Part shown: positions 1-37,240 of the stretch, in pieces
How the letters are laid out: each line of letters begins with the position of its first letter
Numbering within the stretch: position 1 is the first letter of the stretch
NCBI GenBank assembly: GCA_024279115.1
Contig: JAJRRW010000007.1
Location: 1 to 37,240 of the forward strand
DNA from: Alphaproteobacteria bacterium
Lineage (GTDB): Bacteria > Pseudomonadota > Alphaproteobacteria > Rhizobiales > JAKIUO01
Reading direction: 5' to 3'
DNA length: 37,240 nucleotides
Notes under the pieces: generated by a model
Told to the model about the DNA's origin: nothing
Database searches by the model: none
Seen by the model: only the letters and a program-made list of their open reading frames with translations
Program-made: the position numbers and the translations under genes

Positions 1-672
1 ACCGAGGCGCAGCGCCGTGCCAAACTTGGCGCGCTGGGCTTTGGCATCGAAAAAGCCAATACCAAGGCGAAAAACCTGTCGGGGGGCGAAAAAGCCCGCC
101 TGTTGTTTGCGCTGGCCTCTTTCCATGGTCCGCACCTGCTCATTCTTGATGAGCCAACCAACCATCTCGACGTTGACAGTTGCCAGATGCTCATTCAGGC
201 CCTCAACGAATATGAAGGCGCCGTCATCCTGATCAGCCATGACCGGCATCTGGTGGAGGCCTGCGTCGATCGCTTGTGGATGGTCAAGGACCAAACCGTC
301 GAACCCTATGATGGCGACCTTGACAGCTATCGTACCGAATTGCTGGCGGCGCGCTCCAGCAAGGTCAAAAAGGACAAAAACGCCAATGCGGGACGCTCCA
401 AAAAAGAGCAGCGCCAACTGGCCGCCAAACGACGGACCGAACTTGCTCCCATGCGCAAGGAAATCAAAGGCTTTGAAAAACAGATGGAACAGATCAGCAG
501 CAAGATCGACAAGGTCGAACAACAGTTGGGCAAGCCCGGAATATACGAAAACGACCCCGACAAGGCCAACAATCTGGCTCTTGAAGTGGGCCGCCTGAAA
601 GCGGCATTGGCGCAAGCTGAAGAAACATGGATGACGGCATCGGAAAAATATGAAAAAGCCAAGATTGTCTGA
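1..672 (+). CDS. ABC-F family ATPase, 3' part
   Basis: This is the C-terminal 223 residues of an ABC-F protein; the 5' part lies outside the window. The frame is open from base 1. It shows the ABC signature LSGGEKAR, a Walker B segment ending in LILDEPTNHLD, and the switch histidine in LISHD, all of the second ATPase domain. After residue 110 there is a lysine/arginine-rich linker and a predicted coiled coil (about residues 125-220), as in Uup-type ABC-F proteins. ABC-F proteins have no membrane domain and act on ribosomes or, for Uup, are linked to DNA and ribosome functions. The subfamily cannot be settled without the N-terminus and the interdomain linker. Confidence 0.93.
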   Translation, partial: TEAQRRAKLGALGFGIEKANTKAKNLSGGEKARLLFALASFHGPHLLILDEPTNHLDVDSCQMLIQALNEYEGAVILISHDRHLVEACVDRLWMVKDQTVEPYDGDLDSYRTELLAARSSKVKKDKNANAGRSKKEQRQLAAKRRTELAPMRKEIKGFEKQMEQISSKIDKVEQQLGKPGIYENDPDKANNLALEVGRLKAALAQAEETWMTASEKYEKAKIV

Positions 673-778
673 TGCAAATAACATTGCCTGATGAAAAGCG
701 CTCAAAGCACCTCTGTCGCCGTAAATCCGCTCACTTGTGTCCGTACTGAAAAGCCATCTTTTCGAAAAGAGGATAAAA

Positions 779-1303
779 ATGCATATATTACTGGCGATAT
801 TGGGGTTTATCGGCACCATTGGCATGGTGCTATGGCGCATCAAGATGGCGGCCGATGCGGCCAAGGGCCTTGCCAGTACGGCCAAGGACGCCAAAAACTA
901 TATGCGCAGCAAACGCTTTGAAAAAAAAGCTGCCGCCGATCCCATCAAAGATGTCAATGACCCCCGCGAAGCGGCGGCAACCATCATGGTGGCGCTGGCG
1001 GCCTTTGATGGTCCGATCAGCAAAGCCGAAGAAACAGTCATCCAGCAAGAAATCCAAACCAGTTTTGACGCCAGCAACGAGGCCGCAATCGAACTGCTTG
1101 CTCATGGCCGCTGGCTGGCCAAAGACTGCGGCGATCTCAATACCTTTATCTCGCGCCTGCTTCCCCCGATTGTCCGTCATTGTTCGATGAAAGAAAAACA
1201 CGACCTCATAACCATGATGGAACATGTCGCGGCGGCCAATGGCCCTCCTGGCGATCTGGAAAAAGACGCCATAGGGTTCACCAAGCGGCATCTAGGGCTA
1301 TGA
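779..1303 (+). CDS. TerB-like domain protein with N-terminal membrane segment
   Basis: A 174-residue protein. I take the ATG at 779 because AGAGGAT lies just upstream; an in-frame ATG at 737 lacks this. Residues 1-17 (HILLAILGFIGTIGMVLW) form one membrane segment, followed by a basic, alanine-rich helix. Residues 60-170 resemble the all-helical TerB/DUF533-type fold, with an acidic DGPIS motif early in the domain. The function of such domains outside tellurite-resistance loci is unknown; metal binding has been proposed for the family. The 3' end overlaps the convergent fetB stop by 6 bases. The TerB assignment rests on pattern recognition only. Confidence 0.7.
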   Translation: MHILLAILGFIGTIGMVLWRIKMAADAAKGLASTAKDAKNYMRSKRFEKKAAADPIKDVNDPREAAATIMVALAAFDGPISKAEETVIQQEIQTSFDASNEAAIELLAHGRWLAKDCGDLNTFISRLLPPIVRHCSMKEKHDLITMMEHVAAANGPPGDLEKDAIGFTKRHLGL

Positions 1304-2095
1304 CCCCTCCAACCGATCCAGCCGCAAACGGCCACGATCATCGGTAAGACGATACGCACTGCCAACAACGGCGAGCAAGGTGCCACTGGCAGTCGCCCCG
1401 GCGATCAAGAACATAATCAAAATTTGATATTTGGTGGCTTCCACCGGATCGGCCCCCGCCATGATCTGACCGGTCATCATGCCAGGTAACGAGACGATGC
1501 CGCTGGCGGCCATGGCGTTAATGATCGGCATCATGCCAGTTTTAAGGGCCTGGCGCAAAGGTTCATCAATCGCTAAAAACCGCTTGTGACCAAGGGCAAT
1601 GCGCGCTTCCACCGATGAGCGCTCGCGCTTCAAGGTGGTGATAAGTGTTTCAAGGCCAAGAGAAATACCCGACAAGGTATTGCCCAGCACCATGCCAAGA
1701 ATTGGTAGAATATAACGCGGCGCATACCAGGGATCAGGCCCGATGATCACGCCAACCGCCAGCAAGGTCGTGAAACTGCTGACAAAAAACATGGTGGTGG
1801 TGCCAATGCCATAGCCCCACCAGCCCTGCATCCTGGTCGTCAAGCGCGCCATCACTTCGCGACCGGCCACCAGGATCATCAGCACGGCCCAGCCAATTGT
1901 CCACAAAGGCGAGGTTTGGGCGAAAATGAATTTGAGCACAAAGCCGATCAGACTAAGCTGCACCAGCATGCGTACCGTATTGATCAACAAGGATTTCTCA
2001 AGGCCCAATCGGAACCACAGCGAAATCAACCCATTGGCCAATATCAAAATAGCGGCCAGCGCCAGATCCCAATAGCTGAGCGAAATATAACTCAT
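1298..2095 (-). CDS. fetB: FetB/UPF0014-type ABC transporter permease (iron export)
   Basis: A 265-residue polytopic membrane protein of the UPF0014 (YbbM/FetB) family. Hydrophobic segments occur near residues 10-28, 38-60, 65-85, 93-118, 125-145, 190-215 and 225-250. The family pattern NTVRMLVQLSLIGFVLKFIF near the N-terminus and the loop with TLKRERSSVEARIALG, which likely contacts the ATPase, are both present. In E. coli, FetAB is implicated in iron export and resistance to peroxide stress. The start overlaps the fetA stop as ATGA, so the two are translationally coupled. E. coli FetB is of similar length. The substrate here is inferred from the family. Confidence 0.85.
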   Translation of the reverse strand: MSYISLSYWDLALAAILILANGLISLWFRLGLEKSLLINTVRMLVQLSLIGFVLKFIFAQTSPLWTIGWAVLMILVAGREVMARLTTRMQGWWGYGIGTTTMFFVSSFTTLLAVGVIIGPDPWYAPRYILPILGMVLGNTLSGISLGLETLITTLKRERSSVEARIALGHKRFLAIDEPLRQALKTGMMPIINAMAASGIVSLPGMMTGQIMAGADPVEATKYQILIMFLIAGATASGTLLAVVGSAYRLTDDRGRLRLDRLEGS

Positions 2096-2688
2096 GCGCG
2101 TTCCACCCTCGCCGCTCCATCCTTGATCGTCAGCACATGGGTTGCCAGACGCAAGGCCTGCTCATTACTGTGGGTGACGATAATCAAGATCACACCTTTT
2201 TTTTGCAATGCGACGATTTTATCCTCCATGCGTTTGGCAGCATGGTCATCAAGCGCCGAGGTGGGTTCATCCAGTAACAACACCGCTGGCTGATCTTCAA
2301 TGGCGCGGATAAAGGCCATTCGCTGGCGCTCACCTGACGAGAGATGGGCAACGGGACTGTCAAACAGCTTGTCTTCCAGCGCCAGCTCCTTGCCAAGCAG
2401 GCGCGCCGCCAAGGGATCGGCAAAATGCTGCTCGACACGCTCCAGCCACCAGCCACTTTCAGCCGCCAGATAGCGGACGCGTGTGCGCCAATTACCGGCG
2501 GCCTCACCGTCTTTGCTCATCTGATCAAGGAAAATACGACCGCTTGTCTCATCAAGATCGGCAATGGCGCGCAGCAGCAGACTTTTGCCCGACCCAGAAG
2601 GCCCGCGCACCACCAGCACATCGCCGCCGTGCAGCTCAAAACTGATGGGGTCAAGCCCGTGGACTTTGAGAGCACTCACTTTCAGCAT
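2092..2688 (-). CDS. fetA: FetA-type ABC transporter ATP-binding protein
   Basis: A compact 198-residue ABC ATPase. Walker A is GPSGSGKS (residues 29-36), the signature is LSSGERQRMAF, Walker B is VLLLDEPTSALD, and the switch histidine follows in IIVTHS. It is short for an ABC ATPase, as FetA/YbbL proteins are. It should pair with the FetB permease encoded directly downstream with a 4-base overlap. The start lies inside the end of the methyltransferase gene (7-base overlap) and has no clear Shine-Dalgarno sequence, so translation is probably coupled to that gene. Another small ABC system is possible, but the UPF0014 partner makes FetA the best call. Confidence 0.85.
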   Translation of the reverse strand: MLKVSALKVHGLDPISFELHGGDVLVVRGPSGSGKSLLLRAIADLDETSGRIFLDQMSKDGEAAGNWRTRVRYLAAESGWWLERVEQHFADPLAARLLGKELALEDKLFDSPVAHLSSGERQRMAFIRAIEDQPAVLLLDEPTSALDDHAAKRMEDKIVALQKKGVILIIVTHSNEQALRLATHVLTIKDGAARVERA

Positions 2689-3371
2689 GTTTTTTGATAC
2701 TCTATGCGCAAGTGCGGAATTTGACGCCCATCTGGTTTCACCTCGATGGTTTTAGTGAGTGATAGCTGGCGAAGACCCAGCGATAAAAAAGCATCCAGTT
2801 GTGATTTGGCCAGCGGCCATGGCGGGCCATCTGACGCCTCGCCCTCAGCCCGCGAGCGGGTGATCACTAGCAAACGCCCACCAGGCGCAACCAGATCAGC
2901 GATTGCCTCGAACAGTTTGGGCCTGATTTCCTCGGGTAAAGCCTGCAATGTGTAGGTTTCATGGACAAGATCAAACGCGCCGACAAGATCTTCTGGCAGA
3001 TCAAACAAATCAGCCTGGCGAAACCGCACCGCGCTGTCTGCAAATCTTTTAGCCGCCCATTTTATGGCGCTTTTAGACAGATCAATGGCCGTCACATCAT
3101 AGCCGTTTCGCTCCAGAAACACAGCATTGTCGCCAAGCCCGCAGCCCACATCCAGCGCCTTGGCCCCTTCGGCCCCGGGGCGGCCCACCATCCATTCGAC
3201 AAGCCCTTGACGCGGCTCTTGATCTCCCCACGGCACCAAAGCGGCATCCCCATCGGCTTTGGCATAAAGCTCTTCAAACCAGTCCGTAAACGCGCCGCCC
3301 CGGGCCTTGGTTTCAGCCTGCATCCGGTCGGCGATTTCGCGTGCTTTTTCCGCGTCGGTTGCTGAACTCAT
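2682..3371 (-). CDS. Class I SAM-dependent methyltransferase (thiopurine-methyltransferase-like)
   Basis: A 229-residue Rossmann-fold methyltransferase. Motif I is ALDVGCGLGDNA (near residue 70), and an acidic residue in TAIDLSKSAI follows at the expected strand 2 position. FDLVHETYTLQALP matches motif IV, and GGRLLVITRSR a later strand. I chose the ATG at 3371 because it overlaps the holC stop as ATGA and has GGGAG eight bases upstream; an in-frame codon at 3449 would add 26 residues lying inside holC. The substrate is unknown; TPMT/TehB-like detoxification enzymes are the closest class by eye. Its place between holC and fetAB gives no clear pathway. Confidence 0.85.
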   Translation of the reverse strand: MSSATDAEKAREIADRMQAETKARGGAFTDWFEELYAKADGDAALVPWGDQEPRQGLVEWMVGRPGAEGAKALDVGCGLGDNAVFLERNGYDVTAIDLSKSAIKWAAKRFADSAVRFRQADLFDLPEDLVGAFDLVHETYTLQALPEEIRPKLFEAIADLVAPGGRLLVITRSRAEGEASDGPPWPLAKSQLDAFLSLGLRQLSLTKTIEVKPDGRQIPHLRIEYQKTC

Positions 3372-3883
3372 GCTTTTTTCTCCCATCCGCCGCCGTCGCT
3401 TTGTTTCCAGTAGGTCGCCGCCAGCTGCTCGCTGGCAAAGCGCTTCCATTGCTTGCGGGCATCAGACACCGCCTCGTCATTTTGGCCATCGAACAAATAG
3501 ACGATACGCTCATAGCCCTCAATCTGATCTGGCAAAGCGCCGCCCACATAAAACCGGATAGCTGCGCTATTTGGATTGTCCGCTATCTGTGTCAGATAGA
3601 TAGGTTGCTGGTCGCTAAAGCCATCCTCAGCCGCGCCATGGGGCAAGAACCCGTCATCGCTTGAGGTCCAAAGAGCACTGTTCAGCGCCTCTACCTGCTT
3701 GTCGCTCGCCGCCTGCACAACCGCTTGCCAACCGCGTTGCAGGCTTTTTTCGAGCAAGCTGGGCAAAACATCAAGTAGCCTGGCGCGTTCCAGATGATAA
3801 AATAATATCTCCGGGCCATTTTCAGGGGGGGTTGATTCGCCCGGTTTGCCCGGTTTTCCCTTTTTATCAGTCTTTGTCGACAT
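3368..3883 (-). CDS. holC: DNA polymerase III subunit chi
   Basis: A 171-residue HolC homologue. Family hallmarks are the start of the fold, EILFYHLERARLLDVLPSLL, the helix KSLQRGWQAVV, and the later stretch RIVYLFDGQNDEAVSDARKQWK. Chi links the clamp loader (through psi, where present) to single-strand DNA-binding protein. Many alphaproteobacterial HolC proteins are about 150 residues; here a lysine/proline-rich N-terminus of about 22 residues precedes the fold. The start lies 17 bases inside the 3' end of der and no strong ribosome binding site is visible, so coupling to der is likely. The gene often sits by pepA in relatives (from memory), so this location is somewhat unusual. Confidence 0.88.
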   Translation of the reverse strand: MSTKTDKKGKPGKPGESTPPENGPEILFYHLERARLLDVLPSLLEKSLQRGWQAVVQAASDKQVEALNSALWTSSDDGFLPHGAAEDGFSDQQPIYLTQIADNPNSAAIRFYVGGALPDQIEGYERIVYLFDGQNDEAVSDARKQWKRFASEQLAATYWKQSDGGGWEKKA

Positions 3884-5222
3884 AGGGGTTTTTGCCTTTT
3901 CTCATATGCAGGCGAATAGGCACGCCCTGGAGATCGAAGGTCTCGCGCAGACCATTGATGATATAGCGCGAATAGCTCGTAGGCAGATCTTTGGGCCGCG
4001 AACAAAAAACGATGAAGGTCGGTGGCCGTGCATTGGGCTGGGTCATATAGCGCAGGCGAATACGGCGCCCGCCGGGTGCTGGCGGCGTATGACGCATGAC
4101 CGTATCATCAAGAAAGCGGTTGAGCTTCCCCGTTGGCAGGCGCTTGTTCCAGGTCTCGTAAGTCTCAAACACCGCCTTCATGAGCTTATCAAGGCCACGC
4201 GCCGCCAATGCGGACACCGGCACCATCGCCAGCCCCTTGACTTGGGGCAATAGACGCGTGACCTCTTTGCGCAGCTTGTTGATGCGGGCATTTTTATCCG
4301 TTTCCAGATCCCATTTATTGACCGCAATCACCAGTGCGCGGCCTTCTCGTGCCACCAGGTCGGCAATGGTCAGGTCCTGTTTTTCAAGCGGATTATTGAC
4401 ATCCAGCAACAAAACGACCACTTCAGCAAAGCGAATGGCCCGCAAGGCGTCAACAACGGACAGATGTTCCGGGCGCTCTTTCACACGGGATTTTTTACGC
4501 AAACCCGCCGTATCGAACAAGCGAATATCACGATCTTCATAATTAAACTCGACAGAAATCGAATCGCGGGTCAGCCCGGCTTCGGGCCCCGTGATCATGC
4601 GGTCTTCGCCAATCAGCGCATTGATCAAGGTGGACTTGCCCGCATTAGGACGCCCGACAATGGCAATCCGCAAGGGGCGGTCTTCATCATCTTCCCCGTC
4701 TTCGAGATCGGGGATCAGCGGTTCACGCTTTTTGAGCACCTCATGCATTTGCGACAATAGCTCGCCAATGCCTTCACTATGTTCCGCTGAAATAGCGATG
4801 GGATCGCCAAAACCCAGACTATAGCTTTCATAATAACCAAGATCTCCGGCCCGCCCCTCGGCCTTGTTGACAACCAGCAATACCGGCTTGCCACTCTGGC
4901 GAACAATAGAGGCAAAGGTCTCATCGGCGGGGATCACCCCGGCCCGCGCATCAATCATGAACAGCACCAGATCGGCTTCTTCCATGGCGGCATAGGTCTG
5001 ATCACGCATGCGCTCTTCAATCGAGCCATCCAGCGCTTCTTCAAGACCGGCGGTATCAATGATATGGACGATCTGATCACCAAGCTCGAAATCGCTCATG
5101 CGGCGGTCACGGGTCAGGCCCGGCGCATCATCGACGAGCGCAAGGCGACGCCCTACCAGCTTGTTGAACAGGGTGGATTTGCCGACATTTGGTCGGCCCA
5201 GAATGGCAATGGTATAGGACAT
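3867..5222 (-). CDS. der: Ribosome-assembly GTPase Der (EngA)
   Basis: A 451-residue protein with two tandem GTPase domains and a C-terminal KH-like domain, the diagnostic Der layout. G1 motifs are GRPNVGKST (residues 8-16) and GRPNAGKST (near 190); G3 motifs are DTAGLEE and DTAGLRKKSR; G4 motifs are VNKAEG and VNKWDL. An acidic linker (EDGEDDEDR) separates the domains. The KH-like part contains RIRLRYMTQPNARPPTFIVF. Der acts in maturation of the 50S subunit and is generally essential. It lies 35 bases downstream of bamB, an order (bamB-der) also common in gammaproteobacteria. Length and motifs indicate an intact gene. Confidence 0.98.
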   Translation of the reverse strand: MSYTIAILGRPNVGKSTLFNKLVGRRLALVDDAPGLTRDRRMSDFELGDQIVHIIDTAGLEEALDGSIEERMRDQTYAAMEEADLVLFMIDARAGVIPADETFASIVRQSGKPVLLVVNKAEGRAGDLGYYESYSLGFGDPIAISAEHSEGIGELLSQMHEVLKKREPLIPDLEDGEDDEDRPLRIAIVGRPNAGKSTLINALIGEDRMITGPEAGLTRDSISVEFNYEDRDIRLFDTAGLRKKSRVKERPEHLSVVDALRAIRFAEVVVLLLDVNNPLEKQDLTIADLVAREGRALVIAVNKWDLETDKNARINKLRKEVTRLLPQVKGLAMVPVSALAARGLDKLMKAVFETYETWNKRLPTGKLNRFLDDTVMRHTPPAPGGRRIRLRYMTQPNARPPTFIVFCSRPKDLPTSYSRYIINGLRETFDLQGVPIRLHMRKGKNPYVDKD

Positions 5223-5257
5223 GGACTCAAACTTGTTTCAGGCTAAGGCTCGCCGCC

Positions 5258-6616
5258 CTAGTTCAGGGCAACGAGTTTTGCATTATCTGTGAGGATATAC
5301 ATATGCCCTGCCGCAACGATTGGCGCAATATGAATACGATAACCCAAGTCCCTTTGGGAGACTATTTTTCCGGTTTTAGGGTTAAGTCCGGCAATCCGGC
5401 CCTTGTTGGAGACCAGCCACAGACGATCTCCCGCCAATATGGGGCCAAGCCAGCGCTCATTCTTGGCCAATTGCTTCACCCAGGCAACGTTGCCGTTTTT
5501 AGTACTCAAGGCGACAACGCGTCCAGAGCGATCGACAATATAGACCATATTGCCAGCCGGCCAAGGCGTCTGGGTACTGGAGATGGTCTTGCTCCACAAG
5601 CGTTCCCCATCCTTTTTCCTGGTGGCAATCATGCGCCCGGAATTGCCAACGGCATAGACGACCTCGTTGGCGATGGCCGGGCGGCCCGGATTAGCCATGG
5701 AGCGCAAACTAGACCCACTTTTGCCTGTTGCCAGATTATCTCGCCATACGGGCCGTCCGGTCTCCAGATCATAGGCGGTGATTTCACCAGATGAATAAGG
5801 AACAACAAGGGTTTTACCGGAAATTGCCGGGCTGATATTGGATAATATGCTGGTGCGATCAGGCAAACCGCGCTGCGACCAGACTTCTTCCCCGTCTGCT
5901 CCTGATAGCGCGTAAAGACGGCCCTGCGTCGTTACCACAAACACTTTGCCGCCAAACGCGGTTGGGGAGGTGCGAATGGGAACATTGAGCGCCTTGGTCC
6001 ATAAGGCTTTTCCAGAAGCTGGATCCAGTGCCACAATCGTTCCATAGCCGGTGGCTGCAAAAAGTTTACCACCATCCACAGCCAGACCGCCACCATAGCC
6101 CTCTTCTTTTTCTTCCGTCTCGGGGGTCAAACGGACCCGAAAACCAACCGCTCCGCTCTTGGCGGAAAAAGACGCCACGACGCCTTCGGTATCCAGTGTA
6201 TATATGCGCCCATTATAAACAATGGGACGGGGAATCAGCTGACCGTCCGAGGAGGAACCAGCTCCGGCATCAGAGGTCCAGCTGGGACGCAACGTGCCCT
6301 TATAGACGAGATGGCCCGGCGCATTGCTGGCGTCGCCCCCGGGCTGCGTCCAGTTTGCATTGGCTTTTTGCGCGGGGATTGAAATGCCGATATTGCCTGC
6401 GTTCTGGTCCGGCTTAATCTCGGCGCGCGATTTCAAAACCGCTTCTCTCGTTCCGGGCAATATTTTTTCTTCCGGCTTGAAGATATTGCCCGTCAATTTA
6501 TGCATGTCAGGCAAGCCACCGCCACATGAAGAGAGAAAAATGGCTGAAAAAACAACCACTAAAATCGCCGGGACTTTTGAGTGCTTGCCGCACCCGATAA
6601 GATTGCCTTTTTTCAT
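5258..6616 (-). CDS. bamB: Outer-membrane assembly lipoprotein BamB (PQQ-like beta-propeller)
   Basis: A 452-residue lipoprotein. I take the ATG at 6616; a TTG ten codons upstream is possible. The N-terminus has a basic start, a hydrophobic core (AILVVVFSAIFLSS) and a lipobox-like LSSC, so the mature protein should begin with a lipidated cysteine near residue 31. The rest carries repeated beta-propeller blades, for example YALSGADGEEVWS, TAYDLETGRPVWR and VALSTKNGNVAWVK. BamB is the scaffold lipoprotein of the BAM complex that inserts outer-membrane beta-barrels. The neighbouring upstream YfgM-like gene and downstream der match a widespread arrangement. Confidence 0.93.
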   Translation of the reverse strand: MKKGNLIGCGKHSKVPAILVVVFSAIFLSSCGGGLPDMHKLTGNIFKPEEKILPGTREAVLKSRAEIKPDQNAGNIGISIPAQKANANWTQPGGDASNAPGHLVYKGTLRPSWTSDAGAGSSSDGQLIPRPIVYNGRIYTLDTEGVVASFSAKSGAVGFRVRLTPETEEKEEGYGGGLAVDGGKLFAATGYGTIVALDPASGKALWTKALNVPIRTSPTAFGGKVFVVTTQGRLYALSGADGEEVWSQRGLPDRTSILSNISPAISGKTLVVPYSSGEITAYDLETGRPVWRDNLATGKSGSSLRSMANPGRPAIANEVVYAVGNSGRMIATRKKDGERLWSKTISSTQTPWPAGNMVYIVDRSGRVVALSTKNGNVAWVKQLAKNERWLGPILAGDRLWLVSNKGRIAGLNPKTGKIVSQRDLGYRIHIAPIVAAGHMYILTDNAKLVALN

Positions 6617-6746
6617 ACCGTGCACCCGCTGGAGGAATTGTGTCAAGCCGACACCTGGTCAAACCGTTCGCCAGTTCCTCTTGAATCAATTGTCATTATC
6701 GTTGTTTCAAGTTTTAACGCACACCAACTGATCACCCTAAAACTGG

Positions 6747-6752
6747 ATTATA
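6747..6752 (-). promoter_or_regulatory. Possible -10 box upstream of bamB
   Basis: A perfect TATAAT reads on the minus strand 131 bases upstream of the bamB start, within the 282-base gap after the YfgM-like gene. A matching -35 at 16-18 bases is poor. The large gap inside an otherwise compact operon makes a separate promoter reasonable, but this is inference from one box. Confidence 0.25.
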
Positions 6753-6898
6753 AATCCCATCAATATGGCCCTCATGAAAAGTCTGCCTAATGCTTATTCA
6801 ACAATAAACTGGGCCATTTTACGACCCCTGTTGACTGGTTATCGTTACAACAGACAATAAACCCGCGGGCACAAAGGAAACGCCAAGACCTCTATTGA

Positions 6899-7645
6899 TT
6901 ATTTTTTGGGGTTTTTGACCTTTTTGGCCGATGATTTATCATCCACGACCGGGGTTTTTGCAGCAGCCGCACTGCCCATGTTCTGTTCGGCAGTTGCCTC
7001 GACAATCAATGACAACATCATTTCCGCCCGCTGCCTGATACCGGCTGGCACCGCCCGGTCGCTCAAAACCTGACTATAATAAGTTTCGGCACTGGCCATA
7101 TTGCCAGCCCGGTAGGCTGACAGCCCCAATAATTCACGGGCCGAATGACGCCACGAGCTGGTACCATCAGCAAGCTTGCCAAGGCGTGTTTTCATCTCGG
7201 CTTCATCGGCCTTGTCAACGCGCAACATGGCCGCTTGAATACGCGAAAAGTCCTGCAAAACAGGATCCACAGTGTTGTTCTTGGCCAATTTGTCATACTC
7301 GCTGGCAGCAGCTTCCAGCTTGCCGCTGGAGGCTTTCAACGCCGCATCGCGCATTTGCGAAAGCATCGCATACCCACGGGGCCCCTCTTCAGCTATTTGT
7401 GAAAGAGACAATTGTGCGAGATCTTTTTGACCCGTGCTGGCGAGTTCCAGCGCATCCATATATCGCGTCCCAAAGGTTTGCGCCTGTTCTTTTTGGTCAT
7501 ATACCCAATATTTGTATCCAGCCACAGACAGCACAATCGCCAAAGCACTGCCAAGGATCAAATAGCCATATTTGTTCCACAGCTTGGCAAAATTTTCGCG
7601 TTTTATCTCTTCGTCTATTTCGCGGAAGATATCTCCATCAACCAT
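6899..7645 (-). CDS. YfgM-like membrane-anchored tetratricopeptide protein
   Basis: A 248-residue inner-membrane protein. I chose ATG at 7645, with AGAGAG upstream; a GTG four codons earlier is an alternative. The N-terminus FREIDEEIKRENFAKLWNKYG is followed by one membrane segment (YLILGSALAIVLSVAGYKYWV, about residues 25-45), then an alpha-helical periplasmic part with TPR-like repeats (for example ELLGLSAYRAGNMASAETYYSQVL). The C-terminus is lysine-rich. This layout matches YfgM/TPR_21 proteins, which associate with the SecYEG translocon and periplasmic chaperones in E. coli. It precedes bamB, as in many proteobacteria. The match is good in architecture, weaker in sequence. Confidence 0.82.
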   Translation of the reverse strand: MVDGDIFREIDEEIKRENFAKLWNKYGYLILGSALAIVLSVAGYKYWVYDQKEQAQTFGTRYMDALELASTGQKDLAQLSLSQIAEEGPRGYAMLSQMRDAALKASSGKLEAAASEYDKLAKNNTVDPVLQDFSRIQAAMLRVDKADEAEMKTRLGKLADGTSSWRHSARELLGLSAYRAGNMASAETYYSQVLSDRAVPAGIRQRAEMMLSLIVEATAEQNMGSAAAAKTPVVDDKSSAKKVKNPKK

Positions 7646-7813
7646 GTGTCTTGTCACTCTCTTTGCGTTATTTTTTGGCGTTCGCTCCTGGTGGGGCGAC
7701 CCCTGTTTGGTCTGCTTTAGCAGATTTTGCCAGCCGGTCCTTAAAAAAACACCTATATCGTGTCATCTCGTCATGATTATGATACGCGCGTATCACTGAC
7801 TGGCTTGTTTCAA

Positions 7814-8671
7814 CTACTTGTCAGAGCCGGTCTTGCTGGTTGTGTTGTTCTTGCTTTTTTTCATCTCGTAAACATGCTCTCGAGAGGGGAATTCCCGGCT
7901 CTTGACCTCTGTTGCATAGGCTTGGACCGCCGTTTCGATGGCCTGTCCCAGATGTCCGAACTCTTTGACAAATTTTGGCACGCGCGGCGATAATCCCAGC
8001 ATATCTTCCAGCACCAGTATTTGCCCATCACAATCAACGGAGGCGCCAATACCGATGGTGGGAATAGCGATCATCTTGGTAATGCGAGCAGCCAACAGTT
8101 CGGCCATGCCTTCAATGACCACGGCAAACGCCCCGGCCTCGGCAACCGCCTTGGCATCTTGTTCAAGGCTCTCCCATTCCTTTTCTTCGCGCCCTTGTGT
8201 CTTGAAGCCGCCCATGACATTCACAGACTGAGGGGTCAGACCAATATGAGCCATCACCGGGATACCGCGCGTTGTCAGATAGGTGATGGTTTTTGCCATA
8301 TGCACCCCGCCTTCCAGCTTGATCGCTCCACAGCCCGTTTCTTTGAGAACCCGTGCCGCGTTGCGAAAGGCGATAGGAGGGCTTTCTTCATAGCTGCCAA
8401 ACGGCATATCCACGACGACAAGAGCCCGCGAGCTGCCGCGCACAACCGCCGCCCCATGCATAATCATCAAATCAAGGGGAACGGGCACCGTGGTATCATA
8501 GCCGTGCATCACCATGCCAAGACTGTCACCCACCAGCATGAAATCAACAAAGGGGTCAATCAGTGCCGCCGTATGGGCATGATAGGCGGTCAGCGAGACA
8601 ATCGGCTCGCCCCCCTTGCGGGCAGCGATTTGCGGAGCGGTCATTCTACTAATATTGCTTTGTTTCGACAT
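7814..8671 (-). CDS. panB: 3-methyl-2-oxobutanoate hydroxymethyltransferase
   Basis: A 285-residue PanB, the first committed enzyme of pantothenate (vitamin B5) synthesis: it transfers a hydroxymethyl group from methylene-tetrahydrofolate to 2-oxoisovalerate. Conserved segments include [34 protein letters not shown], the metal site around [17 protein letters not shown] and [20 protein letters not shown]. The start at 8671 has a strong AAGGAGGAG eight bases upstream; an in-frame extension to 8785 is not needed. It stands about 150 bases from its neighbours on both sides, so it may have its own promoter. No panC is in the window. Confidence 0.97.
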
Positions 8672-8817
8672 GAAACGCTCCTCCTTATCAAGGTCTGATT
8701 GCCGGCTATTCCGGGGTCGTAATCCTGGGGCACAAACGAATTTTGGCTGCATCTGGCTTGATTTGGCTCCATTCAGGACCAACACAGCCCAAAACCGTCG
8801 GCAAGTTTTAGCCTAAT

Positions 8818-10302
8818 CTAATTTTTGGTAGGCACCGCAACAAATCGTAATTCACCAGCAGGGTCCGCCAGCAACAATAGAACATGTTTGCGACCTTTTT
8901 TGATCAGTTTTTTAACAATATCAACCACCTGCTCGGGCCGGTTGACCTCTTCCTGGTTGACCTCGACAACCACATTGCCCGCTTGAATAGCTTTTTGAAA
9001 GGCCACGCTGTCAGTGCGCACATCGGTAACAACAACACCTTTGATATTGCTATCAATATTGTATGTCAGGCGCAGTTTTTGTGACATGGGTGAAAGGGTC
9101 AGGCCCAGCATGTCCTGGCGCCGAATGTTGACTTCGGGCTTTTTGGGCAAGCGCCCATCTTGCACTTTGCTATCATCCAGCTGGCCAACCTTGACCTTGA
9201 GATGTTGTTCTTTTCCCTGACGTATCACGACAATGTCGACTTCCTCGTCGATGGGGGTGCGAGAAACGATTTTCGGCAGTTGGCGCATATTGGTGACTGG
9301 TACGCCATTAAACTTCGTCACCACGTCTCCCGCCTTGATGCCCGCCTTTTGTGCCGGCCCCCCTGGGGCAACATTGGAAATCAGCGCCCCGGCTGGTTTG
9401 TCGAGCCCCAGACTTTCGGCAATTTCCTTTGTCACCGACTGAATATGAACCCCCAGCCATCCGCGACGGACTTCGCCAAATTTCTCCAACTGCTGAACCA
9501 CCCGCTGCGCGGTTTGCGAGGGAATGGCAAAACCGATGCCAATGGACCCGCCGGTTGGAGAAATAATGGCCGTATTGACCCCGATCACCTCCCCGTCCAT
9601 ATTGAACAAGGGGCCGCCGGAATTACCGCGATTGATGGCCGCATCGGTTTGAATGAAATTATCGTAGAGGCCTGCATTGATATCGCGTTTCTTGGCCGAG
9701 ATCACCCCAACCGTCAATGAACCGCCCAGTCCAAACGGGTTGCCAATGGCCATCACCCAGTCGCCAATGCGCATTTTGACCGAATCACCAAACTTGACCG
9801 CGACCAAGGGTTTTTCAGGTTCAACCTGCAACAAGGCAAGATCTGACTTTTGATCCCGCCCCAAAACCTTGACAACCTTCAATTTGCTGCCATCACTGAA
9901 TTTGACGCTAATCTCGTCGGCATCCTTGATGACATGATAATTTGTGACAATCAGCCCCTTGGGATCGATGACAAAACCTGAGCCCAGCGAGCTGACTTTT
10001 TTGGGCTTGTCATGGCTGTTCTGGCGCTCGAAAAAATCCTGGAAAAACTCTTCAAACGGCGAGCCCTTGGGAATATTGGGCAAAGGCACACTATCGATGC
10101 CCTTGAGGGTTTGCGTGGTGGAGATATTGACCACGGCATCTTGCAGCTTTTCAGCAATATCGGCCACCGAGCTGGGGCCCTTGGCCTGTCCTTGTTGCGC
10201 CCATAACACCAGGGCCAGGACACATGTCATGGAAAATAGTATAATTATCTGCGTTAGACGCCGTCCCTTGTTGTCAAAGGACGTGGTGGTAGCATTTTTC
10301 AT
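8818..10302 (-). CDS. Do-type (DegP/DegQ/MucD-like) periplasmic serine protease
   Basis: A 494-residue HtrA-family protease with chaperone-type quality control roles in the periplasm. I chose ATG at 10302, with GGAG upstream; the preceding TTG is less likely. A hydrophobic segment (residues 17-36) ending near QAKG is a signal peptide. The triad is visible: His123 in NYHVIKDADE, Asp154 in SDLALL, Ser228 in RGNSGGPLF. Two PDZ domains follow, the first with GWLGVHIQSV and the second near the C-terminus. The gene is downstream of DUF2065-hflC-hflK, a conserved alphaproteobacterial order, suggesting a shared membrane-protein quality-control unit. Confidence 0.95.
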   Translation of the reverse strand: MKNATTTSFDNKGRRLTQIIILFSMTCVLALVLWAQQGQAKGPSSVADIAEKLQDAVVNISTTQTLKGIDSVPLPNIPKGSPFEEFFQDFFERQNSHDKPKKVSSLGSGFVIDPKGLIVTNYHVIKDADEISVKFSDGSKLKVVKVLGRDQKSDLALLQVEPEKPLVAVKFGDSVKMRIGDWVMAIGNPFGLGGSLTVGVISAKKRDINAGLYDNFIQTDAAINRGNSGGPLFNMDGEVIGVNTAIISPTGGSIGIGFAIPSQTAQRVVQQLEKFGEVRRGWLGVHIQSVTKEIAESLGLDKPAGALISNVAPGGPAQKAGIKAGDVVTKFNGVPVTNMRQLPKIVSRTPIDEEVDIVVIRQGKEQHLKVKVGQLDDSKVQDGRLPKKPEVNIRRQDMLGLTLSPMSQKLRLTYNIDSNIKGVVVTDVRTDSVAFQKAIQAGNVVVEVNQEEVNRPEQVVDIVKKLIKKGRKHVLLLLADPAGELRFVAVPTKN

Positions 10303-10341
10303 CAATAACTCCGCTCGCTAAAATGCAAATTTGGCCTCAGA

Positions 10342-10530
10342 CTATCCTCTGACCAGCCAGACTATCAGCACCCCGATGGCGATCGCAAAAGCGCCGCTGG
10401 CTCGAAACTGAGATATAGGTATCTCAGCCGCGAGCACAGCAAGCTTGAGGAATAATCGCGGAAACAAGGCCCAGATCAATCCCTCTATGACAAAAACCAA
10501 CCCAATGGCGGTGAGAAACTCTCCCCACAT
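10342..10530 (-). CDS. DUF2065 small membrane protein
   Basis: A 62-residue protein with two hydrophobic segments (FLTAIGLVFVIEGLIWALF and the C-terminal AIAIGVLIVWLV) joined by a short loop containing AEIPISQFRASGAFA. This matches the DUF2065 (YjeT) family, found beside hflK and hflC across proteobacteria. Its function is unknown. The ATG follows the hflC stop directly with no gap, and 39 bases separate its stop from the Do protease start, so all are probably one transcript. Confidence 0.88.
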   Translation of the reverse strand: MWGEFLTAIGLVFVIEGLIWALFPRLFLKLAVLAAEIPISQFRASGAFAIAIGVLIVWLVRG

Positions 10531-11417
10531 TTAACGCTTGCCGCTGGCTTGATTAAAGTACCGGAAACACTCGCTGTCTGGCGACATGAGCATGCGCGTA
10601 TTACCAGATTTCAAGCCTTTCTCATAGGCTTCCATAGACCGGTAGAAGGCGAAAAAGTCAGGATCTGCCCCACACGCCTCGGCATAGATAGCGTTGCGTT
10701 TAGCATCCCCATCACCACGGGTAATGGAGGCCGTGCGATTGGCTTCGGCCTTGATTTCAACGACCTCACGATCCGCCTTGGCACGAATGATCTGCGCTTG
10801 CTCATTACCTTCCGCCCGTATCCTCTTGGCCACACGAACCCGCTCGGAAATCATCCGCTCGAACACTTTCTTCGAGTTGTCCGCTGGCAGATCGGCACGC
10901 TTGATGCGCACATCCACAAACTCCACCCCAAACGATTTGGCATTGTCATTCATGATGGACAAAATACGCGACATCATCAGCTCACGCTTGTCGCGCACCA
11001 CCTCTAGATAGGTCGAACCACCAAGCACACCGCGCAACGATGATTCAAGGATAGGTTCGAGCCGCGCTGCCGCTCCGCGTATATTACGCACAGACTGGTA
11101 AAACAGTAGTGGGTCAATAATCCGGTAACGCCCGAATGCATCGACAATCAAAGGAACATTCCCCGACATCACAACTTCTGCTGAACGCGCATCCAGATCA
11201 AGAATACGTTTTTCAAAATAAACAACATTTTGAATGAACGGCACGCGCCAGTGCAGTCCCGCTTCGTTGTTATTGGGATCAACATTGATTTTGGCACGAA
11301 TCTGTCCAAATTCAAGCACCATTGCCTGCTGCGTTTGATGCACGATAAAAACGTGTTGTAAGCCAGAACAGCAGCAATGACGAGAGCGGCGCCAAATAGG
11401 CCTGATATAAATTTCAT
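10531..11417 (-). pseudogene. hflC: hflC, interrupted by a one-base frameshift
   Basis: HflC is the SPFH-domain membrane protein that pairs with HflK and controls the FtsH protease. The natural start at 11417 has GGGAGG upstream and overlaps the hflK stop as TAATG. It encodes MKFISGLFGAALVIAAVLAYNT, the expected membrane anchor, but this frame leaves the family within a few codons. The rest (from FIVHQTQQAMVLEFGQIRAKI to the C-terminus) is in another frame. The shift lies at a run of five A on the plus strand (11347-11351); one more base there would restore a 295-residue protein. The remainder (SPFH core, coiled coil) looks intact. It may be a real mutation, a sequencing error, or slippage. 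Confidence 0.9.
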
Positions 11418-12556
11418 TATCTCGTTCCTCCCGTGTTCGGACGTTTCTTCGCCAATCCATCAAGGGGAAGATAGGGCACAACACCGCTACCGCCGCCTTT
11501 ATTGTCGAGAATGATCTTGTCCATTCCCCCCATCACCCGTTCCATGGTCTCAAGGAACAAACGCGTGCGCGTCACATCAGGGGCTTTTTTATATTCAGCA
11601 TAAATTTTCGTGAAGCGCTGCGCCTCACCATCTGCTTCTTTGACGACGCGGGCCTTGTAGGCTTCTGCGGATTCAATCATCCGCTGAGCTTCACCACGAG
11701 CCTCTGGAATCAGCTTGTTGCGATAGGCATCAGCCGTACGTTGGTAGCGGTCTTTGTCCTGCTCGGCCGCTGTAATGTCACGAAACGCGGATTTGACGGG
11801 AGCTGGCACAAATGAACTCTGCATCTTGACGTTCACAACCAGCACTCCGGCTTTATATTTGTCAAGAATGGCTTGCATGATGGTTTTGACCTCAGCAGCG
11901 ATTTCAGCACGGCTTTCCGAGATGGCTTTTTGCAGACTGTTACGGCCTACAACCTCACGAATGGCGCTTTCTGTAACCTCTTTGACCGTTCTTATAGGGT
12001 CATAAATATTAAACAGAAACTCATTGGCATTTTTGGGGTCAATTTGCCACTGCACGATGAAATCGACATCGACAATATTCTCGTCACCCGTCAACATCAA
12101 ACTTTCTTCAGGCACATCGCGAGAGGCCATAGAGCGACCAAAACGGTCGGTACTACCGCCTCGCACACCAACCTCGACAGTTCTGATCTGGGTCACATTG
12201 GGCCGGTCCACCTGGTCGATTGGATAGGGCATGCGGAAATTCAGCCCTGGCGCCAACTGATGATGATATTTGCCAAAGCGCGTCACCACACCCAGCTGAT
12301 CGGGGTCAATGCGAACAAAAAATCCATACCAGATCATCGCCAGCAATGCACCGATGAGCAGTAAAGCGACCATTGGCCAACTGCCACCGCCGCCAGGCAT
12401 TGCCTGTTTCAAGCGATCTTGCGACCGCTTCAGCATTTCTTCTATATCGGGCTGATTGGGGCCACCACTGCCGCCCCACGGGCCGCCGCTGCCGCCACCA
12501 GTGCCGCCACCGGGCTTCCAGCCACCATCTCCACCGTTTTGACCACTCCAAGGCAT
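11417..12556 (-). CDS. hflK: FtsH protease regulator HflK
   Basis: A 379-residue SPFH/stomatin-family membrane protein. The start is MPWSGQNGG at 12556 with AAGGAAA upstream; a 42-residue upstream extension is not typical. The N-terminus is glycine-rich and cytosolic, one membrane segment follows (MVALLLIGALLAMIWYGFFV), then the SPFH domain (IDPDQLGVVTRFGKYHHQLAPG) and a long alanine/glutamate-rich coiled coil with EARGEAQRMIESAEAYK. HflK and HflC assemble into a cage around FtsH. HflC, encoded next, is frameshifted here, so the complex may be incomplete. Confidence 0.95.
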   Translation of the reverse strand: MPWSGQNGGDGGWKPGGGTGGGSGGPWGGSGGPNQPDIEEMLKRSQDRLKQAMPGGGGSWPMVALLLIGALLAMIWYGFFVRIDPDQLGVVTRFGKYHHQLAPGLNFRMPYPIDQVDRPNVTQIRTVEVGVRGGSTDRFGRSMASRDVPEESLMLTGDENIVDVDFIVQWQIDPKNANEFLFNIYDPIRTVKEVTESAIREVVGRNSLQKAISESRAEIAAEVKTIMQAILDKYKAGVLVVNVKMQSSFVPAPVKSAFRDITAAEQDKDRYQRTADAYRNKLIPEARGEAQRMIESAEAYKARVVKEADGEAQRFTKIYAEYKKAPDVTRTRLFLETMERVMGGMDKIILDNKGGGSGVVPYLPLDGLAKKRPNTGGTR

Positions 12557-12653
12557 AATATCGTGTTTCCTTAAATTCGTTTTGAACAGTTTGTATCGCG
12601 ACCGCATCAAGCGCGCAAATCCAACTGGTCCCGAAAGACCACGGGTTTTAGCG

Positions 12654-12682
12654 TATATAGGATAGGCGGACCCGGGATGCAA
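12654..12682 (-). promoter_or_regulatory. Possible sigma-70 promoter for hflK-hflC-DUF2065-protease
   Basis: On the minus strand, TTGCAT and TATATA are separated by 17 bases, about 100 bases upstream of the hflK start in the 155-base gap after folA. Both boxes are near consensus and the spacing is ideal. The call rests on pattern alone. Confidence 0.4.
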
Positions 12683-12711
12683 CGAAAGTCACTGTTCAAA
12701 TTGGGGGTTTT

Positions 12712-13233
12712 TTACTTTTCCAGAACAACAAATGTCATATCCGCCTCATCACGCTCCCTGGCGGGCTGCTCAACAATTGAAATTTCCCTCCCCCCGCGCT
12801 CCTTTAACTGCGCCAGATGCGGGAAGGTCGTATCGCCTGCCGGGCTTTTGTCAATGGCTGTAAAATAAATCCGCTGCGCGAGTTCGAAAAACTCGTCATA
12901 AATGGCTTTACCTCCAATAATCATCACCTCGCAGCGCTCATCGCTGATACATAATGATCCGGCTTTTTTCAGGGCTTGGGGTCCAGATGTGACTGTATGA
13001 GCCCCTTGTGCAATATAGGATTGATTGCGGGTTAATACAATATTGTCGCGCCCTTTTAATGGTTTACCAAGGCTTTCCCAGGTTTTTCGCCCCATAATCA
13101 CAACTTTACCCATGGTTGTTTTGCGAAAATATTTCATGTCACTGGCGCATTTCCACGGGATTGCATTGCCGGCGCCGATCACCCCATTTTGGGCCACCGC
13201 AACGATCAAAGATATCAGACAAGGCTCTTTCAT
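12712..13233 (-). CDS. folA: Dihydrofolate reductase
   Basis: A 173-residue DHFR that reduces dihydrofolate to tetrahydrofolate with NADPH. The N-terminal strand ISLIVAVAQNGVIGAGNAIPW, the catalytic acid Asp32 (in SDMKYFRKTT), the NADPH-binding VIMGRKTWESLGKPL and the MIIGGKAIY motif are all present. The ATG overlaps the thyA stop as TAATG, so it is coupled to thyA, whose product makes dihydrofolate. The pair is conserved in Hyphomicrobiales. Length and motifs fit an intact enzyme. Confidence 0.96.
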   Translation of the reverse strand: MKEPCLISLIVAVAQNGVIGAGNAIPWKCASDMKYFRKTTMGKVVIMGRKTWESLGKPLKGRDNIVLTRNQSYIAQGAHTVTSGPQALKKAGSLCISDERCEVMIIGGKAIYDEFFELAQRIYFTAIDKSPAGDTTFPHLAQLKERGGREISIVEQPARERDEADMTFVVLEK

Positions 13234-14027
13234 TATACCGAAACCTCACCCTTGATATGTGGATGGGGATCATAGCCCTGCAAGTCAAAATCTTCGAATT
13301 TAAAGGCAAACAAATCGTCTATATCAGGATTGATGACCATGGTTGGCAAGGAACGGCTGTCCCGCGAAAGCTGCAAATCGGCCTGTTCGAGATGATTGAG
13401 ATAAAGATGTGCATCGCCAAAGGTGTGGACAAAATCCCCGGGCTCCAGATCGCATATCTGGGCCATCATCATGGTCAGCAACGCATAAGAGGCGATATTG
13501 AACGGCACACCCAGAAAAATATCGGCGGAACGCTGATAGAGCTGACACGACAGCTTGCCATCGGCCACGTAGAACTGGAACAGGCAATGACAAGGAGGCA
13601 GAGCCATCTCATCGACTTCCGCCGGGTTCCAGGCCGAGACGATATGACGGCGGCTGTCGGGGCTAATCCTGAGGCTATCAATCACTTGCTTAATCTGGTC
13701 GATGCCCTCCCCGTCCCTGTTTGGCCAAGAACGCCATTGTGAGCCATAGACCGGCCCCAAGTTGCCGTTTTCGTCGGCCCAATCGTCCCAGATCCGCACC
13801 TTGTTTTTCTGCAGATAGGCGATATTGGTGTCGCCGGTCAAAAACCATAATAGTTCAATGATGATGGAGCGCAGGTGCAGCTTCTTGGTGGTCACAACGG
13901 GGAAGCCACGCCCCAGATCAAACCGCATCTGATGGCCAAACACACTTAACGTGCCAGTGCCGGTACGGTCGCTCTTGCGAACCCCTTCATGGCGCACACG
14001 CCGCATTAAATCGAGATATTGTTTCAT
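13233..14027 (-). CDS. thyA: Thymidylate synthase
   Basis: A 264-residue ThyA, the same length as the E. coli enzyme. It methylates dUMP to dTMP using methylene-tetrahydrofolate. The phosphate-binding start ([14 protein letters not shown]), the nucleophile Cys146 in [13 protein letters not shown], the following [17 protein letters not shown] and the C-terminal [12 protein letters not shown] are all canonical. It heads the folate/dTMP pair, overlapping folA by one base. No Shine-Dalgarno precedes the ATG; instead the mRNA reads CACCCUCCUU immediately upstream, which resembles the anti-Shine-Dalgarno end of 16S rRNA. A TAGAAT box lies a little further upstream. Confidence 0.97.
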
Positions 14028-14128
14028 AAGGAGGGTGTTTAGCCTGATTCTAAGCGTTCATAAAGCCACTTGCGCGACCTTGTTGACGCTTGAGTTTCCC
14101 AACAAATTATTGTTGTAATGCGCACATC

Positions 14129-14965
14129 ATGACAAATACCGACCAACACGTACAAGATCCAGCCAAAAATACCCCTAAAACTCCCGAAAAACAATCATCG
14201 AGAGCCAAGGATTTTTTGCGCAAACTATATTTTGAAGACGAAACAATTTCCTCCGTGTTTCGCTACTCGATGCTGGTGTTCGACATTTTTGCGGTATCGT
14301 TTTTTATCTATTTGTCCCTGTCGGACCATTCAAGTCCCTGGCTCCGGCCCATAGAAATAGCCATCGGCGTCATCGTTCTGCTGGATTTTGGATCGTGCTA
14401 TTATCTGGCTCACCGAAAAGGGCGCTATTTACTGCAATTGACAACGCTGGCCGACATCATCGTGCTGTTTTCGCTATTCATCCCCAGCTTTACCGACAAT
14501 TACGCCTTTTTGCGCATTTTACGGGCTCTGCGGATTTTACGCTCGAAACACATCATGGATGACCTGCGCGGCCATAGCCGGTTTTTGCGGCGCAATGAAG
14601 AGGTTATTCAAAGCCTGCTCAATCTGGTGGTGTTTATCTTTATCATGACCTCCATCGTGTTTGAACTGCAAGTGCGCATCAATCCCGATATCAATAATCA
14701 TATTGATGCCCTCTATTTCACCATTTCAACGCTCACCACAACCGGCTACGGCGACATCACCATCAAGGGCACCTATGGCCGCTTGCTATCAGTGTTTATT
14801 ATGGTCCTGGGCGTATCGCTGTTCTTGCGGCTACTGCAAACCTTGTTTCGCCCCCCCAAAGTGTCGGCCAGATGCGAAGAATGTGGTCTCAACCGCCACG
14901 AACCCGACGCCTCTCACTGCAAACATTGCGGCACCATCGTCCATATCAAGACGGGTGGAGAATAA
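14129..14965 (+). CDS. Voltage-gated-type potassium channel with C-terminal zinc ribbon
   Basis: A 278-residue six-segment channel subunit. I use ATG at 14129; a TTG 13 codons earlier is possible. Membrane segments S1-S4 lie at about residues 45-65, 72-94, 105-122 and 126-138. S4 has arginines every third position (R129, R132, R135, R138), the voltage-sensor pattern. A pore loop with filter TTTGYGD (203-209) lies between S5 (162-180) and S6 (218-240), which indicates K+ selectivity. After S6 a short tail carries Cys249, Cys252, Cys264 and Cys267, a CxxC-x11-CxxC zinc ribbon rather than the usual RCK or cyclic-nucleotide domain. It is transcribed alone, divergent from thyA. Confidence 0.88.
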   Translation: MTNTDQHVQDPAKNTPKTPEKQSSRAKDFLRKLYFEDETISSVFRYSMLVFDIFAVSFFIYLSLSDHSSPWLRPIEIAIGVIVLLDFGSCYYLAHRKGRYLLQLTTLADIIVLFSLFIPSFTDNYAFLRILRALRILRSKHIMDDLRGHSRFLRRNEEVIQSLLNLVVFIFIMTSIVFELQVRINPDINNHIDALYFTISTLTTTGYGDITIKGTYGRLLSVFIMVLGVSLFLRLLQTLFRPPKVSARCEECGLNRHEPDASHCKHCGTIVHIKTGGE

Positions 14966-14978
14966 GTTTGATCTCACG

Positions 14979-15337
14979 GGTTGATCTCACTCGCGGCTAT
15001 TCGTGCTCCGCACGGCCTCCGTTAGGGCGCGCTGTAGCGCGGCGCGTAGTCACGCTTGCCGGTGAGTACACCGGTGGTTCATTTGCGCTCACGGCCAATC
15101 CTCGCTGCGCTCGGGCCTGCGCGGGCGCGCGCAATGCGCGGCGCGTAGTCACGCTTGCCTCCCGTTGGTCGGAATTTCTTTGCAATCTTAAGGTTGGCAA
15201 GAATTCCGGTGTACCCGCCGGCAAGGCCGACTGGCTGCCGCGCTACAGCGCGCCCTATCACCCTCAAACAGCGAAGCGGTAGGGCACTATAGAGCAGGCC
15301 TTCGCGCAGCGAAGAGTAGCCGTGAGTGAGATTAAGC
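14979..15337. repeat. Palindromic MITE-like element with terminal inverted repeats
   Basis: The 366-base space between the channel and pleD holds no gene but strong repeat structure. Terminal inverted repeats of 25 bases (14979-15003 and 15313-15337) match at about 20 positions, core ATCTCACTC. Inside, 15024-15074 and 15206-15256 form a second inverted pair of 51 bases, starting with 20 perfect bases and keeping equal spacing between matched blocks. A 24-base direct repeat occurs at 15037-15060 and 15136-15159. A smaller imperfect stem lies at 15170-15206 around GGAATT and AATTCC. The right terminal repeat contains the pleD stop codon. It encodes no transposase, so it is best seen as a non-autonomous or structural repeat. 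Confidence 0.8.
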
Positions 15338-16705
15338 CGCTTTGATCACCACCTGATTGCGTCCGGATTTTTTGGCTTCGTAAAGAGCGTCATCGGCTCG
15401 TTTTAGCAAGCTGCAAATGGTGTCTTGTTCGGACAACACACTGGTCAGGCCGATACTTGCCGTGACGGTTATGTTGCCGTCTCCTTCACTGATCTTGAAG
15501 GGGGTATCTTCTATAATGGCACGCAGTCTTTCACCGACCAGCTCAGCGCGCCTGGCGTTGGTTTTTGGCAATACGATCAAGAATTCTTCTCCGCCAATGC
15601 GAAAAGCCACGTCGAGACGGCGGATATTTTGCAAAATGCGTGAGCTGAACTGGCGGATCACCTGATCGCCATTGTCATGGCCATAATTATCATTGACCGA
15701 TTTGAAAAAATCGATATCAGCCATGATAACCGACAGTCCCTTTTCGGAATTGAAGCTATCGGCAATCATGCCTTGCAGCTGTTCTTCCATATGCCGCCGG
15801 TTAAACATGCCGGTCAAGGGATCGCGCGATGCCTGTTCGACCCGCTCATCCAGCCGCTTGTAAAGATATTCGGAAAAACGCCGGCGCTTGATTTGCGTGC
15901 GCACCCGTGCCAGCAATTCATTACGATCGACCGGGCGCACAATGAAGTCATTGACCCCCAGATCAAGAGCCCGCAACATGCGATCTTCGTCCCCCTCTTC
16001 GCTCAACACCATAATCGGCAGATGCCGTGTTTTGCCCAGCGAGCGGATATGGGAGCAAAAATGCAGCGCATCATGGCCATTCATGTCCAGGCTGACAAGC
16101 ACCAGATCAATTTCTTCCTTGCCCAACATTCCCTGAGCGATTTCTTCACTGGCAGCGATTTGCACATCGTGCTGTTCTTCCAAAACGCCCTTGATGCGCT
16201 CAGCGGTCGATGGCCGATCTTCTACCAATAACAACTTGCCGCGCATATCGGCGGAACCAAGGCCATTGATCAGCTCTGTCCCACAGGCCTCTTGATCGGT
16301 GCTGGTAATACGGATCATCAGCTCGTCGGTCAATTGCTTGACGCGGGCCAGGTTTTTAACGCGTGTGATCAGGGCGGTGTCATTGACCGGTTTGGTCAAA
16401 AAATCGTCAGCTCCCGCCTCCAGCCCGCGTATACGGTCAGAGGGCTGATCAAGGGCCGTCACCATGACGACGGGAATGATTTGGGTTTTGGGATCAGCCT
16501 TCAAGCGCCGGCAAACCTCAAAACCATCCATTCCGGGCATCATCACATCAAGCAGCACAACATCTGCATGTTCGCGGCCGCAAATTTCCAGGGCTTCAAA
16601 GCCGCTATTGGCGGTAATCACCTCAAAATATTCCGCCCGAAGTCTTGATTCGAGTAATTTGATGTTGGCAATATTGTCATCAACGACAAGAACACGAGCG
16701 GTCAT
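15332..16705 (-). CDS. pleD: Response regulator diguanylate cyclase PleD
   Basis: A 457-residue protein with two receiver domains and a GGDEF domain, the PleD architecture. REC1 has phospho-acceptor Asp53 (VVLLDVMMPGMDG) and Lys105. REC2 is degenerate: the equivalent position is Ser205 (LVLVSLDMNG), as expected for the dimerisation adaptor of PleD. The cyclase signature is GGEEF (371-375), and RRLD (362-365) fits the RxxD inhibitory site that binds c-di-GMP. In Caulobacter, PleD makes c-di-GMP at the pole and drives the swarmer-to-stalked transition under DivJ/PleC. It follows divK after 40 bases. Its stop codon lies within the right end of the adjoining repeat element. Confidence 0.96.
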   Translation of the reverse strand: MTARVLVVDDNIANIKLLESRLRAEYFEVITANSGFEALEICGREHADVVLLDVMMPGMDGFEVCRRLKADPKTQIIPVVMVTALDQPSDRIRGLEAGADDFLTKPVNDTALITRVKNLARVKQLTDELMIRITSTDQEACGTELINGLGSADMRGKLLLVEDRPSTAERIKGVLEEQHDVQIAASEEIAQGMLGKEEIDLVLVSLDMNGHDALHFCSHIRSLGKTRHLPIMVLSEEGDEDRMLRALDLGVNDFIVRPVDRNELLARVRTQIKRRRFSEYLYKRLDERVEQASRDPLTGMFNRRHMEEQLQGMIADSFNSEKGLSVIMADIDFFKSVNDNYGHDNGDQVIRQFSSRILQNIRRLDVAFRIGGEEFLIVLPKTNARRAELVGERLRAIIEDTPFKISEGDGNITVTASIGLTSVLSEQDTICSLLKRADDALYEAKKSGRNQVVIKAA

Positions 16706-16745
16706 GAGAAAATCTCTTTGTTAAGTTGAAAAGCTTGCAGCGAGA

Positions 16746-17117
16746 CTAGGCCTCGCCGATAAATTGTCGAATGGTCGAAATAAAATCTGGAATAGAAATT
16801 GGTTTGGCAATATAGGCTTCGCACCCGCCATTGCGGATACGCTCCTCATCACCTTTCATGGCAAAAGCAGTGACTGCGACAACCGGAATATCATGGAGAT
16901 CGTCATCATCCTTGATCCATTTGGTCACTTCCAGCCCTGACACTTCGGGAAGCTGAATATCCATAATGATCAGATCGGGATGGTGTTCACGGGCAATCGA
17001 CAGGGCATCCATGCCGTTGCGGGTTTGCAAGACATCATAGCCATGCGCATCCAGAAGGTCATGAAACAGCTTCATGTTCAGCTCATTATCTTCGACGATC
17101 AGTATGGTTTTGGTCAT
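16746..17117 (-). CDS. divK: Single-domain cell-cycle response regulator DivK
   Basis: A 123-residue receiver domain with no output domain. The N-terminus [22 protein letters not shown] and the core [22 protein letters not shown] are typical of DivK; the phospho-acceptor is Asp53 and the conserved lysine is Lys105. The frame is open for 20 further residues upstream (ATG at 17177); I prefer 17117 because family members start there and GGAG lies just before it, although the spacing is short. DivK relays DivJ/PleC signals to the DivL-CckA pathway that governs CtrA. The divK-pleD order is conserved in many alphaproteobacteria. Confidence 0.95.
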
Positions 17118-17313
17118 TGGCTCCATGCCGTGTTTGTTATCTGGCTTATTTTCCGTATATTGCGAAGAATATTCCATGTCCAGAAATTCACAGCCCGTTT
17201 GATTATTCTGTTTCGTCGATCAACATCTTGCATAAAGGAGCACCTACCGTACATAGTCTGCAATAGAATTGGTAACCAAGCCCTTAAGGAACTCCCAATC
17301 GATCAGGAAACAC

Positions 17314-17610
17314 ATGTTCACAAAAACCTCTCATACAACACTTTCTATGGCGCAGGCGGAGAAAATAGCCATTCTCGCCTTGACTTTTTTAGCCAGTGAG
17401 CCAGATCATCTGGCCAAATTCATGAATATCACCGGCATGGAACCAGATGATATTGCCGCCAATGCCAGCTCTACTTTTTTTCAAGCCGCCCTGCTCGAAC
17501 ATCTGATGCGCGACGAAACCCTGCTCCTGAGCTTTTGCGGCAATGAAAATATCGATCCGGCGCAGATTGCTCCGGCGCATCACTTGTTAAGCGGACCAGA
17601 AAGCAACTGA
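17314..17610 (+). CDS. DUF3572 family protein
   Basis: A 98-residue protein beginning at an ATG preceded by AGGAAAC; an upstream TTG would add 15 residues. The segment AEKIAILALTFLASEPDHLAKFMNITGMEPDDI, followed by helical stretches, matches DUF3572, a small helical family of unknown function. Such genes commonly sit divergently beside divK in Hyphomicrobiales, as here. The stop is one base before the ROK kinase start, so the two are probably co-transcribed. Confidence 0.82.
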   Translation: MFTKTSHTTLSMAQAEKIAILALTFLASEPDHLAKFMNITGMEPDDIAANASSTFFQAALLEHLMRDETLLLSFCGNENIDPAQIAPAHHLLSGPESN

Positions 17611-17611
17611 T

Positions 17612-18523
17612 ATGCGCTTGGGGATTGATCTGGGTGGCACCAAAATATCAATCATTGCCCTTGATGATGAGGGCAATAGCTCGTTCGAATTGAGGGTCAA
17701 GACCCCGCAAGATGACTATCGCGGCACGATTTGCGCCTTGCGCGACCTGGTGCACACAGCCGAAACGCAAACCGGTCGTCGCGGCACTGTCGGGCTTGGC
17801 ATGCCCGGCTCCTTGTCCCCTCGCTCTGGCCTGGTGCACAATGCCAATTCCACCTGCTTGAATGGTCAGCCGCTAAAGGCTGATCTGCGCGATGCCCTGA
17901 CGCGTGAGGTGCGCATTGCCAATGATGCCAACTGCTTTGCCCTGTCAGAGGCCATCGACGGGGCGGCCCGTGACCATCATAGTGTGTTTGGGGTCATTCT
18001 GGGCACGGGATGCGGCGGCGGGCTTGTTCACAACAAACAGCTCATCAATGGTCCGCGCAACATCACTGGCGAATGGGGCCATATACCGCTTCCCTGGAGC
18101 AGCGCTGACGAGCACCCCGGTCCCTCATGCTGGTGTGGGCAACAAGGCTGCATGGAGACGTTTGTATCAGGCCCCGCCATCAGCGCCGACCACAAACACC
18201 GCACCGGCCAGCAATTTGATGCAACCGATCTTCATGAACGCGCCCTCGGCGGCGACGAGCAAGCGCTGGCAAGCTTTGCCCGCCACACATCGCGTCTGGC
18301 CAGAGGGCTTGCCATGATCATCAACATCTATGACCCTGATATAATTGTGCTGGGGGGCGGCCTGTCGCAAATGGCCCATTTATATGAGCAATTACCGCCC
18401 GCCATTGCCCCGTATATATTTGCGGATGATAAAGCCGTCTTGATTGCCGCTCCCCGACACGGCGATGCGAGTGGCGCACGCGGCGCTGCGTGGTTGTGGA
18501 ATGGGCACGAAAAAAGTCAATAA
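17612..18523 (+). CDS. ROK family sugar kinase (fructokinase/glucokinase-like)
   Basis: A 303-residue ROK-fold kinase. The phosphate-binding motif DLGGTKIS is at residues 5-12, NDANCFALSEA is the catalytic-acid region, GTGCGGGL the second phosphate loop, and GHIPLP followed by CWCGQQGCMETF gives the ROK zinc site (His plus three Cys). A late glycine-rich motif IIVLGGGLSQM completes the ATP site. The family phosphorylates hexoses such as fructose, glucose or N-acetylmannosamine; the substrate cannot be read from sequence by eye. It follows the DUF3572 gene with a one-base gap and converges on eipB. Confidence 0.92.
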   Translation: MRLGIDLGGTKISIIALDDEGNSSFELRVKTPQDDYRGTICALRDLVHTAETQTGRRGTVGLGMPGSLSPRSGLVHNANSTCLNGQPLKADLRDALTREVRIANDANCFALSEAIDGAARDHHSVFGVILGTGCGGGLVHNKQLINGPRNITGEWGHIPLPWSSADEHPGPSCWCGQQGCMETFVSGPAISADHKHRTGQQFDATDLHERALGGDEQALASFARHTSRLARGLAMIINIYDPDIIVLGGGLSQMAHLYEQLPPAIAPYIFADDKAVLIAAPRHGDASGARGAAWLWNGHEKSQ

Positions 18524-18529
18524 TGGCAA

Positions 18530-19423
18530 TTATCGCCGGGATTTCGTGCGTTTGCAGGGTCTTTGGCGCAAATATTTGATGCGGTCCAGCGAGCCTTTGA
18601 CCGAGAAATCACCGTAATTGATCAACAGATCGCGACTGACCCCGTTTGGATAGAGGCGAAATGACAGCTCATAGGAGGGAATGGCATCTTGCTTGCTGCC
18701 TCGCCCCTTGAAATAGCTGATCGACACCGGCCATGACGGCAGGGAAGCCAGCCCCAGTCGCGACATTTTTTTTCCGATCAAAGATGTTTTCTTGTGGCTC
18801 TGCTTACTTGGCGGCAGTTGTTTCCCGATAAAACTATAGGTTTGATAAAAGCCCTTTCCCTGCTCTGAGCCGTCATAAATCCGCACGGCCAGCCGCTTTT
18901 GCTTGGCTCTGGCGGCCCTCAAAATAGCCAGACTGTGCTGCGTTGGAAACAGTACATCACCCGGCAGATCAAGAGCTGCGGCCCCTGGTTCCTTGATTTG
19001 CACGTGAATATTGTTGTTTTTGACATTGCGTTTGGCAGACCCGGAGACCGCCTCTTGCAAGGCTTGATCAAAATATTGCGAAGAACTGAAGGAAAAGCGC
19101 CCACCGCTGGTGTTTTCCCAGGTGCTGGAGCGAATATCAGACAAGGTCTGCTTGCCGCGTTGATCTGTAATACGGGTGATCATACGCATATTTTGCGTAT
19201 AGCCATTGCAGGGCGAGCCCGTTACCTCAAACACCATGCGGCCCCGCACATCAGACACCGAAACAACTGCTTTTTTTTCGGCGAGTGTGATTTCATAAAC
19301 GGCGCGATGAGGGACCAGAAGGCTGGCTACGGGCTTTGCTGCTTGCTTGACGGCAAGAGCAGACGCCGCCGGGATCTGCCCGATTATCCCCCAGATCAAC
19401 ATTCCAAGAAACACTCTACCCAT
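18530..19423 (-). CDS. EipB-like (DUF1849) periplasmic envelope-integrity protein
   Basis: A 297-residue exported protein. I use ATG at 19423 (GGTG upstream); the ATG at 19450 is equally possible. Residues 1-24 form a Sec signal peptide ending ASALA. The segment LVPHRAVYEITLAE, then GRMVFEVTGSPCNGYTQNMRMITR, matches DUF1849/EipB. The two conserved cysteines, one in SPCNGY and one in the C-terminal RPCKR, correspond to the disulfide reported for Brucella EipB. In Brucella, EipB is a beta-spiral periplasmic protein needed for envelope stress resistance. The C-terminus is very basic. The gene is divergent from the RidA gene. Confidence 0.85.
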   Translation of the reverse strand: MGRVFLGMLIWGIIGQIPAASALAVKQAAKPVASLLVPHRAVYEITLAEKKAVVSVSDVRGRMVFEVTGSPCNGYTQNMRMITRITDQRGKQTLSDIRSSTWENTSGGRFSFSSSQYFDQALQEAVSGSAKRNVKNNNIHVQIKEPGAAALDLPGDVLFPTQHSLAILRAARAKQKRLAVRIYDGSEQGKGFYQTYSFIGKQLPPSKQSHKKTSLIGKKMSRLGLASLPSWPVSISYFKGRGSKQDAIPSYELSFRLYPNGVSRDLLINYGDFSVKGSLDRIKYLRQRPCKRTKSRR

Positions 19424-19527
19424 ATTCAATTCACCAGTTTGTTTGGCCATTTTTCGATTCGAATTGGTCGCAGTCTAAGCAGCTTGAGCGACAATTGCCA
19501 TAGGCTCTTGCCTGTTGTCTGTTTTAA

Positions 19528-19556
19528 TTGACTTTTACCTGCCATTGGAAACAATA
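19528..19556 (+). promoter_or_regulatory. Possible promoter for the RidA-GDPD-DUF482-HIT operon
   Basis: TTGACT at 19528-19533 is followed after 17 bases by ACAATA, about 50 bases before the RidA start in the divergent gap with eipB. The -35 is good, the -10 poor. Confidence 0.3.
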
Positions 19557-19608
19557 CATATATCATTGAGCCCAAACTGGCGCCACCTAAATGGAAAGAG
19601 TGACCTTC

Positions 19609-20073
19609 ATGAGCGACATCGAAAACAGACTGAACGAGCTTGGCATTGCATTGCCACAAGCGGCCGCGCCCGCCGCCAATTATGTCCCCACGCTGATTAG
19701 TGGAAATCAGCTGATTATTTCAGGACAGCTGCCCATGCAGGACGGCGCTCTTAAAATCACCGGACAAGTGGGCGAGGATTTGTCGATTGAACAAGGTGTG
19801 GAAGCCGCCCGCCTATGCGCCATCAATATCCTGGCGCAGATCAAGCGCAGCCTTGACGGGTTTGATCGCTTTGAACGCTTGTTGAAACTTGGCGGTTTCG
19901 TCAATGCCCCTGCAAGTTTTACCGATCACCCGCAGGTCATCAATGGTGCCTCTGATCTGATGGTATCGGTTCTGGGAGATGCGGGCCGTCACACCCGCTT
20001 TGCTGTGGGGGTTGCGGGTTTGCCGTTTAATGCCGGCGTTGAAATTGATGCGCTTGTCGAGATCAAAGCCTAG
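19609..20073 (+). CDS. RidA/YjgF/UK114 family protein
   Basis: A 154-residue protein of the RidA superfamily. I chose ATG at 19609 with AAAGAG upstream; an ATG at 19591 would add six residues. The N-terminal FISGNQL-like strand (LISGNQLIISGQLPM), the helix with EQGVEAARLCAINILAQIK, and the C-terminal GRHTRFAVGVAGLPFNAGVEIDALVEI resemble the 150-residue RidA branch common in Hyphomicrobiales. Classical RidA enzymes hydrolyse reactive enamine/imine intermediates of amino-acid metabolism and carry a key Arg; the Arg in RFAVGV is at about that position. It heads a four-gene operon. Confidence 0.88.
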   Translation: MSDIENRLNELGIALPQAAAPAANYVPTLISGNQLIISGQLPMQDGALKITGQVGEDLSIEQGVEAARLCAINILAQIKRSLDGFDRFERLLKLGGFVNAPASFTDHPQVINGASDLMVSVLGDAGRHTRFAVGVAGLPFNAGVEIDALVEIKA

Positions 20074-20080
20074 GTCTATT

Positions 20081-20866
20081 ATGAAAAAAGATCTCGCCTG
20101 GATGTCGCAGCCATTTGCCCATCGCGGCGCGCATGATGTGAGCAACAATATTGTCGAAAACACCCGCTCCTCCGTGCAAGCGGCGCTGGATCTCCAATGC
20201 GGCTTTGAGGTTGACCTGCGGGCCGCCTCTTGTGGCACTATCATGGTCTTTCATGATGATCGCCTTGAGCGTTTGACCCACGCAACCGGGCGCTTTGACG
20301 AGCGGACCTGCGCGCAATTGCAACAGCTGCGGTTTCGCGACACCAGCGACCAAATGATGAGCCTGCAAGACCTGCTGGATCTCAACAAGGGGCGCGTCCC
20401 CATGCTGCTGGAAATAAAAAGCAACTGGCATTTTGATACGCACCGGCAGCATCAATTTGTCGCCAAAATGATCGACACTCTCAAAGACTATCACGGGGAT
20501 TTTGCCATCATGTCCTTTGATCCTGCCTTTCCTCGCCTGTTTCGACAGCTTGCCCCCCATATCCCGCGTGGACTGGTTTCAGAACAATTTCAAGCTCATG
20601 AAGAGTGGAAATCTCTTTCCTGGAGGCAGCGCATGGGCTTGCGCTTTTTATCATCAGCCCCCCATAGCCGCCCTGATTTTATCGCCTATGATATTGGCGC
20701 CCTGCCAGCCATTGCGCCAATGATCGCGCGGGGATTATTCAAAAGACCGCTCTTGACCTGGACCGTGCGCACCAAACAGCAACAAGTTCGCGCGCAAAAA
20801 TACTGCGACGCCATGATTTGTGAAGGCTTTGTCCCCGCAAACAACAAAATGACCCCGCCCTCATGA
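20081..20866 (+). CDS. Glycerophosphodiester phosphodiesterase family protein
   Basis: A 261-residue GDPD-type TIM barrel. The N-terminal catalytic HRG (FAHRGAHDV), the asparagine/glutamate ENTRSS, the metal ligands in FEVDLRA, and the second catalytic histidine in VFHDDRLERLT are all present. LLEIKSNW supplies a later glutamate ligand. No signal peptide is seen, so it is likely cytoplasmic, where it would release glycerol-3-phosphate from deacylated phospholipids. It starts seven bases after RidA and its stop overlaps the next start as ATGA. Confidence 0.92.
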   Translation: MKKDLAWMSQPFAHRGAHDVSNNIVENTRSSVQAALDLQCGFEVDLRAASCGTIMVFHDDRLERLTHATGRFDERTCAQLQQLRFRDTSDQMMSLQDLLDLNKGRVPMLLEIKSNWHFDTHRQHQFVAKMIDTLKDYHGDFAIMSFDPAFPRLFRQLAPHIPRGLVSEQFQAHEEWKSLSWRQRMGLRFLSSAPHSRPDFIAYDIGALPAIAPMIARGLFKRPLLTWTVRTKQQQVRAQKYCDAMICEGFVPANNKMTPPS

Positions 20867-22272
20867 CCTCAAAGCTCACTTCAAAAACCATCGACAGCTT
20901 TGAGGACGTCAAGGCGAAAGACTGGGATGCCTGCGCCAATCCGGACGACCTGCCCTACAGCCCGTTTCTGACCCATAGCTTCTTGTCAGCGCTTGAAAAA
21001 AGTGGTTCCGCGATCCCTGAAACCGGCTGGAAAAACCAGCATATCCTCGTCAACAATGCACAAGGACGCCTGCTTGGCTGCCTGCCGCTTTATCTCAAAG
21101 GCCATAGCCGGGGGGAGTTTGTGTTTGATCAAGGCTGGGCCGAGGCGTATCAGCAGGCGGGCGGACGCTATTATCCCAAATTGCTCGCGGGCGTACCGTT
21201 CACGCCCATTTCCGGGCGGCGCTTGCTGCTGCGCGGTGGACCACAAGATCAACAAGTCGCGGCCCTCTTGCTTGAGCACGCCATGGCCCTGGCCGATAAT
21301 TACCAGCTATCGTCCCTGCATATCAATTTCATCGACGACACCCAGCTCCCATATTTTGATCACCCTGATTTGCTGGTGCGCCGTGGCCATCAGTTTCAAT
21401 TCAAAAATAGCGGTTTTGATAATTTTGAGGACTTTTTGACCTCGCTTTCTTCGCGCAAACGCAAAGCCATCCGTAAAGAGCGCGCGCAAGCGGTGCAGGC
21501 CGGACTGGACATAAAACATCTGACAGGAGATGACCTTAGCCGTGAGCATTGGGATATTTTTTACAAATTCTACACCGATACGGGAGAGCGCAAATGGAGC
21601 ACTCCTTATCTCAGCCGCTCCTTTTTCTCGATGATAAGCGAGGGACTGGCTGACCAGATCCTGCTGGTGCTGGCCTATCGCGACGGCCAGGCGATCGCCG
21701 GGGCTTTGAATTTTATTGGCTCCGATACGCTGTATGGCCGCTATTGGGGCTCATGCGAATATCACCCGTCGCTACATTTTGAACTGTGCTACTATCAGGC
21801 CATTGACTATGCGATTGATCATGGTTTGGCGCGCGTCGAGGCCGGTGCGCAGGGCGAGCACAAGCTGGCGCGCGGTTATCTGCCAACGCAGACCAGCTCA
21901 GTCCATTATTTGCCAGATCGCGGATTCCGAAAAGCCGTTGCTCACTTTCTTTCCAATGAACAGCGCTATATAAAAATGGAACATCAGATTTTGAGCGAAC
22001 ATTCGCCATTCCGCAACACAATAGAGGAGCCGCACAGCGGCCAAAGGAGTAATATGGAGACCAGAACCTATCAGATAGAAGGCATGACCTGTGGCGGCTG
22101 CACCGGCTCGCTGGAAAAAAGACTATTGCTTGAAGAGGGCATTAAAGCCGCCAGCGCTTCGTTTGAAAACAATCAGTGTGAAGTGACGCTTGATCCAGCC
22201 CTCATTACTGATGAACGCATTGAGGAGATCACGGCAAAGGCTGGATTCGAGTTCAAGGGAAAAGCCGCATGA
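20863..22272 (+). CDS. DUF482 (FemAB-like/GNAT) protein fused to a heavy-metal-associated domain
   Basis: A 469-residue open frame. Residues 1-385 match DUF482, an acyltransferase-like family related to FemAB/GNAT: SPFLTHSFLSALE, SSRKRKAIRKERAQA, GRYWGSCEYHPSLHFELCYYQ-type core and RVEAGAQGEHKLARGYLP. The usual C-terminal end, EHSPFR, occurs at about residue 385. The frame then continues through 12 linker residues into a complete HMA domain (398-469) with metal motif GMTCGGC (Cys410, Cys413). The linker DNA contains AAAGGAGT just before an ATG at 22054, so it looks like a former intergenic region. Function of DUF482 is unknown. It overlaps GDPD before it and HIT after it as ATGA. Confidence 0.88.
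   Translation: MTSKLTSKTIDSFEDVKAKDWDACANPDDLPYSPFLTHSFLSALEKSGSAIPETGWKNQHILVNNAQGRLLGCLPLYLKGHSRGEFVFDQGWAEAYQQAGGRYYPKLLAGVPFTPISGRRLLLRGGPQDQQVAALLLEHAMALADNYQLSSLHINFIDDTQLPYFDHPDLLVRRGHQFQFKNSGFDNFEDFLTSLSSRKRKAIRKERAQAVQAGLDIKHLTGDDLSREHWDIFYKFYTDTGERKWSTPYLSRSFFSMISEGLADQILLVLAYRDGQAIAGALNFIGSDTLYGRYWGSCEYHPSLHFELCYYQAIDYAIDHGLARVEAGAQGEHKLARGYLPTQTSSVHYLPDRGFRKAVAHFLSNEQRYIKMEHQILSEHSPFRNTIEEPHSGQRSNMETRTYQIEGMTCGGCTGSLEKRLLLEEGIKAASASFENNQCEVTLDPALITDERIEEITAKAGFEFKGKAA
22054..22272 (+). CDS. Possible separate HMA copper-chaperone product from an internal start
   Basis: An ATG at 22054 lies in frame within the DUF482-HMA gene and is preceded by AAAGGAGT with ideal spacing. Initiation here would give a free 72-residue HMA domain with GMTCGGC, the size and form of CopZ-type metallochaperones. 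Whether the fused protein, the free domain, or both are made cannot be told from sequence. Confidence 0.5.
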   Translation: METRTYQIEGMTCGGCTGSLEKRLLLEEGIKAASASFENNQCEVTLDPALITDERIEEITAKAGFEFKGKAA

Positions 22273-22700
22273 GCTATGATGACAATAATATCTTTGCCAA
22301 AATTTTACGCGGGGAAATGCCAGCCCACAAAATTTTTGAAGATGACCAGACCTTCGCCTTTCTCGACATCATGCCGCGCTCAAAAGGCCATACGCTGGTG
22401 ATCCCCAAAAAACCGTCGGTCAATATGATGGATATTGACCCCGACACGCTTTGCACCCTCATTCGCTCGGTACACCGATTGGCACCGCTTGTCCGCAAGG
22501 CCATGGCAGCGGACGGCTTTGTGATACAGCAATTTAATGAAGCCGCGGCCGGGCAGATGGTGTTTCACACCCATTTCCACATTGTACCGCGCTATGCGGG
22601 GGTGGCGCTGAAACACGCCGCCAGCGAGATGGAAAATGAGGATGTTTTGTCAACGACTGCAGAACTCATAAAAAGCGAGGTCGACAAGCAATTGAGCTGA
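22269..22700 (+). CDS. HIT family nucleotide hydrolase
   Basis: A 143-residue HINT-type protein. The catalytic triad motif is HTHFHIV (His100, His102, His104), and the N-terminal half has the family pattern FAKILRGEMPAHKIFEDDQTFAFLDIMPRSKGHTLVIPK. HINT proteins cleave AMP from lysine or other amines attached to it. The ATG overlaps the stop of the preceding gene (ATGA), so it is the last gene of the RidA operon, and it converges on the hydrolase-fold gene with four bases between them. Confidence 0.94.
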   Translation: MSYDDNNIFAKILRGEMPAHKIFEDDQTFAFLDIMPRSKGHTLVIPKKPSVNMMDIDPDTLCTLIRSVHRLAPLVRKAMAADGFVIQQFNEAAAGQMVFHTHFHIVPRYAGVALKHAASEMENEDVLSTTAELIKSEVDKQLS

Positions 22701-22704
22701 TCGG

Positions 22705-23703
22705 CTATTTGCTTTGCCATTTGGCAAGATGGCGGCGGAAAAACGCATCAAGCCGGATAATTTGATCTTTGGCCGCCAGATCATCTGCAAAGGTGCGCAC
22801 CCATGGCAGGCGAAAATCAAAGCCACGGCCAACCCCTGGATAGATCACCAATTTGACATCGCGTCCGGCTTTTTTCATGAACTTAACCGCCGTCTCGATG
22901 GACCGGCGCCGTTGATATTGTTCATATTCCCCGATGAAAACCATGGTCGGGATGACCAGGCTGTCAAGCTCACCAGCATAGCGATAGACTTGGGCTGGTT
23001 CCACCGCATTGGGATTTTGCCAATGGGGGTAGGACGAGGCATAGCAGGCAACCGTTTTGTTTTGATGCTTGAACTTGACCGCCGCCTGCAAGGTATAATA
23101 ACCGCCGCGCGTATGGGAATAAAGACAGATTTTCGAGGTGGAAATATCGGGCTGTTTGAGCAGATGGTCTATACCTGCGGCCACATCGCCATCGGTCTCT
23201 GGCATATGTTCCATCGGCAGTTTTTCAATAAAGCGGGCATCATAAACGTTGGGGGCCAAGACAATGAAACCGCGCGCCGCAAGACGCCGTGGCAATCGTT
23301 GCACCATCTCGTCCAGACCGCGTCGTCCATGCTGGAACAAAATGGCCGGGAATTTCCCCTTGGCTTTGGGGCGATACAAAATGGCGGGGATTTCGGTACC
23401 ATCAACAGGGTTGATATAGCTGGTTGCGCGCTCCACAACATCATGATTGACCGGCACATTGAGCTTGCCCCTTTGATACCAGTCATCGTTCCACCAGAAT
23501 TTTTCGCTCACCGCTCGCCGGTTGACCGGCGCTTCCATCGGGCGACCGACATTGGTATCGGCGACATAATCAGATGACGAAACGGAGGGTGTTTTGGGGC
23601 TGGATTGAGCAAAAAGCGAAGACGAAAATGGGCTCGCAAACAACAAACCGGCCCCCGCAATCACCGCACAGTTCATGACCCGCTTCCAACACAATCTCGA
23701 CAT
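22705..23703 (-). CDS. Secreted dienelactone-hydrolase-fold protein, catalytic residues apparently replaced
   Basis: A 332-residue protein with a Sec signal peptide (residues 1-33, ending SLFAQ). The ATG at 23703 has GAGGAGGA upstream. The fold is recognisable: AILFQHGRRG is the oxyanion-hole region, FIVLAPNVYD the next strand, ICLYSHTRGGYYTLQ the nucleophile elbow, and LVIYPGVGRGFDF the final motif. Where active relatives have G-x-[CS]-x-G-G, this has S-H-Thr198-R-G-G; where they have a catalytic His (GxGHGF), this has Arg293. The acid position near GEYEQY is also atypical. It is therefore probably a non-catalytic or altered member. It converges on the HIT gene. Confidence 0.82.
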   Translation of the reverse strand: MSRLCWKRVMNCAVIAGAGLLFASPFSSSLFAQSSPKTPSVSSSDYVADTNVGRPMEAPVNRRAVSEKFWWNDDWYQRGKLNVPVNHDVVERATSYINPVDGTEIPAILYRPKAKGKFPAILFQHGRRGLDEMVQRLPRRLAARGFIVLAPNVYDARFIEKLPMEHMPETDGDVAAGIDHLLKQPDISTSKICLYSHTRGGYYTLQAAVKFKHQNKTVACYASSYPHWQNPNAVEPAQVYRYAGELDSLVIPTMVFIGEYEQYQRRRSIETAVKFMKKAGRDVKLVIYPGVGRGFDFRLPWVRTFADDLAAKDQIIRLDAFFRRHLAKWQSK

Positions 23704-23747
23704 CCAGTCCTCCTCATCCTCAACCATCGCGCTTCTAGGTCATAGAC

Positions 23748-24674
23748 TCAGATATTGTTGGTGTCCAGATTTCTTGCTTGCAGCACCCAGTTTTCACGCT
23801 CAATGCGATCCTCAAGACCAAGCCGGCGGCCAATCGCTGTGACCTCATCCACATTCCAACCGGCGATCTGTGAAAAGCGGGTGACGCCGATTTGATTCAA
23901 TTGAGCCTCGATCGCAGAGCCAATGCCAACAATGCGTTTGAGATCATCCCCGTCCACACGAACGGCGCTGTCACGATTGGCGGCGCTGATAAGCTTGCCA
24001 ATGTCCCTCGAAGAGCTGTTTTGCTCGGGCTGTTTCAACTGATGCGTCGTAAATTCAAGCTCATCGCCCGTCGCCAGGATTTGCGCCTGCGCCATCCAGT
24101 TTTCTCGTTCAATACGGCCCGAAAACCCAAGTTTTTCGGAAATATCCGCAATGTCCTCATCGCTCCAGCTGGCGACCTGCTCAAAACGCGAGATGCCACT
24201 TTTCCTGAGCTCAAGCGCAACCGGCAGTCCAACGCCCTTGATCTTTGTCAAATCATCGCCTTCTTTTGGCTCCACGGGCGGCGGGCTTGGCGTCTCGCTG
24301 ACAATAACCACGGGTTCTTGGATCGTCACTGCTGGCTCTGGTTCAACATAGGATATGGTTTCGCGCGCAACAACAATGTCAACGACCGGAACAACGGGTA
24401 CGGGTGTTTCGATGATCACTTCTTTGCGCATGTCCGGCCGTTTGATTTCAATGCTGGCCTCGCCCTCTTCACCAGCATATCTGGTGGCGCCAACCGCAGC
24501 GGCTGCGCCAATACCAGCACTCGCCAGTGCCGGTTCGACGCCCTGCTCACCGCTGACCCGATGCAACATGCTGGCGGAGCTTGTGAACATCTTGCGTATC
24601 CAGCAACCGACAACCGCCCCTAAAAGATAGGCCCCCCCGATCAGGAACAGGGATTGAAGAATAAAAGTACTCAT
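23748..24674 (-). CDS. Membrane-anchored protein with two helix-hairpin-helix-type domains
   Basis: A 308-residue protein. I start at ATG 24674; an ATG at 24725 gives 17 more residues. One membrane segment (FILQSLFLIGGAYLLGAVVGCWI) is followed by a small alanine-rich stretch and a valine/proline-rich linker. Two similar domains follow: DDLTKIKGVGLPVALELRKSGISRF... and DDLKRIVGIGSAIEAQLNQIGVTRF..., each ending GRIERENW or DRIERENW plus an alanine/glutamine helix. These are the helix-hairpin-helix type also appended to NuoE and ribosomal L21 proteins in alphaproteobacteria. DNA binding is possible but unproven. It is grouped with the OmpA/BON gene upstream. Confidence 0.75.
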   Translation of the reverse strand: MSTFILQSLFLIGGAYLLGAVVGCWIRKMFTSSASMLHRVSGEQGVEPALASAGIGAAAAVGATRYAGEEGEASIEIKRPDMRKEVIIETPVPVVPVVDIVVARETISYVEPEPAVTIQEPVVIVSETPSPPPVEPKEGDDLTKIKGVGLPVALELRKSGISRFEQVASWSDEDIADISEKLGFSGRIERENWMAQAQILATGDELEFTTHQLKQPEQNSSSRDIGKLISAANRDSAVRVDGDDLKRIVGIGSAIEAQLNQIGVTRFSQIAGWNVDEVTAIGRRLGLEDRIERENWVLQARNLDTNNI

Positions 24675-24760
24675 CTCGTGCGCTTTCTGCAGTTCTTTAT
24701 CATATTTTCTCGACTGAAAATTCACATATCCGCTTCAAATACGCAGACATATGCCCTCTT

Positions 24761-24859
24761 CTACTCCTCGTCCCAGCGACAAGTGATCCAGGCGATGGCA
24801 AACCCGGTCAGGAAGGCCAGTGCCACGTAAGGCCACAGTTTTATGGCTAAATACATCAT
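24761..24859 (-). CDS. Predicted 32-residue membrane microprotein
   Basis: A short frame, MMYLAIKLWPYVALAFLTGF followed by a WITCRWDEE tail, lies between the OmpA/BON gene and the helix-hairpin-helix gene. It has a GGGAG Shine-Dalgarno about ten bases before the start. It would be a single membrane helix with a short acidic C-terminus. The 33-base gap to the OmpA stop and same strand suggest co-transcription. Small proteins with a LWPY-like start occur at this place in relatives as far as I recall, but this needs a homology check. Confidence 0.6.
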   Translation of the reverse strand: MMYLAIKLWPYVALAFLTGFAIAWITCRWDEE

Positions 24860-24892
24860 CGCTCATATCTCCCTATCGCGTGAATTGCTTGT

Positions 24893-26761
24893 TTAGAATT
24901 CTTTGACCTTGAACTCGATACGCCTGTTCCTGGCCTTATTGGCATCGCTGGTATTGGGTAAAATCGGTCTTGCCTCACCATATCCAACAGCGCTCAGGCG
25001 ATCCTTGGCAATCCCCCTGCTGGTCAGATATTTGACCACCGAGCGGGCCCGGCGCAGTGACAAAAATTCGTTGAATTTGCGGCTGCCATCCGAATCCGTA
25101 TGACCGACAATCTCGATACGCGTATCAGGACAACGATTGGCGGTATGAGCAAGGCGCGTCAGAACCGGGAAACTGTCATCGCGAAATTTCGCGCTGGCCG
25201 GGGCGAACTGAATACTTTCCCCTGACAAGATCGTATTCAGATAGGACTGACACTGAGTGCGCTCAAGTCTTTCCTGCGATACAAATTGCTCGTCCTCATA
25301 TTGCCTGATTTCTGGTTGTTCAACAAACAGTTGCGGCTGTTTGAATACAGGCTCTTTGATCCTGATATCGTCGAAAAACTGATAGAGGGAGGGAATACCG
25401 CTCTTCATGCGACCAATAATGTCGGCGCGCCGCTCCACGCTGGAGGCGGTGCCACTCAATTCAACTTCGGTGTTCCAGACCGTCGCGCTACCATTGCCAA
25501 GGCGGGCAAGCTGGGAAAGCGATGCATTGGTCGCCTCGCTCCAGCTCTCTGGAGCCCCCGGGCCGGTCTTCATCTTGTCGACAATTCCTGCTCTGGGAAA
25601 ATGGCGTTTCACCTGGCGTAAAATCACCCGTCTGGTCTTTTGATCAGGGATATTGCCGCTCAGGGTCAATCCCCCGGCATGAAAATCAGCGCGCCAGACA
25701 TAGGGCACAATCGGCTTGATTTTCGGGGCCGTCAGCTGTTTTTGGGCCACACGAAAACCGCTGGGCAGTTTTGACAGGCCCTTTTCAATTTCGTTCAGTT
25801 GACTGCGCTTGGCCACGCGCCCGCTGATCAGATAATCCAGATCCTCTAATGTCACAGTGCCTGATTGCAGTTTGGCGAGCTGGCGCAGGCCAAAACTGGT
25901 GGCATTATTCCACTGACGCCTGGTGGGCTCTCCCCGGGCAATTTGCATATTGTCGATAATCTGATGGTCGGGCATGGCGCGCTTGGCATTGACGATAATG
26001 TCGCGTTTTTGAGCGTCCGAATGGACATGCCCGGACAGGCGCAGGGTTTTATTTTGCTTGTTGGCGGTCCAGCTAAACGGCGAGGCAAGAGGAATGACGA
26101 CCTCGGGCGCTTTGGTGCGGTTCGAAACCAATCGCGCATCCAGTGGCAAATCTTCACGCAACGCCTCTTTCAGGGCGGTGAATGTGGCAGCATCTTTGGT
26201 CAGTCCCTCAATGCTGAAATTACGATCGCTTAGCCCTACCTGGCCAAAGGTAAAGCCCGATAATTGCTTCAAGCCGAATCCCACCGTCTCCATAAAGGTA
26301 CGATGATCGGGTTCGCCAGAGGCAAGTTCCATCTTGTCGATGATTTCGATCCCTGGAAACTGGCTCTTGGCCATGGTGTTAATGGCTTTGCGGGCTTTGC
26401 GGCTTGGCACATAGCCCTCCAGAACCAATCTGGAACCCTCAATATTTGCCGACCAGCGATAGGGAGAGGCCGTGCGAACGACGTCCATGTTTTCGGTAAT
26501 ATTCCAGACGCCCCAGGTTTTTTCGGCAAGGGCAACGGCATCGTCTTGTTCTTTGGCCCCCCCGGCCATGCCACTAAGCACGCCATCAAGGCCGCGAAAT
26601 TCTACTTTCGCCCAGTTGAGACCGGCATCGGTCAATCTTGTTGTCACACGCTCGCCAAGGTCTGCTTCAATATTGCGGCGTTCACCAAAAAATATTAGCA
26701 ACCAAAGCAGCGCTAGCAAGGGAAGCCCCCATAATAACCCGGAGGGTCTGCACTTCCACAT
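24893..26761 (-). CDS. OmpA-family protein with repeated BON-like domains
   Basis: A 622-residue envelope protein. An N-terminal membrane segment (LLWGLPLLALLWLLIFFG, residues 8-25) anchors it. Residues 30-480 contain about four BON-like units, each with a P-[YF]-x-W strand, LxLSG or LVLEG, and an IIDKM/IIDNM motif followed by a G-P or GEP turn. The C-terminal 120 residues are an OmpA/MotB peptidoglycan-binding domain: EIVGHTDSDGSRKFNEFLSLRRA, then RLSAVGYGEARP and NRRIEFKV. GAGG precedes the start. It probably links the inner membrane to peptidoglycan, similar in domain logic to mycobacterial ArfA. Confidence 0.88.
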   Translation of the reverse strand: MWKCRPSGLLWGLPLLALLWLLIFFGERRNIEADLGERVTTRLTDAGLNWAKVEFRGLDGVLSGMAGGAKEQDDAVALAEKTWGVWNITENMDVVRTASPYRWSANIEGSRLVLEGYVPSRKARKAINTMAKSQFPGIEIIDKMELASGEPDHRTFMETVGFGLKQLSGFTFGQVGLSDRNFSIEGLTKDAATFTALKEALREDLPLDARLVSNRTKAPEVVIPLASPFSWTANKQNKTLRLSGHVHSDAQKRDIIVNAKRAMPDHQIIDNMQIARGEPTRRQWNNATSFGLRQLAKLQSGTVTLEDLDYLISGRVAKRSQLNEIEKGLSKLPSGFRVAQKQLTAPKIKPIVPYVWRADFHAGGLTLSGNIPDQKTRRVILRQVKRHFPRAGIVDKMKTGPGAPESWSEATNASLSQLARLGNGSATVWNTEVELSGTASSVERRADIIGRMKSGIPSLYQFFDDIRIKEPVFKQPQLFVEQPEIRQYEDEQFVSQERLERTQCQSYLNTILSGESIQFAPASAKFRDDSFPVLTRLAHTANRCPDTRIEIVGHTDSDGSRKFNEFLSLRRARSVVKYLTSRGIAKDRLSAVGYGEARPILPNTSDANKARNRRIEFKVKEF

Positions 26762-27041
26762 AGTTCAACCTCGTTCGCTATCTGTCTGTTTGGACATCAC
26801 CTGACGCAACCAGACAAGGCCGTCCACCCAAAATTCATCCCAACCAAAACAAGATGCGCGGACCTTGTAGCCCGCTCGTTGCGTACAAACCAGCCCCCCT
26901 CGCAATCAAGCGATCAATCCGCGTAACTGCCTGGGAAATGGCCAATAATTCCACTTGCCTTGATCAATATGCCGACCTGAAACAACTGTTCGAGGCGGCA
27001 ATATATCAACGTGCCCTGATAATAGACGAAAGTTTCCACTG

Positions 27042-27056
27042 TTAACAAGTCGTTAA
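27042..27056. promoter_or_regulatory. Candidate CtrA-binding site (TTAA-N7-TTAA)
   Basis: TTAACAAGTCGTTAA is an exact match to the TTAA-N7-TTAA core bound by phosphorylated CtrA. It is followed by a further TTAA at 27067 and a TTAACC half-site near 27141. The organism has DivK and PleD, so the CtrA pathway is almost certainly present. It lies about 280 bases upstream of OmpA/BON and 335 bases upstream of DUF3754; which gene it serves is unknown. Confidence 0.45.
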
Positions 27057-27306
27057 ATTACTGTCCTTAACGCCCCTTTGAGGCACGGGGCGCAGATTGC
27101 CACCGGTCGTCGAGCCACGCAATGCGGTTCTATCAACAATTAACCAAACAGGCCGATCAATCGACCTGTCATGATCACGAAACGGCCTTGTTTTACAGTC
27201 CACAATCGAGACGCAAAATGGTTCGTTTCGACGATCTCGATGATTGGTCTTTGCAGACTTTGATCGACAGGTAAGTGTTACTTCTGGATTTTGCTCGTAT
27301 TTCCCC

Positions 27307-27312
27307 TATAAT
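27307..27312 (+). promoter_or_regulatory. Perfect -10 box upstream of the DUF3754 gene
   Basis: TATAAT occurs 80 bases before the start of the DUF3754 gene. The best -35 at the proper distance (around TGGATT, 27285) is poor, so activation by a bound regulator is possible. Confidence 0.4.
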
Positions 27313-27354
27313 ATTTGCGTTGGCGGGAACACATGATGCCAGTTTGATTTTTCG

Positions 27355-27387
27355 TGAGACACTGTTCGTGAGACAATGATTGAGACA
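27355..27387 (+). repeat. Three direct TGAGACA repeats before the DUF3754 start
   Basis: TGAGACA starts at 27355, 27369 and 27381, the first two inside identical TTCGTGAGACA units spaced 14 bases. The last copy lies four bases before the ATG, where a Shine-Dalgarno should be. Purpose unknown. Confidence 0.7.
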
Positions 27388-27391
27388 ATTT

Positions 27392-28789
27392 ATGAGTATT
27401 ACCACGCCCGATATTACCTTAGCAGATGAAAATATTGCCTCGCCACAACAAGGGGGGGCCTCCCAGCCACAAGAATTTCGTAGAGAGAAATTTATTCCCA
27501 TCAGCCGCCTGGCGCTCATGCAGCGATTGGCTGACGAAGAAAAGCAGGGCCTGGCCAGCAATGGCGCGAATTCGTGCAAGGATCTGTTTCGCTATCTCTC
27601 TGTCTGGCGCCATCAGGCCTATCAAAAGCGCTTGGCGCGGCTAAAACAGTTCTATTTGCCCTTCAGCCCCGACCGCGATACCAAACGCATTACCCAATAT
27701 AGTGATGAGCAATTACTTGACTACAAGATCGGTCTGATCTCGGAACTCAAAAAACTGGTGGCCCAGGCCAATTACGAAGCCATAACGCCTGAAAAACTGG
27801 CAGAGCTGTTGCAGGCCAATTCGGCCCATGGACTGGAACTCAAGGTCGATCTGAGCGAATTTGACGAGGTGCTGATCTACGCTCGTGGCCGTGAAAACGA
27901 AACCATCAAAAAACGGGTCATCGACAATCTCTACCTGGTTCCCCGCGAATTCGAAGTACCAATTTATAAACGGCTGTTTTTGCTCTTGAAGCTGAAAAGC
28001 GTTGATGTGCGCGTTCAAGAAATCATGAGAAACGAACAGGTCAACGAGAAAAAGGCCCGAAAAATCAACGCTAAACAGCGCCGCGGTTTGCCCGATGATC
28101 CGCAGGGAAATCATGTCTATTTGCGATTATTCAAAAATATCCCGCGTGAAGACATGGAAATGATGTTCCCTAATACCCAGGTCAAATTGCGCATGTTTGA
28201 CAAAATAAAGCTGGGCGTCACTGCTGGTGGCGGCACCGTCGCGGGGATTGCCGGCGCGGCCAGCAAGATCATGGCGGCCGTCGCCTCTGCCAACCCGATT
28301 GGCCTGCTGGCAGCCTTTGCTGGCGTCGTGGGGCTGTTGTTTCGCCAGGTCATGACCGTTTTTAACACTCGTACAAAATATATGATGATGCTGGCACAAA
28401 GGCTGTTTTTTCATTCCCTTGCCAATAATAGAGGCGTTTTGACCCTGCTGGTGGACCGCGCCGAAGAAGAAGATATCAAGGAAGAGATGCTGGCCTATTT
28501 CTTCTTGCAGCGTCACCCCATGCCCCCCGAAGACCTGCGCGAGGAAGGCAAGCTGGATGTGATGATCGAGCAATTCCTGACCCGGGAATTTGGCGTTACC
28601 GTTGATTTTGACCTCGAAGATGCGCTCAAGCGCCTCAATAGTGATCAATTGCTGACGGTGGACGACAATAATATCATCAGCGCTGTGCCTCCCGCCCAGG
28701 CCTGCCTTATCCTGGAGCAAAAGTGGCGCGCTCTTTTGTCTCAGGATGAGGACGATGGTAGTGAGATGGAATATGAGGAGGAAACGTGA
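27392..28789 (+). CDS. DUF3754 (TMEM143-like) membrane protein
   Basis: A 465-residue protein of the DUF3754 family, also found in the eukaryotic mitochondrial protein TMEM143. Typical parts are REKFIPISRLALMQRL near the N-terminus, LKVDLSEFDEVLIYARGR, IYKRLFLLLKLKS, and VYLRLFKNIPREDMEMMFP followed by KIKLGVTAGGGTVAGIAG. A hydrophobic region (about residues 275-335) likely holds two membrane segments. The C-terminus is acidic (EDDGSEMEYEEET). Function is unknown. ATG at 27392 is used because the family start fits; the upstream TTG is less likely. It overlaps prmA as GTGA. Confidence 0.87.
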   Translation: MSITTPDITLADENIASPQQGGASQPQEFRREKFIPISRLALMQRLADEEKQGLASNGANSCKDLFRYLSVWRHQAYQKRLARLKQFYLPFSPDRDTKRITQYSDEQLLDYKIGLISELKKLVAQANYEAITPEKLAELLQANSAHGLELKVDLSEFDEVLIYARGRENETIKKRVIDNLYLVPREFEVPIYKRLFLLLKLKSVDVRVQEIMRNEQVNEKKARKINAKQRRGLPDDPQGNHVYLRLFKNIPREDMEMMFPNTQVKLRMFDKIKLGVTAGGGTVAGIAGAASKIMAAVASANPIGLLAAFAGVVGLLFRQVMTVFNTRTKYMMMLAQRLFFHSLANNRGVLTLLVDRAEEEDIKEEMLAYFFLQRHPMPPEDLREEGKLDVMIEQFLTREFGVTVDFDLEDALKRLNSDQLLTVDDNNIISAVPPAQACLILEQKWRALLSQDEDDGSEMEYEEET

Positions 28790-29679
28790 GCCATGCTGTT
28801 CACGGGCCGCCAACCACCTATCGCCTGCATCTCGTCGCCCCCTTTGAGCAAACCTCAAACCTTGCCGAGGCTCTGGCGCAAATGGACGACGCCGACCCCC
28901 CTGCCATCTCCACTCATGAAACTGGCGATCCGCTGATCTGGGCCCTTGATGCCTATTATCAATCGAGCCCGGATCTTGCCCGGATCAAAACGTTTCTGGA
29001 AACGGTCGTTTCCCCCCTGCCACAACTGGAACTCTCACTAATGGCAAACGAGGACTGGGTGGCCCGCGTGTAAAGCGGGCTCTCCCCGGTCATTGCTGGT
29101 CGCTATTTTATTCATGGCAGCCACGATCGAGCGCGAACGGGCCATCGGGCCGGAGATATTGAAATTGATGCGGGGCAAGCATTTGGCACCGCTCATCACG
29201 GCACCACGAAGGGCTGTTTGCTGGCCCTTGACCATCTGTTCAAGGCCCGCCGATATGACAATGTGCTGGATCTGGGTACGGGCACCGGACTATTGGCGAT
29301 CGCCAGTGCAAAAATTTCACGGCGCCTGGTGCTGGCCACTGATATCGATCCCATCAGCGTCAAAATTGCCAATGAAAACGCCGTACTCAATCAAATTGGG
29401 CCGCGATTGAAGGTGATCGAGGCCGATGGCCTGTCTCACCAAGTCCTGCAAACCAAGGCCCCCTATGATTTGCTGATCGCCAATATCCTGGCAGCGCCGC
29501 TGTTGCAGATGGCCCCCGTTATAAAAACCGCCATGGCGCGACGCGGACATTTGATTTTGTCGGGCCTGTTGCGCACCCAGTCAAGGGCGATTGAGGCCCG
29601 CTATCGTGGACAAGGATACTCCCTCGTCAAACGATTGCCACTGGATGAATGGATGACTTTAATCTTGCAAAAACGCTAA
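28786..29679 (+). pseudogene. prmA: prmA (ribosomal protein L11 methyltransferase), interrupted by an in-frame TAA
   Basis: PrmA trimethylates ribosomal protein L11. The gene starts with GTG at 28786 after GAGGAGGAAAC, overlapping the DUF3754 stop. Its N-terminal L11-recognition part (95 residues, ending EDWVARV) stops at TAA 29071-29073. The same frame continues without a shift into SGLSPVIAGRYFIHGSHDR, GQAFGTAHHGTT, the SAM motif LDLGTGTGLLAIAS and the catalytic NILAAPL. Together they give a 297-codon gene, the normal length. One base change (for example CAA to TAA) explains it. The only visible restart is a TTG near 29218, which lacks the first half. It could be a real null mutation or a sequence error. 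Confidence 0.92.
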
Positions 29680-29698
29680 CGGGGATACTGCCAACCCC

Positions 29699-29908
29699 CT
29701 AGCGGGCACGAGCCTTGCGTATTTCAGCGCTGGACAGGCCGAGCTTTTCAAGCTGGCTGCCGGTCATATCTTCCAGACAGGCGGCAACGCGGCTCTCGGA
29801 AAGAAAATATTGGGTCTCCAGCATATAATCCTGCCACCCTCTCGCACAGACCTGATTGCGATCAACACGAGCCGTCCGGGGTTTGCTGACATTCGTTGAG
29901 AGTAGCAT
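29699..29908 (-). CDS. Small protein with DUF1127-like C-terminus
   Basis: A 69-residue protein; the ATG at 29908 has AAGGA eight bases upstream. The N-terminus is short and basic. The C-terminal half, RVAACLEDMTGSQLEKLGLS followed by SAEIRKARAR, resembles the DUF1127 (YjiS-like) pattern of two helices ending in an I/LGL-[ST]-x-x-[ED]-I turn. DUF1127 proteins are small and arginine-rich; some affect RNA turnover and phosphate or stress responses. The resemblance is weak. It is encoded against its neighbours, between prmA and the aminopeptidase gene. Confidence 0.6.
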   Translation of the reverse strand: MLLSTNVSKPRTARVDRNQVCARGWQDYMLETQYFLSESRVAACLEDMTGSQLEKLGLSSAEIRKARAR

Positions 29909-30123
29909 TTTCAAGTTCCTTGCATCTGAATATTAGGTCTGGGCCCATCCACCAGGACCATCGTCAAAACGAAGATTGTTTCATTGCCAGCTTGGTAACA
30001 TCGCACAATAAATTGAGGTAGTGGGGCGCGCGCAAAGCAGATATGCAAATATCGCATATCTTGAATGTTTAGAGTTTGCTTTCAGCGGTTGTACTTCCCC
30101 CAATGAAGCCTTATTAATTTGTC

Positions 30124-31947
30124 ATGTATCAAAGCTATTCCAGACAATCGCAAACCAGCGCCACGCCCGCCCGTGTGAACAAACTGCGCGCGCAGCTGCG
30201 CGATCTGTTGCTTGATGGCTTCATCATTCCCCATGGCGATGAGTTTCAAAATGAGTATCTGCCAGCCAGCAACAAGCGCCTGCTCTGGTTAACAGGGTTC
30301 GCAGGTTCCGCCGGAATGGCCATCATTCTCAAGAACAAGGCGGCGATCTTCATTGATGGTCGCTATACACTTCAAGTGACCAATGAAGTGGATATGAAAC
30401 TGTTTGAGCCCTTGCAGGTGCCCCAACACAAACCTGGCGACTGGATCGTCAAGAACGTCAAGGGAAAATCCCGCATTGGCTTTGACCCGCGCCTCATGAC
30501 CTTGAAAACCATTACAAAAATGCGAGAGCTGGTCAGTCGCAAAAATCCCGACTGCTTGCTGGTACCATTGGACGAAAACCCCCTCGATGTGATTTGGCAG
30601 GACCGCCCCCCTGCTCCGCGAACACCGGTTTCCCTGCACCCCTTGAAATATGCCGGGCAAAAAGCCAGCGCCAAAATCGCCAGTTTGCAAAAACAACTGG
30701 TCACCGACAAGCTCGATGCCTGCCTGCTCACCGATCAAGCCTCCATCGCCTGGCTGTTCAATATCAGGGGCAAGGATGTTCCCCATACGCCGCTGGCCCT
30801 TTCTTATGCGATCGTTCATGCCCGCAAGAAACCCGAGCTGATCATCGACCCGGCAAAACTTGGCAAAGTGGTGAAAGAAAAACTTGCCAAACATCTGCGT
30901 TTGTTTGCCATGAGCAAGCTGCGCCAACGCTTGCAAGCTGTTGGCAGTCGCAAAGGCCGGATCGCCATAGACCCCACCAAGACATCGTTCTGGTTTGACG
31001 AGCGTCTCAAGGAGCACGCCGAGCTGGAAATCGTCCATCGCACCGATCCGTGCACCCTGCCCAAGGCCATAAAAAACAAGCCCGAAATTGAAGGCATGCG
31101 CACGGCTCATATTCGCGATGGCGTCGCCGTCAGCCGCTTTTTGTGCTGGCTGGAAACAAAATCTGCCAAAGACATTGACGAAATTTCAGCGGCTCGCAAG
31201 CTGGAAGAGGTTCGCAATCAGACCGGTAAATTGCGAGATCTCAGCTTTGAGACCATCTCTGGCTCTGGCGCCAATGGGGCCATTGTGCATTACCGGGTGG
31301 ACGAGCAAAGCAATAAGACCTTTACGCCAAACTCCCTGTTTTTGGTGGATTCTGGTGGTCAATATCTTGATGGCACCACCGATATCACCCGCACCATAGC
31401 CATTGGCAAAGCCAGCCGTACCATGCGCCGCCATTTCACGCTGGTGCTCAAAGGACATATCGCCATTGCCAGCAGCCGTTTTCCAAGCGGCACGAGGGGC
31501 GTTGATCTGGATGGTCTGGCGCGCATGGCCCTGTGGAAAGCCGGGCTCGATTATGATCATGGCACCGGCCATGGGGTTGGCGCATTTTTAGGGGTGCATG
31601 AAGGCCCGCAGGGCATTTCCAAGGCAGCCATGACGCCCTTTGCTCCTGGTATGATTGTCTCCAATGAACCAGGCTTTTACAAAACCGGCGCCTATGGCAT
31701 CAGAATTGAAAATCTGGTGCTGGTGACCCCGGCGCAAAAGCCCAGCGGTGGCGAACGAGCGATGCTTGGCTTTGAAACCCTCACCATGGTGCCACTGGAT
31801 CGCTCTTTGATCGAACTTGACCTGCTTGAAAACGGCGAAATCATCTGGTTGAATGATTATCACCGACAGGTTCATCGCCTTATTTCCCCCCATCTTGAAA
31901 CAGATAAAGAACGTAAGTGGCTAAAACGCTCAACCAAAGCGCTGTAG
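30124..31947 (+). CDS. Aminopeptidase P family metallopeptidase (Xaa-Pro)
   Basis: A 607-residue M24B peptidase with two N-terminal creatinase-type domains and a C-terminal pita-bread catalytic domain, the long APP1 form. The substrate-binding domain shows LLWLTGFAGSAGMAIIL and IFIDGRYTLQV. The dinuclear metal ligands are all visible in order: LVDSGGQY (Asp), TTDITRT (Asp), GTGHGVG (His), SNEPGFY (Glu) and IRIENL (Glu). It removes N-terminal residues preceding proline. No signal peptide is evident. The start at 30124 lacks a strong Shine-Dalgarno. The gene stands alone in front of a hairpin region. Confidence 0.94.
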   Translation: MYQSYSRQSQTSATPARVNKLRAQLRDLLLDGFIIPHGDEFQNEYLPASNKRLLWLTGFAGSAGMAIILKNKAAIFIDGRYTLQVTNEVDMKLFEPLQVPQHKPGDWIVKNVKGKSRIGFDPRLMTLKTITKMRELVSRKNPDCLLVPLDENPLDVIWQDRPPAPRTPVSLHPLKYAGQKASAKIASLQKQLVTDKLDACLLTDQASIAWLFNIRGKDVPHTPLALSYAIVHARKKPELIIDPAKLGKVVKEKLAKHLRLFAMSKLRQRLQAVGSRKGRIAIDPTKTSFWFDERLKEHAELEIVHRTDPCTLPKAIKNKPEIEGMRTAHIRDGVAVSRFLCWLETKSAKDIDEISAARKLEEVRNQTGKLRDLSFETISGSGANGAIVHYRVDEQSNKTFTPNSLFLVDSGGQYLDGTTDITRTIAIGKASRTMRRHFTLVLKGHIAIASSRFPSGTRGVDLDGLARMALWKAGLDYDHGTGHGVGAFLGVHEGPQGISKAAMTPFAPGMIVSNEPGFYKTGAYGIRIENLVLVTPAQKPSGGERAMLGFETLTMVPLDRSLIELDLLENGEIIWLNDYHRQVHRLISPHLETDKERKWLKRSTKAL

Positions 31948-31972
31948 GCCATGGTCTGATTATTGTGCTAGA

Positions 31973-32069
31973 GTGCTTCCAAGAAAATCGGCAACCGGCT
32001 TTCCAAGCACATGCACGATACAACAAAGAGCTAGGGTTTTTCGTTGAACCAAGCTAAAGCGAAAAGCCC
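31973..32069. repeat. Paired hairpins resembling Hyphomicrobiales intergenic repeats
   Basis: Between the aminopeptidase and AsmA genes are two stem-loops: an outer GTGCTT/AAGCAC stem (31973-32010) and a 10-bp stem with one G-U pair, left arm 32034-32043 (GGGTTTTTCG), right arm 32060-32069. The two-hairpin form joined by an AACAAAGAGCTAG-like segment resembles the common intergenic repeats of Hyphomicrobiales as I remember them. The second stem lacks a U-tract, so it is not a typical terminator. Confidence 0.55.
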
Positions 32070-32109
32070 CAGGAATAGACAAAAGACCGATATATGATGG
32101 GAACGATGG

Positions 32110-35100
32110 GTGAATAATCTTCTGCAAATCCTGCTGGGCTTGTTTATAGCAGTTTTGGTCACTGTGCTCGCGGCCCCCTATTTTGTCGACTGGAATCAGT
32201 ATAAAAGCGAAATAGAAGCGCAGGCGTCAAAACTCATCGGCCACAATTTGACGGTTGCCGGGGATGTTCATTTGCGGCTGTTGCCCGCCCCTTATCTGCA
32301 ACTCGAAGATATCAGCATTGATGCCCCGCGTGACCCCGCCAACGGCGACCAGCCCCTCCCCTCATTACTAAAAGCCAATGCCTTCAGATTATGGCTCTCG
32401 GCTCCCCCCTTGCTGCGCGGTGTGATCGAAGTGCAGGAAATTGTTATTGTCAAACCGCATCTGCGTTTTGCCATGGATGCGACTGGCAAAAGCAACTGGA
32501 GCAGACAACCAGCGACCAGTTCGCCCCTGCCATTTACACCAACGGCCATTTCCCTGCAATCCATGACCATTGTTGATGGTACCGTGGAAGTCAGCGCCAA
32601 AACATCGGGCAACGGCGTTGAAAAAATGCGTGGGCGCATCATCTCGGATCTGAACGGAGGTTTTTCCGCCGGTTCACTGAAAGGCCCGTTCAAATTTGAC
32701 GGGACCATCGGCAAAGGAGACAGCGAACAGGTTCTTCGTATTTCAACCGGCAGTATTGATGACAAAGAACAGATGCGGGTCAAAGGTATTTTGCGTTCCT
32801 CGCGCAAAGGACAGCGCTATGCCTTTGATGGCTCGATCCTGCAGGTCCGAAGCCACCCCACCCTGAACGGCGTCATATCGGGGAGCTTTCCCTTTTTCAA
32901 AGCCCCCAAAAATCAGAAAAAAAACGGCAAGAGCATAAACCGGGTCAGGCCCATCGAAGTCAAAACATCGGTCAACGCCAATACTGACCGTGCCTCGTTT
33001 GATAAAATCCTCATCACCATTGTTCACAAGAACAGGCCACAGGTGCTCACCGGCAAGGGGCTTTTGTCCTGGGACAAGGGTCTTATTGCGATCAGCGGAA
33101 ATCTTAGTTCCAGACTGATTGATCTCGATCATCTAAAAGATGGCATGCAGGTTGGCAATTCCCTCAAGGAAGTGGTCGCCAATCTGTTCGCGGGGATACA
33201 GGCGCAAACCGCGTCTGCCAATCTCGACAGTGGCCAGTTTCATGTCAATATCAACCAGATCAAACTGAACGGCGATCTCATTCAGGATTTGCAGATCACC
33301 TTGCAACAAACCGGCAAACAGTTGCAGATCAAGAGCCTCAATGCCTCGCTGCCAGGCAATAATGTCATCGCTGTCAAAGGGCTTTTCGAGGAGCAGGAAA
33401 GCGGCTCCTTGTTCAAAGGCGATGGCTTGATACGCGGCCAAAGTCTGGGGCATCTCGTCACCTGGATGGCGGGCACCAAAATAGATGGCGGCATCAGCGC
33501 AATAAATTCTCACCCCTTCACAATGCGCGGCGACCTGCTGTTTGGCGCCGATATCTGGGCCTTGAATTCAGTCCATGGCGATATTGCCGGCACCTCTTTT
33601 ACGGGCAATATCTCGCACCGCGCTGCCCACTCGACGCCGGTCAAGAAACAGCGCGGCGAAATAAGTATCAAACTGACCACCAGCGAGATCAATTCAGCGG
33701 CGCTCGTGGGGCGACCGGTCGCCATGCGTGAACTGATCGGCACATCGCTCAACCCCTCGCAACCCAAGGCCCCCGCTGAGCAAACCAAAACCGCTCAAGC
33801 CTCAACCAACAGCTCCAACCTCGGGGCGCTGGTCAAAAATAATAATCTCAAGCTGCAATTGCGGGCAGGCCGTCTGCGGCTGGAAGATTTTGATGGTCGT
33901 GACCTCGTGGCCGACGTTTATTTTGGCGACAAGCGCCTGCAAATCACGCAATTGTCGCTGCGCTCCCAAAACGGTCTGCGCGTCGAGGCCGATGGCAGTA
34001 TCAATAATCTCGACAAAAATCCGGGCGGCACACTGACCGCCACCATCAATATTGAAGACCGCGAGGAACTGCAGCAGTTCAGCTCCTGGTTTACACTCGA
34101 AAATGGCGCTGTTTTAACAGCCAAACAGGCCGCCTCACTCCTGCCATTACGCCTCGCGGTTATGCTGCAAGCCGATTCGCAAACGGGGGACCGGGCTGAT
34201 ATTCGCGTCAATGGTATCGCTGGAACGAGCCATATTTCTCTCGACAATCGCGTTCTTGGCGCCAATCTGTTTTCGCCAGACAAACAGCGCAATATTGACC
34301 AGTTGGAGCTTTCAGGAACGATCACCAATGCAGATGGCCGCGTGCTGCTCACGCAGATTGTTCCCTATTTGCCAGCCGACCCCGCCCAGCTTCAAGAAAT
34401 CGGCAAGGCCCGGATATGGTTCAGTTCTGCCGGGTCTCCCCAACGCGGCCTGAACAGCCGTATTGAATATCGCTCTTTGCGGGTCACCAGTGGCTTTGAC
34501 GGGCTTTTGGGCTGGCAGCAAGGGCGCTGGAGCTTTGCTGGCAAAACCCATCTGCAAGCCAAAGACATGTCCTCTGGACTGGCACTCATTGGCATTGACA
34601 GCCGCGATCAGACATCCTCGGGGGCTCTGGATCTTACGGCAACGCTTCATAAAAAGGGCAGTGCCTACCGTTTTTCGCAAATACAAGGCATGATCTCCTC
34701 CTCAGAAGTAGAGGGCAGCGCCACCCTCCAGCTTGACGCAAAAGACAAAAAACTTGATCTGGTGATCCTCACCAGCGCCCTTCATTTGCCCTCGCTCTTT
34801 ACCCCCGTTTTAGAGCATTCTCTTGCCAACGCCAAGAGGGGTGAGCAAAGCACTTTGCAAGCAGCCCGCCAACTGACGCTAAGTGTGCAAGGGGAAGTGG
34901 GAGCGCTCGAACCGGCGCAAAAAGCATTGATGACCAGCAGGCGTTTTAATGCCGATCTGTTGCGCGGAATAAGGGCCAAAATCCTCGTTACCGCTGACAC
35001 GCTGACGATCGGCGAAAAGATCGTCTTGAAGAACGGAGAGCTGTCGGCAACCATCAAGGATCGCCAGATCAAACTCGATAATCTTGGCGGTAAACTTTGG

Positions 35101-35955
35101 GGTGGTCAGATCAACGCGGCTGGCAATCTCGATCTGTCCTTGGCCCTTGCAACCGTAAATGGCAAGCTGACAATCCACAACGCCTCCATTGCGCAATTGC
35201 CACTTAGTGTTGATGACAGCCCTGTTGCCACAGGGATCATGTCACTCAATATGAACTTTGAGGGGCGCGGCTTTGGACCTGCTGGCCTGTTTGCCTTGCT
35301 GAATGGCAAGGGAAAAATACAATTCTCGCGTGCCAAGTTAAATCAATTTTCCTCTACAGCCCTGACCGATATTGTTGATGATGAACTCGCGGTCTGGAAT
35401 CAGTCAGAAGATCAATCGCCCTTTAAGGAACGGTTCAGGCGGCATTTGCTGCATGCCGACTTCGACGTCCCCTCCCTGTCCGCTGATTTTATCATCTCGG
35501 ATGGCACCGCTCACCTGAAAACCACGCTGATTTCCAAAAATCAGACCAAACTCGAGCTTGATGCCAGTCTGGTGCTGGCCTCCATGACCACCCATTCACG
35601 CCTGACAATCTCTCCCTTGAAACAGGCGAAATATGCGAATTTGCCCGCCGCAAGCGTATTATACGAGGGCTCTCTCAATCAGCTCGACAAAATCACCCCA
35701 AACATAGATACGGCCTCGCTGGAACAACATCTCAAAGTGATGAAGATGGAGCATGATGTAGATCTGCTCGAAAAACTACACAAACGGGACGAAGAATTTG
35801 CCCGAAAGGCCGCAGAACATCGCGCCATGGCCAAACAAAGACGCGAAGAACAAGAAAGAGAACAACAACAGCTCAACAACGGGGAAAGCCCCCCGGAGCG
35901 GCGCACAACTCCCGGCTGGTCGCCCTTTGGTCAAAATCTTGGAAATGCCAATTGA
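32110..35955 (+). CDS. AsmA family envelope protein
   Basis: A 1281-residue protein with one N-terminal membrane segment (LLQILLGLFIAVLVTVLAAPYF) followed by the AsmA signature FVDWNQYKSEIEAQASKLIGHNLTVAGDVHLRLLPAPYLQLEDISI. The long middle is beta-rich and repetitive, as expected for the bridge-like AsmA/TamB/VPS13 fold. The conserved C-terminal AsmA part contains GLFALLNGKGKIQFSRAKLNQ and the D-x-D-S-L-SADFIISDGTA pattern. A charged helix and Q/E/R-rich tail (about the last 75 residues) end the protein. GTG is the start; an ATG at 32104 stops at once. AsmA proteins are linked to lipid transport between membranes. Confidence 0.92.
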   Translation: MNNLLQILLGLFIAVLVTVLAAPYFVDWNQYKSEIEAQASKLIGHNLTVAGDVHLRLLPAPYLQLEDISIDAPRDPANGDQPLPSLLKANAFRLWLSAPPLLRGVIEVQEIVIVKPHLRFAMDATGKSNWSRQPATSSPLPFTPTAISLQSMTIVDGTVEVSAKTSGNGVEKMRGRIISDLNGGFSAGSLKGPFKFDGTIGKGDSEQVLRISTGSIDDKEQMRVKGILRSSRKGQRYAFDGSILQVRSHPTLNGVISGSFPFFKAPKNQKKNGKSINRVRPIEVKTSVNANTDRASFDKILITIVHKNRPQVLTGKGLLSWDKGLIAISGNLSSRLIDLDHLKDGMQVGNSLKEVVANLFAGIQAQTASANLDSGQFHVNINQIKLNGDLIQDLQITLQQTGKQLQIKSLNASLPGNNVIAVKGLFEEQESGSLFKGDGLIRGQSLGHLVTWMAGTKIDGGISAINSHPFTMRGDLLFGADIWALNSVHGDIAGTSFTGNISHRAAHSTPVKKQRGEISIKLTTSEINSAALVGRPVAMRELIGTSLNPSQPKAPAEQTKTAQASTNSSNLGALVKNNNLKLQLRAGRLRLEDFDGRDLVADVYFGDKRLQITQLSLRSQNGLRVEADGSINNLDKNPGGTLTATINIEDREELQQFSSWFTLENGAVLTAKQAASLLPLRLAVMLQADSQTGDRADIRVNGIAGTSHISLDNRVLGANLFSPDKQRNIDQLELSGTITNADGRVLLTQIVPYLPADPAQLQEIGKARIWFSSAGSPQRGLNSRIEYRSLRVTSGFDGLLGWQQGRWSFAGKTHLQAKDMSSGLALIGIDSRDQTSSGALDLTATLHKKGSAYRFSQIQGMISSSEVEGSATLQLDAKDKKLDLVILTSALHLPSLFTPVLEHSLANAKRGEQSTLQAARQLTLSVQGEVGALEPAQKALMTSRRFNADLLRGIRAKILVTADTLTIGEKIVLKNGELSATIKDRQIKLDNLGGKLWGGQINAAGNLDLSLALATVNGKLTIHNASIAQLPLSVDDSPVATGIMSLNMNFEGRGFGPAGLFALLNGKGKIQFSRAKLNQFSSTALTDIVDDELAVWNQSEDQSPFKERFRRHLLHADFDVPSLSADFIISDGTAHLKTTLISKNQTKLELDASLVLASMTTHSRLTISPLKQAKYANLPAASVLYEGSLNQLDKITPNIDTASLEQHLKVMKMEHDVDLLEKLHKRDEEFARKAAEHRAMAKQRREEQEREQQQLNNGESPPERRTTPGWSPFGQNLGNAN

Positions 35956-36026
35956 AGCCGCATGGACAATTGCCCTCTATCCAGCTAAGTGTATTGCTTC
36001 ATGAGCGTCGCTAAGGAAGACAGACT

Positions 36027-36290
36027 ATGGCCCTGCCACTCGCAATTGGTATCTTTTTCGTTATCTGGTGGACCACCTTGTTTCTGGTCATGCCGTTTGG
36101 CATCAAAACGCAGCAAGAGGAGCACTCCGTTGTTCCAGGCTCCGCGGAAAGCGCACCGGCCAATCCTCGCTTGCTCCGAATTGTGTTGATCACCACCGCT
36201 ATTTCATGTGTGCTGTTTGCAATTGCCCACTGGGCCTATGTATCCCCTGACATCACCCTCGACAGCGTACCGTTTCTACCGCGCTTCTAA
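36027..36290 (+). CDS. DUF1467 family small membrane protein
   Basis: An 87-residue protein with two membrane segments (LPLAIGIFFVIWWTTLFLVMPFG and IVLITTAISCVLFAIAHWAYV). The motif WWTTLFLVMPFGIKTQQE is characteristic of DUF1467, a family of unknown function found in alphaproteobacteria. AAGGAAG lies upstream of the ATG. The stop is followed at once by an 18-bp hairpin. Confidence 0.88.
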   Translation: MALPLAIGIFFVIWWTTLFLVMPFGIKTQQEEHSVVPGSAESAPANPRLLRIVLITTAISCVLFAIAHWAYVSPDITLDSVPFLPRF

Positions 36291-36293
36291 CTT

Positions 36294-36338
36294 ATACCAA
36301 CCGCCCTTGATACAGATCGGCATCAAGGGCGGTTGGTA

Positions 36339-36339
<1 letters not shown>
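36294..36339. terminator. Perfect 18-bp stem-loop between convergent DUF1467 and ligA
   Basis: ATACCAACCGCCCTTGAT (36294-36311) and its exact complement (36322-36339) flank a 10-base loop. It sits between two convergent genes, so a bidirectional terminator is the natural reading, although U-tracts are short. It may also be a copy of a dispersed palindrome. Confidence 0.7.

Positions 36340-37240
<901 letters not shown>

Follow-up and report, generated by a model that had tools for sequence, protein, structure and literature searches.

Organization of the locus

The window—that is, the whole stretch of 37,240 nucleotides that was analysed—contains, all on one strand (+), a RidA/YjgF-family gene (19591..20073), a glycerophosphodiester phosphodiesterase (GDPD) gene (approximately 20081..20866, with the exact start being our choice), a fused DUF482-HMA gene (20863..22272), and a HIT (histidine triad, PF01230) gene (22269..22700). 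The stop codon of the GDPD gene overlaps the DUF482 start, and the HIT ATG overlaps the HMA stop codon. The fused gene starts with ATG and encodes 469 amino acids, arranged as a FemAB_like (PF04339) transferase domain (residues 13-385; 20899..22017), a 12-residue linker (residues 386-397; 22018..22053), and an HMA domain, whose reading frame, counted from an internal ATG (Met398), covers 72 amino acids (22054..22272) and includes the metal-binding motif MTCGGC. A Shine-Dalgarno (SD) sequence, AAAGGAGT, lies within the linker at 22043..22050. The linker residues lie between the Pfam end of the FemAB_like domain and Met398; the string AAAGGAGTAATATG in this DNA (22043-22056) occurs once in the window and in none of 100 shuffles. 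An earlier note on this DNA had described just such an in-frame fusion, with a 12-residue linker carrying a ribosome binding site and ATG; both the reading frame and the linker were found as described, with both Pfam domains being full-length. The TAG triplet that the note had placed near 22019, one base out of the fused frame, was located at 22022-22024.

Base composition gives no mark of foreign origin, since a mild G+C dip to 0.47 over the HMA region (22050-22349) is matched by a second stretch, inside DUF482, with a value of 0.48. RNA structure at the junction was indistinguishable from that of shuffled sequences in the three copies analysed (z of -0.22, -0.91, and 0.09).

Domain identity and predicted structure

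The N-terminal part of the fused protein matches PF04339—which we take to be the family formerly called DUF482—over residues 13-385 with an E-value of 3.9e-152 and 507 bits (curated cut-off of 27), covering profile positions 2-369 of 369. The HMA profile PF00403 matches residues 402-463 with an E-value of 1.6e-10, and matches the 72-amino-acid piece taken alone with an E-value of 3.6e-12 and 46.9 bits (curated cut-off of 24.8). All 11 members of the HMA alignment A1 match PF00403 at an E-value of 0.001, and G10, M11, C13, and C16 of the GMxCxxC motif are invariant in the 11 sequences. The 72-residue HMA falls below the cut-offs of the NCBIfam CopZ models, with 37.9 bits against 91 for NF033795, 30.3 against 95 for NF033794, and 21.8 against 85 for NF047957. 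For the fusion as a whole, the best NCBIfam match by E-value is the MerTP fusion model NF033556, which is below its cut-off (41.3 bits against 180) and is aligned at positions 109-184 of 186 rather than over its whole length.

A structure model of the fusion had a mean pLDDT of 66.9 and a pTM of 0.50, and was built from an alignment of 21 sequences, only four of which cover DUF482. The HMA fold was modelled with pLDDT values of 86-97; 124 of the 469 residues, including residues 372-394 and several stretches of DUF482, had values below 50, and most of the linker is in the low-confidence range. A Foldseek search with the DUF482 part returned FemX and related aminoacyl-tRNA-dependent transferases (7z5y and 1xf8 at the top, and also Sbb17 and Sba18) with E-values of 1e-8 to 2.4e-6, at 11-15% identity and with TM-scores of 0.23-0.30 over a query modelled with low confidence in many stretches, so that DUF482 is likened to FemX by predicted fold alone. 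By sequence, a search for solved relatives of DUF482 gave only matches with E-values of 0.05 and above, the match to FemX being at chance level (E 0.35). CopZ, MerP, and CopA domains were among the Foldseek matches of the HMA part. On these predicted folds, our reading of the fused protein is that of a FemX-like transferase to which a copper-chaperone-like domain is tethered. The linker would be a flexible tether and the fused HMA a carried metal domain, not a rigid part of the transferase, with Cu(I) or another soft metal as its putative ligand.

Conservation of the fusion within the genus

The family of the window's genome (G000) is represented by the five genomes examined, all belonging to one genus. 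Each of the five carries the in-frame DUF482-HMA fusion, giving six copies in total because one genome (G003) carries two; these six comprise only three linker types and are therefore not independent of one another. The other copies are 66-86% identical to that of the window over DUF482 and 72-81% over HMA. The SPFR sequence is separated from the HMA methionine by 13 residues in the window and one G003 copy, and by 16 residues in the other four, so the junction linkers differ in length by 9 nt only, and no stop codon or frame break is present in any of the six. In five of the copies, the stop codon of HMA and the start codon of HIT overlap; the copy of G004 lacks this overlap. The two G003 copies (L032 and L040) differ from each other; they come from a single MAG with 6% contamination, and one of them is on a 3490-base contig, so that the bin may contain two species, or the gene may be truly duplicated.

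The out-of-frame TAG at 22022-22024 had led to the suggestion that a single indel, or a sequencing or assembly error, joined two separate genes. The position of this triplet one base off the fused frame speaks for such an error, but all six copies, from five assemblies and with linkers that differ in sequence, are read through in frame, and an artefactual origin was therefore rejected as extremely improbable.

In the copy of G002 (L034, on G002:C54), an in-frame TAG interrupts the DUF482 domain at codon 194, with the downstream HMA and its SD sequence intact. This TAG, seen in a single assembly, may reflect a pseudogene, an error, or suppression; if real, at most a free HMA and a truncated DUF482 would be made. 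It fits the use of an internal start, but makes it less likely that every genome of the genus requires the joined protein.

Unfused relatives and gene order

DUF482 followed by a separate HMA gene, with stop codons between them, was found in two other families of the order, f9 (L033 in G012) and f48 (L038 in G051, on contig WGBT01000212 of a Hyphomicrobiales MAG). In the f9 locus, HMA and HIT are separated by another gene, which is membrane-transporter-like as read from its translation. These loci agree with the proposal of the earlier note that an HMA gene lay between DUF482 and HIT and that the two frames were joined by loss of a stop. Relatives with a stop codon between the domains, which the note had named as evidence against a fusion, are thus present outside the genus (two loci) and absent inside it, a pattern that dates the fusion rather than refutes it.

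The DUF482-HIT order, which the earlier note gives for relatives, was examined in 26 unfused loci, one per genome, drawn from the 53 genomes outside the genus that had a DUF482 match; L031 (no HIT found) and L037 (DUF482 adjoining another gene near a contig end) were left out. The order holds in 22 of the 26, where the distance from the DUF482 stop to the HIT start is -4 to 127 nt; the four exceptions are L016 (467 nt), L018 (643 nt), L020 (531 nt, with an HMA between), and L033 (1358 nt, with the HMA and the other gene between). This spacing indicates that DUF482-HIT is the common order and that the HMA is the extra element. In a further family, f14, the HMA gene lies directly before HIT, with a stop-start overlap in G017 (L061) and a 4-nt gap in G064 (L052/L059); In G017, DUF482 is located on a different contig, and in G064 no DUF482 was detected next to the HMA. 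In both f14 genomes examined, HMA and HIT form a pair by themselves.

In a FemAB tree, f9 and f48 were not grouped with the genus; 12 of the 24 inner branches of this tree were weakly supported, making it too weak for rooting the fusion. The separate state is thus plausible as an intermediate, but is not proven to be ancestral. Given both this placement and the f14 HMA-HIT pairs without DUF482, the HMA may have entered between an existing DUF482 and HIT, or may have arrived together with HIT.

Distribution outside the genus

A search for the same fusion in other genomes, as the earlier note had proposed, recovered it in all five genomes of the genus and not elsewhere at the thresholds used, which would miss HMAs that are too distant. 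In the order sample (397 genomes), no fusion outside the genus was found with either a linker-plus-HMA query (E 1e-9) or an HMA profile (E 1e-14). In the class sample (385 genomes), among the matches listed for the HMA profile (E 1e-12), none but the window lay in a reading frame of fitting length, and in the 30 loci kept, DUF482 or HIT lies beside an HMA only at the locus of the window. A query consisting of the DUF482 tail plus HMA matched 235 genomes of the class sample, and only the window aligned into the HMA among the matches listed. Likewise, in the phylum sample (364 genomes; HMA profile, E 1e-14), the window alone had a reading frame of fitting length among the matches listed. Across at least 80 named loci, only L063 and L065 had both DUF482 and HIT beside an HMA, again among the matches listed. 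Thus, in what could be searched, the fusion appears confined to one genus. In a Rhodocyclaceae MAG (L131), a DUF482 homologue (42%) and an HMA gene are convergently oriented, about 1 kb apart.

Selection at the junction and the internal start

Across all 15 pairs of copies, dN/dS was 0.07-0.21 for the FemAB part and 0.07-0.22 for the HMA part. The linker gave values of 0.83-3.65 in the 7 of 15 pairs that were computable, each with few sites. Thus, both domains are under purifying selection, and the linker residues look unconstrained. Despite this linker turnover, the reading frame, the HMA ATG, and an SD motif 4-7 nt upstream of it are kept in frame in all six copies, as expected from the earlier proposal that the HMA start had been retained. 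Furthermore, the motif stays as its codon register shifts, being read as CAA AGG AGT in the window and as AAG AAA GGA in G003b and G002.

In neutral simulations, 0.1-0.8% of runs retained the SD in every one of the six copies, and at most 0.13% retained the ATG; the frame with an open linker was kept in 0-0.6% of runs with indels and in 19-28% without indels. Since the branch lengths were assigned manually and there are just three linker types among the six copies, these values are guides rather than exact probabilities, and the argument that the joined frame is under selection depends on the indel assumption and on these branch lengths. Synonymous divergence in the FemAB part between G004 and the other copies is 1.3-1.8, a distance over which the joined frame persists.

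Scored against an assumed anti-SD sequence, not one taken from this genome, the internal HMA start has the strongest SD of all in-frame internal ATGs in each of the six copies (-5.6 to -8.4 kcal/mol). Such strength alone is not rare, with 2-11% of all positions along the gene scoring as well. Among the 11 starts scored in the window, two of which are alternative starts of one gene, the internal HMA start was the strongest (-8.4 kcal/mol), followed by HIT (-5.5), and the DUF482 start was the weakest (+0.7), as expected if DUF482 translation is coupled from GDPD. The separate HMA genes in f9 and f48 scored -6.6 and -6.1, and six free HMA genes found elsewhere scored -4.1 to -6.8. On sequence grounds, the internal site looks like a former HMA start that is still in use.

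Interpretation of the fusion

A genuine, genus-wide gene fusion giving two products is regarded as the best explanation, with a probability of about 0.75. A copper-chaperone-like HMA gene would have lain between the gene of the FemX-like (DUF482) transferase and the HIT gene, and the stop codon between DUF482 and HMA would have been lost in frame in the ancestor of the genus. Ribosomes starting at DUF482 would then produce a protein of about 53 kDa (a mass estimated from length) in which the linker joins the FemX-like part to HMA, and the retained HMA ribosome binding site and ATG would permit internal initiation, giving a free HMA of 72 amino acids and about 8 kDa. The free HMA would probably be in excess, given how much weaker the start of the gene itself is than the internal site. 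That both products are made, and in what ratio, is what we infer from these start sites. In addition, translation of HMA and HIT is probably coupled, given the overlap of the HMA stop and HIT start in five of the six copies.

A possible but doubtful alternative is that only the free HMA matters, with the fusion being a neutral by-product of stop loss that incidentally extended DUF482. This overlaps with the two-product explanation, and the extension would be tolerated since the DUF482 tail varies anyway: in the 26 unfused loci, the C-terminal tails run from 3 to 17 residues after a conserved PF/PY. The linker without constraint, the G002 copy with its stop inside DUF482 and intact HMA, and the 19-28% of indel-free runs in which the linker stayed open by chance are likewise consistent with such a by-product. 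However, the joined frame has persisted over a synonymous divergence of 1.3-1.8 and through a 9-nt length change with no stop arising, and with indels, chance retention of the frame was at most 0.6%. Were only the fusion protein to matter, the HMA would serve the transferase as its dedicated domain for metal binding, and the SD and ATG within the gene would be a little-used leftover. It is hard to see why a leftover should be kept while the linker around it turns over, with the SD motif staying in place across codon registers, or why it should outscore the start of the gene itself; hence, this alternative is considered unlikely, although the junction frame kept in six of six copies and the purifying selection on both domains speak for it.

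With respect to function, the fusion suggests a functional association of DUF482 with a soft-metal-binding type of protein. A further step—that the fused HMA makes the FemX-like transferase metal-responsive or brings it metal, with the internal start setting the ratio of tethered to free HMA—is speculative and judged quite improbable. If true, GDPD, HIT, and the transferase would form a copper-linked envelope or nucleotide-repair module, and a first handle on what DUF482 does would be gained.

Relation to known systems

In E. coli CopA, the HMA is presumably N-terminal, and we take the chaperone product of copA to be this HMA domain; here, in contrast, the HMA is C-terminal, its partner is FemX-like, and internal initiation is proposed instead of frameshifting. 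copA/CopA(Z) is the closest precedent for a single gene that yields a copper chaperone alongside a large copper protein, there through ribosomal frameshifting (PMC9548414).

The internal start described here appears to be the former start of a downstream gene, unlike those of CheA, InfB, and CcmM, none of which is known to be a recent fusion of operon neighbours. A likeness to these three is seen in the alternative start inside the gene and in the second product (predicted in the present case), which is N-terminally truncated in CheA, InfB, and CcmM (PMC11005335).

As judged by titles and the beginnings of abstracts, none of the five papers found to mention DUF482 deals with its function; in the literature searched, PF04339 was not mentioned, nor was FemAB together with an HMA domain. 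An internal ribosome binding site combined with gene fusion gave no match, and the only matches for internal translation initiation with a copper chaperone, and the only match for a fused HMA and N-acetyltransferase, were unrelated by title. Gene fusion with a kept internal start is of a known kind, and the present case is modestly novel. Its unfused relatives, fused genus, freely drifting linker, and kept internal start together show in legible form how neighbouring genes of an operon can become joined while the product of the second gene is preserved.

CopZ, MerP, and the HMA domains of Cu-ATPases share the HMA fold and the M-x-C-x-x-C motif with the present domain, which differs in being attached to a transferase. 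The MerT-MerP fusion (NF033556) likewise has an HMA at the C-terminus of another protein; its partner is, by name, a transporter, and it is the C-terminal part of the model that is matched here. By E-value, the top NCBIfam match of 22054-22269 was the (seleno)protein family UxxU_metal_bind (43.3 bits; cut-off of 95), with both U positions being Cys in the HMA of the window.
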